A stretch of DNA of 64,000 nucleotides, taken from contig NZ_JAUSWJ010000001.1 in NCBI RefSeq assembly GCF_030815145.1, positions 4,206,501 to 4,270,500 of the forward strand. Reading direction: 5' to 3'. Under the pieces are notes generated by a model. That model was not told the origin of the DNA. It ran no database searches and saw only the letters and a list, made by a program, of their open reading frames with translations. Position 1 is the first letter of the stretch. Each line of letters opens with the position of its first letter. Positions 1-64,000 of the stretch are shown here, piece after piece. This DNA comes from Kaistia geumhonensis (GTDB lineage: Bacteria > Pseudomonadota > Alphaproteobacteria > Rhizobiales > Kaistiaceae). Made by a program: the position numbers and the translations under genes.

Positions 1-2
1 TG

Positions 3-275
3 GAGGACCACGCCAATTTCGTCATGAACAAGATCACCTTCCTGCTCGACGCGACGCTCGGCCTGATCTCGACCGAGCAGAACAAGGTGATCAGCGTGCT
101 GACGATCGTCTCGACGGTCCTGCTGCCGCCGACGCTGATCGGCGCCATCTATGGAATGAACTTCGAGTACATGCCCGAGTTGCACTGGCATGTCGGCTAT
201 CCGGCGGCGCTCGGCGCGATGGTGCTCTCCGCCGTGCTGCCCTACCTTTACTTCAAGTGGCGCGACTGGCTCTGA
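3..275 (+). CDS. corA: CorA-family Mg2+/divalent cation transporter, C-terminal part
   Basis: This is the 3' end of a gene whose start lies before the window; 90 codons remain, read in frame from base 3. It shows the hallmark of the CorA family: the YGMNF (GMN) selectivity-filter motif between two hydrophobic helices, followed by a MPEL-type periplasmic loop and a short positively charged tail ending KWRDWL. The remaining part holds the end of the long stalk helix, TM1, the GMN loop and TM2. CorA proteins are pentameric inner-membrane channels for Mg2+ and sometimes Co2+ or Ni2+. The family assignment is firm; the exact ion is not readable. The next gene converges on it from the other strand, 7 bases away. 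Confidence 0.9.
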   Translation, partial: EDHANFVMNKITFLLDATLGLISTEQNKVISVLTIVSTVLLPPTLIGAIYGMNFEYMPELHWHVGYPAALGAMVLSAVLPYLYFKWRDWL

Positions 276-282
276 CGCCGCG

Positions 283-1743
283 TCAGAGATAGGGCGAAGC
301 GAGGCGCGCGGCGGAATCGCGCAGGCGGACGAGGAGCGGCCGCCGCTTCAGTTCCGACTGGCGGACGCGGCGGGCGGACTTGACCTTGCCGTCGATGATC
401 GCGTCCACCGTCGCGGCAAATTCCGACGAATAGGCCTCGACGTTGAACTCGAAATTGAGCCTGAGGCTGCGCGCGTCCCAGTTGGCGCTGCCGAACATTG
501 CCCAGGCGCCGTCGACCGTCATCAGCTTGGAATGATCGAAGGGCGCGGCCGTGCGGCGGACGACGCAGCCGGCGCGCAGCAGCGGCGCGAGCAGCGCATT
601 CATCGCCCAGTCCATGTAGACGTGGTTGGAATGGCCCGGCAGGACGAGTTCGACATGGACGCCGCGCAGCGCGGCGAGGGCGAGCTGCGATCCCAGCCGG
701 TCGTCGGGCACGAAATAGGGCGTCACGATGCGGACCCGATTCTCGGCCCGGCCGATGGCCGAAGCCATGGTCCACATCAGCTTCTCGTTGTCTTCGTCCG
801 GTCCGCTGGCGATGCCGCGCGCGGGGATGTCGCCGGCCGCGCTGATCTCGCCGAACCACGGCGCGCCGGTCAGGCGCTCTCCGGTCGTGAAGGCCCAGTC
901 CTCGGCGAAGGTCTCCATCAGATGGGCGACCACCGGGCCCTCGACGCGGAAGTGCAGGTCCTGCACCGCCCGCTTCGGCGGAATGTCCATGACGCGGAAG
1001 AGATTGTCGGAGGCGATGTTCATGCCGCCCGTGAAGCCGAGCCGGCCGTCGATCACCAGCACCTTCTTGTGGGTGCGCAGGTTGATGAACGACATCTTCC
1101 AGGGCGCGATCTCGTGCATGAAGCGCGCAGCGGGCACGCCGGCTGCCTTCAGGCGCTGAAAGGCGGGGCTGCGCAGATAGCCGGAGCCGAGCCCGTCGAC
1201 CAGCACGCGCACGGCGACGCCGCGCCGATGGGCGGCGATGAGGGAATCGATGATCGGCCCGCCGCCGGCATCGTCGTGGAAGATGAAGCTGCAGATCGCG
1301 ACCGAGCGCTCAGCGGCGTCGATCGCCGTGCACATCTCGGGATAGGCCTCGTCGCCGCAGACGAGCGGGTGGAGCGCGTTGCCGGCGAGGAGGGGGCGGC
1401 CGGTGAGCCGCAGGCCGAACTCGGCCAGCGGTTCGAGATGCTCGTCGCCACCCTCAGGCTCGATGTCCTCCGGCGCAAGCGCATAGCGCGAGGTCGGCGC
1501 GTCGATGTCCGAGCCGGGTCCCGAGAGCTTGATCGCCTTGCGGCGCACGCGGTTGACGCCGAAGAGAAAATAGAGGACCGGCCCGATATAGGGCGACAGC
1601 CAGGCAAGCCCGATCCAGGCGATCGTGGATTGAGGCGCGAGCCGGGTCAGAAGGGCATGGACCGTGACAGCCGCGGCCATCGCGATATGGAGAAGCGACA
1701 GGAAAAGCGCGAAGCTGCTGCTGTCGAGGAAAGTCCCGATCAT
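283..1743 (-). CDS. cls: Cardiolipin synthase, phospholipase D superfamily
   Basis: The 486-residue protein has the full bacterial ClsA layout: two N-terminal membrane helices (about residues 8-30 and 40-62), a short linker, then two PLD-type catalytic domains. Both HKD motifs are intact: H225-x-K227-x4-D232 followed by the GGMN stretch, and H404-x-K406-x4-D411 followed by GSANWD. The enzyme joins two phosphatidylglycerols, or PG with another phospholipid, into cardiolipin at the inner membrane. Length and motif spacing match the family. The VOC gene lies 9 bases upstream on the same strand, so the two may be co-transcribed, though no functional link is obvious. Confidence 0.93.
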   Translation of the reverse strand: MIGTFLDSSSFALFLSLLHIAMAAAVTVHALLTRLAPQSTIAWIGLAWLSPYIGPVLYFLFGVNRVRRKAIKLSGPGSDIDAPTSRYALAPEDIEPEGGDEHLEPLAEFGLRLTGRPLLAGNALHPLVCGDEAYPEMCTAIDAAERSVAICSFIFHDDAGGGPIIDSLIAAHRRGVAVRVLVDGLGSGYLRSPAFQRLKAAGVPAARFMHEIAPWKMSFINLRTHKKVLVIDGRLGFTGGMNIASDNLFRVMDIPPKRAVQDLHFRVEGPVVAHLMETFAEDWAFTTGERLTGAPWFGEISAAGDIPARGIASGPDEDNEKLMWTMASAIGRAENRVRIVTPYFVPDDRLGSQLALAALRGVHVELVLPGHSNHVYMDWAMNALLAPLLRAGCVVRRTAAPFDHSKLMTVDGAWAMFGSANWDARSLRLNFEFNVEAYSSEFAATVDAIIDGKVKSARRVRQSELKRRPLLVRLRDSAARLASPYL

Positions 1744-1752
1744 CGCTGCCGT

Positions 1753-2193
1753 TCAGTTGGTCGGAGGCTGCCAGAGCGGCGGCTGATGGGCCGGCGCGCC
1801 GTTGACCTCAATGATGTTGTTGTCGGGATCGATGAAATAGAGCTGGGGGAAGCCCGCGACGCCCGTTCGGCGCACCACGACCAGACGCGGATCGCCTTCC
1901 TGCACGTCTTCGCGGAAGCCAAGCGAGACAAGGTGGTTGAGCATGCCGTCGAAATCGTCGGTCCGGAAGGCGAAATGCCAGTCGTTCACGTCCGGAAAGG
2001 GGCGCCGGCGAAAGCAGCCCTCGTCATATTTGATGAGGTGAAGCTGCAGCTCCCCGCAGGCCAGCCAGACGCCTGCCGTCGAGAAGGGCGGACGTTGCAG
2101 CCGGTCGAGGCCGAACACGCGCTGATAGAACTCGATCGAGCGTTCGAGATCCGTGACCACCAGAGCCACGTGGTGGATCGACAAGCCGGCCAT
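1753..2193 (-). CDS. VOC-superfamily (glyoxalase/bleomycin resistance/dioxygenase fold) protein
   Basis: I placed the start at the ATG at 2193 because a GGGGAGG ribosome binding site lies just upstream and the protein begins directly with the fold's first strand (MAGLSIHHVALVV). The 146 residues form two beta-alpha-beta-beta-beta modules: the first has H8 and the LERSIEFYQRVFG helix, the second has the DWHFAF strand and ends with the IDPDNNIIEVNG strand, whose Glu is a usual metal ligand. His and Glu ligands at these positions suggest a metal-dependent member of the superfamily. Substrate cannot be inferred; glyoxalase I, fosfomycin thiol transferase and ring-cleavage dioxygenases share this fold. 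It sits upstream of cls on the same strand. Confidence 0.85.
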   Translation of the reverse strand: MAGLSIHHVALVVTDLERSIEFYQRVFGLDRLQRPPFSTAGVWLACGELQLHLIKYDEGCFRRRPFPDVNDWHFAFRTDDFDGMLNHLVSLGFREDVQEGDPRLVVVRRTGVAGFPQLYFIDPDNNIIEVNGAPAHQPPLWQPPTN

Positions 2194-2285
2194 GATTGCC
2201 TCCCCGACAACCCGATTGAAGCGACGGGGCAGGATACGGTCCCGCCCCGCGGCTGTCGTCAGGAATCGCGGCGCCGGCGCGCCGA

Positions 2286-3527
<1,242 letters not shown>

Positions 3528-3654
3528 CTAGTCGCGCCGCCCCGCCAAGGCAAGCCGAAGCTGGTGCCATGGCGCCGCGCCACGCCATCGTGATTTGACG
3601 GCGGTGGCGCACGCCCTAGCTGTTGGGCAATCCATCGAAGGGACGGAGCGCATC

Positions 3655-4611
3655 ATGCTGATCAGGCGGCGTCGGGGCTGGGAAATCGCCGAGCGGGAAG
3701 CGACGCCGGAGTCTGTCTTCCTGAACAGGCGCGCGATCCTCGCAGCCGGCGGCTTCGGCCTCGCCGCGCTGGCGCTCCCGCGCGCGCCCCGGGCTGAGGA
3801 CGCCGATCCGGGCGCGTCGCTTTTTCCGGCCAAGCGCAATCCGCGCTACACCATCGAGCGCGATGTCACGCCGGAGGACATCAACCTCCACTACAACAAC
3901 TTCTACGAATACGGCACCGACAAGGACCTCGCGGCGGCGGCGGAAGCGCTGAAGACACGGCCCTGGACGATTGCGATCGACGGCCTTGTCGAAGCACCCA
4001 AGACCGTCGCCATCGACGATCTCTTCAAGGCGATGACGTTCGAGGAACGGCTCTACCGCCACCGCTGCGTCGAGGCCTGGTCGATGACCGTGCCCTGGAC
4101 CGGCTTTCCGCTCGCGGCGCTCGTCGCCTATGCGAAGCCGCTGTCGGGCGCCAAATATGTGCGCTTCGAGACCTTCATGGATCCGGCCATGGCGCCCGGC
4201 CAGAACGAGCCGTTCTATCCGTGGCCTTACGTCGAGGGGCTGACCATGGCGGAGGCGACCAACGAGCTCGCCTTCATGGTGACCGGGGCCTATGGCAAGC
4301 CGCTGCCCAATCAGATGGGTGCGCCGATCCGCCTGCATACTCCGTGGAAGTACGGTTTCAAGAGCATCAAGTCGATCGTGAAGGTGTCATTCGTCGAGGA
4401 GCAGCCGCTCAATTTCTGGCAGCAGTTGCAGTCCTCGGAATACGGCTTCTGGGCGAATGTGAACCCCGAGGTGCCGCATCCGCGCTGGAGCCAGGCGACC
4501 GAAACCGTGCTCGGCACCAACCAGCGCATCCCGACGCAGCTCTTCAACGGCTACGGCGCGTTCGTCGCCGACCTCTACAAGGACCTGCAGGGGCAGCCGC
4601 TCTATATGTGA
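3655..4611 (+). CDS. msrP: Protein-methionine-sulfoxide reductase catalytic subunit MsrP (YedY), Mo-pterin enzyme
   Basis: A 318-residue periplasmic molybdoenzyme that reduces methionine sulfoxide in oxidised envelope proteins. The N-terminus is a twin-arginine signal (R25-R26 followed by a hydrophobic stretch to about 42), and the molybdenum-binding cysteine is C138 in YRHRCVEAWSM. Further family signatures include the LHTPWKYGFKSIKSI segment. The start at 3655 follows GGACGGAG with 6 bases of spacing. The usual partner, the haem-containing membrane subunit MsrQ (YedZ), is not adjacent; the next gene downstream is a lysR on the other strand. The enzyme therefore needs an electron donor encoded elsewhere. 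Confidence 0.93.
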   Translation: MLIRRRRGWEIAEREATPESVFLNRRAILAAGGFGLAALALPRAPRAEDADPGASLFPAKRNPRYTIERDVTPEDINLHYNNFYEYGTDKDLAAAAEALKTRPWTIAIDGLVEAPKTVAIDDLFKAMTFEERLYRHRCVEAWSMTVPWTGFPLAALVAYAKPLSGAKYVRFETFMDPAMAPGQNEPFYPWPYVEGLTMAEATNELAFMVTGAYGKPLPNQMGAPIRLHTPWKYGFKSIKSIVKVSFVEEQPLNFWQQLQSSEYGFWANVNPEVPHPRWSQATETVLGTNQRIPTQLFNGYGAFVADLYKDLQGQPLYM

Positions 4612-4648
4612 GCAGTCCTGCTGCGGCGCATCAGCCGGAGTGCATCGC

Positions 4649-4684
4649 AAAAAGAAAAGGCCGGGCGCTCTTGCGAGGCCCGGC
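4649..4684 (-). terminator. Rho-independent terminator (minus strand)
   Basis: A 7-bp GC stem GCCGGGC/GCCCGGC (4678-4684 with 4660-4666, loop 11 bases) is followed on the minus strand by CTTTTCTTTTT. The U-rich tail exists only on the minus strand, so it does not serve msrP; it ends either the candidate sRNA or the lysR transcript 390 bases upstream. Confidence 0.75.
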
Positions 4685-4792
4685 TAAGTCTTTGTTGCTG
4701 CGGCAGGGAAGACGCAGCAAACACCTTCCAGAGGGAACAGTTGAGGTCCACGGGCGGCAGGGAGGAGGAAGCCGCCGGCAACGCATCAACTG
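4649..4792 (-). ncRNA. Candidate trans-acting sRNA with CCUCCUCCC loop (alpha-r14 / anti-Shine-Dalgarno type)
   Basis: A 432-base gene-free gap (4612-5043) holds, on the minus strand, a promoter-like sequence, three consecutive hairpins and a strong terminator. Hairpin 1 has the stem GGCGGC/GCCGCC (4771-4776 with 4753-4758) and a 12-base loop TTCCTCCTCCCT. Hairpin 2 has the stem TTGCTGCG/CGCAGCAA (4713-4720 with 4695-4702) and the pyrimidine loop TCTTCCCTGC. Hairpin 3 is a Rho-independent terminator at 4684-4649. CCUCCUCCC exposed in hairpin loops is the hallmark of alphaproteobacterial sRNAs that pair with ribosome binding sites (the alpha-r14/NfeR1 family and the CcsR or 'cuckoo' RNAs). The 5' end near 4792 is inferred from the promoter. 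The alternative is a long lysR 3' UTR. Confidence 0.6.
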
Positions 4793-4798
4793 ATGAGA

Positions 4799-4827
4799 GA
4801 TATGGAGCGATCGCTCTGCACAAACAA
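4799..4827 (-). promoter_or_regulatory. Putative sigma70 promoter of the candidate sRNA, with palindrome in the spacer
   Basis: On the minus strand TTGTTT (4827-4822) and CATATC (4804-4799) are 17 bases apart, giving an expected start near 4792. The spacer contains the perfect 12-base palindrome GAGCGATCGCTC (4805-4816), placed where a repressor would block RNA polymerase. The -10 hexamer is weak (3 of 6 matches), so this is a moderate call. Confidence 0.4.
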
Positions 4828-5043
4828 CCGGCATCAATGCATTGCAGCTATGCATTTCCGGTGGATCAGAACAAAAATTCGTGAAGGGTCGAATTCTGGA
4901 ATGTCGAGCGTCGATCGGCGGTCGATCCGGAAAGATTTTGCGCCAATTCGCTGAAAAAACGCTACGGCGGCCATAGGGCTTTTCGCAGTGCAGCGTAGTG
5001 CATGCAATGCTGGCGCCGAAATGTGCAGTTTTTGGACCTGCCT

Positions 5044-5934
5044 TCAGAATTGCCAGTTCTGCGCCTTGGCGAGCATGAAGTCGCGGAAAGCGGTGACGCG
5101 GGCCGAATTCTTGAGTTCGGCCGGATAGCAGAAATAGGTCGGGAAGCTCGGCACCTGCGCTTCCGGCATCAGCTTCACCAGCGGCGAACCTTCCTCGATC
5201 ATGTAGTCGGGAAGGATGGCGATACCCGTGCCCCGCTCCACCGCCGCCTTGATGGCGTAGATGTTGTTGATGCGGACGATCGGCTCGCGGGGATTGTCGG
5301 TCGAGCGGCCGGCGATCTCCAGCCAGTTCACGTCGCGGATGTTGGGCGGAACCGGCACGCCGAAGGTGACGATCCGGTGATGGTCGAGATCTTCCAGCGT
5401 TTCCGGCTTGCCGAAGCGGGCCACGTAATCGGGCGAGGCGTAGACGTGATAATGCGTCGTGAACAGGCGGCGCTGGATGAGATCCGGCTGCACCGGCTGT
5501 CGGAGGCGGATTGCGACGTCGGCCTGCCGCATGGTGAGGTCCAGCTCCTGATCGTCGAGGATCAGGTGCAGGTTCACCTGCGGATGCAGGTCGACGAATT
5601 CGTTGAGCCGCTCGGTGAGCCAGGTCGAGCCGAGCGCGACCGTCGTGGTGATGCGGAGCGTGCCTGTTGGCTTCTCGCGTGAATCCGTCAGGCGGATCCT
5701 CACGCCCTCGAGCTTCATCATCACGTCCTGCGAGGCGCGGAAGAGAAGCTCGCCCTGCTCGGAAAGGATCAGTCCGCGGGCATGGCGGTGGAAGAGTGGC
5801 ACGCCGAGATCCTGCTCGAGCGCGCTCACCTGCCGCGAGACCGCCGACTGGCTCATGCCGAGCTGCTCGCCGGCATGGGTGAACGACCCGGCTTGCGCCG
5901 CCGCGTGAAAGATCCTGAGCTTGTCCCAGTCCAT
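5044..5934 (-). CDS. LysR-family transcriptional regulator
   Basis: A 296-residue LTTR. Residues 1-60 are the winged helix-turn-helix (KLRIFHAAAQAGSFTHAGEQ then SQSAVSRQVSALEQDLG), followed by the linker helix and a two-lobed effector domain ending near 290. It lies 35 bases downstream of trxB on the same strand and probably shares its transcript. The lrp/trxB/lysR neighbourhood recurs in rhizobia as I remember it, which hints at redox or amino-acid control, but the target is not readable here. I chose ATG 5934 because the protein then begins at the usual first helix (MDWDKLRIF). Confidence 0.9.
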   Translation of the reverse strand: MDWDKLRIFHAAAQAGSFTHAGEQLGMSQSAVSRQVSALEQDLGVPLFHRHARGLILSEQGELLFRASQDVMMKLEGVRIRLTDSREKPTGTLRITTTVALGSTWLTERLNEFVDLHPQVNLHLILDDQELDLTMRQADVAIRLRQPVQPDLIQRRLFTTHYHVYASPDYVARFGKPETLEDLDHHRIVTFGVPVPPNIRDVNWLEIAGRSTDNPREPIVRINNIYAIKAAVERGTGIAILPDYMIEEGSPLVKLMPEAQVPSFPTYFCYPAELKNSARVTAFRDFMLAKAQNWQF

Positions 5935-5969
5935 CTTGGCGGCGCCCCCGACGCCCGTCCGTCGCGTGT

Positions 5970-6938
5970 CTATTCGGCCGCGACGGCCGTCATGTCCGCG
6001 ACCGGATTGGCCGCCAGCCAGCGCTCGGCCTCCAGCGCCGCCATGCATCCCTGTCCCGCGGCCGTCACGGCCTGGCGGAAGACCTCGTCCGTCACGTCGC
6101 CGGCCGCGAAGACGCCGGGGACGCTGGTCGCCGTCGAATCCGGCGCCGTCCAGATATAGCCCGACGGCTTCAGCCTGACCTGCCCGGCAACGATCTCGGT
6201 GGCCGGCGCATGGCCGATGGCAATGAAGACACCGTCCGTCTCGACGTCGGTCACGGCGCCGGTCTCGACATTGCGCAGCTTGAGGCCGGTGACCGAAGGC
6301 GGGAAGCCGCCCTTGCCGGTCACTTCCTCGATCACGCTGTTCCAGACGACCTTGACGTTGTCGCGCGCCAGGAGGCGGTTCTGCATGATCCGCTCGGCTC
6401 GGAAATGATCGCGGCGGTGCACGATCGTCACCGACTTCGCGATATGCGAGAGATAGAGCGCCTCCTCGACGGCGGTGTTGCCGCCGCCGACGACATAGAT
6501 GTCCTTGCCGCGATAGAAGAAGCCGTCGCAGGTGGCGCAGGCCGAGACGCCGAAGCCCTTGAAGCGCTGCTCGCTCTCGAGCCCCAGCCACCGCGCCTGC
6601 GCGCCCGTGGCGAGGATCAGCGTGTCGGCCGTGTAGACCTCGCCGGAATCGCCCTTGAGGACGAAGGGACGCTGCGAGAGATCGGCCTCGATGATGTGGT
6701 CGGTGACCATCCGCGTGCCGACATGCTCGGCCTGCAGTCGCATCTGCTCCATGAGCCACGGGCCCTGGATGACGTCGGCGAAGCCGGGATAATTCTCGAC
6801 ATCGGTGGTGATGGTCAGCTGGCCACCCGGCTGGACGCCGGAAATGAGCACGGGTTCCAGCATCGCGCGCGCGGCGTAGATCGCGGCGGTGTATCCTGCG
6901 GGGCCGGAACCGACGATGATGAGCTTGGCGTGTTGCAT
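5970..6938 (-). CDS. trxB: Thioredoxin-disulfide reductase
   Basis: The 322-residue flavoenzyme passes electrons from NADPH through FAD to thioredoxin. It has the FAD-binding GSGPAGYTAAIYAAR motif at residues 10-24, the redox-active C134-A-T-C137 in SACATCDGFFY, the NADPH-binding GGGNTAVEEAL motif, and the C-terminal FAAGDVTDEVFRQA FAD motif. Length is that of the low-molecular-weight bacterial enzyme. It is divergent from lrp, with a perfect 16-base palindrome in the shared upstream region, and is followed by lysR in the same direction. Confidence 0.95.
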   Translation of the reverse strand: MQHAKLIIVGSGPAGYTAAIYAARAMLEPVLISGVQPGGQLTITTDVENYPGFADVIQGPWLMEQMRLQAEHVGTRMVTDHIIEADLSQRPFVLKGDSGEVYTADTLILATGAQARWLGLESEQRFKGFGVSACATCDGFFYRGKDIYVVGGGNTAVEEALYLSHIAKSVTIVHRRDHFRAERIMQNRLLARDNVKVVWNSVIEEVTGKGGFPPSVTGLKLRNVETGAVTDVETDGVFIAIGHAPATEIVAGQVRLKPSGYIWTAPDSTATSVPGVFAAGDVTDEVFRQAVTAAGQGCMAALEAERWLAANPVADMTAVAAE

Positions 6939-6973
6939 GATGCGCCTGAAATAGGAATGGCCGGCAGTTTCTG

Positions 6974-6989
6974 TAAGGTCGTGACCTTA
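6974..6989. promoter_or_regulatory. Perfect palindrome between trxB and lrp, operator-like
   Basis: TAAGGTCGTGACCTTA consists of two perfect 7-base arms around GT, centred 43 bases upstream of trxB and about 160 bases upstream of lrp. It matches no operator I can name. Both the Lrp-family and LysR-family proteins encoded alongside are candidates to bind it. Confidence 0.5.
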
Positions 6990-7142
6990 GAGGGTTGAGC
7001 GCAGCGCATGCAAGGCGGCGAGCCATGCATTCGTGTGTGTTCTCCCGGACAATTGTTTCCGAATCATGGCGCATCGGCGAGAATCGGTGGAAGAGGGCGG
7101 ACGGCGGCGCCGCACGGGGCCTCGCCGCAGCCGGAGGCATTC

Positions 7143-7607
7143 GTGAAGGCCACGCTCGACGCGATCGACTGGAAGATCCTGAAGGAGCTTCAGGACGACG
7201 GACGCATCACCAATGTCGAACTGGCCCGGCGGGTCGGCATCTCCGCGCCGCCGTGCCTGCGCCGCATGCGCGCGCTGGAAGAGGCCGGGATCATCACGGG
7301 CTATCGGGCGCTGGTCGACGAGAAGGCGCTCGGCTTCGACGTGACGGTGTTCGCGATGGTCGGACTGTCCAGCCAGGCCGAGGCCGATCTCTCCGGCTTT
7401 GCGGCGCGCGTGCGCGAGTGGGCGATTGTCCGAGAGTGCTACATGCTGTCGGGCGAGGCCGACTTCATCCTTAAATGCGTGGCGCCAAGCCTCCGCGCCT
7501 TCCAGGGCTTCATCGAGGAACTGACCGCCGCGCCGAATGTCGCCAGCGTCAAGACCTCGCTGACCATCCGCCGCGTCAAGGACGCGCCGCTGGTTGCGAT
7601 CGTCTGA
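7143..7607 (+). CDS. Lrp/AsnC-family transcriptional regulator
   Basis: A 154-residue regulator. The N-terminal helix-turn-helix covers residues 5-60 (DAIDWKILKELQDDGRITNVELARRVGIS) and the C-terminal RAM/AsnC ligand-binding domain covers about 70-145 (ECYMLSGEADFILK carries the usual beta strand and glycine). I take the GTG at 7143 as start because GGAGG lies 5 bases before it; an upstream in-frame extension to about 7008 lacks homologous features. It is divergent from trxB and converges exactly on the AAC(3) gene, whose stop begins at the next base. It probably senses an amino acid and controls its own promoter region. Confidence 0.9.
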   Translation: MKATLDAIDWKILKELQDDGRITNVELARRVGISAPPCLRRMRALEEAGIITGYRALVDEKALGFDVTVFAMVGLSSQAEADLSGFAARVREWAIVRECYMLSGEADFILKCVAPSLRAFQGFIEELTAAPNVASVKTSLTIRRVKDAPLVAIV

Positions 7608-8414
7608 TCAGCCGGCGCGCGCTTCCATCCAGCTGACGGCGAAGGCGACGATCGGCGCCGCGTCGACCAGGATGGCGTTAGCGTCGCCGACGCGGCCGCG
7701 CCGCCCTTGGCCGGTCGCAAGAAAATCACTGACGATGGCGCCGAAATAGTCGTCCGCGAAGGCTGTGACGACCGGATCGCCGGTGTCGAATTCCTCGATC
7801 ATCCGCCAAACGGTTCCGGCGGTGGTCGCGAAGGGCACCTCGACCCGGCGGATGCGCTTGCCCGGCAGCCGCGCCAGATGCTCGGCATGGTGCAGCAGTG
7901 TCATCGTATCGAGCGGCGCGCCCACATTGAGCACCTTGCCGCCCATGGCGACCAGTTTCGAGAACGGAGTGCGCTCGCCATAGCCGTAGTCGAGCGGGTG
8001 GCCGGCAGTGATCTCCGCCGCCTGGGCGCCGAGCGCGACGATCGAGGCGCCGGGATTGCCGCTGCGGCGGGCACCCGGAGTCGTGCGCAGGAACTCCGGC
8101 AGGATGCCGTTATGGCGGATCGCACGCGATCTGGCCGGATCAAAGGGCGGGATATGCGGGCGCCAGCGCTCGGGAACGCGGCCTTCCGCGTCGAGGAGAT
8201 CGTCATAGGAGCCATCCCAGTCCGCATAGGCGAGGATGGTGCCCTGTGGTCCGACCGTATCGAGAAGCGCGCCGATCAGCGCGTCGGGCCCGTTCAGGAG
8301 CGGCCCGACGCGGCTCATCGCGGCATGGACCATGACGATGTCGCCGGCCCCGATGCCCAGCGCCGCGCAATCGGCGGCGAGGTCGGATCGCGTGCGATAG
8401 GGGGCCGGCGTCAT
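7608..8414 (-). CDS. Aminoglycoside N(3)-acetyltransferase, AAC(3)-III-like
   Basis: This 268-residue member of the antibiotic NAT family would transfer acetyl from acetyl-CoA to the 3-amino group of 2-deoxystreptamine aminoglycosides. Family landmarks in order: the N-terminal VMVHAAMSRVG segment, WRPHIPPFDPARSRA, ILPEFLRTTPGARRSGNPGAS, HPLDYGYGERTPFSKLV, GAPLDTMTLLHHAEHLARLP with the catalytic His, and EEFDTGDP. The NP in place of the HP found in AAC(3)-II matches my memory of AAC(3)-III enzymes. It lies 38 bases downstream of greA on the same strand, in otherwise core-genome surroundings, so it looks resident rather than acquired. Whether it confers resistance is unknown. Confidence 0.85.
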   Translation of the reverse strand: MTPAPYRTRSDLAADCAALGIGAGDIVMVHAAMSRVGPLLNGPDALIGALLDTVGPQGTILAYADWDGSYDDLLDAEGRVPERWRPHIPPFDPARSRAIRHNGILPEFLRTTPGARRSGNPGASIVALGAQAAEITAGHPLDYGYGERTPFSKLVAMGGKVLNVGAPLDTMTLLHHAEHLARLPGKRIRRVEVPFATTAGTVWRMIEEFDTGDPVVTAFADDYFGAIVSDFLATGQGRRGRVGDANAILVDAAPIVAFAVSWMEARAG

Positions 8415-8452
8415 GATTGCTGCGCTCCAGCCGAGGCGGAGCGGGCCTCCGC

Positions 8453-8926
8453 CTAGCGGAAGCCGACGTCGAGGATCTCGTACGACCGATCGCCGCCCGG
8501 CGCGACGAAGGCGACGGTGTCGCCGACCTGCTTGCCGATCAGCGCGCGGGCGATCGGCGAGGAGATCGAGATGCGGCCGAGGCGCACATCGGCCTCGAGA
8601 TCGCCGACGATCTGGTAGGTCTTCTCTTCCTCGGTGTCCTCGTCCACGAGCTTCACCGTTGCGCCGAACTTCACCGTCTTGCCGGAGAGCTTCGAGACAT
8701 CGATGATTTCGGCGCGCGAGAGCTTGTCCTCGAGTTCCGCAATGCGGCCCTCGTTCAGGCTCTGCGCCTCCTTGGCGGCGTGATATTCCGCATTCTCGGA
8801 AAGATCGCCATGGGCGCGCGCCTCCGAGATCGCCGCGATGATGCGCGGGCGCTCCTCAGAGGTCAGGCGCTTCAGCTCGACTTCGAGCGCCGCATGGCCC
8901 CTGGCCGTCATGGGAACCTTTTCCAT
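8453..8926 (-). CDS. greA: Transcription elongation factor GreA
   Basis: 157 residues, the standard GreA length, starting [18 protein letters not shown]. The N-terminal coiled coil (residues 10-75) carries the acidic tip residues in [21 protein letters not shown] that reach into the RNA polymerase secondary channel and stimulate cleavage of backtracked RNA. The C-terminal FKBP-like domain follows ([20 protein letters not shown]). I start it at ATG 8926 instead of a longer upstream extension that has no family similarity. It lies downstream of carB on the same strand with a structured 271-base gap. Confidence 0.95.
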
Positions 8927-8959
8927 GGTGTTCCAAGCCTTTTCTTCGTCTTGGCTCCC

Positions 8960-9014
8960 GCGGTCATACCGCGAGCGCACAATAATGCACGGCACCGGCC
9001 AAGAAGGGCCGGTC
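8960..9014 (-). other. Structured greA leader: two inverted repeats
   Basis: Between carB and greA the minus strand holds CGCGGT-ATG-ACCGCG (8960-8974, six-base arms) and ACCGGCC/GGCCGGT (8995-9001 with 9008-9014, loop 6). They lie 34-88 bases upstream of the greA start. The gap has no ORF. They may form leader hairpins; neither has a U tract, so they are not clear terminators. Confidence 0.35.
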
Positions 9015-9147
9015 CCCTGGCTCTGACATCGACTGCAACATGGGGGGCGTGAACGCCGCTAGAAACGGCAGACGCTCCCTCCCCGGGCGCCTCGTCGGCT
9101 GGCCCGGAACAGGGAGTGTTGTCCACGTTCGCCCGGAGTGCAAGACC

Positions 9148-9170
9148 CGCCGGCGCAAAGAGCGCCGGCG
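9148..9170 (-). terminator. Hairpin downstream of carB
   Basis: A 9-bp perfect stem CGCCGGCGC/GCGCCGGCG with loop AAAGA lies 28 bases after the carB stop. On the minus strand it is followed by GGTCTT, with no real U run. It may be a weak or factor-assisted terminator, or an mRNA 3'-end stabiliser. Confidence 0.45.
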
Positions 9171-9197
9171 GCGTACCCCCTCGCAGCCCGATGTCGG

Positions 9198-12100
9198 TCA
9201 GGCCGCGCTGAAATAGGATTGCAGCGGCCGGACTTCCAGCACGCCGGTCGCATAGGCCTCGACGCCCTGTGCCGCCGCCACGGCGCCTGCCAGCGTCGTG
9301 TAGTAGGGAACCTTGTGCTGCAGCGCGGCCCTGCGCATCGCGCGGCTGTCGCCGAGCGCGCGGGCGCCTTCGGTCGTGTTGAAGACGAGCTGCACGTCGC
9401 CGTTCTTGATCGCGTCGACGATATGCGGCCGGCCTTCCAGCACCTTGTTGATCTTGGCGCAGGCGATGCCGTTCTCGGCGAGGAAGCGCTGCGTGCCCGA
9501 CGTGGCGATGATGCGGAAGCCGAGCGCTTCGAGGCGGCGCATCGATTCGACGATGCCCTCCTTGTCGCTGTCGCGCATTGAAACGAACACCGTGCCCGAG
9601 ACGGGGAGGGCGCTGCCGGCGCCGAGCTGGCTCTTGGCGAAGGCAACCTCATACGCGCGGTCGAGGCCCATGACCTCGCCCGTCGAGCGCATCTCCGGCC
9701 CGAGCAGGGTGTCGACGCCGGGGAAGCGCGCGAAGGGGAACACAGCTTCCTTGACGGCGATGTGGTCGTGCTTCTTCGCAACGAGGCCGAAGCTCGCGAG
9801 GCTTTCGCCGGCCATGATCCGCGAGGCGATCTTCGCAACGGGAAGGCCGATCGTCTTCGCCACGAAGGGCACCGTGCGCGAGGCGCGCGGGTTCACTTCG
9901 AGCACGTAGATCTCACCGTCCTTGATCGCGTACTGGACGTTCATCAGGCCGCCGACCTTCAGGGCCAGGGCCAGCTTCTTCGTCTGCGCTTCGAGTTCGG
10001 CAAGAGTTGCCTCGTCGAGCGAATGCGGCGGCAGCGAGCAGGCCGAGTCGCCCGAATGGATGCCGGCCTCCTCGATATGCTCCATGATGCCGGCGACGAA
10101 GACGTCCTTGCCGTCCGAGAGCGCATCGACGTCGATCTCGATGGCGTCGGAGAGGTAGCGGTCGAAGAGCAGCGGGTTCTTGCCGAGCAGCGTGTTGATC
10201 TGGCCGGTCTTGTCGTTCGGATAGCGCGCCTTGACGTCGGCCGGCACCAGCTCGGGCAGCGTGCCGAGCAGGTAGTCGCTGAGCGCCTCGTCCTGGCGGA
10301 TCACCTGCATCGCCCGACCGCCGAGCACATAGGAGGGGCGCACGACCAGCGGATAGCCGAGATCGGCGACCACGAGCCGCGCCTGCTCGACCGAATAGGC
10401 GATGCCGTTCTTCGGCTGGCGGATGGCGAGCTTCACCAGGAGCTTCTGGAAGCGGTCGCGATCCTCCGCGAGGTCGATCGCATCCGGCGAGGTACCGAGG
10501 ATCGGAACCCCGGCGGCTTCGAGCGCGCCGGCGAGCTTCAGCGGCGTCTGGCCGCCGAACTGGACGATGACGCCATGCAGCGTACCGTTCGAGGTCTCGG
10601 TGCGGATGATCTCCAGCACGTCCTCGGCGGTCAGTGGCTCGAAATAGAGGCGGTCCGAGGTGTCGTAGTCGGTCGACACGGTCTCGGGGTTGCAGTTGAC
10701 CATGATTGCTTCAAAGCCGGCATCGCGCAGCGCGAAGGCGGCATGGCAGCAACAATAGTCGAACTCGATGCCCTGGCCGATCCGGTTGGGACCGCCGCCG
10801 AGGATGATCACCTTCTTCCTGTCCGTCGGCTCGGCCTCGTCGGCCGCCGGTCCGACGAAGGGCGATTCGTAGGTCGAATACATGTAGGGCGTCGGCGAGG
10901 CGAACTCGGCCGCGCAGGTGTCGATGCGCTTGTAGACCGGATGGACGCCGAGCCTGCCGCGCAGCGCCGAAACATCGGCCTCGTTCTTGCCGACGAGCGC
11001 CGCGAGGCGCTGGTCCGAGAAGCCCATTGCCTTCAGCCGGCGCAGGCTGCCCGCGGTCGGCGGCAGGCCATGCGTGCGAACCTTCTCTTCCATCGCGATG
11101 ATCTGGCTGATCTCGCGCAGGAACCAGCGGTCGATGCGGCAGCTCTCGTGGATCTCCTCGACGGAGACGCCGAGCCGCATCGCCTGAGCCACCTTGAGCA
11201 GGCGGTCGGGCGTCGGCGTGCCAAGCGCAGCGCGGATGGCGTTCTTGTCGTCGCCCTGCCCGAGGCCGGGGATCTCGATCTCGTCGAGGCCGGAAAGACC
11301 CGTCTCGAGGCCGCGCAGCGCCTTCTGCAGCGATTCCTGGAAGGTGCGGCCGATGGCCATCACCTCGCCGACCGACTTCATGGCGGTGGTCAGCACGGGC
11401 GAGGCGCCGGGGAACTTCTCGAACGCGAAGCGCGGGATCTTGGTGACGACGTAGTCGATCGTCGGCTCGAAGGAAGCCGGGGTCGCGCCGCCGGTGATGT
11501 CGTTCTCGAGCTCGTCCAGCGTGTAGCCGACCGCGAGCTTCGCCGCGACCTTGGCGATCGGGAAGCCGGTCGCCTTCGAGGCGAGCGCCGAGGAGCGCGA
11601 CACGCGCGGGTTCATCTCGATGACGATCAGCCGGCCATCGGCCGGATTGACCGCGAACTGGACGTTGGAGCCGCCGGTCTCGACGCCGATCTCGCGCAGC
11701 ACCGCCAGCGAGGCGTCGCGCATGATCTGGTATTCCTTGTCGGTCAGCGTCAGCGCCGGGGCGACGGTGATCGAATCGCCGGTATGTACGCCCATCGGAT
11801 CGATGTTCTCGATGGAGCAGACGATGATGCAGTTGTCCGCCTTGTCGCGGACGACCTCCATCTCGAACTCCTTCCAGCCGAGCACCGATTCCTCGATCAG
11901 CACCTCGTTGGTCGGCGAGGCGTCGACGCCGCGCTCGACGATCTCGATGAACTCCTCGCGGGTATAGGCGATGCCGCCGCCGGTGCCGCCGAGCGTGAAG
12001 GAGGGGCGGATGATGGCCGGCAGGCCGATATCGTCGAGCGCGGGCAGGGCCTCGGTGAGCGAATGGGCGAGGCGCGAGCGCGGCGTCTCCAGCCCGATCT

Positions 12101-12530
12101 TCTTCATCGCGTCGCGGAAGAGCTCGCGATCCTCGGCCTTGTCGATCGCCTCGGCCGTGGCGCCGATCATCTCGACGCCGAACTTCTCGAGCACGCCCAT
12201 TTTCTTCAGTGACAGCGCGGTGTTCAGCGCCGTCTGTCCACCCATGGTCGGGAGGAGAACCAGCTTGTCGTCCGGCCGCTCGGTCCGCTCCTTCTCGATG
12301 ATCTTCGCCACGATCTCGGGCGTGATCGGCTCGATATAGGTCGCGTGCGCCAGATCCGGATCCGTCATGATCGTCGCCGGATTCGAATTGACGAGAACGA
12401 TCCGATAGCCCTCGTCCTTCAGCGCCTTGCAGGCCTGGGTTCCGGAATAGTCGAACTCGCAGGCCTGGCCGATGATGATCGGGCCGGCACCGATGATGAG
12501 GATCGACTGGATATCTGTGCGTTTCGGCAT
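9198..12530 (-). CDS. carB: Carbamoyl-phosphate synthase, large (ammonia) subunit
   Basis: 1110 residues, the complete two-fold internally repeated enzyme. It uses ammonia from CarA, bicarbonate and two ATP to make carbamoyl phosphate for arginine and pyrimidines. The first half has [20 protein letters not shown] at the N-terminus and the [21 protein letters not shown]-grasp motif. The second half repeats these ([19 protein letters not shown] and [19 protein letters not shown]). The C-terminal MGS-like domain, which binds allosteric effectors, starts near [14 protein letters not shown]. carA lies 11 kb away on the other strand, so the two subunits are unlinked here. Confidence 0.97.
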
Positions 12531-12756
12531 GTCGTCTCGCGCGTGGCAGCGTGCCGCGCGCGAGGGCGCGCAGGCTGGCGGCAGGCTTCGTTGAAGGCTG
12601 GAGCGGCCTTATAGGGGAAAAGGGGAGGAGGGGGAACCCCCGGAACCTTGCCGGTCCCCCGGTGTTGCAGCGGCATGGCGCGCGGCGCTAGCTTCGCCGT
12701 GCGACAGTGTCACTGCGGTTCTCGTGTCGAGGCCGCGACCGGGGGGAGGACGCTCG
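12531..12756. other. Divergent intergenic region carB / metallopeptidase with G-tract element
   Basis: 226 bases without a gene. The + strand has a purine run with GGGGAGGAGGGGG (about 12622-12634) running into GGGGG-AA-CCCCC (12630-12641), followed by CCGGAACCTTGCCGG. In the carB mRNA leader this reads as a C-rich stretch containing CCUCCUCCCC plus a short hairpin, 85-125 bases before the carB start. The metallopeptidase ribosome binding site GGAGGA is at 12745-12750. Confidence 0.4.
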
Positions 12757-13680
12757 ATGCGGCTCGATAACCAGCGCGAAAGCAGCAATGTCGAGGATCG
12801 CCGTTCCAGCGGCGGCGGATTTGGTGGTGGCGGTTTCCGCCGCGCCGGCATGGGCGGTGGCGGCATCCCGCTGCGCGGCGGCTCGCTCGTCACCATCGCC
12901 GTCCTGATCGGCATCGGCTGGCTGGTGTTCGGAATCAATCCGCTGCACATGCTGTCGATCCTGACCGGCGGCGGTGGCTACACCGACAGCCAGAGCTACC
13001 AGCCGTCGCAGCCGTCCGGCGGCACCGCCGCGAGCGGCCAGAACGATCCCGGGCGCCAGTTCGTCGCGAAGGTACTCGGCTCGACGGAGGATGTCTGGTC
13101 CGAGATTTTTGCCTCGGCCAACAAATCGTATCAGCCGGCGCCGCTCGTCCTCTTCCGCGGCACCACGGTTTCGGCCTGCGGTCAGGCCAGTTCGGCGTCG
13201 GGTCCGTTCTATTGCCCGAACGACGGTAAGGTCTATATCGACCTCGCCTTCTATGACGAGCTGCGCAGCCGCTTCGGGGCGCCCGGCGATTTCGCGCAGG
13301 CCTACGTGATCGCCCATGAGGTCGGGCACCATGTTCAGGACCTTATCGGCGTGCTTCCGGAGTTCAACCGCCAGCGCCAGACCGCTTCGCGCGCCGAAGC
13401 GAACGAGATGTCGGTGCGCGTCGAGCTTCAGGCGGACTGCTTTGCCGGCATCTGGGCCAACAAGACCGACCAGAAGGGCATGCTGGAAGCGGGCGACATC
13501 GACGAGGCGCTCAACGCCGCGACACAGATCGGCGACGACACGATCCAGAAGCGCACGCAGGGCCACGTCGTGCCGGACAGCTTCACCCACGGCACCTCCG
13601 CGCAGCGCAGTGCTTGGTTCAAGCGCGGCTACGAATCGGGCCGGATGGAGGCCTGTGACACCTTTTCGGGATCGATCTAG
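12757..13680 (+). CDS. Neutral zinc metallopeptidase, YpfJ / KPN_02809 family
   Basis: 307 residues, anchored in the inner membrane by one helix (residues 43-60) after a glycine-rich cytoplasmic N-terminus. The rest should face the periplasm and carries the zincin motif H187-E-x2-H191-H, with ELQADCFAG about 55 residues later supplying the third-ligand region. MRLDNQRESSNVEDRR is the characteristic N-terminus of the family. Start at 12757 follows GGGGGGAGGA with 6 bases of spacing. Function in bacteria is poorly known. It is divergent from carB and converges on the esterase-like gene. Confidence 0.9.
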   Translation: MRLDNQRESSNVEDRRSSGGGFGGGGFRRAGMGGGGIPLRGGSLVTIAVLIGIGWLVFGINPLHMLSILTGGGGYTDSQSYQPSQPSGGTAASGQNDPGRQFVAKVLGSTEDVWSEIFASANKSYQPAPLVLFRGTTVSACGQASSASGPFYCPNDGKVYIDLAFYDELRSRFGAPGDFAQAYVIAHEVGHHVQDLIGVLPEFNRQRQTASRAEANEMSVRVELQADCFAGIWANKTDQKGMLEAGDIDEALNAATQIGDDTIQKRTQGHVVPDSFTHGTSAQRSAWFKRGYESGRMEACDTFSGSI

Positions 13681-13706
13681 TCGGCTGTGGGTCGATCCGG
13701 CGGTGG

Positions 13707-14633
13707 TCAGTAGCCGTTCGCGGCGAGCATCCAGTTGATGACCTGCCGCCAGTCCGTCATGCGGATCGGGGTACCGTGGCTCCCGGTCTGGAAGAGCACG
13801 AATTTCGAGGGATAGCCGGGGGCGGCGCCGCGGATCCTCTCGAAGAAGCTGGCCTGATCCTGCCAGGCGAAGACGTTGTCGGCGCTGCCATGGCCGAAAT
13901 AGAGCGGAATGGGCCGGCCACCTGTCATCGCGGCGGTGGACAGGAAGCCGTCATCGGGCATCGAGCCGAGCAGCAGCATGCCCGAGATCACAGAGGCAGC
14001 CTGCGGATCGTCGGCCAGCTGCCAGCAGAGCTTGCCACCATAGGAGCCGCAGGCGAGGAAAATCGGCGCACCCGGCGAGCGGCCGGCGAAATCGAGCATC
14101 AGGGATTTCACGTCGGCCGCGCCCCTGGCGCCGAAATCGCTGAAGTCCGGCGAGAGATAGATGCCGCCGGCGTTCACGACCATGTTCTTGATGCGGTTGA
14201 AATTGCCGCCGAAGCTCCAGTCGTCGGCGCCGAGGAAGCGGGTGCCGTTCTGCCCGTGCAGGAAGATGACGATCATCGTCGCCTCCCGCTTGAGGTTCCC
14301 GACGCCGACGAAGCGCAGCTTGCGGCCGTTGCCGCCCGAATAGTCGTAGTGGGCCTGCTGCCAGTTGACGCCCGTCGAGACGTATTTCCACTGCACCTTC
14401 TTCTCGGGCACCGTGTCGCGCTGGTGGATGTCGCGTTGCTTGTCGTAGTCGACGACGACGAAGTCGCCACCTTCCCGCGTCTCGATGATGCCGGGAAAGG
14501 CGAAGAGGCTGTCCTTCTGCGGCGGCAGGCGGAGCGCCGCGGCCTCGCCCGCCGAAAACAGAAGCGCGGCGGCGACGGCCAGCGCAGTCAGGCGCGCGCC
14601 GCGGCGCTTGGTCTCTTTCGTGGCGGCCATCAT
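13707..14633 (-). CDS. Secreted alpha/beta-hydrolase (esterase/depolymerase-like)
   Basis: 308 residues with an N-terminal signal peptide (hydrophobic core 17-33, cleavage near the AAA site). A likely catalytic triad is S197 in ACGSYGGK, D252 in GHGSADNVF and H286 in TGSHGTP; FLHGQNG near 124-130 would form the oxyanion region. The order and spacing fit a serine hydrolase of the alpha/beta fold, similar in outline to polyhydroxyalkanoate depolymerases and feruloyl esterases. The substrate cannot be told. The first residue of the GxSxG elbow is Cys here. Start could be the first or second of two adjacent ATG codons. It is divergent from the proline-rich gene. Confidence 0.7.
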   Translation of the reverse strand: MMAATKETKRRGARLTALAVAAALLFSAGEAAALRLPPQKDSLFAFPGIIETREGGDFVVVDYDKQRDIHQRDTVPEKKVQWKYVSTGVNWQQAHYDYSGGNGRKLRFVGVGNLKREATMIVIFLHGQNGTRFLGADDWSFGGNFNRIKNMVVNAGGIYLSPDFSDFGARGAADVKSLMLDFAGRSPGAPIFLACGSYGGKLCWQLADDPQAASVISGMLLLGSMPDDGFLSTAAMTGGRPIPLYFGHGSADNVFAWQDQASFFERIRGAAPGYPSKFVLFQTGSHGTPIRMTDWRQVINWMLAANGY

Positions 14634-14875
14634 GGCGGCAAATCCCCGAGGGTGGCGTCGGCGCGGAGGATCGCATCACCGATGCCGATCGCCAACCCCG
14701 CCCGCTCGTTCAGACGCGGTTCAGGGCTGCCGACCCATGAAGGAAGCGTATTGCCCCGCCGGCGCCGCGCCGATGTCGCGAGCTTGCCGTCTTCGGCGCT
14801 TCAGATGCCGGCGATTCACGGGAGCGAATCGGCCACGCGCGACTTGTGGCGTGTGGTGGAAAGGAAATGGTGCGG

Positions 14876-17104
14876 ATGAACATCTGGGCATTGACCGGAG
14901 CGGCCGTGATCGGCGGCGTGGTGGTGGCGAGCGCGGGCGTGATGACCGGCGTGATCGAGCTTCCCTATTCGGTGCAGATCACGCCGAAGCAGCAGGCCGC
15001 CGTCCAGCTGCCGCCGGGCGAGGAGCCCGCCGAGGCAGAGCCGCCGGCGGCCGCGGAGCCTGAGCCCGAAGCCCCGCAGCCTGTCGCCGCGGCGCCAGCG
15101 CCCGTCGCCCCGGCGCCGCAGCCCGTCGCGGTCGCGCCGCCGCCGAAGCCGCGCCCGAAGCCGGTGATCGCGCGGCCGCAGCCGACGGCGCCGCAGCCCA
15201 TTCCCGTCGTCAGCCAGCCTTCGCAGAACAACCCGGCCGGCGATATCGACTATTTCTTCGACGCGCTCGCGCCCTATGGCCAGTGGGTCGCCGATCCGTC
15301 CTACGGCTATGTCTTCGTGCCCTATCGGCGCGGCGCCGGCTGGCGTCCCTATCAGGAAGGGCAGTGGATCTGGACCGACGACTATGGCTGGTACTGGCAG
15401 TCCAACGAGCCGTTCGGCTGGGCGACCTACCACTACGGCCGCTGGGACTATAATCCCGACTATGGCTGGTTCTGGGTTCCCGGCGATGTCTGGTCGCCGG
15501 CCTGGGTGACGTTCCGCACCGGTGGTGGCGTGATCGGCTGGGCCCCGGTCGCGCCGGATCGGCCGGGCTATGCCTATGGCATGCCGCGCCGCTACCAGCC
15601 GCCGGTCGCCGAAAGCTGGGTGTTCGTCGACGAGCGCAGCTTCGCCGGTCAGCCGGTGGGGCGCCGCGCCGCGCCGATCGGCCAGATCGACGATTATCTC
15701 GGCCGCGCCGGCGATGCGAGCCGCCCGCGCTACGCGGATGGCCGCTTCTACAACGCCCCGATCGGCCGTCCCGCCGGACCGCCCCGCGAGATCATCTATG
15801 TCGACCGCCAGGACGACATCTTCGAGGACGATCGCGGCGGCCGGATCGGCGTGTTCCGGCCGCGGATCGAGGATGGTCGTTTTGATCGCAGGCCCGACCG
15901 CTATGTCGAGGATGTGCCGCGCGAGGATCGCAGCCTGATCCGGCAATATGTGCCGCAGAGCGGATCGCCCATGGACGGTCTTTCGGCGGCGCTTCTCTCG
16001 GTGCTGGCCCCCAACGAGCGCCAGGACCTCGTCAACGCGCGCCAGCAGCAGGACGGCAACGCGCTGCAGACGAAGATCCGGCAGCTCGAGGCCGAGAAGG
16101 CGGCGATGGTCGAGCAGCAGCGCCAGGCCGCGGCCAGCCGTCAGGCCGAGATCGACGCCGCCGTGAAGAAGGCCGAAGCCGAGCGGCAGGCCGAGCAGGA
16201 CCGTATACGCAAGGAGCGCGAGGCGAAGGCCCCGGCGGTTCTCGAGAAAGTCGGTAACCCGCCGCCAGCCGCTCCGCCGGCCCAGCCTCAGCAGCCCCCG
16301 CAGCAGCCGCCTGCGCCCGGCGGGGAGCCTCCGGCGAAGCCTCGTCCGGAGAAGCCCCGACCGGCCGACGGCGCCGTGCAGCAACCGCAGCCTGCCGCGC
16401 CCGGCCAGCCGGCGCCGCCCAAGGACGCGCCTAACAAGGAAGCGCCGCCCGAGGATACACCCAAGCCGCAGCCGCCGGCAGAACCGGCGCCGCCTGCTGT
16501 GGAGCCTGCGCCCCCTGCTGCCGCGACGCCCCCGCCGGCCGAACCCGCACCGGCGCCGGCCGCGGAGCCGGTGAAGCCTAAGCCGCCGAAGAAGGAGCCC
16601 ACGCCGGAACCGCCGGCGGAGCCTGGACCTCCGGCTGTCGAGCCAGCGCCGCCGGCCGAGCCCGCGCCGGCACCGGCCGAGGAGCCCGCAAAGCCGAAGC
16701 CGCCGAAGAAGGAGCCCAAGGCGGAGCAGCCGGCGGAGCCTGCACCTCCGGCTGTCGAGCCGGCGCCCCCGGCTGAGCCCGCGCCGACGCCCACCGAGGA
16801 GCCGGCTCAGCCGAAACCACCGAAGAATGAGCCCAAGGCGGAGCAGCCGGCCGAGCCCGCGCCTCCGGCAGCCGAACCGGCCCCCGCGGCCGAGCCGGAA
16901 CCGCCGGCGGAGCCTGCGCCGCCCGCCGCCGAGCCGGCCAGACCGGAGCCGCCAAAGGCCGATCAACCTGCCGAGCCTGCACCGCCGCCCGCGTCGGAGC
17001 CGGCGCGCGAACCGGAAGCGAAGCCGGAGCCGCCTCCGGCCGAGCCTCCGCCCTGCCCGGAAGGCATGCAGCTGGACTCGCAGGGCATTTGCGCCGCGCC
17101 CTGA
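14876..17104 (+). CDS. Proline-rich envelope protein with DUF6600-type aromatic domain
   Basis: 742 residues, probably membrane-anchored and periplasmic. Layout: a hydrophobic helix (4-27); a Pro/Ala-rich stretch (about 44-115); an aromatic domain (about 122-235) built from repeated YGQWV, GWRPY, WIWTDDYGWYW and GWFWVPG motifs typical of the DUF6600 family; an acidic and basic region; a short coiled coil (about 390-455, KIRQLEAEKAAMVEQQ); and a 280-residue Pro/Glu/Lys tail with a 39-residue repeat. It ends CPEGMQLDSQGICAAP with two cysteines. I chose ATG 14876, since AAGGA lies 10 bases upstream; GTG 14870 is possible. The long PE/PK tail could span the peptidoglycan. Function unknown. Confidence 0.75.
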   Translation: MNIWALTGAAVIGGVVVASAGVMTGVIELPYSVQITPKQQAAVQLPPGEEPAEAEPPAAAEPEPEAPQPVAAAPAPVAPAPQPVAVAPPPKPRPKPVIARPQPTAPQPIPVVSQPSQNNPAGDIDYFFDALAPYGQWVADPSYGYVFVPYRRGAGWRPYQEGQWIWTDDYGWYWQSNEPFGWATYHYGRWDYNPDYGWFWVPGDVWSPAWVTFRTGGGVIGWAPVAPDRPGYAYGMPRRYQPPVAESWVFVDERSFAGQPVGRRAAPIGQIDDYLGRAGDASRPRYADGRFYNAPIGRPAGPPREIIYVDRQDDIFEDDRGGRIGVFRPRIEDGRFDRRPDRYVEDVPREDRSLIRQYVPQSGSPMDGLSAALLSVLAPNERQDLVNARQQQDGNALQTKIRQLEAEKAAMVEQQRQAAASRQAEIDAAVKKAEAERQAEQDRIRKEREAKAPAVLEKVGNPPPAAPPAQPQQPPQQPPAPGGEPPAKPRPEKPRPADGAVQQPQPAAPGQPAPPKDAPNKEAPPEDTPKPQPPAEPAPPAVEPAPPAAATPPPAEPAPAPAAEPVKPKPPKKEPTPEPPAEPGPPAVEPAPPAEPAPAPAEEPAKPKPPKKEPKAEQPAEPAPPAVEPAPPAEPAPTPTEEPAQPKPPKNEPKAEQPAEPAPPAAEPAPAAEPEPPAEPAPPAAEPARPEPPKADQPAEPAPPPASEPAREPEAKPEPPPAEPPPCPEGMQLDSQGICAAP
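16475..16990 (+). repeat. Tandem coding repeat, about 39 residues (117 bp), four imperfect copies
   Basis: Within the proline-rich gene, four consecutive units share the pattern PAEPAPPAVEPAPPAEPAP, then an EEPAKPKPPKKEPKAEQ segment. Units 2 and 3 are almost identical and the outer units have drifted. High-identity adjacent copies suggest expansion by slippage or unequal recombination, so unit number may vary between strains. Confidence 0.75.
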
Positions 17105-17124
17105 ACGGCACTCCATGAACGACA

Positions 17125-17148
17125 AAGGGCGGCCGAGAGGCCGCCCTT
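17125..17148. terminator. Bidirectional Rho-independent terminator
   Basis: A 10-bp stem AAGGGCGGCC/GGCCGCCCTT with a GAGA tetraloop sits between the convergent proline-rich and hlyU genes. It has a T-rich tail on the + strand (CTTCTTGCTT) and a short T run on the minus strand. Confidence 0.85.
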
Positions 17149-17168
17149 CTTGCTTGGTCGCTGAAGCG

Positions 17169-17465
17169 TCAGCGCTGCTCGGCGTAAATGCGGTCGCCCT
17201 GCTCGTCGATGATCTGCTGACCCTTGATGACGATCAGCGAGACCGCGTCCTCACGGCTCGAATGCTTGTCGACGCGGACGAAGCGGTAGCTCTTCAGGAC
17301 GCCGCCGATCTCCTTCTCGATCGTGCCGGCGGTCTGGAACTGCGCGCCCTGCTTCATCGGCGTCGGGCGGATGAGATGTCCCTTGTACTCGACCGCCTCG
17401 CTGTCGGCGCCCTTGTCGCCGCCATCCGACGAGCCTCCGAAAAGCTTCTTCAGGAACGAGACCAT
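17169..17465 (-). CDS. HlyU-family protein
   Basis: 98 residues. After a short basic N-terminus (MVSFLKKLFGG) comes the HlyU domain (about 22-96): AVEYKGHLIRPTPM, then FQTAGTIEKEI and SYRFVRVDKHSSREDAVSLIVIKGQQIIDEQGDRIY. In Vibrio HlyU is a haemolysin activator of the ArsR fold, but the alphaproteobacterial Pfam HlyU proteins of this length are a different, uncharacterised group, so a regulator role should not be assumed. It has a GGAG-like site upstream and lies downstream of the Uma2 remnant. Confidence 0.75.
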   Translation of the reverse strand: MVSFLKKLFGGSSDGGDKGADSEAVEYKGHLIRPTPMKQGAQFQTAGTIEKEIGGVLKSYRFVRVDKHSSREDAVSLIVIKGQQIIDEQGDRIYAEQR

Positions 17466-17532
17466 TCAGCACCTCTTTGGGGAGTATCGTTGTGGGGTGT
17501 CGGGCTGTCTGCCTGCGGCGCCGACGCGCCGG

Positions 17533-17730
17533 CTAATCCTCGATGCGCAGATCGGCGAGCCGAAGCGCGAATTCGCTCTGCGCGAAATGCACCGGAACGA
17601 GCTCTCCGCCGATCAGGTCGATCCTCTCGCCGTCGCGGATCAGCCCCACCTCGCCCATGCGCTCGTCATCCTTCACCGTGAAGGTGCGGCGGGGCAGGTC
17701 GTCCGTTCCGGCAAGGGCACGCATGTTCAT
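17533..17730 (-). pseudogene. Uma2-family endonuclease remnant
   Basis: A 65-codon ORF whose middle (about residues 15-45, RRTFTVKDDERMGEVGLIRD then ERIDLIGGELVPV) resembles the N-terminus of Uma2 (DUF820) restriction-endonuclease-like proteins, which usually read TVxDxxRMxEAGI...ERVELIEGEIV. A full Uma2 protein is about 190 residues; here the catalytic core is missing and the last residues (FALRLADLRIED) resemble the Uma2 C-terminus, suggesting an internal deletion that kept the frame. No ribosome binding site precedes either candidate ATG (17730 or 17724). It could also be a short unrelated ORF. Confidence 0.5.
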
Positions 17731-17748
17731 GAGGGCAATATAATGCGA

Positions 17749-17774
17749 AAGGGCCGCCCTCGCGAGCGGCCCTT
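17749..17774 (-). terminator. rpoD terminator
   Basis: A 9-bp stem AAGGGCCGC/GCGGCCCTT with an 8-base loop begins 26 bases after the rpoD stop; on the minus strand it is followed by TTTCGCATTAT. Confidence 0.75.
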
Positions 17775-17800
17775 GGATCTCTTGCCAGCGGTTCTGCCGA

Positions 17801-19777
<1,977 letters not shown>

Positions 19778-19946
19778 GCTCTTCTCCGTCCTGGCGGGCG
19801 GGGCGCCAGATGCTGCATCCGTCGCGCCCGCGGGCCGTCCATCGATTGCAGCGGCCGCGGACGAAACTGCCCGAGCCGCGAATCACTTCGTCAGAAATAG
19901 GTGCCGTGTCTTAAGTGACGCCTAACCATGCCGGTTCCCGACACCT

Positions 19947-21887
19947 TTACATGGTGCCCAGACGGCGTCCGGACGAGGTTCCGAAGCCTTCGATCAGGGC
20001 TTCGATGCCCTCGCTGTTCGCGATCTGGTTCTTGATGTCGACGAGATGGGCGTGGTTCGCCTCGCTGGGTTCCGAAGCGAGGGCCGCCTCGGCATCCTTG
20101 AGTTCCTTATGTAAAGTGCGCGCCCTGTGATGCAAGGCGAGAGCCTGGCGCCATCCCTCGAGCGCGTCCTGCTCGGACGCGCCGGCTCCGGCCTGCCAGA
20201 TGCCGCCTTCTCTCAAGTGACGATCCAAACGTTCCACCAGTTCGCGAAAGCCCGCGCCGTCCAGCCGCTCGTTGAGCCCGTCCGGGGCGATATGCGGATC
20301 TTCGGCCGCAATCTCTAGGATTTGCGAGCGAAGAGAGTCAAGTTCGCGATTCGTCAACTCGACATGCGCGAAGGCGTCGAAGTGCTCGGCGAGCAGCGCG
20401 GGATGGCGCAGCACCGTCAGGACGATGACCGTCTCGCGGAGCCCCGCCACCGAGCGGCTGCGGATCTGCGAAAGGGCCGGGGAGACCTGCGTCGTCTGCA
20501 TCCGGTATGTCGGGACATAGCGCGGATCGGCCGGGCCTTCCGGCTTGCCGCGCCGCGCGATCGCCCGCGGCCGCTGGCCCATGGCCCGGGGCGCCGCGCG
20601 CTCGCCGCCGAAATACTCGCGCGCTCGCGACGACAGCGCCTGCTCGTAGTGGCGGCGGACGCTCTCGTCGCCGACCATGCGCGCGATGTCCTTCAGCCGC
20701 GCCTCGAAGGCCGCGCGCCGCTCCGGCGTGTCGAGCGGCCCCTGATCGATCTCGCGTTGCCAGATCATGTCGACGAGCGGCATCGGCTTCGCCAGGATCT
20801 CGGCCATGGCCGCGCGGCCCTGCTGTCGGATGAGGTCGTCCGGGTCCTGGCCCTCGGGGAGCAGCGCGAAACGCACCGAGCGTCCGGGCTTCAGCGCGGG
20901 CAGGGCGAGGTCGACGGCGCGGAACGCCGCGCGAAGGCCCGCCTTGTCGCCGTCGAAGCAGAGGATCGGCTCCGGCGTCAGCCGCCAGAGGATGTCCAGC
21001 TGGCGTTCGGTGAGCGCGGTGCCGAGCGGCGCCACCGTATGGCCGAAGCCGGCGACCGCCATGGAGATGACGTCGACATAGCCTTCGACGACGACCAGCG
21101 TGCCGGCCGCATTGACCGATTTGCGCGCCTCGAAGCCATTGTAGAGCAGGTCGCCCTTCTTGAAGAGGACGGTCTCCGGCGAGTTCAGATACTTCGCCTG
21201 CGCGTCGGCGGAGAGCGCGCGGCCGCCGAAGGCGACGATGCGGCCGCGGAAATCGGTGATCGGGAACATCACGCGGTCGCGGAAGCGGTCGAATGAGACT
21301 GGGATGTCGTCGCCCGTCACGAGCAGCCCCGTCGCGATCATGTCGTCATGGCTGACGCCCTTGGCGGCAAGATGTTCCTTGAGCGCGTTGCGACTGGAGC
21401 GGGCGTAGCCGAGGCGGAAGCGCCGCTGCACGTCCGGTCCGAGGTCGCGGCCCGCCAGATAGCCGCGCGCATGGGCGCCCTCGCGCGCCTGCAACCCGTC
21501 CTCGAAGAAGCGGCAGGCGAGTTCCATCACCTCGTGCAGCGAGGCGCGCTGGCGCTCGACCGCCTCGGTGCGCTCGTCGCGGGCGGGCATGGCGAGCCCG
21601 GCCTCCCCCGCCAGCCGCTCGACGGCTTCGGGAAAGGAGAGGCCCTCATGCTCGGTCAGGAAGGTGAAATGGTCGCCCGAGACGCCGCAGCCGAAGCAGT
21701 GGTAGCGGCCCTTGCGGTCGTCGGCGTGGAAGGACGGCGACTTCTCGCCATGGAAGGGGCAGCAGGCCCAGTAGTCGCCCTTGGCCGGCTGCGACTTCTT
21801 GCGGTCCCATGTCACGCGCGGCCCGACGACGCTCGACAGCGGCAGGCGCGCGCGGATCTCGTCGAGGAAGGAGGGGGTGAAGCGCAT
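19947..21887 (-). CDS. dnaG: DNA primase
   Basis: 646 residues. The N-terminal CHC2 zinc finger has ligands C43, H46, C64 and C67 (CCPFHGEKSPSFH and YHCFGCGVSGD). The catalytic core contains the TOPRIM signature (VVVEGYVDVISM and LCFDGDKAG, whose acidic residues bind metal). A C-terminal DnaB-binding region follows. It synthesises RNA primers at replication forks. Upstream on the same strand are rsm22 and yqeY; downstream is rpoD. Confidence 0.96.
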   Translation of the reverse strand: MRFTPSFLDEIRARLPLSSVVGPRVTWDRKKSQPAKGDYWACCPFHGEKSPSFHADDRKGRYHCFGCGVSGDHFTFLTEHEGLSFPEAVERLAGEAGLAMPARDERTEAVERQRASLHEVMELACRFFEDGLQAREGAHARGYLAGRDLGPDVQRRFRLGYARSSRNALKEHLAAKGVSHDDMIATGLLVTGDDIPVSFDRFRDRVMFPITDFRGRIVAFGGRALSADAQAKYLNSPETVLFKKGDLLYNGFEARKSVNAAGTLVVVEGYVDVISMAVAGFGHTVAPLGTALTERQLDILWRLTPEPILCFDGDKAGLRAAFRAVDLALPALKPGRSVRFALLPEGQDPDDLIRQQGRAAMAEILAKPMPLVDMIWQREIDQGPLDTPERRAAFEARLKDIARMVGDESVRRHYEQALSSRAREYFGGERAAPRAMGQRPRAIARRGKPEGPADPRYVPTYRMQTTQVSPALSQIRSRSVAGLRETVIVLTVLRHPALLAEHFDAFAHVELTNRELDSLRSQILEIAAEDPHIAPDGLNERLDGAGFRELVERLDRHLREGGIWQAGAGASEQDALEGWRQALALHHRARTLHKELKDAEAALASEPSEANHAHLVDIKNQIANSEGIEALIEGFGTSSGRRLGTM

Positions 21888-21956
21888 CGCAATCCCGGGC
21901 AGTCGCCGTCCGCCAATCTTCCATCATGTAGTGTTCCGCGGGGCCGCGGGGAAAGG

Positions 21957-22949
21957 CTAAGCGGACTTATCCCTGCGATTCACCGCAAGCGGCAGGCTGT
22001 CGCCCCAGTCTGCGCGCCTCGCGACTCGAAAATCGTCGCCTTCTCGGCGGGTCACGAGGCGCTCGCGCACCTGCCCATCGCCCTCGCAGAGCTTCAGCGA
22101 TACGCGGCCGCTGCCCGCGCGCGGCGGCGAGAGCACTCGGGCGCCGGGCGATTCGGGCGCGCGGCGGCTTGCCGCCAGATAGATGAACTTCTCGTCCTCG
22201 AAAGGCACCGAGGCCTGCTTGGTCCGCAGATGAGTCCGGCTGCGCGGCAGGCGGGCGGCGAAGTGGCACCAGTCCGGCGGCAGGAGGGGGCAGGGCTCCT
22301 CATGCGGGCAGGGCGCCGCGACATGGGCGCCGGCGGCGATGAGGCTGGCGCGGGCATCGAGGATGCGTTGCCAGCCGGCCGGCGTCCCCGGCTCGACGAT
22401 GAGCAGCAGCCCCGTGGCCGCCGCCCAGGCCGCCTCGACGAGACGCCGACGCTGGTCGGCTTCCATCTCGTCGAGCACATAGGCGACCACGACCAGATCA
22501 TGCGCTGCCAGCTCCGGAAGGCGGCCGGCGAGGTCCATGACCGCGATCGTGCGGGAGAGGGTGTCGCTGCCCGCCAGCCGCTCCGCGGCGCGGCGCATGG
22601 CGGCGCTGCCCTCGCAGAGCGTGGCGCTCACGAGACCCGGCCAGCAATCGGCAGCGGCGAAGCTCGCGGTGCCGGGACCGGCTCCGAGATCGAGCAGCGT
22701 CACCGGCGCGAAGTCAGGAAGCATCCCGGCGACGTAGCCCATGGCGCGCCGCGTGGCGGCATAGGTGGCGGGGAGGCGGGCGGCGAGATAGGCGAGGACC
22801 GCGTCCTCGCCATCGACATGGAAGCGGCCGTCGCGGACCTCGCCGCGATAACGGCTGGAGAGGAGCGCGGCGGCGCCGGCGAGGCGGTCGGTCGAGACGC
22901 CGGCGAGGGCCGCGTCGACCGCGCTGCGCAGGCCCGGCGGCAGGTCCAT
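21957..22949 (-). CDS. Rsm22-family small-ribosomal-subunit methyltransferase-like protein
   Basis: 330 residues of the Rsm22/METTL17 family. A Rossmann SAM-binding motif LLDLGAGPGT (about 95-104) lies before a cysteine cluster CPHEEPCPLLPPDWCHF; with one further downstream cysteine (LKLCEGDG) it could bind the [4Fe-4S] cluster described for mitochondrial homologues. The family associates with the small ribosomal subunit during assembly; whether it methylates rRNA is unsettled. It lies 19 bases downstream of yqeY and 69 bases upstream of dnaG, all on the minus strand, suggesting a yqeY-rsm22-dnaG(-rpoD) transcription unit. Confidence 0.85.
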   Translation of the reverse strand: MDLPPGLRSAVDAALAGVSTDRLAGAAALLSSRYRGEVRDGRFHVDGEDAVLAYLAARLPATYAATRRAMGYVAGMLPDFAPVTLLDLGAGPGTASFAAADCWPGLVSATLCEGSAAMRRAAERLAGSDTLSRTIAVMDLAGRLPELAAHDLVVVAYVLDEMEADQRRRLVEAAWAAATGLLLIVEPGTPAGWQRILDARASLIAAGAHVAAPCPHEEPCPLLPPDWCHFAARLPRSRTHLRTKQASVPFEDEKFIYLAASRRAPESPGARVLSPPRAGSGRVSLKLCEGDGQVRERLVTRREGDDFRVARRADWGDSLPLAVNRRDKSA

Positions 22950-22968
22950 ATCGGTCGCCTGCCTTCGC

Positions 22969-23421
22969 TCAGCCGGTCAGGGCCGCCTTCACGGCGGCGC
23001 CCGCCTTGCTGAAATCCATCTGCCCGGCATGGCGGGCCTTCAGCTCGGCCATGACCTTGCCCATGTCCTTGATGCCCGAAGCGCCGGTCGTGGCGATGAC
23101 GTCGGCGATGGCGGCGGATACGCCGGCCTCGTCGAGCTGCTTCGGCAGATATTCCTCGATCACGGCGATCTCGGCGCGCTCGGTGGCGGCGAGCTCCGGC
23201 CGGCCGTTCTCCTCGTAGATGCGGGCCGATTCCTGCCGCTGCTTCACCATCTTGGCGAGCAGGTCGATCAGCTGCGTGTCGCTCGCCGTTTCCGTGCCCT
23301 CGCCGCGCGCCTGGATGTCGCGGTCCTTGATGGCGGCGGCGATGAGGCGCAGCGCGGCCGTGCGCTGCTTGTCCTTGGCGAGCATCGCCGTCTTCACGTC
23401 CTGAGTGATGCGATCGCGCAT
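22969..23421 (-). CDS. GatB/YqeY-domain protein
   Basis: 150 residues starting MRDRITQDVKTAMLAKDKQR, with a GGGAAGGA ribosome binding site 5 bases upstream. It is the stand-alone YqeY domain, all helical, homologous to the tRNA-binding tail of the amidotransferase subunit GatB; the IYEENGRPELAATERAEI and VIEEYLPKQL segments are diagnostic. A role in tRNA-dependent amidation or translation quality control is inferred from homology only. Divergent from carA, which matches the arrangement in many rhizobia. Confidence 0.9.
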   Translation of the reverse strand: MRDRITQDVKTAMLAKDKQRTAALRLIAAAIKDRDIQARGEGTETASDTQLIDLLAKMVKQRQESARIYEENGRPELAATERAEIAVIEEYLPKQLDEAGVSAAIADVIATTGASGIKDMGKVMAELKARHAGQMDFSKAGAAVKAALTG

Positions 23422-23657
23422 GACGGTCCTTCCCTCGCAAATTCGCAGCCACATTAGGCCGCCCTTTGTGGCCATTCAAGCGATATTCTCGTAAGTATCT
23501 GAAATTGCTGGAGATTAATTTCACGGTCGTGGTTGACGCGGCAGGGTCGATCGCCTAGTTTCCGCCCCGGCGTCGCAGGGCGCCGGATCGCACGGGTCCG
23601 GCGTGTCTTGGCATGCGGGCATGCAGGCGGCGCGCGACCAGCTTGACGGTGTTGATC
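23422..23657 (+). other. yqeY/carA intergenic region with carA leader hairpin
   Basis: 236 bases without a gene. The part nearest yqeY is AT-richer (ATTCTCGTAAGTATCTG, GGAGATTAATTTC) and should hold promoters. The carA side has CGCCGGA/TCCGGCG (23581-23587 with 23597-23603, loop 9) and a second short repeat GCATGC-GG-GCATGC (23611-23624), both 35-77 bases before the start. They could form a leader structure; there is no leader peptide or U run that would prove attenuation. Confidence 0.35.
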
Positions 23658-24881
23658 ATGACCGACGGAACCTCTGTGACGGCCGAAGACGCGGTGTGGG
23701 CTGAGCCCGTGCCGACGGCGGTGCTCATCCTCGCCGACGGAACCGTGATCGAAGGGCGAGGCATCGGCGCGACCGGCCATGCGGTCGGCGAGGTCTGCTT
23801 CAACACCGCGATGACCGGCTACCAGGAGATCCTGACCGATCCGTCCTATGCCGGCCAGATCATCACCTTCACCTTCCCCCATATCGGCAATGTCGGCGCG
23901 AACGACGAGGATATCGAGACGGTCAACATGGCCGGCGCCTCGGGCGTGCGCGGCTGCGTGATCCGCACCGACATCACCGATCCGTCCAACTACCGGGCGC
24001 TGCGCGGCTTCGACGCCTGGCTCAAGGCGCGCGGCATCATCGGCATCGCCGGTGTCGATACCCGCGCGCTCACCGCGCTCATCCGCGAGAAGGGCATGCC
24101 GAATGCCGTGATCGCGCATGCGCCCGACGGTCATTTCGACCGCGCCGCGCTCTCGGCCGAGGCGGCGGCCTGGCCGGGTCTCGAGGGCATGGATCTCGCC
24201 AAGGACGTGACGACCGGCCAGTCCTTCCGCTGGGACGAGACGCCGTGGCGCTGGAATGCCGGCTTCGGCCGCCAGGACGCGCCGCGCCACAAGGTCGTCG
24301 CGGTCGACTACGGCATCAAGCGCAACATCCTGCGCCTTCTCGCCGAGGCGGGCTGCGAGGTGACGGTGCTGCCGGCGACGGCGACCGGCGAGGAGATCCT
24401 CGCCCACAAGCCGGACGGCGTCTTCCTTTCGAACGGCCCCGGCGATCCGGCGGCGACCGGCGAATATGCCGTTCCCGCGATCAAGGACGTCATCGCGGCC
24501 GACGTGCCGTTGTTCGGCATCTGCCTCGGCCATCAGATGCTCGGCATCGCGCTCGGCGGCGAGACGCGCAAGATGCATCAGGGCCATCACGGCGCCAATC
24601 ATCCGGTCAAGGACCTCACGACCGGCAAGGTCGAGATCACCTCGATGAATCACGGCTTTGCCGTCGATTCGGACACGCTGCCCGACAGCGTCGAGGAGAC
24701 GCATGTCTCGCTGTTCGACGGCTCGAATGCCGGCCTCAAGGTCAAGGACAAGCCGATCTTCTCGGTCCAGTACCATCCGGAGGCCTCGCCCGGCCCCCGC
24801 GACAGCCACTATCTCTTTACCCGCTTCGTGAACCTCATGCGCGAGCGCAAGGGCGAAGAGCCGCTCTCCGAGCAGGGCTGA
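23658..24881 (+). CDS. carA: Carbamoyl-phosphate synthase, small (glutaminase) subunit
   Basis: 407 residues. The N-terminal CPSase small-chain domain is followed by a class I glutamine amidotransferase domain with the catalytic triad C289 (LFGICLGHQ), H373 and E375 ([10 protein letters not shown]). It releases ammonia from glutamine and channels it to CarB. I take ATG 23658, because it places [15 protein letters not shown] at the normal distance; upstream in-frame codons to 23613 add no similarity. An N-terminal extension of about 17 residues is common in alphaproteobacteria. Confidence 0.96.
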
Positions 24882-24953
24882 CGTCCTCCGGTCCTTGCGT
24901 TCGGCGCATTTCGGCCTAGATGCTGGGTTGCTGCGCCGCGCAAGGGGATATCG

Positions 24954-25865
24954 TTGGCCGAAACCGTCATCATTCTGAATGCGCGCGCGGGCACGATCCG
25001 CGACCTGCAACCGAGCCAGGTCGAGGCCGACGTGCGTGAGGCCTTCGCCGGTCACACCGAGAGCGTCGACGTCGAGCTCGTCGAGGGCGATCGCTTCATC
25101 AAGGCGATCGATGCTGCTGCGTCATCCGAGGCGAAGACGATCATCGTCGGGGGCGGCGACGGCTCGGTCGGCTATGCTGCGCGCAAGCTTCTCGGCAGCG
25201 ACCGGACGCTCGGCGTCCTGCCGCTCGGCACCATGAACCTCTTCGCCCGCAGCCTCGGCATTCCCGCCGATCTGCCGGCCGCGCTCGACATCCTCGCCTC
25301 GGCCCAGCCGAAGCGCGTCGATCTCGGCGCCGTCAACGACCGCATCTTCCACACGCTGTCGGGGCTCGGCTATTTCGCGGAGGTGGCGCGGGCGCGGGCA
25401 CAGGTGCGCGAGGATACGAACCTTCCCTTCGGCCGCTACATCGCCGCCGCGCGCGCCTCGCTTCGGGCCTTCACGCGGCCAGGCATCCTCGAGCTCACGA
25501 TCGACGCCGAGGGCGACCGGCGCGAGATCGAGACCTACGCGCTGTTCATCGGCAACAACCGCCTCTCGGACACCGGCTTCGACCGGCCGCGGCTCGACGA
25601 GGGGCTGCTCGAGGTCCACTACGCGGAAGGGGCGGATTTCGGAAACCGCATGCAGGCGGCGATCGATCTCTTCGCCGGCCGCTGGCGCGAGAACCCGGCG
25701 ATCCAGTCCTTCACCACGCGGACCGTGACCGTCCGTAGCCGGCGGCCGCGCCTGTGGGTGTCGGTCGATGGCGAACTCTGCCGTCTGGAGACGCCGCTGC
25801 GGTTCGAGGTGAAGCCCGACGCGATTTCCGTTCTCCTGCCGGCGGAGAAGCACGCCGCGGGCTGA
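24954..25865 (+). CDS. Diacylglycerol/sphingosine kinase-family lipid kinase
   Basis: 303 residues of the DAGK catalytic family (YegS/DgkB/BmrU type). The ATP-binding GGGDGS motif is near residue 65, followed by LPLGTMNLFARSLGIP (about 89-104), the hallmark of bacterial lipid kinases that phosphorylate diacylglycerol or similar lipids. The C-terminal beta-sandwich lobe follows. I accept the TTG at 24954 as start: AAGGGGA sits 5 bases upstream and the protein begins right at the first beta strand (ETVIILNARAG). It lies 72 bases downstream of carA. The exact lipid substrate is unknown. Confidence 0.85.
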   Translation: MAETVIILNARAGTIRDLQPSQVEADVREAFAGHTESVDVELVEGDRFIKAIDAAASSEAKTIIVGGGDGSVGYAARKLLGSDRTLGVLPLGTMNLFARSLGIPADLPAALDILASAQPKRVDLGAVNDRIFHTLSGLGYFAEVARARAQVREDTNLPFGRYIAAARASLRAFTRPGILELTIDAEGDRREIETYALFIGNNRLSDTGFDRPRLDEGLLEVHYAEGADFGNRMQAAIDLFAGRWRENPAIQSFTTRTVTVRSRRPRLWVSVDGELCRLETPLRFEVKPDAISVLLPAEKHAAG

Positions 25866-25899
25866 GCCGCGGCGCGCATCGGTCGTTTGGTGGAAGCCG

Positions 25900-26634
25900 T
25901 CAGCGCGGCGCGATCGTGTAGACGATCGTCGCGTTGGCGGTGATCTCCTGCGTGCCGCCCATGACCGGGGAGGCCTGGGGCGCCATGTCCTTCATCGCCA
26001 TGGCGCGGAAAACGGGCGGCCCGCCGCCGTCGTTGGCGCTGATCGACTGGATCGGGCCGAGCTTGACGCCCGCGGCCTCGGCCATCAGCTCCGCGCGGCG
26101 GCGCGCTTCGGCGATGGCCGCCTTGATGGCCGCATCGCGCAGCGCTTCCGACTTGCCGATCTCGAAGGAGATGCCGTTGACGCGGTTGGCACCGGCAGCG
26201 ATGACCTTGTCGAGCAGCGGGCCGGACTTCTCGATGTCGCGGATGCGGACGGTAACCTGGTTGCTCACCCGGTAGCCGATGATCTTCGACTGGCCGTTCG
26301 GATCCTTGGACGGATCGGAATAGACCGGCTCCACGAAGAGGCCGCTGGTCGCCACGTCCTTCTTCTCGATGCCGGTTCCGGTGATCGTGTCGACGACGGC
26401 GTTCATGTCCTTCGCGTTGGCGGCGAGGGCGTCCTGGGCGCTGGCGGCTTCCGAAACGACGCCGAGCGACACGATCGCGATGTCCGGCGCCGCGGAGGCG
26501 CTGCCCTCGCCGGTGACGGTCAGCATCGGGGGCGGCGGCGGATCGGCGAGCGCCGGCGCAAGCAGGGCGCCGATCATCGCCGAAGCGAGAAGGCTCGTCC
26601 GCATGACCCGGCCGGAGGATTTCATCAGCTGCAT
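25900..26634 (-). CDS. SIMPL-domain (DUF541) periplasmic protein
   Basis: 244 residues with a signal peptide (hydrophobic segment about 13-30, cleavage after ALA before DPPPPP). The rest is one SIMPL/DUF541 domain, recognisable from LTVTGEGSASAAPDIAIVSL at the start, YRVSNQVTVRIRD in the middle and EARRRAELMAEAAGVKLG near the end. Homologues (BP26/Omp28 in Brucella, YggE in Escherichia coli) are periplasmic or outer-membrane-associated; Brucella BP26 forms a channel-like 16-mer and YggE is linked to oxidative-stress protection. Start at ATG 26634 follows GAGGAAA; an upstream extension of 41 codons lacks any signal. Confidence 0.88.
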   Translation of the reverse strand: MQLMKSSGRVMRTSLLASAMIGALLAPALADPPPPPMLTVTGEGSASAAPDIAIVSLGVVSEAASAQDALAANAKDMNAVVDTITGTGIEKKDVATSGLFVEPVYSDPSKDPNGQSKIIGYRVSNQVTVRIRDIEKSGPLLDKVIAAGANRVNGISFEIGKSEALRDAAIKAAIAEARRRAELMAEAAGVKLGPIQSISANDGGGPPVFRAMAMKDMAPQASPVMGGTQEITANATIVYTIAPR

Positions 26635-26757
26635 GGCGTTTCCTCGAATTGGCGCGGCGGTGCGACGCCGCGATGCGATGACGGCTAGCCGGCCATTGCG
26701 ACAGGAGTGCGGCTCGCGCGGGCCGGGCTTGCGACATGCTGTTTTTCGCGTGTGCAT

Positions 26758-26774
26758 TTTAGGAAAGTCCTAAA
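26758..26774. promoter_or_regulatory. Perfect inverted repeat upstream of the cupin gene
   Basis: TTTAGGAAAGTCCTAAA has two 7-base perfect arms around AAG, 84 bases before the cupin start and 124 bases before the divergent SIMPL gene. It sits in the AT-richest stretch of the interval. It resembles a dimeric-repressor operator, but I cannot assign a regulator. Confidence 0.45.
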
Positions 26775-26857
26775 CACTTCTCGCGGCTTCGTTGGAAGGG
26801 CTCTGCACCCTCCTGTAGCAAGGGCGACAACCATTTCGCCGCCGGGAGGGAGAAACC

Positions 26858-27370
26858 ATGACGGATACCGCATTCCAGGGCTTCGCCCGCAGCGCGACCC
26901 AGCCGGCCGCGAACTTCACGCTTGCGCATGACGCGCGGACCGACTGGCGCCCGGCGCCGATCGACCCGTCCTGGGTCCTCGATGGCACCCCTCGCGCGGA
27001 CTATATTCCGCTCGCCTCGGGCCATGACGGCTACTCGTCGGTTTCCCTGTGGCGCTGCACCGAGGGACGCTTCCGTTGGACGTTCGGCTGGGAGGAAACT
27101 GTCCACATCCTCAAGGGCGAGGTCGAGGTGACGGATGCCGCCGGCAACGAGGGTATCCTGCGCGCCGGCTCGGTCGCCCTTTTCCAGGGCGGTACCACGG
27201 CGATCTGGAACGTCGTCGAGCCGGTCGAGAAGATGGCGGTCTGCCGCCGCGCGATGAGCCCGCGTCTCTCGCGCCTCATCCGCTTCGCCCGCCGCCCCTG
27301 GGTGCTCGCACTCACCGCACTCGCCGCCTTCGGCGAGCGACTGATGGTCCTTGAACCGCTACTGGCGTGA
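26858..27370 (+). CDS. Cupin-domain protein (EutQ/DUF861-like)
   Basis: 170 residues. The central cupin barrel (about 55-125) shows FRWTFGWEETVHILKGEVEV and a second strand block LRAGSVALFQGGTTAIWNV, the pattern of the Cupin_3 group found in (S)-ureidoglycine aminohydrolase and EutQ. It keeps the Glu and one His of the metal site. After the barrel comes a basic, hydrophobic tail (RRPWVLALTALAAFGERLM, about 145-165) that could dip into the membrane, which is unusual for the group. A GGGAGGGAG ribosome binding site precedes ATG 26858. Enzymatic role unknown. Confidence 0.7.
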   Translation: MTDTAFQGFARSATQPAANFTLAHDARTDWRPAPIDPSWVLDGTPRADYIPLASGHDGYSSVSLWRCTEGRFRWTFGWEETVHILKGEVEVTDAAGNEGILRAGSVALFQGGTTAIWNVVEPVEKMAVCRRAMSPRLSRLIRFARRPWVLALTALAAFGERLMVLEPLLA

Positions 27371-27374
27371 ATTT

Positions 27375-27450
27375 TGGTGGGCCCACCAGGACTCGAACCT
27401 GGAACCAGACCGTTATGAGCGGTCGGCTCTAACCATTGAGCTATAGGCCC
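27375..27450 (-). tRNA. tRNA-Ile2 (anticodon CAU, lysidine-type)
   Basis: The minus strand folds into a complete 76-base cloverleaf with encoded CCA: acceptor GGGCCTA pairing with TGGGCCC (one G-U), D arm GCTCAATGGTTAGAGC, anticodon stem GACCG/CGGTC around loop CTCATAA (anticodon CAT), and T arm with GGTTCGAGTCC. A CAU anticodon could mean Met or Ile2. Positions 4 and 5 are C-C paired with G-G, the feature recognised by the lysidine synthetase TilS in tRNA-Ile2, whereas elongator tRNA-Met has U-A there in Escherichia coli. I therefore favour Ile2, which decodes AUA after modification of C34. Confidence 0.85.
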
Positions 27451-27507
27451 TTCGCGCCTCTTTTAGCCGATCGGACGCGACGGGCAAGGGGAGGTCGGCC
27501 GCGCGGA

Positions 27508-28032
27508 TCAGTCGGCCGGCGTATCGAGCGGGCGCGAGGAGGAGACGTCGTCCGGATGGGCGAGGTCGAGCATGCCGCGATAGATGCCGGGCTCGGAATC
27601 GGGAATGGCGATGGCGCCGACCGAGCGGGCATAGAAGCCGGTCGGGCCCGCCCCGCCGATGACGCCGTAGGGGTAGCCGACGGCATGCATGTCCATGAGC
27701 GTCGCGAGCAGGAGGGCATGACCGACGCCCTTGCCGCGATGCGCTTCGTCGACGCCGGTCGGCCCGAAAAAGCCGCGCGCCGTGGCGTCGTAGCAGGCGA
27801 AGCCGGCGAGCCGGCCTTCATGCACCGCGATGAAGCAGGAGGGCGGCTGGCGCGTCACGGCGACCGTCGCCTCGCTGACCCAGCCCATGCCGAAGCGTGG
27901 GCCGATCCAGTCCGAGAGCGCCATGAGTTCTGGCGGCAGGATGCGTCGGATCGTGTAGCCGCCGGCCGCGACACGGGCCGCAAGCTCGGCGTCGGGCTTC
28001 AGATCGTAGAGCTTCACGAGCATGTCGGGCAT
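27508..28032 (-). CDS. GNAT-family N-acetyltransferase
   Basis: 174 residues. The acetyl-CoA loop is visible as DEAHRGKGVGHALLLATLMDM, preceded by strands SCFIAVHEGRLAGFACYDAT and followed by YGVIGGAGPTGFYARSVGA, a layout common in GNATs acting on small molecules or peptides. I start at ATG 28032, preceded by AGGA at 7 bases; ATG 28023 is possible. It lies 29 bases downstream of the second ABC permease gene on the same strand and may be the last gene of that operon, in which case it might act on the imported compound. Confidence 0.8.
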   Translation of the reverse strand: MPDMLVKLYDLKPDAELAARVAAGGYTIRRILPPELMALSDWIGPRFGMGWVSEATVAVTRQPPSCFIAVHEGRLAGFACYDATARGFFGPTGVDEAHRGKGVGHALLLATLMDMHAVGYPYGVIGGAGPTGFYARSVGAIAIPDSEPGIYRGMLDLAHPDDVSSSRPLDTPAD

Positions 28033-28061
28033 GGGAACGTCCTGGGGTCGGCGGTGCCGCG

Positions 28062-28942
<881 letters not shown>

Positions 28943-28946
<4 letters not shown>

Positions 28947-29839
28947 GCCGCTTCTCCGGCTGCGCGGTCGAGCCTCAGCACGCCGATGATGAGGATGGCG
29001 ATGAAGGCGACGAGCAGGAACACCCAGGTGGAGGCGGCCGAGCCGATGCCGAGTTCCTGGAACGAGATCAGCCGGTTGCGGGCATAGATCGAGACGGTCA
29101 TCACCTGCTCGCTCGAGGCTGCCAGCACATAGGCGAGATCGAACATCCGGAGCGCGTCCAGCACGCGGAACAGCACCGCGACGCCGATCGCCGGCTTCAG
29201 CAGCGGCAGCGTGATCGACCAGAATCGCTTCCAGGCCGGAATGCCGTCGACCTCCGCGGCCTCCATGATCTCGCCCGGGATCATCTGCAGGCCGGCGAGG
29301 ATGAGGAGCACCATGAAGGGCGTTGTCATCCAGACGTCGATGAAGATCACGACGCCCATGATCAGCGTGCCGCTCGCCGTCCAGGCGATGCCGTGGTCGA
29401 CGAGGCCGAGCGCGATCAGCATCTGGTTGAGCACGCCGAACTGGTCGTTGAGCATCCACTCCCAGATCTTGGTCGCCACGACGACGGGGATTGCCCAGGG
29501 CACGAGGATCGCGGCGCGCACGAGGCCGCGGCCGGGGATCGCCTGGTTGATGAGAAGCGCGATCGCGAGGCCGAGGACGGTCTCGATCGCGACGGAGATG
29601 GAGGCGAAGACCAGCGTGTTGCGGGTCGCGATCCACCAGGTGTGGTCGTCGAGCACTTCGAGGAAATTGTCGATGCCGACCAGCGAGAAGTTGGTCGGGT
29701 CGTCGAGATAGGCGTCGGTGAAGGAGAAATAGAAGGTCCGCGCCAGCGGCCAGACGGCCACGACCAGCATCGCGGCGATCATGGGCGCCATGAACAGCCA
29801 TGCGGCCCGGCGGTCGGCGCGGGCGAGCTTGACGCTCAT
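28943..29839 (-). CDS. Carbohydrate ABC transporter permease (MalF-type)
   Basis: 298 residues, six membrane helices (first at about 13-34, LFMAPMIAAMLVVAVWPLA), with the EAA motif GEIMEAAEVDGIPAWKRFW. It pairs with the next permease to form the channel of a CUT1 importer. It overlaps the ATPase gene upstream and the second permease downstream by 4 bases each, so the three are one translational unit. The cargo is likely a di- or oligosaccharide, by family; it cannot be specified. Confidence 0.92.
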
Positions 29840-30960
29840 GCGGCGCGCTCCTCGATCGAGGCGGCGGCGGCGCGTTCGTGGCTCGCCGCATGGTCGAGGC
29901 GGAGGCCGCCCTCGTCGAACAGGAACAGATCCTCGTCGCGGAAGGCGAGGCCGACGCGCGTGTCGCGCGCCATGGTCGGGCGCACCGGGACGCGGACGAC
30001 GAAAACCGTTTCCGGCGCGACGCGGACATAGGCGAAATGCTCGTGGCCGAGATCCTCGAGCCGCTCCAGCGTTCCGGCGAGGCGACCCGCCTCCGGCGCG
30101 ACGAGCGACAGCGCCTCAGGCCGCACGCCGATGGTCACGGGCGCGGACCGATTGCCCGCCACCGCGACGGCGAGCGAGAGCCCGCCGGGGCCGCCCAGCG
30201 ACCAGTCCGGCGCGCCGCCCGTCGCCGTGACCGGGGCGAAGTTCATGCGCGGGCTGCCGACGAAGCCGGCGACGAAGCGGCTCTTCGGCGTGTGGTAGAG
30301 CTCTTGCGGCGTGCCCACCTGCTCGATGACGCCATGGTTGAGCACGACGATGCGGTCGGCGAGCGTCATCGCCTCCGCCTGGTCGTGCGTCACATAGATC
30401 ATGGTCGTTCCGATATCGTCGTGCAGCCGCGCGATCTCGATGCGCATCTCCATGCGGAGGTCCGAATCGAGGTTCGAGAGCGGCTCGTCGAACAGGAAGA
30501 CCTCGGGCTTCCTGACCAGCGCGCGGCCGATCGCGACCCGCTGGCGCTGGCCGCCGGAAAGCTCGCGCGGACGCCGGGCGAGGAGATGATCGACCTTCAG
30601 GAGCTTCGCGACCTCGGAGACCTTCGCGCGGATGGCGTCGCGACGGAGGCCGAGCGTTTCGAGCGCGAAGCCGATGTTCCGCGCCACCGTCATATGGGGA
30701 TAGAGCGCGTAGGACTGGAAGACGAAGGCGATGCCCCGCTTCGAGGCCGGCACGTCGGTCACTGCCTCGCCGCCGATGGCGATCTCGCCGCCCGAGACCG
30801 GGATCAGGCCGGCGATGAGGCGCAGCAGCGTGGACTTGCCGCAGCCCGACGGGCCGACGAAGACGACGAACTCGCCGTCGCGGATCGCGAGATCGACGCC
30901 GCGGATGACGGTGTTGCCGCCATAGCTTTTCGAGACGGATTTAAGCTCGACCGATGCCAT
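29836..30960 (-). CDS. Sugar ABC transporter ATP-binding protein (UgpC/MalK family)
   Basis: 374 residues. Walker A GPSGCGKST (about 37-45), Q-loop in FQSYALYPHMTV, signature LSGGQRQR, Walker B VFLFDEPLSNLD and the switch histidine in YVTHDQAEAMTLADR are all intact. The C-terminal 130 residues form the MalK-type TOBE regulatory domain (GVRPEALSLV). It energises the importer encoded downstream. It starts at ATG 30960, 91 bases after the terminator-like hairpin that follows the binding-protein gene. Confidence 0.94.
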   Translation of the reverse strand: MASVELKSVSKSYGGNTVIRGVDLAIRDGEFVVFVGPSGCGKSTLLRLIAGLIPVSGGEIAIGGEAVTDVPASKRGIAFVFQSYALYPHMTVARNIGFALETLGLRRDAIRAKVSEVAKLLKVDHLLARRPRELSGGQRQRVAIGRALVRKPEVFLFDEPLSNLDSDLRMEMRIEIARLHDDIGTTMIYVTHDQAEAMTLADRIVVLNHGVIEQVGTPQELYHTPKSRFVAGFVGSPRMNFAPVTATGGAPDWSLGGPGGLSLAVAVAGNRSAPVTIGVRPEALSLVAPEAGRLAGTLERLEDLGHEHFAYVRVAPETVFVVRVPVRPTMARDTRVGLAFRDEDLFLFDEGGLRLDHAASHERAAAASIEERAA

Positions 30961-31051
30961 GGGCGCTCCGGCAGGGAAGGGAGAAAGGACGAGCGGCGGC
31001 CCGCGACACCAGGCAAAGCCGGTCAAGCCGCCGCTGTGGGTCCATGAAAAA

Positions 31052-31076
31052 GGCGGCAGCCCTCGAGGCTGCCGCC
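31052..31076 (-). terminator. Terminator between binding-protein gene and ATPase gene
   Basis: A 10-bp stem GGCGGCAGCC/GGCTGCCGCC with loop CTCGA lies 8 bases after the binding-protein stop and is followed on the minus strand by TTTTT. It should stop most transcripts, giving more binding protein than membrane components, a usual stoichiometry for such importers. Confidence 0.85.
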
Positions 31077-31083
31077 GATGCCG

Positions 31084-32346
31084 CTAGCGGCTTTCCTTCA
31101 GCTTCTCGAGCCGGCCGGCCAGCTTCTTCAGCCCGGCCTCGACCTCTTCGTCGCCGGTCAGCATGTCGTGGACGGCGCGATAGAAGGCCTGCGAGACGCG
31201 GTTGTAGCTGGTGCCCGTATAGCCCGAAGGACGGGTTGCGCTGTCGGCGAATGCCGGCTCGGTGTCCTTGAGGAAGGGCAGCTTCTTCAGCACTTCCTCG
31301 TCGCTGTAGAGCGCGGAGATCGACGGGTTATAGGCGCCTTCGACGGCCCGCATCTTCTGCATGTCTGGGCCGGTGATGAAGCGGACGAACTCGGTCGCGA
31401 GCTCGGGCTTGGCGCTGTACTTGTTGACGCCGAAATACATCGGGCCGAGGCAGCCGGACGACTTCTGGCCTTCCTTGCCGACGGGGAGCGGCATCATGCC
31501 GACCTTGCCGACCAGCGGCCCGCCGCCGCCCTGCGAAGTGCCCCAGACATAGGGCCAGTTGCGGTGGAAGGCCGAGTTGCCCGCCTCGAACACCGCGCGG
31601 GATGCCTCCTCGTCATAGTTGAGGACGCCTTCCGGCGAGATGGTGCCGATCCAGCCCTTGGCGCGCTCGATCGCCTGGGCCGCGTCGGGATTGTCGATGG
31701 TGACCTTGCCGTCGTCGGCGATGATCGTGCCGCCGCCGTTCGAGGCGATCAGCTCGATCGCGTCGCAGGTCAGGCCCTCATAGCTCTTGGCCTGCCAAGT
31801 ATAGCCCCACATGTCCTTGTTGCCGGCCGCGCGCTCCTTTTCCTGGATCTCCTTGGCCTGCGCGGCCAGTTCGTCCCAGGTCTTGGGCGGCTGCATGCCG
31901 TATTTCTCGAGCAGGTCCTTGCGGTAGAACATCAACCCGACATCCATATAGGCCGGGAGCGCGATCAGCTCGCCGCCGATGTCGCCGGCGCCGAGCGTCG
32001 AGGCGAAATGCGCGTCCTTCTCGGCCTGCGGAACCTTGTCCTTGATGTCGAGCAGGTTGTTCTTGAACATTCCGAGCCAGATGACGTCGAGGAACAGGAC
32101 GTCGACATCGGGCGACTTGGCGGCGAGCAGCTGCTGGTAGAGCGGGATCGCATCGTCCAGCGTCGCCGGCATCTTGTTGATCTTGGCTTCGTTGCCGGTC
32201 TTCGCCTTCCAGGCGTCGGCGGCCTTGACGCACAGGTCGTAGTCGGTCGCGCCGCAGAAGACCGAGACCGTATCCGCCTGTGCCGACCCTGCGGCGGCGA
32301 GCGCAAGAAGCATGCTGGCGCCGAGCGCGAGCGTCCTGAGCGACAT
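31084..32346 (-). CDS. Extracellular carbohydrate-binding protein of ABC transporter (SBP family 1)
   Basis: 420 residues. A Sec signal peptide spans 1-24 (LALGASMLLALAAAGSAQA) and the mature part is a MalE/UgpB-type two-lobe binding protein: an N-lobe start DTVSVFCGATDYDLC, PAYMDVGLMFYRKDLLEKYG in the hinge region, and GYTGTSYNRVSQAFYRAV near the C-terminus. It delivers the sugar to the two permeases encoded downstream. Many aromatic residues fit a sugar ligand. Closest in layout to trehalose/maltose/sucrose (ThuE/AglE) binding proteins, but the ligand is not provable. It is divergent from gntR. Confidence 0.9.
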   Translation of the reverse strand: MSLRTLALGASMLLALAAAGSAQADTVSVFCGATDYDLCVKAADAWKAKTGNEAKINKMPATLDDAIPLYQQLLAAKSPDVDVLFLDVIWLGMFKNNLLDIKDKVPQAEKDAHFASTLGAGDIGGELIALPAYMDVGLMFYRKDLLEKYGMQPPKTWDELAAQAKEIQEKERAAGNKDMWGYTWQAKSYEGLTCDAIELIASNGGGTIIADDGKVTIDNPDAAQAIERAKGWIGTISPEGVLNYDEEASRAVFEAGNSAFHRNWPYVWGTSQGGGGPLVGKVGMMPLPVGKEGQKSSGCLGPMYFGVNKYSAKPELATEFVRFITGPDMQKMRAVEGAYNPSISALYSDEEVLKKLPFLKDTEPAFADSATRPSGYTGTSYNRVSQAFYRAVHDMLTGDEEVEAGLKKLAGRLEKLKESR

Positions 32347-32436
32347 CGATGAATTCCCTCTGTTCCCGTGGAGCAGCGCCGCCTCCGGCTGCCGCTGCGC
32401 CGGCGAAACTCTTTCCGGTTTCTGCCGCGCACGGTT

Positions 32437-32466
32437 ATTACCACTGGATATATCCAGGCATGTCAA
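32437..32466 (-). promoter_or_regulatory. Promoter of the sugar importer with palindromic operator in the spacer
   Basis: On the minus strand a perfect -35 TTGACA (32466-32461) and a -10 GGTAAT (32442-32437) are 18 bases apart. The spacer contains the perfect 14-base palindrome CTGGATATATCCAG (32444-32457). A protein bound here would block RNA polymerase directly. The adjacent divergent GntR/UTRA regulator is the obvious candidate; expected transcript start is near 32430, 84 bases before the binding-protein start codon. Confidence 0.75.
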
Positions 32467-32522
32467 TATCCTCAGTCGACCGGTCAGCCACGCAGAGGGC
32501 ATCGGGCAGGGAGGGGTACTGG

Positions 32523-33359
32523 ATGATCTCGAGGCTGGAGGATATCGGCGAGTTCGGTGAGGACGGCGCGGGCGCCACGAGCGGCGATGCGCTGGGCGCC
32601 GCGGCGGGGATCAGCCGGGCCGATCCGCGCCCGCTGCATCGCCAGGTCCATGCCGCGATCCTCGCCGCGATCGAGGAGGGGAGGCTGCCGCGCAACGGCA
32701 AGCTGCCGTCCGAGCGCGAGCTGGTCGATCTTTTCGGCGTCAGCCGGATCACGATTCGCCATGCGATGCGCGACCTGGTGCAGCAGGGCTTCCTGCAGAG
32801 CCAGCCCGGCAAGGGCTTCTATGTCGCCGTGCCGCAGCAGGGCTTCGAGCTGCATCTCCTGAAGAGCTTCACCGCGACGGCGCTCGCCAATGGCCGCCGT
32901 CCCGGCCAGAAACTGATCGAAGCGCGGGTGTTCCGTGCGCCGCTCGAGATCACGCGGCCTCTGTTCCTGCCGGAGGGCGCCGAGGTGGCGGTGCTGTCGC
33001 GGCTGCGGCTGCTCGACGACGTGCCGGTCGTGATCCAGCGCGACTGGCTCTCCGCCGCCCGCGTGCCCGGCCTCGTCGAACTCGACTGGACGGTTCCCAA
33101 CCGGTCGCTCTATGCCGAGATCCGCGAGCGCTACCGTATCCGGCCCGTGCGCGGCCAGACGACGCTCGCCGCGCGCCTCGCCTCGGAGGCCGAGGCCGAC
33201 CTCATCGGTCTCGCCCGGCCGGCCGCTGTCCTGACGGTCGACCAGATCGCCTTCGACGAGCGTGGCCGTCCGGTCAACCTCACCACCCTCGTCCACCACC
33301 CCGAACGATACCCGCTGACGCTCGCGCAGTCGGAGAGCGGCGATATCGCCCAGCTTTAG
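32523..33359 (+). CDS. GntR-family regulator with UTRA sensor domain (HutC subfamily)
   Basis: 278 residues. After a short acidic N-terminus the winged helix covers about 35-105 (PLHRQVHAAILAAIEEGRLP, PSERELVDLFGVSRITIRHAMRDLV); the UTRA effector domain covers about 120-275. Start at ATG 32523 follows GGGAGGGG with 6 bases of spacing. It is divergent from the importer and most likely represses it until the imported sugar or its phosphate binds UTRA. The palindrome at 32444-32457 is 66 bases upstream of its own start, so it may also control itself. Confidence 0.9.
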   Translation: MISRLEDIGEFGEDGAGATSGDALGAAAGISRADPRPLHRQVHAAILAAIEEGRLPRNGKLPSERELVDLFGVSRITIRHAMRDLVQQGFLQSQPGKGFYVAVPQQGFELHLLKSFTATALANGRRPGQKLIEARVFRAPLEITRPLFLPEGAEVAVLSRLRLLDDVPVVIQRDWLSAARVPGLVELDWTVPNRSLYAEIRERYRIRPVRGQTTLAARLASEAEADLIGLARPAAVLTVDQIAFDERGRPVNLTTLVHHPERYPLTLAQSESGDIAQL

Positions 33360-33382
33360 GGGGGCGTGGAAGGACAGCCCGG

Positions 33383-33670
33383 CTAGCGGTCGCCCTGACT
33401 GAAGAGCTTGCCGAAAAGTGACTTGTTGGCGCTCGCCTGCGCTGAGGTCGTCGTCGCCGTCTCGTCGCGCAGCGCACGAAGCTGGGCCTCGAGGCGATGG
33501 ATCTGCCGTTGCAGATCGAGGTTCAGCGCGCGCTGCTCGACGAGCTCGCGCCCGAGCTGCTCGCTGCGCTCGATCCGCTCCACCAGCCGGTCGAGCGTCC
33601 GCGTCCACTCGCGAAGGCTGTCGGTCCCGATTTCGATCACGTCCCGCGCCGGATCGTTCCGCTCGCTCAT
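33383..33670 (-). CDS. Small coiled-coil protein, unknown function
   Basis: 95 residues. Residues 20-70 form a long charged helix with heptad pattern (REWTRTLDRLVERIERSEQL, then ALNLDLQRQIHRLEAQLRAL), ending with a Ser/Thr/Ala linker and a short SLFGKLFSQGDR tail. No signal peptide or membrane helix. Its start overlaps the stop of the upstream glycosyltransferase by 4 bases (ATGA), so it is translationally coupled to it and probably acts with it. I recognise no family. Confidence 0.7.
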   Translation of the reverse strand: MSERNDPARDVIEIGTDSLREWTRTLDRLVERIERSEQLGRELVEQRALNLDLQRQIHRLEAQLRALRDETATTTSAQASANKSLFGKLFSQGDR

Positions 33671-36009
33671 GCTGTCTTCCTCAATGCGTCGAGAGGGTCG
33701 ACGAGGTCGACCCCGGATGTCTCTGAAACGCTTAGCTGCTCCGTCTGCTCCAGCAGTTCGATCGCGTCGAGCAGGACGCCGAGGGAACGCGGATCCTGCC
33801 CGACACCTTCGTCTCTTGGAGAGACGGTGTAGCTGCACCGGATCGTCAGAGCGAAGTCAGCCATGGGGCGCTCGAAATGAACGGCTCCCGAAATCTCGAT
33901 CTGGCGCCAGATGGCTACGGCGCCGTCGAAAATGCACTCGTTCCCGACCCAGATCCCGAGCCGCTGCGGTCGGCGGCGGCTGCCGGCGATCATCAGCGTC
34001 AGGCGGATCCCGAAGTCGGACAGCCTCTGCTCCGCTCGAAGCTTGATCGTGGCCGCGGTCTCCGACGTCCAGACGCCGTCGGTCTCGAGGGAATGGATGC
34101 TTCCCGAGCCGGGGTTCCGGATGACGTCGGTGAAGCGATAGCGCTCGCCGAGCTTCAGCCGCTGCCTGTCCATGATGTGGGGCGGGGTGTGCCGCGGAAC
34201 GAGGCTGGTCAGAGTGCGCGCCGAGCCGAAGCGGAAGCCGTCATGCATCACCTCCTGGTCCAGCCGTAGCAGCACACGCTGCCCCTCCCGATGCCAGGTC
34301 TCGGCCTCGACGGCGCTCATGGAATTGTCGGTGCTGACGGAGCGCCAGTTCCAGAAGGCCGTCGGCCATGGGCTCAAGACGAAGGAGCCATGCCGCGCGA
34401 GCATGAAATAGAGATACATGTCCTCGCAGACGATCAGCTTCGGGTCGACCAGCAGGCGGTCATCGAGGAACTCCGAACGCGCGATCCACGCATTGGACTG
34501 GATGTAATTGTCGAAATTCAGCAGCCGGACGAGGTCGAAGCCGTCGATGAACTTAAGCTCGCGCCGCTCGGGGATCGTCAGGTCGAGGGGACCCTGGAAA
34601 TTCCCCTGCATCATGAACTCGATGTTCTCTTCCTCGACGCGAACCACGCCGCTGTAATAGAGCGGGTGGCCCGGCTGCATCGCGGCCGTCGCCAGCAGAT
34701 GGCCGAAATGGTCAGGCATCAGCTGGTCGTCATCGTCGAGCACGGCGAAATATGGTGCGGTCACGCTCCTGAGGCCGGCCCACAGCGTCGAGCTGCGGAG
34801 GCCAGTGTTCTCGCAGCGCAGATACTCGATCGAGGTCGTCGCGGTCGCCTCCGACACGGCCAGAGCGGCGACATCGGCGCGGCCCTTGTAGTCGGCGAGG
34901 ATGATGCGGAACGTGCCGAAGCGCTGGCCGCTGATCGAGCGTATGGCGCGGCGCAGGAGATCGATCTGGCGGCCACCCGTCCGGATGATGACGTCGACCA
35001 GCGGACCGCCGCCCGCTCCGACTCCTTCTTGCGCGAAGCGGACACCGGCCACGCTGCGGCTCGTCAGCGTCGCCCGGGCCTTCTCCGCGAAGGCGCAGGT
35101 CTGCTCTACGGTCCGGTCGAGCGAATAGTCACCGTTGAGGATGGCGTGGCTGCGTCGCGCCATGTCGGCGGCGATATCGGGATTGCGGTTGACCCAGTCG
35201 ACAATGCCCGAAATCTGTGCCGCGACGCGTTCCGCCGGCACGCCCTCGAGGTCGAGATGGAACGCCGAGTTGCCGAGCGTTTCCTTCGCGAAGGGAATGC
35301 CGTCGGTGACGATCAGGCAACCCGCGGCTGCCGCCTCAAACAGGCGCATCGAAGGCGTGTCGGCCCGGCGATGCTCGGTCTTGTGAAGGCAGAGCGCGAT
35401 GCCGTGCCGCGCCAGCGTGCGATGCATCGAGGTGCCGTCATAGGGCACCTCGCCGCGATAGGCGTCCGGATAGGCCCGCCAGTTCGCCGGCGGGCCATAG
35501 AAGGCGATGTTGCTTCGCTTGCTCAGAAGCTCGAACAGGTTGCCGTGCCGCCCACCGTCCCAGTGGACGCCCACATAGACGAGCTCATAGGGATCGCCCG
35601 CTGCGCGCGGCTCGAAGGGCGCGGCCGGCGCCGTCGGCAGGAAGCGGAAATCGGACCGCGGCTTGGCGATGCCGGTCGCGAATTCGAGATCGTCGAGGAA
35701 CTGGCCGACCTTGGGCGATCCCACCAGATAGCCGTCATAGGAGAGGATCGACCGCCGCCGGTCCGGATCCGGCGCATAGAAGGCGGGAGGGCTCCACATG
35801 GCGCCGAAGGTGAGGAACGGGGTCAGCTTCGGCGAGAATTCGTGCGTGGCGATCACGAAATCCGGAGCACAATCATGGATATCGTCGGAAGTAACGACTT
35901 CGTAAGCCTTGTGACCGAGCCGTTCCGCAGCGATCGAGAAGCGCCTGATGAATTCGACTTCGGCGGTGCTCAGGAGATTGGGAAAGGCGTTGATCAGCGC
36001 AATATGCAT
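33667..36009 (-). CDS. Bifunctional glycosyltransferase: GT-B (CgeB-like) plus GT2 domain
   Basis: 780 residues with three parts. Residues 1-310 resemble the GT-B, CgeB/GT4-like group, with the sugar-nucleotide site TPSMRLFEAAAAGCLIVTDG (about 218-237). Residues 335-570 are a GT-A, family 2 domain: VDVIIRTGGRQIDLLRRAIRSI, a D-rich metal site VLDDDDQLMPDH (about 423-434) and FDNYIQSNAWIARSE. The last 150 residues look like a beta-rich carbohydrate-binding or lectin-like part. There is no signal peptide, so it works in the cytoplasm. Start: ATG 36009, where similarity begins; a GTG at 36033 is possible. Product glycan unknown. Confidence 0.8.
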   Translation of the reverse strand: MHIALINAFPNLLSTAEVEFIRRFSIAAERLGHKAYEVVTSDDIHDCAPDFVIATHEFSPKLTPFLTFGAMWSPPAFYAPDPDRRRSILSYDGYLVGSPKVGQFLDDLEFATGIAKPRSDFRFLPTAPAAPFEPRAAGDPYELVYVGVHWDGGRHGNLFELLSKRSNIAFYGPPANWRAYPDAYRGEVPYDGTSMHRTLARHGIALCLHKTEHRRADTPSMRLFEAAAAGCLIVTDGIPFAKETLGNSAFHLDLEGVPAERVAAQISGIVDWVNRNPDIAADMARRSHAILNGDYSLDRTVEQTCAFAEKARATLTSRSVAGVRFAQEGVGAGGGPLVDVIIRTGGRQIDLLRRAIRSISGQRFGTFRIILADYKGRADVAALAVSEATATTSIEYLRCENTGLRSSTLWAGLRSVTAPYFAVLDDDDQLMPDHFGHLLATAAMQPGHPLYYSGVVRVEEENIEFMMQGNFQGPLDLTIPERRELKFIDGFDLVRLLNFDNYIQSNAWIARSEFLDDRLLVDPKLIVCEDMYLYFMLARHGSFVLSPWPTAFWNWRSVSTDNSMSAVEAETWHREGQRVLLRLDQEVMHDGFRFGSARTLTSLVPRHTPPHIMDRQRLKLGERYRFTDVIRNPGSGSIHSLETDGVWTSETAATIKLRAEQRLSDFGIRLTLMIAGSRRRPQRLGIWVGNECIFDGAVAIWRQIEISGAVHFERPMADFALTIRCSYTVSPRDEGVGQDPRSLGVLLDAIELLEQTEQLSVSETSGVDLVDPLDALRKTA

Positions 36010-36173
36010 CAGCCGCAAAAGTCTCTTCGTCACCTACCGCACAAGATGCGGACATAAACGCTCTGGTTGCAGAAAAGACTATCAGTGTACGCGCTCTTTT
36101 GGAAGCGCTCCAGGGAGTACGTGACACGCCTTTGTGGTGAGAAGTGGCCCAAAAGAACGTACCCGGCTATCCG

Positions 36174-38390
36174 TTACCGGCTCCCGATCCACTCGGCATC
36201 GCCGAGATCGAGGCCGATGCGGCGGCATGTCGCGAGGAGTTCCTCGGCCGGCGTCTTCGCGAACCAGCCGATCATGCGGGCGAGCGGCGTCGCGCCGGCC
36301 GGCGCGGAAGCCCCGATCTCGGCCCAGAGCGCCGCGAACCAGGGTGTCGGGGCGTCGCCGCGCGCCGCTCCGTAACGGGCATAGAACAGGAGTGGCAGCA
36401 TGTCGGACTTGCGCGCGTCGGCATGCGTCAGCAGGTAGTAGCGGGTGTCGAAGAAGGGAGAGGGATCGCGATATTCGAACACCCCGTGCCGGACATAGTG
36501 GCGCAGCGGCCCGCCGCGGATCGTGCGCGCTTCCGGGTTTTGCTCGGCATACCAGTTGGGGAAGAAGAGGCCCGTCCGCTGTACGAGAATCATGTCGCGC
36601 CGCATGCGCAGCGAGCGCTGCCACTTCGTCACGAAGTTGCGCGAACGCACACCCTGGAAGCTCGGCCGGCCAAGCGCCTCGCGCTCCAGATAGCCCCGCA
36701 TCTCGGCATGCAGCCGCTCGGCCGCCTCGGGCGGTCCGTGCTCGGCAAGCAACGTCTTCCATTCCTCGTAGGTTTCCGAGCGGCGGCTCCAGGAGAGGCC
36801 GCCGGCGGCATAGATGGCGATCAACGCGCCGCTGTGGTGGACGCGCGCGCCCTTTTCCCGCTCGCGGTAGAGGAAGGCGTGATCGGCGACGATCCGCCAG
36901 CGCGTGTCGTAGCCCTCGGCGGCAAGGAGTTCGCGGCGCGTCAGCGTCGCCTGATGGCAGGGGACGCCGGCGAGCCAGCGGGTGTCGATGGTGCCTTCCT
37001 TGAGGCGCGCGAAGGTCAGGTCGAAATCGGCGGCGCGGCGCAGGATGTCGCCCTGTTCGCCGCGATAGAGATGATGCCCGATGACGAAATCCGGCCGGTC
37101 GCCTTCGGGAATGCTCTCCATCGCATCGGCGAGCGCGGTTTCCGAGGCGAACAGGTCGCCAGCATTGATGAAGATGACGTAGTCGCCGGTCGCGAGGCGC
37201 GCCGCCTTGTTCATCGCGAAATAGGGCCCGTCGTCGGGCTCGCTCACCAGCGTGGCGATCTCGGCGCGGTGGCGCTCCAGGATATCGCGCGTGCCGTCGG
37301 TCGAGGCGCCGTCGACGACGACGATCTCGATGCCCGGCCATGTCTGGGCGCGGATGCTGGCGAGAGTCGCCTCGATGCTCGCGGCGGCGTTGAAGGTTAC
37401 CACGGCGACGCTGACCTTGCGGCCTGGCGGCGCGTCTTCCTGACGACGCGAGGTCAATCCGGCGGGCTCCTCCGAAGCAGCGGCTGCGTCGCCGAGGACG
37501 TAGCGCTGCACGGCGCCGAGCTGTGCGAGCCACCGCTTGCGGCCGGCGACCGCCGTCTTCCGCGCCTCGCGGCCGATGCGGGCGGCATTCGAGAAATCGA
37601 GCGGCTTCGGGTCGCCCAGCGTCCAGAGCAGGCCATCGACGCCGTCGGTGATGTATTCGTTCATCGTCGGCTGGTCCGCCGCGACGACGACCATGCCCCG
37701 GCACATCGCCTCGATGAACGAAAAGCCGATTCCCTCCCTCGTCCGCGGTGCGAAATAGACATTGTGCCTGGCGAGCACGGCCTGCATTTCGGCCGGGTTC
37801 TCGAACCAGTCGGACTGCGTCAGCGTCCCTTCGAAGGCGACGCCGGCTGTCGTCTCGCCCGGATCGGCGGCGTTGTGGATGTGGAATCGCTCGAAGCCGC
37901 GTCCCTCGACGAGGCGGCCGATCTCATTCCAGCCGATCGTCGGCAGCCGCTGCCAGAAGAAGCCGCGCAGGCTCGAAAAGTCCTCGACCGGCGTGAAGGG
38001 GGCCGGATCGGGCCAATACTGGACATAGGACGACTCGAGCCCGAGATGCCTCACCGTCCGGTGCAGGACATGGCAGAAGGAGAGGATGCGGGCGCCGGCG
38101 AGGCTTCGCCAGTCGGCGTCGGTGTAGGTGTCGGCCCCGTCCCACATCGGCACGAAGAGGACATTGGTGCCGGGCTGCTTCACCAGCCGCTGGGCCGCGT
38201 CAGGCAGCTGCCAGACGATGAAGAGATCGTAACCCTTGGCGAGCAGCGGGCCGACATCGAAGGGTCGGCGGGTTTCCCAGGACGAATCCCAGAAGCGGTC
38301 GACCTCGTGGCCGGCCAGCACCTCGCTCACGAAGAAGTCCGTCGAGCGCGTCTTCTGGTGATAGGAATGGTCGATGAAGGCGATTTTCAT
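36174..38390 (-). CDS. Bifunctional glycosyltransferase: GT-B plus GT2 plus C-terminal repeat domain
   Basis: 738 residues. Part 1 (1-300) is GT-B-like, with NVYFAPRTREGIGFSFIEAM and GMVVVAADQPTMNEYITDGV (about 209-251), the donor-binding region of family 4. Part 2 (325-520) is a family 2 GT-A domain: VSVAVVTFNAAASIEATLAS, VVDGASTDGTRDI, and DDGPYFAMNKAARLATGDYV ending in INAGD. Part 3 (about 611-690) has two copies of the NWYAEQNPEA...PLRHYVRHGVFEYRDPSPFF module seen in large rhamnan or exopolysaccharide transferases. Its start overlaps the preceding gene's stop by 4 bases. It probably adds two sugars in succession to one glycan. Confidence 0.82.
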   Translation of the reverse strand: MKIAFIDHSYHQKTRSTDFFVSEVLAGHEVDRFWDSSWETRRPFDVGPLLAKGYDLFIVWQLPDAAQRLVKQPGTNVLFVPMWDGADTYTDADWRSLAGARILSFCHVLHRTVRHLGLESSYVQYWPDPAPFTPVEDFSSLRGFFWQRLPTIGWNEIGRLVEGRGFERFHIHNAADPGETTAGVAFEGTLTQSDWFENPAEMQAVLARHNVYFAPRTREGIGFSFIEAMCRGMVVVAADQPTMNEYITDGVDGLLWTLGDPKPLDFSNAARIGREARKTAVAGRKRWLAQLGAVQRYVLGDAAAASEEPAGLTSRRQEDAPPGRKVSVAVVTFNAAASIEATLASIRAQTWPGIEIVVVDGASTDGTRDILERHRAEIATLVSEPDDGPYFAMNKAARLATGDYVIFINAGDLFASETALADAMESIPEGDRPDFVIGHHLYRGEQGDILRRAADFDLTFARLKEGTIDTRWLAGVPCHQATLTRRELLAAEGYDTRWRIVADHAFLYREREKGARVHHSGALIAIYAAGGLSWSRRSETYEEWKTLLAEHGPPEAAERLHAEMRGYLEREALGRPSFQGVRSRNFVTKWQRSLRMRRDMILVQRTGLFFPNWYAEQNPEARTIRGGPLRHYVRHGVFEYRDPSPFFDTRYYLLTHADARKSDMLPLLFYARYGAARGDAPTPWFAALWAEIGASAPAGATPLARMIGWFAKTPAEELLATCRRIGLDLGDAEWIGSR

Positions 38391-39967
38391 CGATGAATTG
38401 CCGCATCCTTGAGACGAAGGAAATTGAGATCGCCGCGCGCCGAGCGGAGGTCGGCCTCGAGCCGCGCGGAGCGGGCCCGGTCGGCGGTGATCTCGGCTTC
38501 GAGCGCGGCCATCGCCGCGGAAATCGTGTTGTCGGCGCGTCGGGGCGGCGCGTCGCCGCGCCCGAGATGTCCTTGCACGGCGGCGGCGTCGAGATCGGGT
38601 GCCGCTGCCCCGGTCGGGCCTTCTACGATCGTCGGCAGGGCGCCCGCCTTGGGCTCCTCCGCCACTTCGAGATGCATTCCGGCGACCAGCAGGAAATGCT
38701 CGCGCGGATCACGCGGACGCCGGTCGCTCTCGATCTCGAAGAAGGCCTGGCCCTTGGCCAGCGTGACGGGAATGCGGAGCACGATGTTGCGGCGGTGTCC
38801 GGAGACCTCGATCACCTCGTCGAACACCATCTCGCCGCCGCTCTTCACCGCGATGCGGTTGTTCTGCTGCCAGTTGCGGCCTTCCACGACCAGAACATAG
38901 CGTCCCGCCGCCGGAACGCGGGCAGAGAGCAGCATCAGCGGCTGGCTCATCCAGATGACGCCGGCCGGCAGGTGAAGCTGCGGATGGGCGCCGAGCGGCG
39001 CGCTGGCGCCGGCCAGCACCTCGATCGGGATCGTCGGATAGGCGATGCCCGCCTGATGCACCATGGGAGGCAGCAGCGGGCGACCGAAATCCGGCACGTA
39101 GCGCCAGGCCTTCTGTTCCGGGCTCCATTGCGCGACGCTGGGCTTGCCGCGGCCGGCCGCTCCCGTGCCAGCTCCCGTGCCCTTGGCAACGTCCGGCGGC
39201 AGCGCGTCGATCTCGGCATAATAGCGGTCGAGCGAGGCGGATAGCTGTCCCGGCCGGCGGCGGTGGAAGCCGAGCAGCGTGTCGACGGTCGTCAGCGGCG
39301 CATGGCGGGCGAGGCGGCGCCACAGATCCCAGTCGCCGGCGAGGCGGAAGCGCTCGTCGAGGCCGCCCACGGCGTCCCAGATCGTGCTCAGCCAGTAGCT
39401 GCCTTCCTGCATCACGAAGGGGCCGCCGCGGCCGTCATAGTCGCCGGCGATCAGCTTGCTGCGCTCGAAGGCGATCGGCGATTCGATGCCGAGCGTGACG
39501 CCGCGATCGTTGATGAGCGAGACGCGCGAGGTGATGAAGGCGATGTCGGGAAGATCGGCGATCAGCGCGCGGATGGTTGCGAAGGCGCCCGGCGCGATGC
39601 GGTCGTCGGAATTGATCCAGCCCATGACGGAGGGCGTCGCCTCGGCGCCCGTCCGGGCAGCGGCGAAGGCGCGGTTGATCCCCTGATACATGCCGCCGTC
39701 GCGCGACACGGTGTGGCTGAAGGTGATGCCGCGGCACAGGATCGGCAGCGCGCCGGAGGCGAGGCGCTGCTGCCAGGCTTCGAGGATCGCCAGCGTGCCG
39801 TCCGTCGAGCCGCCGTCCTGCACATGGTAGCGGATCGCGAAATCGCCCGCCTGCGAGACGACGGACGCGATCGTCTCGTCGAGGAACTCCTCGGAGTTCA
39901 GCGTCGGCGTGACGATGGTGAAGAGGTCGCTGGCGCTTCCGGTGGTGGTGAGGTCGCTGGCGCTCAT
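38387..39967 (-). CDS. Family 2 glycosyltransferase with C-terminal coiled coil
   Basis: 526 residues. The GT-A domain covers about 15-255: FTIVTPTLNSEEFLDETIAS, HVQDGGSTDGT, GGMYQGINRAFAAARTGAEA, INSDD (metal-binding DxD equivalent) and LAGDWDLWRRLARHAPL. A beta-rich segment (about 290-440) follows, then a predicted coiled coil (about 485-515, MAALEAEITADRARSARLEA). It is the first gene of the glycosyltransferase group and overlaps the next by 4 bases. The coiled coil may dock with the small coiled-coil protein encoded at the end of the same group. Confidence 0.83.
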   Translation of the reverse strand: MSASDLTTTGSASDLFTIVTPTLNSEEFLDETIASVVSQAGDFAIRYHVQDGGSTDGTLAILEAWQQRLASGALPILCRGITFSHTVSRDGGMYQGINRAFAAARTGAEATPSVMGWINSDDRIAPGAFATIRALIADLPDIAFITSRVSLINDRGVTLGIESPIAFERSKLIAGDYDGRGGPFVMQEGSYWLSTIWDAVGGLDERFRLAGDWDLWRRLARHAPLTTVDTLLGFHRRRPGQLSASLDRYYAEIDALPPDVAKGTGAGTGAAGRGKPSVAQWSPEQKAWRYVPDFGRPLLPPMVHQAGIAYPTIPIEVLAGASAPLGAHPQLHLPAGVIWMSQPLMLLSARVPAAGRYVLVVEGRNWQQNNRIAVKSGGEMVFDEVIEVSGHRRNIVLRIPVTLAKGQAFFEIESDRRPRDPREHFLLVAGMHLEVAEEPKAGALPTIVEGPTGAAAPDLDAAAVQGHLGRGDAPPRRADNTISAAMAALEAEITADRARSARLEADLRSARGDLNFLRLKDAAIHR

Positions 39968-40002
39968 GCGGCTCCGGCCCGGCCGGCCCTGCGCCGGCAG
40001 CG

Positions 40003-40055
40003 AGCGAGGCTATATCATCGCCTCGCTGCGCTGCGCAACGCGCGCGGGTTGCGCA
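40003..40055 (-). terminator. Paired hairpins after iolB
   Basis: Immediately after the iolB stop the minus strand forms TGCGCAAC/GTTGCGCA (40032-40039 with 40048-40055), then AGCGAGG/CCTCGCT (40003-40009 with 40021-40027). They mark the end of the iol operon. Neither has a strong U run, so termination may be factor-dependent. Confidence 0.5.
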
Positions 40056-40859
40056 TCAGACCTTGAGAAGCCACTCGTGCTCGGGCGCGTTGTGGAACTT
40101 CCACGTCCGGGTCGGGCCGGCCATCACATTGAGATAATAGAGATCGTAGCCGTGGATGGTCGCGCAGGGGTGATAGCCCTTCGGCACCAGCGTCACGACG
40201 CCGTCCTCGAGCAGCAGCGTCTCGTCCAGCGAGCGGTCGTCTGTATAGACGCGCTGGAAGGCGAAGCCCTGCGGCGGGTTGATGCGGTGGTAATAGGTTT
40301 CCTCGAGGAATGACTGGCGCGGCAGGTCATTCGTGTCGTGCCGGTGCGGCGGATAGCTCGATGTATGGCCGCCCGGCGTGATCACCTCGACGACGAGCAG
40401 CGAGTCGGCCGCCGCGGTCTCGGGAAGGATGTTGGTCACGTAGCGGGTATTGGTGCCCTTGCCGCGCACCTCCTGGCCGACATCGGCCGGGGCGATGCGG
40501 CGCGCGGGCAGCCCGCCGCCGAGCGAGGGCGCCGAGCAGACCGCCAGCGTCACCGCCGTTTCCGCCGTCGCCTTCCAGGACGAACCGCCCGGCACATACA
40601 CGGAGTCCGGCTTGCCCTCGAAGGGCGACATCCGCTCGCCGACGATGCCGAAATCCTGGCCGCCCGCCTCGACATGCGCCTTGCCGGAGATGAGCACGAG
40701 GCAGACCTCGCGGTCGCCCGTGTCGTGATGCGCGCTCTCGCCGGGTGCGAGCTGATGGAGGTCGAAGCCGACATAGGTCCAGCCCGCCAGCTCCGGCGTC
40801 ACATTGATCGTCCAGCCTTCGCTGCCGGACGGCTTCACGAGGAGATCGGACTTCTTCAT
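40056..40859 (-). CDS. iolB: 5-deoxy-glucuronate isomerase
   Basis: 267 residues forming two cupin barrels. It isomerises 5-deoxy-D-glucuronate to 2-deoxy-5-keto-D-gluconate, the fourth step of myo-inositol breakdown. Diagnostic segments are SSYPPHRHDT (metal-binding histidines, about 164-173), LEETYYHRINPPQGFAFQRV and LVPKGYHPCATIHGYDLYYL. Length and motifs agree with IolB. It is the last gene of the iolCDEB run, 10 bases downstream of iolE. Confidence 0.96.
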   Translation of the reverse strand: MKKSDLLVKPSGSEGWTINVTPELAGWTYVGFDLHQLAPGESAHHDTGDREVCLVLISGKAHVEAGGQDFGIVGERMSPFEGKPDSVYVPGGSSWKATAETAVTLAVCSAPSLGGGLPARRIAPADVGQEVRGKGTNTRYVTNILPETAAADSLLVVEVITPGGHTSSYPPHRHDTNDLPRQSFLEETYYHRINPPQGFAFQRVYTDDRSLDETLLLEDGVVTLVPKGYHPCATIHGYDLYYLNVMAGPTRTWKFHNAPEHEWLLKV

Positions 40860-40869
40860 CGGCGGTTTC

Positions 40870-41757
40870 CTATCGCTTCCAGCCCGCCTCGGCCATGAAG
40901 CGGACGAGGTTGTCGTAGCCCATCTTCACATACTGCGCGGGTGGCGCCTTCTTCGGATCCTGCTCGGCCTCGATCACCACCCAGCCGGAATAGTTCGGCA
41001 GCGCCTTGAACACCGAAACATAATCGACCGAGCCGTCGCCGGGCACCGTGTAGACGCCGGCGAGCACCGAATCGAGGAACGACCAGTCCTTGGCCGCGGA
41101 CTCGGCGGCGACGTCGAGGCGGACGTCCTTGGTGTGAACATGGGCGATGCGATCGCGATAGCGATGCGCGATCTCGGCCGGATCGGCGCCGGCCCAGGTG
41201 AGGTGGCCGGTGTCGAGCAGCAGCTTCACCGCCGGTCCCGTCGAGGCCATCATCCGGTCGATCTCGTCCTCGGTCTGGATCACCGTGCCCATATGGTGGT
41301 GATAGACGAGGGTGATCCCGTCCTCCTCGGCGAGGAAATCCGCGAACTTGGTCAGCCCGGTGTTGAAGCGGGCCCATTCGGCCTCGTCCATCTCAGGGCG
41401 CGAGGAGAGGGGAGCCGACTTCGTGCCATGCACCGTGCGGGTGCATTCGGCGGCGATCAGCACCTTGCAGCCGAACGCCTTCAGGAGGTCGATATGCGGC
41501 CGCGCGGCGTGGAACTCGGTCTCGGCGTCGCGCTCGATGAGGAAGGTCGAGTACCAGCCGGAAACGAGGTCGAGCTGGTGCGCGGCGAGGATCGGACGCA
41601 GCTCGTCCGCCTTGCGCGGAAACTTGTTGCCGAGCTCCATGCCCTCGATGCCGATCGCCTTGGCTTCCGTCAGGCACCGCTCGAGCGGAATGTCGCCGCC
41701 GATCTCCGGCATGTCGTCGTTGGACCAGCAGATCGGATTGGCGCCGATGCGGATCAT
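40870..41757 (-). CDS. iolE: Myo-inosose-2 dehydratase
   Basis: 295 residues, a TIM barrel of the xylose-isomerase-like superfamily. It dehydrates 2-keto-myo-inositol to 3D-trihydroxycyclohexane-1,2-dione. N-terminus IGANPICWSNDDMPEIGGD is diagnostic; YHHHMGTVIQTEDEIDRMM, LLDTGHLTWAGADP and HVHTKDVR carry the metal-binding His, Asp and Glu residues. I start it at ATG 41757 because AGAGGA lies directly upstream. A palindromic repeat and 154 bases separate it from iolD. Confidence 0.96.
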   Translation of the reverse strand: MIRIGANPICWSNDDMPEIGGDIPLERCLTEAKAIGIEGMELGNKFPRKADELRPILAAHQLDLVSGWYSTFLIERDAETEFHAARPHIDLLKAFGCKVLIAAECTRTVHGTKSAPLSSRPEMDEAEWARFNTGLTKFADFLAEEDGITLVYHHHMGTVIQTEDEIDRMMASTGPAVKLLLDTGHLTWAGADPAEIAHRYRDRIAHVHTKDVRLDVAAESAAKDWSFLDSVLAGVYTVPGDGSVDYVSVFKALPNYSGWVVIEAEQDPKKAPPAQYVKMGYDNLVRFMAEAGWKR

Positions 41758-41805
41758 TCCTCTAGTCCTCCAATGGCCCGCTCGGGGCACGCGTCGCACT
41801 GTTCC

Positions 41806-41891
41806 GTCATGCCCGGGCCTTACCCGTGCATCCACGACTTTCTTCGCTCGATACGCAGGACGCGGATGGCCGGGTCAAGCCCGGCCATGAC
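41806..41891. repeat. Palindromic intergenic repeat (REP-like), copy 1
   Basis: An imperfect 86-base palindrome between iolE and iolD with outer arms GTCATGCCCGGGC and GCCCGGCCATGAC. A related element with nearly the same ends is at 54412-54492. Such 'CATGCCCGGGC' palindromes are common between alphaproteobacterial genes. Here it would form a long hairpin inside the iol mRNA. Confidence 0.7.
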
Positions 41892-41911
41892 GCCCGTTGC
41901 GGTTGCGAGCG

Positions 41912-43759
<1,848 letters not shown>

Positions 43760-43830
43760 GGTCGTCTTCTCCCTCGCAGTGTCGTTGTTCGGCGTGGCCG
43801 CATGATCCGCCACCCTCCGGCCTCCGGCAA

Positions 43831-45783
43831 CTAGGCCGACGCCGGCCAGCGGACGCGGCGCCAGGCGGCTACCAGCCGTTCGAAGCGCGCAGCCATGTCG
43901 GCCACGGCTTCCTCGTCGGTGATCGTCCCGCCCAGCCAGCGCTCGGCGGCATCCGCGAAGATCGTGCGGCCGACGGCGAAGCCGCGGACGAGCGGCGTCG
44001 CGCCGGCGGCGCGGAAGGCCTCCTCGAGCTCGGCTTCCGGCGCCTCGAGCCCGAGCATCACGATGCCGCGGCACCATGGGTCGCGGGCGATAATCACGTC
44101 GGCGATGGCGCGCCAGGCCTCGGCGCTCTTCTGCGGCTCGAGCTTCCACCAGTCGGGCCGGATGCCGAGATCGTAGAGCCGCGTGATCACGCGGGCGACG
44201 GTCGTGTCGTCGACCGGGCCGTTCTTGCCGGCGATGATCTCGACGAGCAGTTCGCGGCCGACGGTGCGGGCGGCGTCGGCGAGCCGCAGCAGTTCGCGCT
44301 CCTGCCGCGCCTTCAGCTCGTCGCTGTCGTCCGGGTGATAGAAGCAGAGGCACTTCACCGTATGGCCGACCGGCCATTCGACGAGGTGGCTGCCGAGATC
44401 GGGCAGGTGGTCGAAGTCGAGCGGGCGCGAGCCGGGCTTCTCGACCGGCCGTCCGATCCAGAAGCCCTGCTGGGCCGCCTTCGGAAAGGCCCGGCGGCCA
44501 TAGGTCGAATCGAGCAGCATGCCGTAGCCGGGCCGCCCATCGGCGACGCGGGCTGCTGCCTCGACGGCGAGCACCTTCAGATCCTCGATCTTCTCGCGCG
44601 GAACCTTGAGCCGGTCCGCGACCGCTTCCAACTGGCTGCGGTGGTCGATGGCGAAGGCGAGGAGTTCGCCCGTCTCGCCGCGCCGCGTCGTCGCCCAGTG
44701 GATATGGGCGAGATCGGCATCCTTGCGCAGTGCGCGCTCGCGGCTGCCATGGGCGAGGAAATGCGAAAGCTCGGCCCAGGTCGGATATTCCGGGGAGCAG
44801 AGGAGGCGCGAGACCGCGAAGGCGCCGCAGGCATTGGCCCAGGTCGCGCAGGTCTTGAGCGGCTCGCCCTTCAGCCAGCCACGCAGCAGGCCCGACATGA
44901 AGGCGTCGCCCGCGCCGAGCACGTTGAACACCTCGATCGGGAAGCCGTCGCCGACGATGCCGGCCTCGAGGTCGTCGCTGATCGGGCCATCATAGACGAT
45001 GCAGCCCATGGCGCCGCGCTTCAGCACGATGGTGGCGCTCGAGACGGCGCGGATCGCCTTCAGCGCGCCGAGCACGTCGTCGGCGCCGGAGGCGATGCGG
45101 ATTTCCTCCTCGGTGCCGACGATGAGGTCGCAATCGGGCAGGATCGCCTTCAGCGCCGCCGACACCCGGTCGGACTTCACATAGCGCTCGAAGCCCTCGG
45201 CATGGCCGGCGAGGCCCCAGAGATTGGGGCGATAGTCGATGTCGAACACGACGCGGGCGCCGTTGGCGCGGGCGATGCGGATCGCCTTCTTCTGCGCGGC
45301 CGCCGCGGCCTCGCGCGAGAAATGCGTGCCGGTGACCACGATCGCCCGGGCGCTCGCGATGAAGGCCTCGTCGATATCCGCTTCCGAGAGCGCCATGTCG
45401 GCGCAGTCGGTGCGGTAGAAGATCATGGGCGAGACACCCTCGTCCTCGACGGCGAGGAGCACGAGCGCCGTCAGGCGCTCCGGATCGGTCGCGATGCCGT
45501 CGATCGCGACGCCTTCGCGCGCCATCTGCTCCCGGATGAAGCGGCCCATCTGCTCGTTGCCGACGCGGGTGATGACGCCGGATTTCAGCCCCAGCCGCGC
45601 CGTGCCGATCGCGATGTTGGAGGGGCAGCCGCCGACCGACTTGGCGAAGGAGGCGATGTCCTCGAGGCGCGAGCCGATCTGCTGGCCGTAGAGATCGACC
45701 GACGAGCGGCCGATCGTGATGACGTCGAGCATGTCGCGAGGCGTTTCCTTCGCCGTGGCGGCGCTCTGGCCGGCTTCGGTCAT
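43831..45783 (-). CDS. iolC: 5-dehydro-2-deoxygluconokinase fused to DUF2090 domain
   Basis: 650 residues. Residues 18-335 are a PfkB-family sugar kinase (DVITIGRSSVDLYGQQIG at the start, the catalytic NVLGAGDAFMSG near the end) that phosphorylates 2-deoxy-5-keto-D-gluconate at O6. Residues about 345-640 are a DUF2090 domain with a TIM-barrel look (LLAFAIDHRSQLE, YGMLLDSTYGRRAF, DWWKLEP, GFAVGRTIFADAAERWL). Since no iolJ is nearby, the DUF2090 part is the likely aldolase that splits the phosphorylated product. Start ATG 45783 follows GGGAG. First gene of iolCDEB, 101 bases after iolR. Confidence 0.94.
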   Translation of the reverse strand: MTEAGQSAATAKETPRDMLDVITIGRSSVDLYGQQIGSRLEDIASFAKSVGGCPSNIAIGTARLGLKSGVITRVGNEQMGRFIREQMAREGVAIDGIATDPERLTALVLLAVEDEGVSPMIFYRTDCADMALSEADIDEAFIASARAIVVTGTHFSREAAAAAQKKAIRIARANGARVVFDIDYRPNLWGLAGHAEGFERYVKSDRVSAALKAILPDCDLIVGTEEEIRIASGADDVLGALKAIRAVSSATIVLKRGAMGCIVYDGPISDDLEAGIVGDGFPIEVFNVLGAGDAFMSGLLRGWLKGEPLKTCATWANACGAFAVSRLLCSPEYPTWAELSHFLAHGSRERALRKDADLAHIHWATTRRGETGELLAFAIDHRSQLEAVADRLKVPREKIEDLKVLAVEAAARVADGRPGYGMLLDSTYGRRAFPKAAQQGFWIGRPVEKPGSRPLDFDHLPDLGSHLVEWPVGHTVKCLCFYHPDDSDELKARQERELLRLADAARTVGRELLVEIIAGKNGPVDDTTVARVITRLYDLGIRPDWWKLEPQKSAEAWRAIADVIIARDPWCRGIVMLGLEAPEAELEEAFRAAGATPLVRGFAVGRTIFADAAERWLGGTITDEEAVADMAARFERLVAAWRRVRWPASA

Positions 45784-45840
45784 CCTTGTCTCCCTCGCTT
45801 CGCCTGCCGGAGAATTCCGGTCGCCGACGATGCGGCCGGC

Positions 45841-45869
45841 ATGAAACATCGGTTCCGTTATGGCGTCAA
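45841..45869 (-). promoter_or_regulatory. iolC promoter with IolR-like box
   Basis: On the minus strand TTGACG (45869-45864) and TTTCAT (45846-45841) are 17 bases apart. Inside lies GGAACCGATGTTTC (45856-45843), which matches the rhizobial IolR motif GGAA-N6-TTCC at 7 of 8 fixed positions. A nearby repeat CCGGA-GAAT-TCCGG (45808-45821) could be a second contact. Binding by the adjacent IolR would repress iolCDEB. Confidence 0.55.
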
Positions 45870-45884
45870 TATGGAATGTCTGGT

Positions 45885-46733
45885 CTATAAGTCGCCGCGT
45901 GCCTCGGCCACGGCGACCGTCAGCGTCATGGCGAGCGCCATGGTGGCGGAGAGCGATCGGAAGCCCTCGAAGTCGGCCTCCACGACCTCGAACCAGACGC
46001 CGCCGCGCGGAATGAGCGGACTGAACGGGCTGTCGGTGATCACCACGAGCGGCACGTTCTGATCGGCGACCTGGCGCGCGAAAGCGAGCGTCGACGAGGC
46101 ATAGGGCGTGAAGGAAATGGCGACTGCGGCGTCGCGCGGACCGGCGAAGGCGAGCGTCTCCTCGTCGGTTCCCTGCGCCGAGCCGACCAGAACCGAGCGG
46201 ATGCCGAGCTTGCCGAAGGCGTAGCTCATATAGGTGGTGATCGGAAAGGACCGGCGCTGGGCGATGAGGTAGATGGTTTCCGCACGGGCGAGCAGCGCGG
46301 CCGCCGCGTCGATGTCGGCCGGCAGAACCCGCTCGCGCAGCGTGTGCACCGAGCGTTCCGCCGCGTCGCAGAAGCCGGCAAAAAGCGCCGCCGTCTCGCT
46401 TTCGGCGCCGCCGACGGTGGAATGGGCGCGCAGCGCGTCGAGGCGGGCGGAGTAGCTCTGCGGCCGGTCGCGCAGACGATCGCGGAACACTTCCTGAAGC
46501 TCGGAGAAGCCGTGATAGCCGAAGGCCTGCGCGAAGCGCACGAGCGTCGAGGGCTGCACCGAAGCCTTGTCGGCGATGCTCGCCGCCGTGCCGAAGGCGA
46601 CATCGTCGGGATTGGCGATCGCATAGGCCGCCACCTGGGCGAGGCGTTTCGGGAGGTCGTCGCGGCGGCGGACCATCTCCTCGCGCAGCGACCAGAAATG
46701 GGCGGGCGCATCGCGGCCTTCGTCCATGTGCAT
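45885..46733 (-). CDS. iolR: RpiR-family repressor of inositol catabolism
   Basis: 282 residues. The N-terminal RpiR helix-turn-helix covers about 10-85 (FWSLREEMVRRRDDLPKRLA, VQPSTLVRFAQAFGYHGFSE), and a SIS sugar-isomerase-fold effector domain covers about 125-270 (AETIYLIAQRRSFPITTYMS, DAAVAISFTPYASSTLAFAR). Its place between iolC and the dehydrogenase genes identifies it as IolR by analogy with Sinorhizobium. The expected inducer is a phosphorylated late intermediate. Start ATG 46733 has AGGAA 8 bases upstream. Confidence 0.9.
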   Translation of the reverse strand: MHMDEGRDAPAHFWSLREEMVRRRDDLPKRLAQVAAYAIANPDDVAFGTAASIADKASVQPSTLVRFAQAFGYHGFSELQEVFRDRLRDRPQSYSARLDALRAHSTVGGAESETAALFAGFCDAAERSVHTLRERVLPADIDAAAALLARAETIYLIAQRRSFPITTYMSYAFGKLGIRSVLVGSAQGTDEETLAFAGPRDAAVAISFTPYASSTLAFARQVADQNVPLVVITDSPFSPLIPRGGVWFEVVEADFEGFRSLSATMALAMTLTVAVAEARGDL

Positions 46734-46784
46734 GCGGCTTGTTCCTTTCTCGTGCCGGCCCTCTGTGCCGGCCGCCGCCTCGGC

Positions 46785-46818
46785 TTGACGGCCTGTGGCA
46801 ACGCAGAATAGATGTTCC
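46785..46818 (+). promoter_or_regulatory. Promoter of the dehydrogenase genes with IolR-like box
   Basis: TTGACG at 46785-46790 is followed, 16 to 18 bases later, by weak -10 candidates (AATAGA or TAGATG). AGAATAGATGTTCC at 46805-46818 covers them and matches GGAA-N6-TTCC at 7 of 8 fixed positions. It lies between divergent iolR and the MocA/iolG genes and could control both. Confidence 0.5.
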
Positions 46819-46873
46819 ACCATCGTGCGGTTTGGTCAATTCATTCCGGCGAGTGTGGGGCGGAGGCGCTTTG

Positions 46874-47986
46874 ATGGTGACCGGGCGGGGAATTGGCGTC
46901 GGCCTCATCGGGACCGGCTATATGGGCAAATGCCACGCACTGGCCTGGAACGCCGTGGCGCCGACCTTCGGCGACGTGGCGCGGCCGCGGCTCGTCCATC
47001 TCGCCGAGGCCAGTGGCGATCTCGCGGCGCGCAAGGCGGCCGAGCTCGGCTTCGAAAAGGCGTCGGGCGACTGGCGCCGGCTCGTCGAGGACCCCGAGGT
47101 CGACATCGTTTCGGTCACGACGCCGAACGCGTTCCATGCCGAGATGGCGATCGCCGCGCTCGAGGCCGGCAAGCATGTCTGGTGCGAGAAGCCGATGGCG
47201 ACTTCGCTGGCCGATGCCGAGGCGATGCTCGCAGCGGCCGAGAGGGCCGGCACGGTGACGGCGCTCGGCTACAACTACATCCAGAATCCCGCCACGCGGC
47301 ACATGAAGGCGCTGATCGAGGCCGGGGCCATCGGCGAGGTCAACCATGTCCGCTTCGAGATGGACGAGGACTTCATGGCCGACGGCACGGCGCCGTTCGG
47401 CTGGAAGAGCCAGAAGGAATCGGGCTACGGCGCGCTCGACGATTTCGGCGTGCACCCGCTCTCGCTGCTGCATGTGCTGGTCGGCCCGCTGACCGAGGTG
47501 ATCGCCGACTGCGCAATGCCTTATGCCACGCGTCCCGCCACCGGCGGCCGCGCCGTCGAGACGCACGACATCGCCAACATCCTGATCCATGCCGGCCGCG
47601 TCTCGGGCAGCATCCTGCTCAATCGCTCGGCCTGGGGCCGCAAGGGCCGCATCGCCGTCCAGGTCTTCGGGTCGGAAGGCACGCTCGCCTACGACCAGGA
47701 GCGGATGAACGAGATCCAGATCTACGAGGCGCGGGGGCCGCTGGCGGGGCAGGGCTTCCGGACGATCCTCACCGGCACGGTCCATCCCCCCTATGACAAG
47801 TTCATTCCGGCGCCCGGCCACGGGCTCGGCTTCAACGATCTCAAGGTGATCGAGGCGCACGAGATCCTGAAGAAGATCGCCGGCGAGGACGCCCATCTCA
47901 TCGACTTCGCCGCCGGCATCGCCATCGAGCGTGCCGTCCACGCCATGGCCCGCTCCTTCGCCGAGCGCGCCTGGGTGCGTGTCTGA
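46874..47986 (+). CDS. Gfo/Idh/MocA-family oxidoreductase
   Basis: 370 residues. The N-terminal Rossmann fold binds NAD(P) (GVGLIGTGYMGKCHALAWNA, about 8-27), and the EKP motif in WCEKPMATSLADAEAM carries the catalytic lysine. The C-terminal domain has GALDDFGVHPLSLLHVLVGP, with the HxxD-type catalytic His. Because it heads the transcription unit with iolG, it is probably an inositol-isomer or inosose oxidoreductase (scyllo-inositol or D-chiro-inositol dehydrogenase type), but substrate is inferred from context. Start ATG 46874 has GGAGG 7 bases upstream. Confidence 0.88.
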   Translation: MVTGRGIGVGLIGTGYMGKCHALAWNAVAPTFGDVARPRLVHLAEASGDLAARKAAELGFEKASGDWRRLVEDPEVDIVSVTTPNAFHAEMAIAALEAGKHVWCEKPMATSLADAEAMLAAAERAGTVTALGYNYIQNPATRHMKALIEAGAIGEVNHVRFEMDEDFMADGTAPFGWKSQKESGYGALDDFGVHPLSLLHVLVGPLTEVIADCAMPYATRPATGGRAVETHDIANILIHAGRVSGSILLNRSAWGRKGRIAVQVFGSEGTLAYDQERMNEIQIYEARGPLAGQGFRTILTGTVHPPYDKFIPAPGHGLGFNDLKVIEAHEILKKIAGEDAHLIDFAAGIAIERAVHAMARSFAERAWVRV

Positions 47987-48020
47987 TCCTCTCCACCCCT
48001 CCGACTGGGATTTTCGACAG

Positions 48021-49016
48021 ATGACCGTGAGACTGGGACTTCTCGGCGCCGGCCGCATCGGCAAGGTGCATGCCGCCGCCATCGCCGCCGTGCCGGGTGC
48101 GAGCCTCGTCGCCGTGGCCGACGCCTTCCCGGACGCGGCGAGGGCGCTCGCCGCCTCGACCGGCGCCGAAGTGCGCGAGGCCGACGCGATCATGGCCGCG
48201 TCCGACATCGACGCCGTGCTGATCACGACGCCCACCGACCTGCATGCGACGATGATCGAGCAGGCGGCGAAGGCCGGCAAGGCGATCTTCTGCGAGAAGC
48301 CGATCGATCTCGACGTGCAGCGCGTGCGCGATTGCCTCGCCGTGGTCGCGAAGGCCGGCGTGCCGCTGATGGTCGGCTTCAACCGCCGCTTCGACCCGAA
48401 CTTCGTCGAGGTCCGCCGCCAGATCGACGCCGGGACGATCGGCAAGGTCGAGATGGTGTCGATCACCTCGCGCGATCCGGCGCCGCCGCCGGCCGATTAC
48501 ATCAAGCGCTCGGGCGGTCTCTTCCGCGACATGACCATCCACGATTTCGACATGGCGCGCTTCCTGCTCGGCGAGGAGCCGGTCAGCGTGTTCGCCAGTG
48601 CCTCGGTCCTGGTCGATCCGGTCATCGGCGAGCTCGGCGATTATGACAGCGCCTCCGTGGTGCTCACCACCGCGTCGGGCCGCATCGCGCAGATCTCCAA
48701 CACCCGCCGCGCCACCTATGGCTATGACCAGCGCATCGAAGTGCTGGGCGAGAAGGGCCTCGTCTCGGCCGAGAACCTGCGTGCCACCAATGTCGAGGTC
48801 GCGAATGCGGAGGGCTATCGCCGCGAGCCGCTGCTGAACTTCTTCATGACGCGCTACACCGAGGCCTACCGCGCCGAGATCGCCGCCTTCATCGCGACCA
48901 TCGCCGCCGGCAAGCCGGTGAGCCCGAGCGGCGAGGACGGGCTGCGTGCGCTGCTGCTCGCCGAGGCCGCGCTGCGCTCGGCGAAGGAAAAGCGCGCCAT
49001 CGAGGTCGCCGCCTGA
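48021..49016 (+). CDS. iolG: Inositol 2-dehydrogenase
   Basis: 331 residues. NAD-binding motif GLLGAGRIGKVHAAAIAAVP at residues 6-25, EKP lysine in IFCEKPIDLD, and the catalytic segment GGLFRDMTIHDFDMARFLLG with Asp and His of the active site. These match inositol 2-dehydrogenase, which oxidises myo-inositol to 2-keto-myo-inositol, the first step of the pathway. It lies 34 bases downstream of the other dehydrogenase in the same direction. The ribosome binding site is weak. Confidence 0.92.
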   Translation: MTVRLGLLGAGRIGKVHAAAIAAVPGASLVAVADAFPDAARALAASTGAEVREADAIMAASDIDAVLITTPTDLHATMIEQAAKAGKAIFCEKPIDLDVQRVRDCLAVVAKAGVPLMVGFNRRFDPNFVEVRRQIDAGTIGKVEMVSITSRDPAPPPADYIKRSGGLFRDMTIHDFDMARFLLGEEPVSVFASASVLVDPVIGELGDYDSASVVLTTASGRIAQISNTRRATYGYDQRIEVLGEKGLVSAENLRATNVEVANAEGYRREPLLNFFMTRYTEAYRAEIAAFIATIAAGKPVSPSGEDGLRALLLAEAALRSAKEKRAIEVAA

Positions 49017-49027
49017 CGCGACTGCAC

Positions 49028-49053
49028 GCGGCGCCGGGGGGTATCTGCGCCGC
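49028..49053 (+). terminator. Possible iolG terminator
   Basis: A 7-bp stem GCGGCGC/GCGCCGC with a 12-base loop lies 11 bases after the iolG stop; the following CAAGCTTCTTCG is only modestly T-rich. Confidence 0.4.
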
Positions 49054-49071
49054 CAAGCTTCTTCGTCGGCT

Positions 49072-49089
49072 GTTTCACGGTTCTGTCAC
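49072..49089 (+). promoter_or_regulatory. Pho-box-like element upstream of the glycerophosphodiesterase gene
   Basis: GTTTCACGGTTCTGTCAC consists of two 7-base direct repeats 11 bases apart. The second repeat (CTGTCAC) matches the PhoB half-site CTGTCAT at 6 of 7 and the first matches at about 4 of 7. A CATAGG-like -10 follows about 8 bases further on. PhoB activation of a phosphodiester-scavenging enzyme during phosphate starvation would make sense. Confidence 0.5.
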
Positions 49090-49205
49090 CGCCCGCTCAT
49101 AGGGTCCGCCCGTCTCGATCCGGGCGGACGGATTCCCGTGCTCCAGCGCGTGACTGGCGGGAACGGCTTCCGCCGCGATCGTCATCCGGCTGAAGAGTGA
49201 CAATC

Positions 49206-50078
49206 ATGGCTGATGCGGTACCCTTCTCCGATCCGGGGCTGGCGCTCGTCGTGGGCGACCATGTCGTCTGCCTGAAATGGCACCGGATGAAGCGCCGCAT
49301 CGGCGACGTTCCCTTCACCGCCAGCATCCTCGCCGAAGCCTTCGCTCTCGGAGCCTCGTCGGAAATCGATCTGCGCGTCACCGGCGATGACGGCTTCGCG
49401 GTCCTCCACGACGCGACGCTCGATCGCGAAACGACCGGACACGGCGCCGTTGCCGCTTCGAGCGACGCGATGCTCCGCGCGCTCCATATGCGCACGCCGG
49501 ACGGCGAGCCGACCAGCGAGCCGCTGCTGCTGCTGGACGATCTCGCGGCTCTCGCCGTGCGGGATGCGGCGGACGGAACGCTCGTCCAGCTCGATCTCAA
49601 GGAAGAGGCGGCGGCGATCACCGACCGCGTCGTGGAGCGCTTCGCCGCGACGCTGGCGCCGGTGGCCGATCGCTTCATCCTCTCGGGCGGCGATCTCGCG
49701 GCTGTCCGCCGGCTCGCCGATGCGGTGCCGGGGCTCGCGGCCGGCTACGACCCGTGCGACCCGGGCGTCATCGCGCCGCTTCAGACGGCGGAGGACTTCG
49801 CCCGCTTCACGGACGATGCGATCGCGGCGTCCGGCGCCATGGCGATGATCTATCTCGCTTATCCGCTGGTGCTGAAGGCCGATGCGAGCGGCTTCGACAT
49901 GATCGGGGCGTTCCATGCCGCCGGGAAGCGGGTCGATGCCTGGACGCTGAACACGACCCATCCGGACGCGGCCGCCTCCCTCGCCCGGCTGGTGGCGCTT
50001 CGCGCCGACCAGATCACCACCGACGAGCCGCTCCGCCTCGCCGCGCTCTATGCGAAGAGCGACACCAGCCAGGGGTGA
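49206..50078 (+). CDS. Glycerophosphodiester phosphodiesterase-family protein, divergent
   Basis: 290 residues with the GDPD TIM-barrel pattern: a first catalytic His-Arg pair (KWHRMKRR, about 21-28), EIDLRVTGDDGFAVLHDATL with ExD metal ligands and the second catalytic His, LVQLDLKEE in the middle and VDAWTLNTTHP with the substrate-site Trp near the end. It should release glycerol-3-phosphate from glycerophosphodiesters. It departs from the consensus: HRG is HRM, the EN(T) metal-binding motif after it is missing, and the mid-barrel IE(L/I)K is LDLK. No signal peptide, so probably cytoplasmic. Its end overlaps the next gene tail-to-tail by 31 bases. Confidence 0.8.
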   Translation: MADAVPFSDPGLALVVGDHVVCLKWHRMKRRIGDVPFTASILAEAFALGASSEIDLRVTGDDGFAVLHDATLDRETTGHGAVAASSDAMLRALHMRTPDGEPTSEPLLLLDDLAALAVRDAADGTLVQLDLKEEAAAITDRVVERFAATLAPVADRFILSGGDLAAVRRLADAVPGLAAGYDPCDPGVIAPLQTAEDFARFTDDAIAASGAMAMIYLAYPLVLKADASGFDMIGAFHAAGKRVDAWTLNTTHPDAAASLARLVALRADQITTDEPLRLAALYAKSDTSQG

Positions 50079-50866
50079 AGCGCGGGATTGGCGGCGAGGA
50101 TCGCCCCGCCTTCGTCGACCGGCGCGCCCGAGAACCCCGTGACGATGCCGCCCGCCTCGGCGACCACCAGCGCCGCCGCGGCATAGTCGAGCGGCGAGAG
50201 GCTGTCCTCGAAGAAGGCGTCGTGCCGCGAGGCCGCCACCGCGCACAGGCTGAGCGCCGCCGAGCCCAGGCGGCGGACGCCCGCCGCCGTGTCGATGACG
50301 GTGCGCAGCGCGCGGTGATAGGTCTCGACCTCGACGCTGCGCACCTGCCCCGGCACGGGCAGGCTGGCGCCGATCAGCGCCTCGTGGGGCGCGAGGGTGC
50401 GGTCGATGTGGAGTCGCTCGCCATTGCGAAAGGCGCCGCGGCCTTTCTCGGCGACGAAGGCCTCGCCGAAGGAGGGATCGAGCACGACGCCGGCGACGGT
50501 CTCGCCGTCTTCTTCGAGCGCGATGCAGATGCCAAAGAAGGGAAGTCCCCAGGCGAAATTGGTGGTGCCGTCGATCGGGTCGATCAGGAAGCGGCGTCCC
50601 GTCCCGGCGATCGCCGTCTCTTCCTCGCCGAGGATCGCCGCATCGGGAAAACGCGCGGCGAGCACGGCGGTGATCGCCCGTTCCGAGGCGATGTCGGCCG
50701 CGGTCTGGAAATCGCGCGCGCCCTTCAGCGTGAGCCGCCCGCGCTCGTGCCGCCCGCCGAGATCTGCGATCGCCCCGGCACCGGCCAGCGCCGCCTCCAG
50801 CATCGCTGCGGTGAGCGGCGAGGGCGCGATGGCGGGGATGGTCACGAGTTCGGCGAGTGAGAGCAT
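50048..50866 (-). CDS. Inositol monophosphatase-family phosphatase
   Basis: 272 residues of the Mg2+-dependent, Li+-sensitive phosphatase family. Metal sites are visible in ILGEEETAIAGTGRRFLIDP (Glu cluster) and IDPIDGTTNFAWGLPFFGI (about 95-113), with the third Asp in LSPLDYAAAALVVAEAGG near 225-242. Family members hydrolyse inositol phosphates, histidinol phosphate, PAP or fructose-1,6-bisphosphate. The neighbouring iol genes make inositol-1-phosphate attractive but histidinol-phosphatase (HisN-type) activity is equally possible. Its 3' end overlaps the convergent GDPD gene by 31 bases. Confidence 0.88.
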   Translation of the reverse strand: MLSLAELVTIPAIAPSPLTAAMLEAALAGAGAIADLGGRHERGRLTLKGARDFQTAADIASERAITAVLAARFPDAAILGEEETAIAGTGRRFLIDPIDGTTNFAWGLPFFGICIALEEDGETVAGVVLDPSFGEAFVAEKGRGAFRNGERLHIDRTLAPHEALIGASLPVPGQVRSVEVETYHRALRTVIDTAAGVRRLGSAALSLCAVAASRHDAFFEDSLSPLDYAAAALVVAEAGGIVTGFSGAPVDEGGAILAANPALHPWLVSLFA

Positions 50867-50933
50867 CGGGATGACTTTCCGGTGGCAATGGTCCGGAGCA
50901 TCCTGGCGCGGATGCGTGACCGTTTCGTGCCGG

Positions 50934-51380
50934 TCATCGCCGCCTGAAGCCGGTCCGCTGCGTCACTCCCGCACCGGCCGTGTCGTCGTCGCTGCCCTCG
51001 GCGAGGTCGTCGAGGATCGGACAGTCCGGCCGATGGTCGCCATGGCAATGGCCGGCGAGATGCGCGAGGGTCCGCGCCATGCCCTGCAATTCGCGGATGC
51101 GGCGCTCGATATCGGCGACATGGCCCAGCGCGATCCGCTTCACCTCGGCGCTCTCGCGGCCCTTGTCGCGCCAGAGCGCCAGCAGCGCCGTCATCTCGTC
51201 GACCGAGAAGCCGAGGTCGCGGGCGCGGCGGATGAAGCGCAGCGTCTCGACGTCGTTGCGGTCATAGGTCCGGTATCCGGCCTCCGTCCGCGCGGCATCG
51301 GCGATGAGGCCGATGCGCTCGTAGTAGCGGATCATCTTGGCCGAGACGCCCGAGGCGCGGGCCGCTTCGCCGATATTCAT
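50934..51380 (-). CDS. cueR: Copper-responsive MerR-family regulator CueR
   Basis: 148 residues. MerR winged helix at 1-70 ([40 protein letters not shown]), dimerisation helix 75-110, then the metal loop with C-x7-C (CHGDHRPDC), the Cu(I)/Ag(I) signature of CueR. It should bind the palindromes in the copA and copZ promoters and twist them for transcription when copper is in excess. Its start overlaps the copA stop by 4 bases, so it is translated from the copA transcript and forms a feedback loop. Confidence 0.92.
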
Positions 51381-53668
51381 GCCGTTCCCTCCCTTCCGAA
51401 GCGCGAGAGGCGGAGCGCGTTGCCGACCACGAACACGCTGGAGAGCGCCATCGCCGCCGCGCCCAGCATCGGCGAGAGCAGGATGCCGAACGGGACATAG
51501 AGCAGTCCGGCCGCCACCGGGATCAGCGCCGCGTTGTAGGCGAAGGCCCAGAAGAGGTTCTCGCGGATATTGCGCATCGTCGCCCGCGACAGGCCGATCG
51601 CCCGCACGACTCCCATGAGGTCGCCCGACATCAGCACGACATCGGCGCTTTCGATCGCGACATCGGTGCCGGTGCCGATGGCGACGCCGATATCGGCGGC
51701 GGCGAGCGCCGGCGCGTCGTTGATGCCGTCGCCGACAAAGGCGACGCGGGCGCCACCGGCCTTGAGCTCGGCGACCACGGCCGCCTTGCCCTCGGGCAGG
51801 ATGCCGGCCCGCACATCGTCGATGCCGGCCGCGCGTGCCACCGCCCGCGCCGTCGCCTCGCCATCGCCGGTCACCATCACCACGCGCCGGCCGAGCTTGC
51901 GAAGCGCGGCGATGGCCGCGGCGCTCGACGGCTTCAGCGCATCGGCGACGGCGAGGACGCCGGACGCCTTGCCCTCGACAGCGACGAAGACCGGCGTCGT
52001 GCCGCTCGCGGCGAGCCGCGCCGCATCGGCGGCGAGCGGCGACATGTCGATGCCTTCGGCGCTGAGGAAGCGCTCGCTGCCGACGAGGACCGCGCGGCCC
52101 TCGACACGGGCGCGAACGCCATGGCCCGCCACCGCCTCGAAGGCGTCGATGGCAGGGAGCGTCAGCTGCTCGGCCTCCGCCGCTGCCACCAGTGCGCGGG
52201 CGAGCGGATGCTCCGACCGGCTCTCGGCCGCGGCGACCAGTGCGAGCAGAGCCGCGCGATCCTGACCGGATGCCGGGACGAACTCGGTCAGGCGGGGCTT
52301 CCCTTCCGTCAGCGTGCCGGTCTTGTCGAGCGCGATCACCTCGGCCCCGGCGAGCGCCTGCAGGGCGTCGCCCTGGCGGAAGAGCACGCCGAGCGATGCC
52401 GCCCGCCCGGTGCCGACCATGATGGAGACCGGCGTCGCAAGGCCCATGGCGCAGGGGCAGGCGATGATGAGCACCGCCACGGCATTGACCAGCGCATTGG
52501 CGAGCGACGGCTCCGGCCCGAGGAAGTACCAGCCGAGGAAGGTCGCCACCGCGACCGCGATCACCGCCGGAACGAAGATACCGGTGATGCGGTCGACCAG
52601 CGCCGCGATCGGCAGCTTCGCGCCCTGCGCCTCCTCGACCATGCGCACGATGCCCGCCAGCGCGGTATCGGCACCGACCCGCTCGGCGCGAAAGGTGAAG
52701 CTGCCGGTGCCGTTGACCGTGCCGCCGGTGACCGCGCTGCCCGGCCGCTTGGCGACCGGTGCCGGCTCGCCGGTGATCATCGATTCGTCGACATGCGAGG
52801 CGCCCTCGGTGACGCTGCCGTCGACGGGAATGCGTTCGCCCGGCCTGACGACGACGAGGTCGCCGACGAGGACCTGCTCGATCGGCAGTTCGACGGGCCC
52901 GGCGCCGTCGCGGCTGACCCGGGCCGTGCGCGGCGACAGCTTGACCAGCGCGGCGATGGCTGCGCCGGTGCGGCCCTTGGCGCGGGCTTCGAGAAGCCGG
53001 CCGAGCAGGATCAGCGTCACGATGACCGCCGCCGCCTCGAAATAGAGCGCACCGTTGCCGGCCGGGATCAGGCCGGGCGCGAAGGTGACGACGCTCGAAT
53101 AGAGCCAGGCGGCACCGGCGCCGAGCGCGACCAGCGCGTTCATCTCCGGCGCGCCGCGCAGCAAAGCGGGAATGCCGCTGGTAAAGAAGCGGCGGCCCGG
53201 AATGGCGAGGACCAGCGTCGCCAGCAGCCATTGCAGCAGCGCGTTCCACGGGCCGAGGGTCATCATCGTCCAGTGATGGAAGGCCGGAACGAGATGGCCA
53301 CCCATCTCGACGACGACGATCGGCAGCGTGAGCGCGGCGGCGAGCGCGAGATCGCGGCCGAGCCCGGTCGCCTGGTGGTCGTGATGGGCCGCATGGTCGC
53401 GCCGCGGCGTATCGGCCTCGAGCCGCACTGCCTGGTAGCCGGCGGCGGCGACGGCCTTCTCGAGCGCGCCGGCCGACACGCCATGGGCATGCACGGTCGC
53501 CCGTTCGGTGGCGAGATTGACGCTCGCGGCATCGACGCCCGGCACCGCCTTCAGCGCCTTCTCCACGCGCGAGACGCAGGAAGCGCAGCTCATGCCCTCG
53601 ATGGAAAGGTCGACCCGGCTCGACGGGCCGTCTCCGGCGAAACTCTCGTGATGGGGATGCTGCGTCAT
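51377..53668 (-). CDS. copA: Copper-exporting P1B-type ATPase
   Basis: 763 residues. One N-terminal heavy-metal-associated domain with C28-A-S-C31 (GMSCASC), then a His-rich linker (DHAAHHDHQ), eight membrane helices, the actuator TGE (299-301), the membrane metal site C404-P-C406, the phosphorylated D448 in DKTGTLT, and the ATP-binding [10 protein letters not shown] motif. CPC specifies Cu(I)/Ag(I). It pumps copper from cytoplasm to periplasm. Its promoter carries a MerR-type operator and cueR follows in the same transcript. Confidence 0.96.
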
Positions 53669-53704
53669 CGGTTCTGCCCGGTCGTTGCGGTTCTGATGAC
53701 GGAT

Positions 53705-53735
53705 CAGATAGAGCTTCCCATCATGGGAAGGTCAA
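53705..53735 (-). promoter_or_regulatory. CueR-type promoter of copA
   Basis: On the minus strand -35 TTGACC (53735-53730) and -10 TATCTG (53710-53705) are 19 bases apart, the over-long spacing that MerR-family activators correct by distorting DNA. The spacer is filled by the palindrome CTTCCCATCATGGGAAG (53714-53730, 8-base arms), of the ACCTTCC...GGAAGGT class bound by CueR. Confidence 0.88.
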
Positions 53736-53762
53736 GCCCCCGATCCGGGGTTCTCGTCGCTC

Positions 53763-53793
53763 TTGACCTTGCCACGATGGCAAGCCCCAGATT
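53763..53793 (+). promoter_or_regulatory. CueR-type promoter of copZ
   Basis: -35 TTGACC (53763-53768), a 19-base spacer and -10 CAGATT (53788-53793). The palindrome CTTGCCACGATGGCAAG (53768-53784, 7-base arms around CGA) overlaps the spacer exactly as in the copA promoter. It faces away from copA, toward copZ. Confidence 0.82.
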
Positions 53794-53839
53794 GCGGCAT
53801 GGATCAACCATGATCGACAAACCCGAAAGGATCGACCCC

Positions 53840-54037
53840 ATGCTCACCTTCACGGTCCCCGACATGAGCTGCGGCCACTGCGCGTCCACGATCGGCAAGG
53901 CGGCGCGCGAGGCGGCGCCCGGCGCGGAGGTCCGGGTCGATCTCGCGACGAAGCGGGTGGAGATCGACGGCGCCGCCGACGCCGCCACGGTGGCGGCCGC
54001 CATCCGCGCCGCCGGCTACGAGCCGGCCTCGGCCTGA
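53840..54037 (+). CDS. copZ: Copper chaperone CopZ (heavy-metal-associated domain)
   Basis: 65 residues forming one ferredoxin-like HMA domain: LTFTVPDMSCGHCASTIGKA with the MxCxxC copper site (C12-G-H-C15), then VRVDLATKRVEI and the C-terminal AAAIRAAGYEP. It carries Cu(I) to CopA. ATG 53840 has AAGGA 8 bases upstream; an in-frame ATG at 53810 would add ten residues outside the fold. It is transcribed divergently from copA under its own CueR-type promoter. Confidence 0.9.
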   Translation: MLTFTVPDMSCGHCASTIGKAAREAAPGAEVRVDLATKRVEIDGAADAATVAAAIRAAGYEPASA

Positions 54038-54115
54038 GCCAGGCACGCGCGACACGGGAACGAAAGACGGGCTGCCGTCTTGAGTCGATGACGTTCACCG
54101 CTCAGGAGGTGTGAA

Positions 54116-54334
54116 ATGGTCGTCGACAAGGTCTTGAATAGCATTGTTCCCGGCCGCGCGGCCCGCGAGGAGAAGAAGGTCAAGGAGGGGAAGCTCGACG
54201 AGGAGCTGCGGGAAACGTTCCCGACCAGTGATCCGCTCGCCTCGACGCAACCCGGCTCCGGCGTCACCGGCGCAGAGGTCAAGGCGCTGCATCCCTCGCC
54301 GTCGCAGATCGCGGCCAAGCGCCGTCCGGCCTGA
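54116..54334 (+). CDS. Small charged protein, unknown function
   Basis: 72 residues, no signal or membrane segment. It has an N-terminal helix-forming region rich in Lys and Glu (AREEKKVKEGKLDEELRETF), then FPTSDPLASTQPG, a motif resembling the short 'LDxxLxxxFPASDPxA' tail present in many small rhizobial proteins. GGAGG precedes the ATG with good spacing and a strong terminator follows, so it is a genuine expressed gene. It lies 78 bases after copZ and could share that transcript. Confidence 0.75.
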   Translation: MVVDKVLNSIVPGRAAREEKKVKEGKLDEELRETFPTSDPLASTQPGSGVTGAEVKALHPSPSQIAAKRRPA

Positions 54335-54355
54335 GCCCCTCGGGAATGACGAACG

Positions 54356-54380
54356 AAGCCCGGCCAGTCGCCGGGCTTTA
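54356..54380 (+). terminator. Rho-independent terminator
   Basis: A 9-bp stem AAGCCCGGC/GCCGGGCTT with loop CAGTC, then TTATCGTG, lies 21 bases after the small protein's stop. It closes the copZ/small-protein unit. Confidence 0.8.
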
Positions 54381-54411
54381 TCGTGCCTCAGAGAGCCAGC
54401 CATAGCGCATC

Positions 54412-54492
54412 GTCACGCCCGGGCTCGTCCCCGGCGCTTTCGTGCCGGTTCAGGCGGATCCGGTCATGGCCAGGGTGAGCCCGGCCATGACG
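54412..54492. repeat. Palindromic intergenic repeat (REP-like), copy 2
   Basis: 81 bases with ends GTCACGCCCGGGC and GCCCGGCCATGAC, matching the element at 41806-41891. The inner part differs. It lies between two convergent small genes (gap 54335-54524), which otherwise hold only the terminator. Confidence 0.7.
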
Positions 54493-54524
54493 ATAGGAAG
54501 TGTCCGTGCGGCCGAGGGGCCGTT

Positions 54525-54743
54525 TCAGCGCTCGTCGATCTCGCGGCTCTCGTCGCCGACATCCTCGTCGTCGAATTCGATGACCGCGTGACGCTCGCCG
54601 CCGGGATCGGGGAGTGGCGCATCCTGGTTGGGGTCGGCCACATCCTCCGCCTGCTGCTGGCGGATATTGTCGTCGTCGTTGGAAAAGCCGCCCTGCTGCC
54701 GTTCGTCGGTGTTGGCGTAGGGCCTCGGGTCGAGTTCGGTCAT
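54525..54743 (-). CDS. Small acidic protein, unknown function
   Basis: 72 residues, strongly acidic and probably disordered: NDDDNIRQQQAEDVADPNQD in the middle and EFDDEDVGDESREIDER at the end, with many Gln, Asn and Pro. No signal peptide or membrane segment. A GGAGG site lies 6 bases before the ATG, supporting translation. Unrecognised family; the composition is that of desiccation- or stress-related small proteins, which is only an impression. Confidence 0.65.
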   Translation of the reverse strand: MTELDPRPYANTDERQQGGFSNDDDNIRQQQAEDVADPNQDAPLPDPGGERHAVIEFDDEDVGDESREIDER

Positions 54744-54809
54744 GGACGTCCTCCGTCTTGCGAGTGGGCTCGACGAAGGGTGAATGCGGCGATGGCGGCG
54801 GGGTTCCGC

Positions 54810-56318
54810 TCAGTCCATCGCGAAGACGGGCTTCAGCGCCTCATAGGCGGCGCGGTAGCGCGCATAGCCGCGGTCATAGACGGCGCGATTGGCCGGATCG
54901 GGCTCGATCAGATCGCCATGCCGCGCGAGCACCGAGACGCCCGACCAGTCCGACGAAAGACCGCTGCCGATCGCCGCGACCCAGGCGGCGCCGACCGAGG
55001 AGCCGTGCGGATTGTCGAGCAGGCGCACCGGCAGCCCGACCACATCGGCGACGATCTGCATCCACACGCGGCTGCGCGTTCCGCCATCCGAGGCGAAGAC
55101 GCGGGTCGGCCGATGGCCCATCTCCACCAGCACGTCGAGATGATGGCGGAAGCCGTAGGCGACGGCTTCCAGCAGCGCGCGCCAGAGATGGCCCTTGCCA
55201 TGCCCGAGGCTGAGGCCCGTGAAGGTGCCGCGCGCCAGCGGATCATGGATCGGGGTCTTCTCGCCGAGGAAATAGGGAAGGCAGAGCACGCCGTCCGAAC
55301 CCGCCGGCACCGAGGCCGCCAGCCTGTCGAGCGCGACATGCGGGCGCTCGTCGCCGTCCTCGGCGCCGATCAGGCCTGCCAGCCAGTTGAGCGCCGAGCC
55401 CGAGGCGGCCATGCAGCCGTTCGGCGCATAGAGCCCCGGCACGAGGTGGTAGTCGAGATAGAGCCGCGGGTCGGGCGTCGCCTCGGCCGTCGCGACGACG
55501 ATGTCGCCGGCGCCGCCGAATTTGAGCAGCACGTCGCCCGGCGCCGCGATGCCGGCGGCGAGCGCCGAGGCGATGTGGTCGGCCGCGCCGCCGAAGACCG
55601 GAAGTCCTTCCGGCAATCCGGTCGCCGCCGCGGCCTCGGCCGAGACGTGGCCCATCAGCTCATGCGTCACCGTCCGGTCGGGAACCGCGTCGCGCGCGAT
55701 GCCGGCGAGGGCGACGAGATCGGCGGCGATGCGGTTGTCGGAAAGATCGGTGAAGCCGGCCTCGAGCGCCCAGTTCTGCTCGACGGCGCGGCGACCGGTG
55801 AGGCGGTAATTCACATAGTCGTAGGAGCCGAACACCGTCGCGATGCGGGCGAACACGTCAGCCTCGTGGCGGGCGATCCAGCGCAGCTTGGCGGCGACGA
55901 GCTGCTGGTTCACGCCATTGCCGGCGCGGGCGAGGAAGGCGGCCTCGTCGAGTTCCGCCTTCAGCGCCTCGACCTCGGCGCCGACCCGGCCGTCGCTCTG
56001 CTGGATGCTGGGACGCAGGACATTGCCCGCCGCGTCGAGCAGGACGACGGCGGGCAGCATGCCGGTCACGCAGAGCCCGGCGAGGCTCGCGCCGCCGCCG
56101 GGGAGGGCGGCGACGATCTCCTTCAGCACGGCGACGCTGTTCGTCCACCATTCGGCCGGATCCTCCTCGGCCCAGCCGGGATGCGGCGAGGACAGGGAGA
56201 CGGGCCGCGAGGCGACATGCACGATCTCGCCCGGCATGCGCACCGCGATGCCGATGGTGGAGGTCGTGCCGATGTCGAGGCCGATGACGGTATCGGGCGA
56301 AGCCGCTGGAGCGCTCAT
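54810..56318 (-). CDS. FGGY-family carbohydrate kinase (xylulokinase-like)
   Basis: 502 residues. The first phosphate-binding motif is IGLDIGTTSTIGIAV at the N-terminus; further family landmarks are WAEEDPAEWWTN, SYDYVNYRLTGRRAVEQNWA, the FGGAGDIV adenosine-site region, FLGEKTPIHDPLARGTFTGL and ASDGGTRSRVWMQIVADVVG. It phosphorylates a sugar or polyol; xylulose is the closest guess, and the neighbouring BtpA and SDR genes suggest a less common pentose or polyol. Start ATG 56318 is 4 bases after the BtpA stop; an overlapping start at 56345 is possible. Confidence 0.85.
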   Translation of the reverse strand: MSAPAASPDTVIGLDIGTTSTIGIAVRMPGEIVHVASRPVSLSSPHPGWAEEDPAEWWTNSVAVLKEIVAALPGGGASLAGLCVTGMLPAVVLLDAAGNVLRPSIQQSDGRVGAEVEALKAELDEAAFLARAGNGVNQQLVAAKLRWIARHEADVFARIATVFGSYDYVNYRLTGRRAVEQNWALEAGFTDLSDNRIAADLVALAGIARDAVPDRTVTHELMGHVSAEAAAATGLPEGLPVFGGAADHIASALAAGIAAPGDVLLKFGGAGDIVVATAEATPDPRLYLDYHLVPGLYAPNGCMAASGSALNWLAGLIGAEDGDERPHVALDRLAASVPAGSDGVLCLPYFLGEKTPIHDPLARGTFTGLSLGHGKGHLWRALLEAVAYGFRHHLDVLVEMGHRPTRVFASDGGTRSRVWMQIVADVVGLPVRLLDNPHGSSVGAAWVAAIGSGLSSDWSGVSVLARHGDLIEPDPANRAVYDRGYARYRAAYEALKPVFAMD

Positions 56319-56322
56319 GCTG

Positions 56323-57123
56323 TCAGGCGAATTCCTCGACGACATCCATGAAGCGCTTGACCCGCTCGGCGTCGACCGCGTTCCAGGTGTCGCCGTCGAC
56401 CTTGAAATGGGTGCCGACGATCACGCCGTCCGCCAGCGAGAGAACCTCGCGGACATTCTCCAGCCGAACGCCGGTATTGGCGAAGATCGGCACGGTCTTG
56501 ACGGCGTCGGCGACGGCCTTGAGGTCCGAGGTCTCGGCCGGCTGGCCGGTGATCGGGCCCGAGACGAGGATCGCGTCGGCGAGCGAGGAGAAGACGGCGC
56601 TCTTGGCGCGCAGCGCGATCGGCCGGTGATCGAGGCTCGCGGCGAATTCGGCGTTGATGTTGAAGAGGAGCTTGAGGTCGGGCCGGCCGAGGTCGCGGCG
56701 AAGGCGCAGCGCCTCGGCGGCGGAGGGCTGCCACAGGCCCATGTCGGAGGCGAAGAGGCCGGTGAAGATCTCGCGGGCGAAGGAGGCGCCGGTCGCGCAG
56801 GCGATGGCGACCGAGGCGGACGGGTCCCAGAGATAGTTGACGCCGAACGGCACCTTGAGCGTCGGCTTCAGCGCCTGGATCACCGCCGTCATCGCGGCGA
56901 GCGTCGCCGGCGAGGCCTTGAAGACATAGGGCCGGTCGTTCTCGTTGCCGAACATCACCGAATGGATGCCGCCGGCCTGCAGCTTCTCCAGATCGGCGCC
57001 CGCGTCGTCGATCAGCTTCTGGACGCCGCCATCGGCGTCGTAGAGCGGCGTGCCGGGCAGCGCGCCGATATGCACCATGCCGACCACCACCTTGCGGCGC
57101 GCGCCGAAGAAATCAAACACCAT
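56323..57123 (-). CDS. BtpA/SgcQ-family protein
   Basis: 266 residues, a TIM-barrel protein of the BtpA family: VVVGMVHIGALPGTPLYDAD at the start, GIHSVMFGNENDRPY, VPFGVNYLWDPSASVAIACA, FNINAEFAASLDHRPI, ILVSGPITGQPAE and VIVGTHFKVDGDTWNAVD. BtpA was first described as a photosystem I biogenesis factor in cyanobacteria; SgcQ-type members in other bacteria sit in sugar gene clusters and their reaction is unknown. Here it lies directly before a sugar kinase and behind a DeoR regulator, supporting a carbohydrate role such as aldol cleavage or epimerisation (inference). Confidence 0.88.
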   Translation of the reverse strand: MVFDFFGARRKVVVGMVHIGALPGTPLYDADGGVQKLIDDAGADLEKLQAGGIHSVMFGNENDRPYVFKASPATLAAMTAVIQALKPTLKVPFGVNYLWDPSASVAIACATGASFAREIFTGLFASDMGLWQPSAAEALRLRRDLGRPDLKLLFNINAEFAASLDHRPIALRAKSAVFSSLADAILVSGPITGQPAETSDLKAVADAVKTVPIFANTGVRLENVREVLSLADGVIVGTHFKVDGDTWNAVDAERVKRFMDVVEEFA

Positions 57124-57193
57124 GCCCTTCGTCCTCTGGGGGCGGCCGCCGGTCGTTCCGGCGCCGCATTGCCAATCTTGAATCTGCGGGCCG

Positions 57194-58039
57194 TCAGGCC
57201 CGTTCCGCGCCGGCCGCCGCCACGATCACCTCCACCTCAGCTGCCTCCAGCGCCCGGGCGAGATGGCCGGGCGGCGGCGCGTCGGTGACGATGACATCCG
57301 CGCCTGCGACGTCGCAGACGCGGGCGAGCGAGCGATGATCGAATTTCGAGGAATCGCAGAGGATGACCACCTGGTCGGCGCGAGCGATGAAAGCCCGCTT
57401 CACCTCGCTGTCCTCGACCGAATAATCGAAGAAGCCGGCCTCGATCAGTCCGGAAACGCCGATGAACACGCGATCGAGATTGTAGTTGGCGAGCTCGCCC
57501 ACCGCGCGCGATCCGACGACCGACTGCTCGGGATTGCGAACCTCGCCGCCGAGCACATAGACGGGGCTCTTCGAGGCCGAGAGCACCATCGCGGCGCGCA
57601 GGCTGTTGGTGAAGACCCGCAGATCGGAGCGATCGACGATCGCCTCCGCCAGCGTCAGCGTCGACGTGCCGACATCGAGGCCGATCGTCTCGCTGGGCCC
57701 GATCAGGCGCGCGGCGGCGTGGGCGATGGCGGCCTTCTCGCGGGCGTTGCGATGACGGCGGCGCTTGAAGGCCGGCTCCTCGAGATCGAACACCTCGCGC
57801 GGACTGGTGGCGGCCGAAACGGCGCCGCCATGCGTGCGGGCGAGCAGGCCGCGCTCCTCGAGGACGACGAGATCGCGACGGATCGTCATCTCCGATACGT
57901 TCAGGTTGGAAGCGATCTGCGAGACCGAGACGAAACCGTCCATCTCGACCACGTCGAGGATGAGCGACTGCCGCGCCCCGGCCGGCATGCGGCCGAAGCC
58001 GACGGCGGGATCGTAGGTGGGGAAGTCGTCGGGCTGCAT
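57194..58039 (-). CDS. DeoR-family transcriptional regulator
   Basis: 281 residues. The N-terminal DeoR helix-turn-helix reads RQSLILDVVEMDGFVSVSQI, then NVSEMTIRRDLVVLEERGLL and RTHGGAV (about 22-75). The DeoRC effector domain follows, with IGLDVGTSTLTLAEAI and VYVLGGEVRNPEQSVVGSRA, the site for a phosphorylated sugar. It heads the minus-strand unit with the BtpA protein and kinase and is divergent from the SDR gene; it probably represses both directions until a sugar phosphate made by the kinase appears. Confidence 0.92.
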   Translation of the reverse strand: MQPDDFPTYDPAVGFGRMPAGARQSLILDVVEMDGFVSVSQIASNLNVSEMTIRRDLVVLEERGLLARTHGGAVSAATSPREVFDLEEPAFKRRRHRNAREKAAIAHAAARLIGPSETIGLDVGTSTLTLAEAIVDRSDLRVFTNSLRAAMVLSASKSPVYVLGGEVRNPEQSVVGSRAVGELANYNLDRVFIGVSGLIEAGFFDYSVEDSEVKRAFIARADQVVILCDSSKFDHRSLARVCDVAGADVIVTDAPPPGHLARALEAAEVEVIVAAAGAERA

Positions 58040-58086
58040 CGATCGGGGGCTCCTGTCCGGACGCGGCGGCGTTCAGACTGAAACAG

Positions 58087-58121
58087 GTTCGCACATATCC
58101 GAACATGAGCCGGAAGTTCGG
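58087..58121. promoter_or_regulatory. GTTCG/CGAAC repeat array between deoR and SDR
   Basis: Three alternately oriented half-sites: GTTCG (58087-58091), CGAAC (58100-58104) and GTTCG (58116-58120). The first pair forms GTTCG-N8-CGAAC; the second pair forms CCGAAC-N11-GTTCGG. This lies 48-82 bases upstream of deoR and 68-102 upstream of the SDR gene, the place expected for a DeoR operator. Confidence 0.5.
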
Positions 58122-58188
58122 CGTTGTAAAGTGTGCGGATTTGCGTTTCCCTACGGCCATTCGACAGCATGCGCAGGAGCGACCAGTC

Positions 58189-58971
58189 ATGGCGGGCATT
58201 TTCGACCTCTCGGGCCGGAAGGCCTTCGTCACCGGCGGCGCGAAGGGCATCGGCGCCGCGATCGTCCGGGCGCTCGACCGTGCCGGAGCCACCGTCGCCA
58301 TCGCCGATCTCGACGTGATGGCGGCCCAGAACGTGATCGCCGGACTCGCCAATGGCGGCTTCGCGGTCGAGATCGACGTCACCAGGCGCGCCTCGGTGCA
58401 GCATGCCTTCGACCAGGCGGTGGAAGGGCTCGGCGGCATCGATATCGTCTGCGCCAATGCCGGCGTCTCGACGATGCGGCCGGCGATCGACCTCACCGAC
58501 GAGGACTGGGACTTCAACTTCGACGTCAATGCGCGCGGTGTCTTCCTGACCAACCAGATCGCGGTGCGCTACTTCCTCGCCGAGAAGAAGCAGGCGGCGA
58601 TCGTGAACACCGCCTCGCTGGCCGCCAAGGTCGGCGCGCCGCTGCTGGCCCACTACTCGGCGTCGAAGTTCGCGGTGTTCGGCTGGACGCAGGCGCTGGC
58701 CCGCGAGATGGCGCCGAAGGGGATCCGCGTCAACTGCGTCTGCCCCGGCTTCGTGAAGACCTCGATGCAGGAGCGCGAGATCATCTGGGAGGCGGAGCTG
58801 CGCGGCATGACGCCGGAGGCGGTGCGCGCCGAATATGTGTCGCTGACCCCGCTCGGCCGCATCGAGGAGCCCGAGGACGTCGCCGACGTGGTCGTCTTCC
58901 TCGCCTCCGACGCCGCCCGCTTCATGACCGGCCAGGGCATCAACATCACCGGCGGTGTCAGGATGGACTGA
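58189..58971 (+). CDS. Short-chain dehydrogenase/reductase (SDR)
   Basis: 260 residues of the classical SDR family. Cofactor motif TGGAKGIG (about 16-23), an Asp after the second strand (IADLDV) favouring NAD(H) over NADP(H), NAG motif in CANAGVS, catalytic Ser in NTASLAAK and the YxxxK pair in HYSASKFAVFGW. VCPGFVKTSMQ follows. It most likely oxidises a sugar alcohol or sugar, feeding the kinase encoded across the divergent promoter. ATG 58189 is preceded by AGGAG at 9 bases. Confidence 0.9.
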   Translation: MAGIFDLSGRKAFVTGGAKGIGAAIVRALDRAGATVAIADLDVMAAQNVIAGLANGGFAVEIDVTRRASVQHAFDQAVEGLGGIDIVCANAGVSTMRPAIDLTDEDWDFNFDVNARGVFLTNQIAVRYFLAEKKQAAIVNTASLAAKVGAPLLAHYSASKFAVFGWTQALAREMAPKGIRVNCVCPGFVKTSMQEREIIWEAELRGMTPEAVRAEYVSLTPLGRIEEPEDVADVVVFLASDAARFMTGQGINITGGVRMD

Positions 58972-59025
58972 TAGGCCGGAGCGGCGTATTGCGCCGGGGA
59001 TCGACGCGGGCAGCGGAGCTGAACG

Positions 59026-60285
59026 ATGAATCCCTGGCGTAGATATGCCCCTGTCTGGCAAAGGCGCGCCGCGACGACCATCGGCGCGGTGCTGATCGGA
59101 CTGGTGGCTCTCGCCTTTGCCGGGGCGGCCGATGTCGCGCAGGAGGGCTTTGCCTGGCTCGTTGCCCGCTGGCCGCTGCTGCCGCTCGCGCTGACGCCCG
59201 CCGCCTATGCGCTGATCGCCTGGATGACACGGATGCTGGCGCCCGAGGCGCGCAGCTCCGGCATCCCGCAGGTCATCGCCGCGACCCACAACGCCGAATC
59301 GGAGGCCAATGAGCGGCTGACCTCGCTGAGAACGGCCGCGGTGAAGCTGGTGATGACGGTCCTCGCGCTCGGAGCCGGCGGTTCCGTCGGCCGCGAGGGA
59401 CCGACGGTGCAGATCAGCGCCGCGATCATGAACGCCACGCACCGGCTGTTCCGCGTGCCGCTCACGGCCGCCGTCACCATCGCCGGCGGCGCGGCCGGCG
59501 TCTCGGCAGCCTTCAACACGCCGCTTGCCGGCGTCGCCTTCGCGATCGAGGAACTCGCCTCGGCCTATGAGCAGCGGCTCGCGCTGCTGACCATGGCAGC
59601 CGTGCTGATCGCCGGCCTCGTCAGCCTCGGCATCGCCGGCGATTACGTCTATTTCGGCGCGGTCCACGAATCGCTGTCGCTTCAGGCGGCGCTCGTCATC
59701 GCGCCGGTCGCGGGCGTCGCCGGCGGGCTTCTCGGCGGCCTTTTCTCGCGCATCGTGCTCTGGTTCACCTTCTCGGCCGCGGCGCCGATCCGCGCCATCC
59801 GCGCTCGACCCGTGGCGTGGGCGGCAGCGGCCGGTCTCCTTATCGCGGTGATCGGCATCGCCGGTGCCGGGCTCACCTGGGGCACCGGCTATGACGTGTC
59901 GCGCCGGATCATCGAGGGCGGTGCGGAACCGCTCTGGTTCGGCCCCGCCAAGATGCTGACGACGCTGCTGACCGCGCTTTCGGGCATTCCGGGCGGCATC
60001 TTCGCGCCCTCGCTCGCCGCCGGCACCGGCCTCGGCCAGATCATCGCCAGCCTCTTTCCCGGCGAGCCGGTGGGCGCCGTCGTCGTGCTCGGCATGATCG
60101 CCTATTTCGTCGGCGTCGTGCGCGCGCCGCTGACGGCGGTCCTCATCGTCTCGGAGATGACGGACGGCCACAGGCTGATCCTGCCGCTCTTCGCGACCGC
60201 GATCATCGCCGAGGGCGTCTCGGCGCTCGTCTCGCCCGAGCGGCTCTATCACGGCCTCTCGCGCGCCTTCCGCGATCCTGCCTGA
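59026..60285 (+). CDS. CLC-family chloride channel/transporter
   Basis: 419 residues with about 10-12 membrane helices. Chloride-filter motifs are SSGIPQV (GSGIP position, about 77-83), GREGPTVQ with the gating glutamate, GGIFAPSLAAG, and a C-terminal Tyr in ERLYHG. FAIEEL retains the glutamate that acts as internal proton site in the Escherichia coli exchanger, suggesting a proton/chloride antiporter (inference). There are no CBS domains. It is 54 bases downstream of the SDR gene. Confidence 0.9.
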   Translation: MNPWRRYAPVWQRRAATTIGAVLIGLVALAFAGAADVAQEGFAWLVARWPLLPLALTPAAYALIAWMTRMLAPEARSSGIPQVIAATHNAESEANERLTSLRTAAVKLVMTVLALGAGGSVGREGPTVQISAAIMNATHRLFRVPLTAAVTIAGGAAGVSAAFNTPLAGVAFAIEELASAYEQRLALLTMAAVLIAGLVSLGIAGDYVYFGAVHESLSLQAALVIAPVAGVAGGLLGGLFSRIVLWFTFSAAAPIRAIRARPVAWAAAAGLLIAVIGIAGAGLTWGTGYDVSRRIIEGGAEPLWFGPAKMLTTLLTALSGIPGGIFAPSLAAGTGLGQIIASLFPGEPVGAVVVLGMIAYFVGVVRAPLTAVLIVSEMTDGHRLILPLFATAIIAEGVSALVSPERLYHGLSRAFRDPA

Positions 60286-60353
60286 CAGTCGCCTGCGGGC
60301 TTGCGCGCGCCGGCGTCAGCGGCTCCTATGCGGGCCTCTCGCGGAGGAAAGCC

Positions 60354-61313
60354 ATGTCACGCGTCGTCATCATCGGCGGCAGCGGCCATGTCGGCACCTA
60401 TCTCGTGCCGCGTCTGGTCGAAGCCGGATTCCATGTCGTCAATGTCAGCCGCGGCCAGCGGCAGCCCTATACGCCGCACAAGGCCTGGGATGCCGTCGAG
60501 CAGGTGGCGATCGACCGCGACAGGGCCGAGGAGGCGGATGCCTTCGGCGGCGCGATCTTCGACCTGAAGCCCGACATCCTGATCGACATGACCTGCTTCA
60601 CGCTGGCGAGCGCGCGCCAGATCGTCGAGGCGGTGAAGGGCGAGGTCGAGCATTTCCTGCATACCGGCACGATCTGGGTGCATGGCCCGAGCGTCACGGT
60701 GCCGACGACGGAGATGGAGCCGCGCCGGCCCTTCGGCGACTACGGCATCCAGAAGGCGGCCATCGAGGCCTATCTGCTGCACGAGGCGCGCCGCAACGGC
60801 TTCCCGGCCACGATCGTGCATCCCGGCCATATCGTCGGGCCGGGCTGGGCGCCGCTCAATCCGGAAGGCCATTTCGACACCGCCGTCTTCTCGCGGCTGG
60901 CGCGGGGCCAGCAACTGCGCATCCCGAATTTCGGGCTCGAGACGGTGCATCACGTTCATGCCGACGACGTCGCGCAGATGTTCATGCGCGCGATCGCCCG
61001 GCGGAGCGTCGCGATCGGCGAGGCCTTCCACACGGTATCGCCGGCGGCGGTGACGCTGCGCGGCTATGCCGAGCGCATGGCGGCCTGGTTCGGCCGCGAG
61101 GCCGATCTCGCCTTCCTGCCTTTTGCCGAATGGAAGATGCATTACGACGAGGCCACGGCGCAGGCGACCTACGACCATATCGCCCACAGCCCCAACTGCT
61201 CGATCGACAAGGCCCGCGCCATGCTCGGCTATGCGCCGCGCTATTCCTCGCTCGAGGCGGTGCAGGAATCGGTCGCGTGGCTGATCGAGAACGGCGAGGT
61301 CAAGGTGGCGTGA
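60354..61313 (+). CDS. NAD-dependent epimerase/dehydratase-family protein (extended SDR)
   Basis: 319 residues. The Rossmann motif is GGSGHVGTYLV (about 8-18), and the catalytic-site YxxxK is YGIQK. The C-terminal substrate domain contains PGHIVGPGWAPLNPEGHFD and VHHVHADDVAQMFM. It resembles atypical sugar-nucleotide epimerases and reductases of unknown substrate. A GGAGG site precedes the ATG. It converges on the MFS gene with a 10-base gap. Confidence 0.85.
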   Translation: MSRVVIIGGSGHVGTYLVPRLVEAGFHVVNVSRGQRQPYTPHKAWDAVEQVAIDRDRAEEADAFGGAIFDLKPDILIDMTCFTLASARQIVEAVKGEVEHFLHTGTIWVHGPSVTVPTTEMEPRRPFGDYGIQKAAIEAYLLHEARRNGFPATIVHPGHIVGPGWAPLNPEGHFDTAVFSRLARGQQLRIPNFGLETVHHVHADDVAQMFMRAIARRSVAIGEAFHTVSPAAVTLRGYAERMAAWFGREADLAFLPFAEWKMHYDEATAQATYDHIAHSPNCSIDKARAMLGYAPRYSSLEAVQESVAWLIENGEVKVA

Positions 61314-61323
61314 GGCCGTCTCC

Positions 61324-62526
61324 TCACGCTTTTTCGCGCTCCTCGGTCAGGAAATAGAGGAACGAGAGCGCGGGAAAGGCGAGGCCGGCGGCGACGATCG
61401 CCGGCCAGCCGAAGGCCTCGTGCAGCGGGCTCGCCACCGCCGAGCCGACGGCGCCGCCGAGGAAGAAGGTGGCGATGTAGAGCCCGTTCAGCCGGTTGCG
61501 GATCTGCGGCGCGAGCATGTAGAGCGCGCGCTGCCCGAACACCGTGTTGGCCTGCACGCAGAAATCGACCGCGAGCGCGGCGAGCGTCATCAGCGCGATC
61601 GACAGGAAATGGCCGCCGAGCCAGGCGAGCACGAAGGAGGCGAAGACGCCGGCGATCGCCGCGCCGGTGCCCAACCGCGTATGCCCGGCATCGGCCATCC
61701 GCCCGGCGATCGGCGCCGACAGCGCGCCCGCGGCGCCCGCCAGCGCGAAGAGCGCGATCTGCGATTGCGAATAGCCGAAGTCGGGACCGGCGAGTTCCAG
61801 CGGCACCGCGGTCCAGAACAGGCTGAAATCCGCGAACAGGAAGAACTGGTAGAAGGCGCGCCGGCGCAGCAGCGGTGTCGCGCGCCAGATGGTCCAGAGC
61901 GAGCGCAGCAATTCTGGATAGCTGTGCGACCCGCTCGGCGTCCGCCGCGGCAGGAAGCGCAGCAGCAGGAGCAGCAGCACGATCATGAAGGCGGCGGAGA
62001 GCGCGAAGACGCCGCGCCAGCCGACGATGTCGGAGAGGAAGCCCGAGATCGGCCGCGCCAGCAGGATGCCGACCATCAGCCCGCTCATGACGTTGCCGAC
62101 CGTGCGGCCGCGATTCGCCTCGTCGGTCATCGAGGCCGCGAGCGGCACCAGCATCTGGATGACGCTCGACGAGAAGCCGATGAAGAGCGCCGCGCCGAGG
62201 AAGGGCAGGGCGGTCGGCGCCAGCGCCGTCAGGACGAGCGCGACGGACGTCACCGCCACCGCGATGGTGATCAGCCTCTTGTTCTCGACGATGTCGCCGA
62301 GCGGCACTAGAAGCACGAGCCCGCAGCCATAGCCGATCTGCGTCAGCGTCACGACGAGGCTCGCCACATGCGGCGACAGGCCGACATCGGGGCCGATCAG
62401 CTTGATGAGCGGCTGAGCGTAATAGAGGTTGGCCGCGATCGCGCCGCAGGCGCAGGCGAGCAGGATCGTCAGCGCCGGCGTGATCTTCGGATGCGGCGCG
62501 GGGATCGCGGAGGGGGTGGACGTCAT
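61324..62526 (-). CDS. Major facilitator superfamily transporter
   Basis: 400 residues with 12 predicted membrane helices. N-terminal helix 1 includes LLACACGAIAANLYYAQPLI, a signature of the YnfM/arabinose-exporter-like drug-efflux group; loop 2-3 contains VPLGDIVENKRL, the modified MFS motif A, and SMTDEANRGRTVGNVMSG lies in the fourth-fifth helix region. Substrate unknown; an exporter of small compounds is likely. I prefer ATG 62526 over a 15-codon longer form. Confidence 0.87.
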   Translation of the reverse strand: MTSTPSAIPAPHPKITPALTILLACACGAIAANLYYAQPLIKLIGPDVGLSPHVASLVVTLTQIGYGCGLVLLVPLGDIVENKRLITIAVAVTSVALVLTALAPTALPFLGAALFIGFSSSVIQMLVPLAASMTDEANRGRTVGNVMSGLMVGILLARPISGFLSDIVGWRGVFALSAAFMIVLLLLLLRFLPRRTPSGSHSYPELLRSLWTIWRATPLLRRRAFYQFFLFADFSLFWTAVPLELAGPDFGYSQSQIALFALAGAAGALSAPIAGRMADAGHTRLGTGAAIAGVFASFVLAWLGGHFLSIALMTLAALAVDFCVQANTVFGQRALYMLAPQIRNRLNGLYIATFFLGGAVGSAVASPLHEAFGWPAIVAAGLAFPALSFLYFLTEEREKA

Positions 62527-62628
62527 GGGGGGTATGCCTTGGCGGACGGCCGCTGCGGCCGGCGGGGCCAAGACATGCCAGCTTTCGTCCGTGAAACCAA
62601 GCGAGGCCGGGAGAGCCGTGACCCTGGT

Positions 62629-62653
62629 CCCTCTCCCGCGAAGCGGGGGAGGG
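62629..62653. repeat. CCCTCTCCCGC/GCGGGGGAGGG hairpin repeat
   Basis: An 11-bp stem (one G-T wobble) with loop GAA, followed by TTGGGGAGGG, in the 172-base gap between the amidohydrolase and MFS genes. Elements of this 'CCCTCTCCC' type are widespread intergenic repeats in alphaproteobacteria. The remainder of the gap shows nothing. Confidence 0.55.
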
Positions 62654-62698
62654 TTGGGGAGGGCTTGCGTTCGGATGTGGCCGGTGGACCTCGACCCG

Positions 62699-63871
62699 TC
62701 AGCCGGCGATCACCTTGCCGCGCTTCAGCACCGTGCGGCCGCCCGGGACGCCCGCGACCGCCTCGGGCACGGAGCCGGCCGGGATGAGCACGAGGTCGGC
62801 GCGGCAGCCGGGCGCGAGGCCGTAGCCTTCGAGGCCGAGCACCGAAGCGGGGAGGGCGGTCACCATCTGGAAGGCGTGCGCGACATCCTCGTCGGCGTTG
62901 AAGTCCTGCCGGTAGCCCACGATCATCGCCCGGCGCAGCAGGTCGCCGTCGCCATAGGGCGACCAGGCGTCGCGGATATTGTCCGAGCCGGCGAAGACGG
63001 TCACGCCCTCGGCCTTCAGCCGCTTGACGGGCGGCATGGCGACCGGGCCGGGGCCGTTGGTCATGATCGCGACGCGGCTGTCGGCGAGCGCCTTCGCCGT
63101 TCGGGCGAACTCCGCCGGATCGATCATGCCGAGCGCGAAGGCGTGGCTGACGACGACGCGCCCCTCGAGCCCTGAAGCCTTCGTCCTGTCGGCGATCTGG
63201 CGCAGTTCGAAGGCGCCGAGCGGACCCGGATCATGCAGGTGGATGTCGACGCCGGCGCCATGCTTCTCGGCGAGGTCGAAGACCGTGTCGAGATGGCCGG
63301 TCACGTCGTCGTCGATGCCGGCCGGATCGAGCCCGCCGACGAGATCGGCGCCCTCGCGCATCGCCGCGTCGAGAAGGTCGGCCGTGCCGGGATCCTTGAA
63401 GATGCCGCTCTGCGGGAAGGCGACGATCTCGATGTCGACGAGATGGCGATAGCGCTCGCGAAGCGCGAGCAGCGCATGCAGGCCCTTGAGTCCGACCTCG
63501 GTGTCGATATCGACATGGCTGCGGATGGCGCCGGTGCCGAAGGCGGCCACCTGTTCGATCAGCCGCCCGCCGCGCTCCTCGACCGGCATGGTCAGCGTGC
63601 GGCGCAGATGCTTCTCGGCGGCGATCCGCTTCGCAACGGTGTCGCCGGGGATGTGGGGAATGAACGGCAGGCCGATCAGCGTCTTGTCGAGATGGATGTG
63701 CCCCTCGACGAAGGAGGGCGAGACGAGCTTGCCCGCCGCATCGATCCGGCGCGCCGCGGACGGCGCCGTTCCCGCCTCGGCGACGGTGGTGATGGTGGCG
63801 CCGGTGATGGCGATATCGACGCGTTGACCATCCGGCGTCGTGGCGCCGGCAATGACGAGATCGGCCTGCAT
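62699..63871 (-). CDS. Cytosine-deaminase-like amidohydrolase
   Basis: 390 residues of the CodA/AtzC-type amidohydrolases. Metal-binding HIH is in FVEGHIHLDKT (about 53-63), further ligands are DIHLHDPGP and VVSHAFALG, and the final Asp is in FAGSDNIRDAWSPYG. The family deaminates or dealkylates cytosine, isocytosine, creatinine-like and triazine rings; SDNIRDAW in place of the E. coli CodA pattern leaves the substrate open. It is 11 bases downstream of the partial gene that enters the window's end. Confidence 0.85.
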   Translation of the reverse strand: MQADLVIAGATTPDGQRVDIAITGATITTVAEAGTAPSAARRIDAAGKLVSPSFVEGHIHLDKTLIGLPFIPHIPGDTVAKRIAAEKHLRRTLTMPVEERGGRLIEQVAAFGTGAIRSHVDIDTEVGLKGLHALLALRERYRHLVDIEIVAFPQSGIFKDPGTADLLDAAMREGADLVGGLDPAGIDDDVTGHLDTVFDLAEKHGAGVDIHLHDPGPLGAFELRQIADRTKASGLEGRVVVSHAFALGMIDPAEFARTAKALADSRVAIMTNGPGPVAMPPVKRLKAEGVTVFAGSDNIRDAWSPYGDGDLLRRAMIVGYRQDFNADEDVAHAFQMVTALPASVLGLEGYGLAPGCRADLVLIPAGSVPEAVAGVPGGRTVLKRGKVIAG

Positions 63872-63882
63872 GTTCTCTTCCG

Positions 63883-64000
63883 TCAGTCGATGAGGGCGAC
63901 GCGGCGCGCCGCGACCACGCGATAGAGCCGGTCGCCATAGACCTTCTCTTCCTCGCGCGCGGAGAAGACGAGCGAGATGTCGTGTTCGTCGTCGGACGCG
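63883..64000 (-). CDS. C-terminal end of an unidentified protein
   Basis: About 38 codons of a gene whose start lies beyond the window end. The visible tail reads DDEHDISLVFSAREEEKVYG and then DRLYRVVAARRVALID before TGA. EHDISLVF superficially resembles the switch region of branched-chain amino-acid ABC ATPases, but the following residues do not fit. Stop-to-start spacing of 11 bases indicates an operon with the amidohydrolase. Confidence 0.6.
   Translation of the reverse strand, partial: ASDDEHDISLVFSAREEEKVYGDRLYRVVAARRVALID

Follow-up and report, generated by a model that had tools for sequence, protein, structure and literature searches.

The gap between msrP and lysR in the genome of Kaistia geumhonensis very probably encodes a divergent ortholog of AbcR1 (alpha-r15), with its own promoter at about position 4792 and its terminator at about position 4649 of the window, i.e., of the whole 64-kb stretch of DNA that was analysed and to which all positions below refer. 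Judging by sequence comparison, it is well supported that the conserved unit is a real feature, namely an RNA gene, and that its product would be a trans-acting anti-Shine-Dalgarno small RNA (sRNA) equipped with its own promoter and terminator. The homology of this sRNA with AbcR is well supported too, whereas its expression, its control by LsrB and its targets are presumed from the rhizobial relatives. The gap (4612-5043) is bordered by msrP (3595-4611, plus strand), recognized by sequence and locus comparison as the convergent neighbour, and by lysR (5044-5934, minus strand), the protein of which (296 aa) appears LsrB/VtlR-like and is a likely activator. It is preceded by trxB (5970-6938, minus strand), coding for thioredoxin reductase and conserved as the upstream neighbour in the locus comparison. 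The sRNA gene thus follows the lsrB-like gene in the same direction. The G+C content of the gap is 0.56 vs 0.68 in the window, in agreement with the original prediction that this gap has less GC than its surroundings. The host genome is a single contig of 4.59 Mb.

The predicted AbcR1-type sRNA of approximately 144 nt occupies positions 4792-4649 of the minus strand; its covariance-model match (model R1, see below) spans 4791-4652, and its 5' end is placed at 4792 or 4791. As follows from folding and alignment, stem-loop 1 (4792-4738) consists of a closing stem, in which CAGUUGA (4792-4786) pairs with UCAACUG (4744-4738), and an inner hairpin (4776-4753), in which GGCGGC and GCCGCC enclose the 12-nt loop TTCCTCCTCCCT. 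This loop contains the 9-mer CCTCCTCCC (4768-4760) and, within the latter, the anti-Shine-Dalgarno motif aSD1, CUCCUCCC (4767-4760), which is kept in relatives and bears the name given to it in PMC8844928. Further downstream, the sequence reads as an aSD2-like stretch, GUUCCCUCUGG (4738-4728), that has one C less than the published UUCCCCUC, and then as stem-loop 2 (4720-4695; TTGCTGCG-TCTTCCCTGC-CGCAGCAA) with the pyrimidine loop UCUUCCCUGC, also supported by folding and alignment. The predicted Rho-independent terminator (4684-4649) comprises a stem (4684-4660) and the U-rich tail CTTTTCTTTTT (4659-4649), and is preceded by the A-rich CAACAAAGACUUA; by reading and folding it corresponds to the AbcR-type terminator with an A/U-rich stretch before it. 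The terminator scan did not list 4684-4649, so that this element rests on comparison and folding. All the hairpins, the loop, the terminator stem and the tail named in the original prediction were found on the minus strand where it had placed them; the first hairpin, described there as a separate element at 4753-4776, is present but is only the tip of the longer stem-loop closed by CAGUUGA/UCAACUG.

The 144-nt RNA has a folding energy of -61.0 kcal/mol vs -45.2 ± 3.6 kcal/mol for shuffled sequences (z -4.4; none of 200 shuffles was as low). The modelled fold comprises three hairpins; aSD1 occupies the loop of the first, which is followed by the aSD2-like stretch. When 62-nt 5' pieces of 19 sequences, the window included, were folded, aSD1 appeared in the apical loop of stem-loop 1 in all 19, its last base being drawn as paired in one of them (L017).

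Using blastn, the element was found in 18 of 60 relatives, and these 18 include the 13 further Kaistia genomes without exception. In the alignment of 12 Kaistia gaps (the window and 11 others, from 12 of the 14 genomes available for the genus), the mean identity of the 11 gaps to the window was 0.91 in the RNA (4792-4649) and 0.73 in the promoter (4853-4793), as compared to 0.44 toward lysR and 0.36 toward msrP, so that identity rises and falls at the predicted edges of the promoter and the RNA. It is this contrast that argues for a real feature; a gap lacking conservation in relatives, which would have spoken against the RNA, was looked for and did not occur. The motifs are preserved to different extents. 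Of the 16 sequences L001-L016, to which the window belongs, 8 have the complete 9-mer CCTCCTCCC and all 16 its inner CTCCTCCC; aSD1 is present in 16/16 of the same set and in 17/19 of the set extended to L019, and UCCUCCC in 19/19. The full aSD2 form is found in 8 of the 14 Kaistia genomes, the other six being one C short, including the host of the window, where UUCCCUC is read.

When the fold of the window sequence itself served as the structure for an alignment of 16 sequences (A2), 95.3% of the cells paired, vs 36-50% for slid structures. Twenty-one cells are changed on both sides vs a shuffled mean of 7.5, and none of 500 shuffles reached this number. Changes on both sides affect five pairs (8/500 shuffles reach that), three of which belong to the six pairs of the inner stem of stem-loop 1, and another pair of the same inner stem fails in 9 of the 16 sequences. 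The search for covarying stems in related genomes that had been advised along with the original prediction therefore yielded both-side changes in excess of every shuffle and a covariation score higher than in any of the 500 shuffles, with further pair types being unexceptional (reached by 150/500 shuffles).

Upstream of the RNA, the sequence and the alignment display a promoter-like pair (4827-4799, minus strand), TTGTTT at -35 (4827-4822) and CATATC at -10 (4804-4799), separated by 17 nt. Its presence had been proposed from the letters alone, and it indeed lies within the conserved promoter segment (0.73). By eye, its spacing equals that of a canonical ar15 locus, L100. A scan for promoters of the E. 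coli type gave no match in the gap, and the promoter call rests on comparison. In Sinorhizobium meliloti, where LsrB drives AbcR1, the promoter PabcR1 is described as having the -35/-10 elements CTTGAC-N17-CTATAT and an LsrB box GCAT-N3-TG-N3-T at -61 to -49 (PMC8844928); in Agrobacterium tumefaciens the same box is reported, and VtlR binds the abcR1 promoter (PMC7486931). The gap of K. geumhonensis contains a predicted LsrB/VtlR box of this consensus, GCATAGCTGCAAT (4853-4841, minus strand), which would occupy -61 to -49 if +1 is 4792, i.e., the layout of PabcR1. A survey of 31 loci (19 obtained with blastn and 12 lsrB loci from outside Kaistia) revealed the strict box in 11 of the 14 Kaistia loci and in 15 loci overall; once A or T is permitted as the first base of TG, the numbers rise to 14/14 and 27/31, respectively. 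The box was not found in L017-L019 and L042. In the 25 loci where both elements matched, the box precedes the -10-like motif by about 47-49 nt. The 64-kb window holds nine strict box matches on both strands, two of them at the locus because the site is palindromic.

The conserved -35/-10 pair and the predicted LsrB box directly upstream of the RNA also speak against its derivation from the 3' end of the lysR mRNA by processing, which we regard as improbable. Such an origin would agree with the position of the sRNA on the lysR strand, with a single terminator-like site (4976-4962) between the two genes according to the terminator scan, and with a crude search that found no terminator in the lysR-side part of 8 of 12 Kaistia gaps; however, the homologous PabcR1 is described as an independent promoter in S. 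meliloti (PMC8844928). The terminator-like stem of the window, at 4962-4976 and with CGTTTTTT, is situated shortly 3' of lysR.

The assignment of the candidate to AbcR1 could not be taken from Rfam directly. The ar15 family (RF02345) gave 19.8 bits at the locus vs a cut-off of 40, being the best of 11 weak Rfam family matches there and covering model positions 1-112 of 112; a scan of five Kaistia-type loci listed no ar15 match at E 0.1. Since the curated score was missed, we call the locus an AbcR1 ortholog and not an Rfam ar15 member. A separate model, R1, was built from 21 of the 30 loci that RF02345 had retrieved. All 21 come from families of the order other than Kaistia's own, so that homology was tested without circularity. 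Eight of the R1 members exceed the Rfam ar15 cut-off and 13 fall below it, so that the link to canonical ar15 runs through intermediates. Two members, L113 (1501-1637) and L129 (1501-1628), are ar15-like and keep the aSD2 stretch, while aSD1, i.e., the UCCUCCC of the first loop, is missing; neither has a matching lysR in the fetched flank.

Searched against the whole host genome, R1 had its best match at the locus (56.6 bits, E 2.4e-12), the next one scoring 22.4 bits. The model matches every one of the 14 Kaistia genomes, and in the family it reaches E 1e-5 or better in 23 of the 28 genomes searched. The next matches in the host genome (22.4 and 19.5 bits) were considered as a second AbcR copy and rejected, as they lack CCTCC and by eye resemble coding ends with terminators.

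The genomic context points in the same direction. Among 80 lsrB loci, 25 have an R1 match at E 1e-7 or better. All but one of these 25 matches are on the lysR strand and no more than 1.2 kb after lysR, six of the 24 loci concerned being Kaistia-type and the others possibly including close kin of R1 members. The order trxB-lysR-sRNA is common to the window and two canonical ar15 loci, L100 (127 bits) and L101 (119.9 bits). A matching LysR gene is located within the fetched flank in 19 of the 30 RF02345 loci and absent from it in 11; in two nearer relatives of the window, L015 and L016, the RNA is present and the matching LysR is not within reach. S. meliloti AbcR1 and AbcR2 are described as lying in tandem between SMc01226 and lsrB and as folding into three hairpins, the 5' one of which carries UCCUCCC in its loop (PMC3712013). 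The Kaistia locus thus resembles AbcR1 of S. meliloti and Agrobacterium (RF02345) in its position after lsrB with trxB before the latter, in the LsrB box and the -35/-10 layout, and in a stem-loop 1 with aSD1 in its loop, an aSD2-like stretch and an A-rich stretch before the terminator. It differs in the score below the Rfam cut-off, the larger stem-loop 2 with a third UUCCCU loop, the aSD2 shorter by one base, the presence of msrP on the far side and the lack of a second strong copy among the matches in the host genome. Our literature search found nothing joining Kaistia with AbcR, ar15 or sRNA, the Greek spelling of the family name possibly having been missed.

The LysR protein of the window is 92-96% identical to the LysR of four named Kaistia species and 61-62% identical to those of L100 and L101. 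The L101 protein has cysteines 140, 232, 240 and 269, which in number and spacing repeat those published for A. tumefaciens LsrB (C144, C236, C244 and C273), and the L100 protein has three cysteines, the number given for S. meliloti LsrB (PMC11975290). These patterns tie the LysR of the window type to LsrB/VtlR, and the window protein itself looks LsrB-like. Kaistia LsrB possesses a single cysteine, 269, in all five Kaistia proteins examined, and is devoid of the partner residue C144 with which Agrobacterium LsrB is described as forming its redox pair; of ten further LsrB proteins inspected, five contain no cysteine. A record titled Mesorhizobium sp. BR1-1-16 (NZ_JAIUIE010000003.1) carries a Kaistia-like LysR (96%) together with the sRNA, and its name may therefore be wrong.

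The original prediction had proposed a small anti-Shine-Dalgarno RNA related to alpha-r14/NfeR1 or CcsR. As regards the kind of RNA, conservation, paired changes and synteny bear it out, but membership in these families is highly improbable. In common with NfeR1/alpha-r14 (RF02344) and the cuckoo RNAs, the RNA exposes the anti-Shine-Dalgarno motif CCUCCUCCC in a hairpin loop, and both families do match at the locus, yet the Rfam check returned only 16.6 bits vs a cut-off of 58.8 for ar14 and 13.2 bits vs 65.3 for CcsR1 (RF02791), the latter match being partial (model positions 46-76 of 83). Moreover, the motif recurs in more than one hairpin of alpha-r14 (two in the ar14 consensus, and three aSD motifs are described for NfeR1 in PMC8844928), whereas the RNA of the window has it in one. 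The host genome also has ar14 loci of its own elsewhere: four matches are strong, three of them over the cut-off (78.1, 69.3 and 62.5 bits) and one just under it (55.4 bits), and the nine ar14 matches up to E 1 do not include the locus of the window. Consequently, the family initially suggested is present in this organism, and the RNA of the window does not belong to it. The four strong NfeR1-type matches are located outside the window (G000:C1:3894154-3894276, 3366941-3367062, 1135442-1135562 and 3887766-3887879), two of them about 6 kb apart on opposite strands. There is hardly any chance that the gap holds a SorX-type RNA (RF02784) or a mere terminator shared by the convergent msrP and lysR. 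A CUCCC-type motif and a GCCGGGC terminator are reminiscent of SorX, but the match of 16.2 bits is under the cut-off of 46.6; it is in Sneathiella that SorX-like RNAs follow lsrB. A terminator alone would leave conserved stem-loops 1 and 2, the aSD motifs and the promoter unexplained.

By analogy with the rhizobial AbcR1, LsrB would activate the sRNA promoter and Hfq, the gene of which is present in the host genome, would stabilise the sRNA. The aSD1 motif would pair with GGGAGGA-type ribosome-binding sites, chiefly in the mRNAs of ABC-transporter substrate-binding proteins, and by masking these sites would presumably stop translation of nutrient-uptake genes. In S. meliloti, aSD1 and aSD2 are reported to repress target mRNAs, including those of transport genes, by pairing with their leaders (PMC8844928). 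The target prediction against GGAGG-containing 5' regions that had been recommended was performed with the 30 top-ranking PF13407 matches out of 56 (LacI-type repressors may be among them), 7 of 9 PF13458 and all 15 PF00496 genes, with starts guessed and not annotated, and with 30 of 79 PF00106 (SDR) and 27 of 28 PF00126 (LysR, that of the window among them) genes as controls. GGGAGGA, which is complementary to UCCUCCC, was found ahead of 14 of the 30 PF13407 genes vs 6 of the 57 controls (6/30 SDR, 0/27 LysR), with Fisher p 2.5e-4, uncorrected for the ten motifs that were each applied to two groupings. It also precedes 2 of the 7 PF13458 genes and none of the 15 PF00496 ones; AAGGAG and the aSD2 complements were not enriched. 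Prediction by duplex energy was rejected, as it failed to distinguish pairing with the sRNA from Shine-Dalgarno strength in general: the leaders of the substrate-binding genes show better pairing with 16S rRNA as well (p 0.0018), and the margin by which sRNA pairing exceeds this falls short of significance (p 0.07). The outcome of the recommended check was thus mixed, with enrichment before PF13407 genes, none before PF00496 genes and no separation by energies, and the sequences suggest ABC transporters as the target class.

Across the order, R1 at E 1e-5 matches 95 of 249 genomes, 21 of which supplied its members (74/228 for the others), as compared to 36 of 249 for RF02345 at E 1e-3; the AbcR family accordingly looks wider than its library entry. 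In the class outside the order, R1 gave weak matches only (19 genomes besides that of the window at E 1e-3 among 240 searched, 34.9 bits at best), and therefore strict AbcR homology is claimed for Rhizobiales only. Anti-Shine-Dalgarno motifs accompany lsrB more broadly: among 76 loci (four too short were dropped, six Kaistia-type are included), CCTCCC occurs within 700 nt after lsrB on the lysR strand in 54 and on the other strand in 11. In five loci scanned with Rfam, Sneathiella has three and Oceanibacterium two tandem SorX-like RNAs after lsrB, one tandem RNA exceeding the SorX cut-off (50.4 bits vs 46.6). Tandem RNAs with the CCUCCC motif lie directly after lsrB in L082 (4024-4660), L067 (4117-4485), L085 (4026-4630) and L090 (4013-4637); L085 and L090 contain three R1 matches each, and by eye TGTTGC-type palindromes stand upstream of several of the tandem RNAs.

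It may be, as a tentative and rather speculative generalization, that LsrB is paired across Alphaproteobacteria with anti-Shine-Dalgarno sRNA genes immediately downstream, the RNA being lineage-specific (of the AbcR type in Rhizobiales, Kaistia among them, and in the form of SorX-like tandem arrays in Sneathiella and its relatives). Such a pairing would be older than the thiol redox switch of LsrB, given that Kaistia LsrB has one cysteine in the five proteins examined and half of the ten others have none, and the ancestral job of LsrB would then have been to drive transporter-silencing RNAs and not to sense oxidants. The LsrB-AbcR circuit has been described in rhizobia, Agrobacterium and Brucella (PMC3712013 and PMC7486931 among the sources), and the present analysis would extend it to Kaistia, where the Rfam model misses the RNA. 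Kaistia being a lineage with LsrB and the sRNA but without the cysteine pair, the question of what LsrB senses becomes testable.
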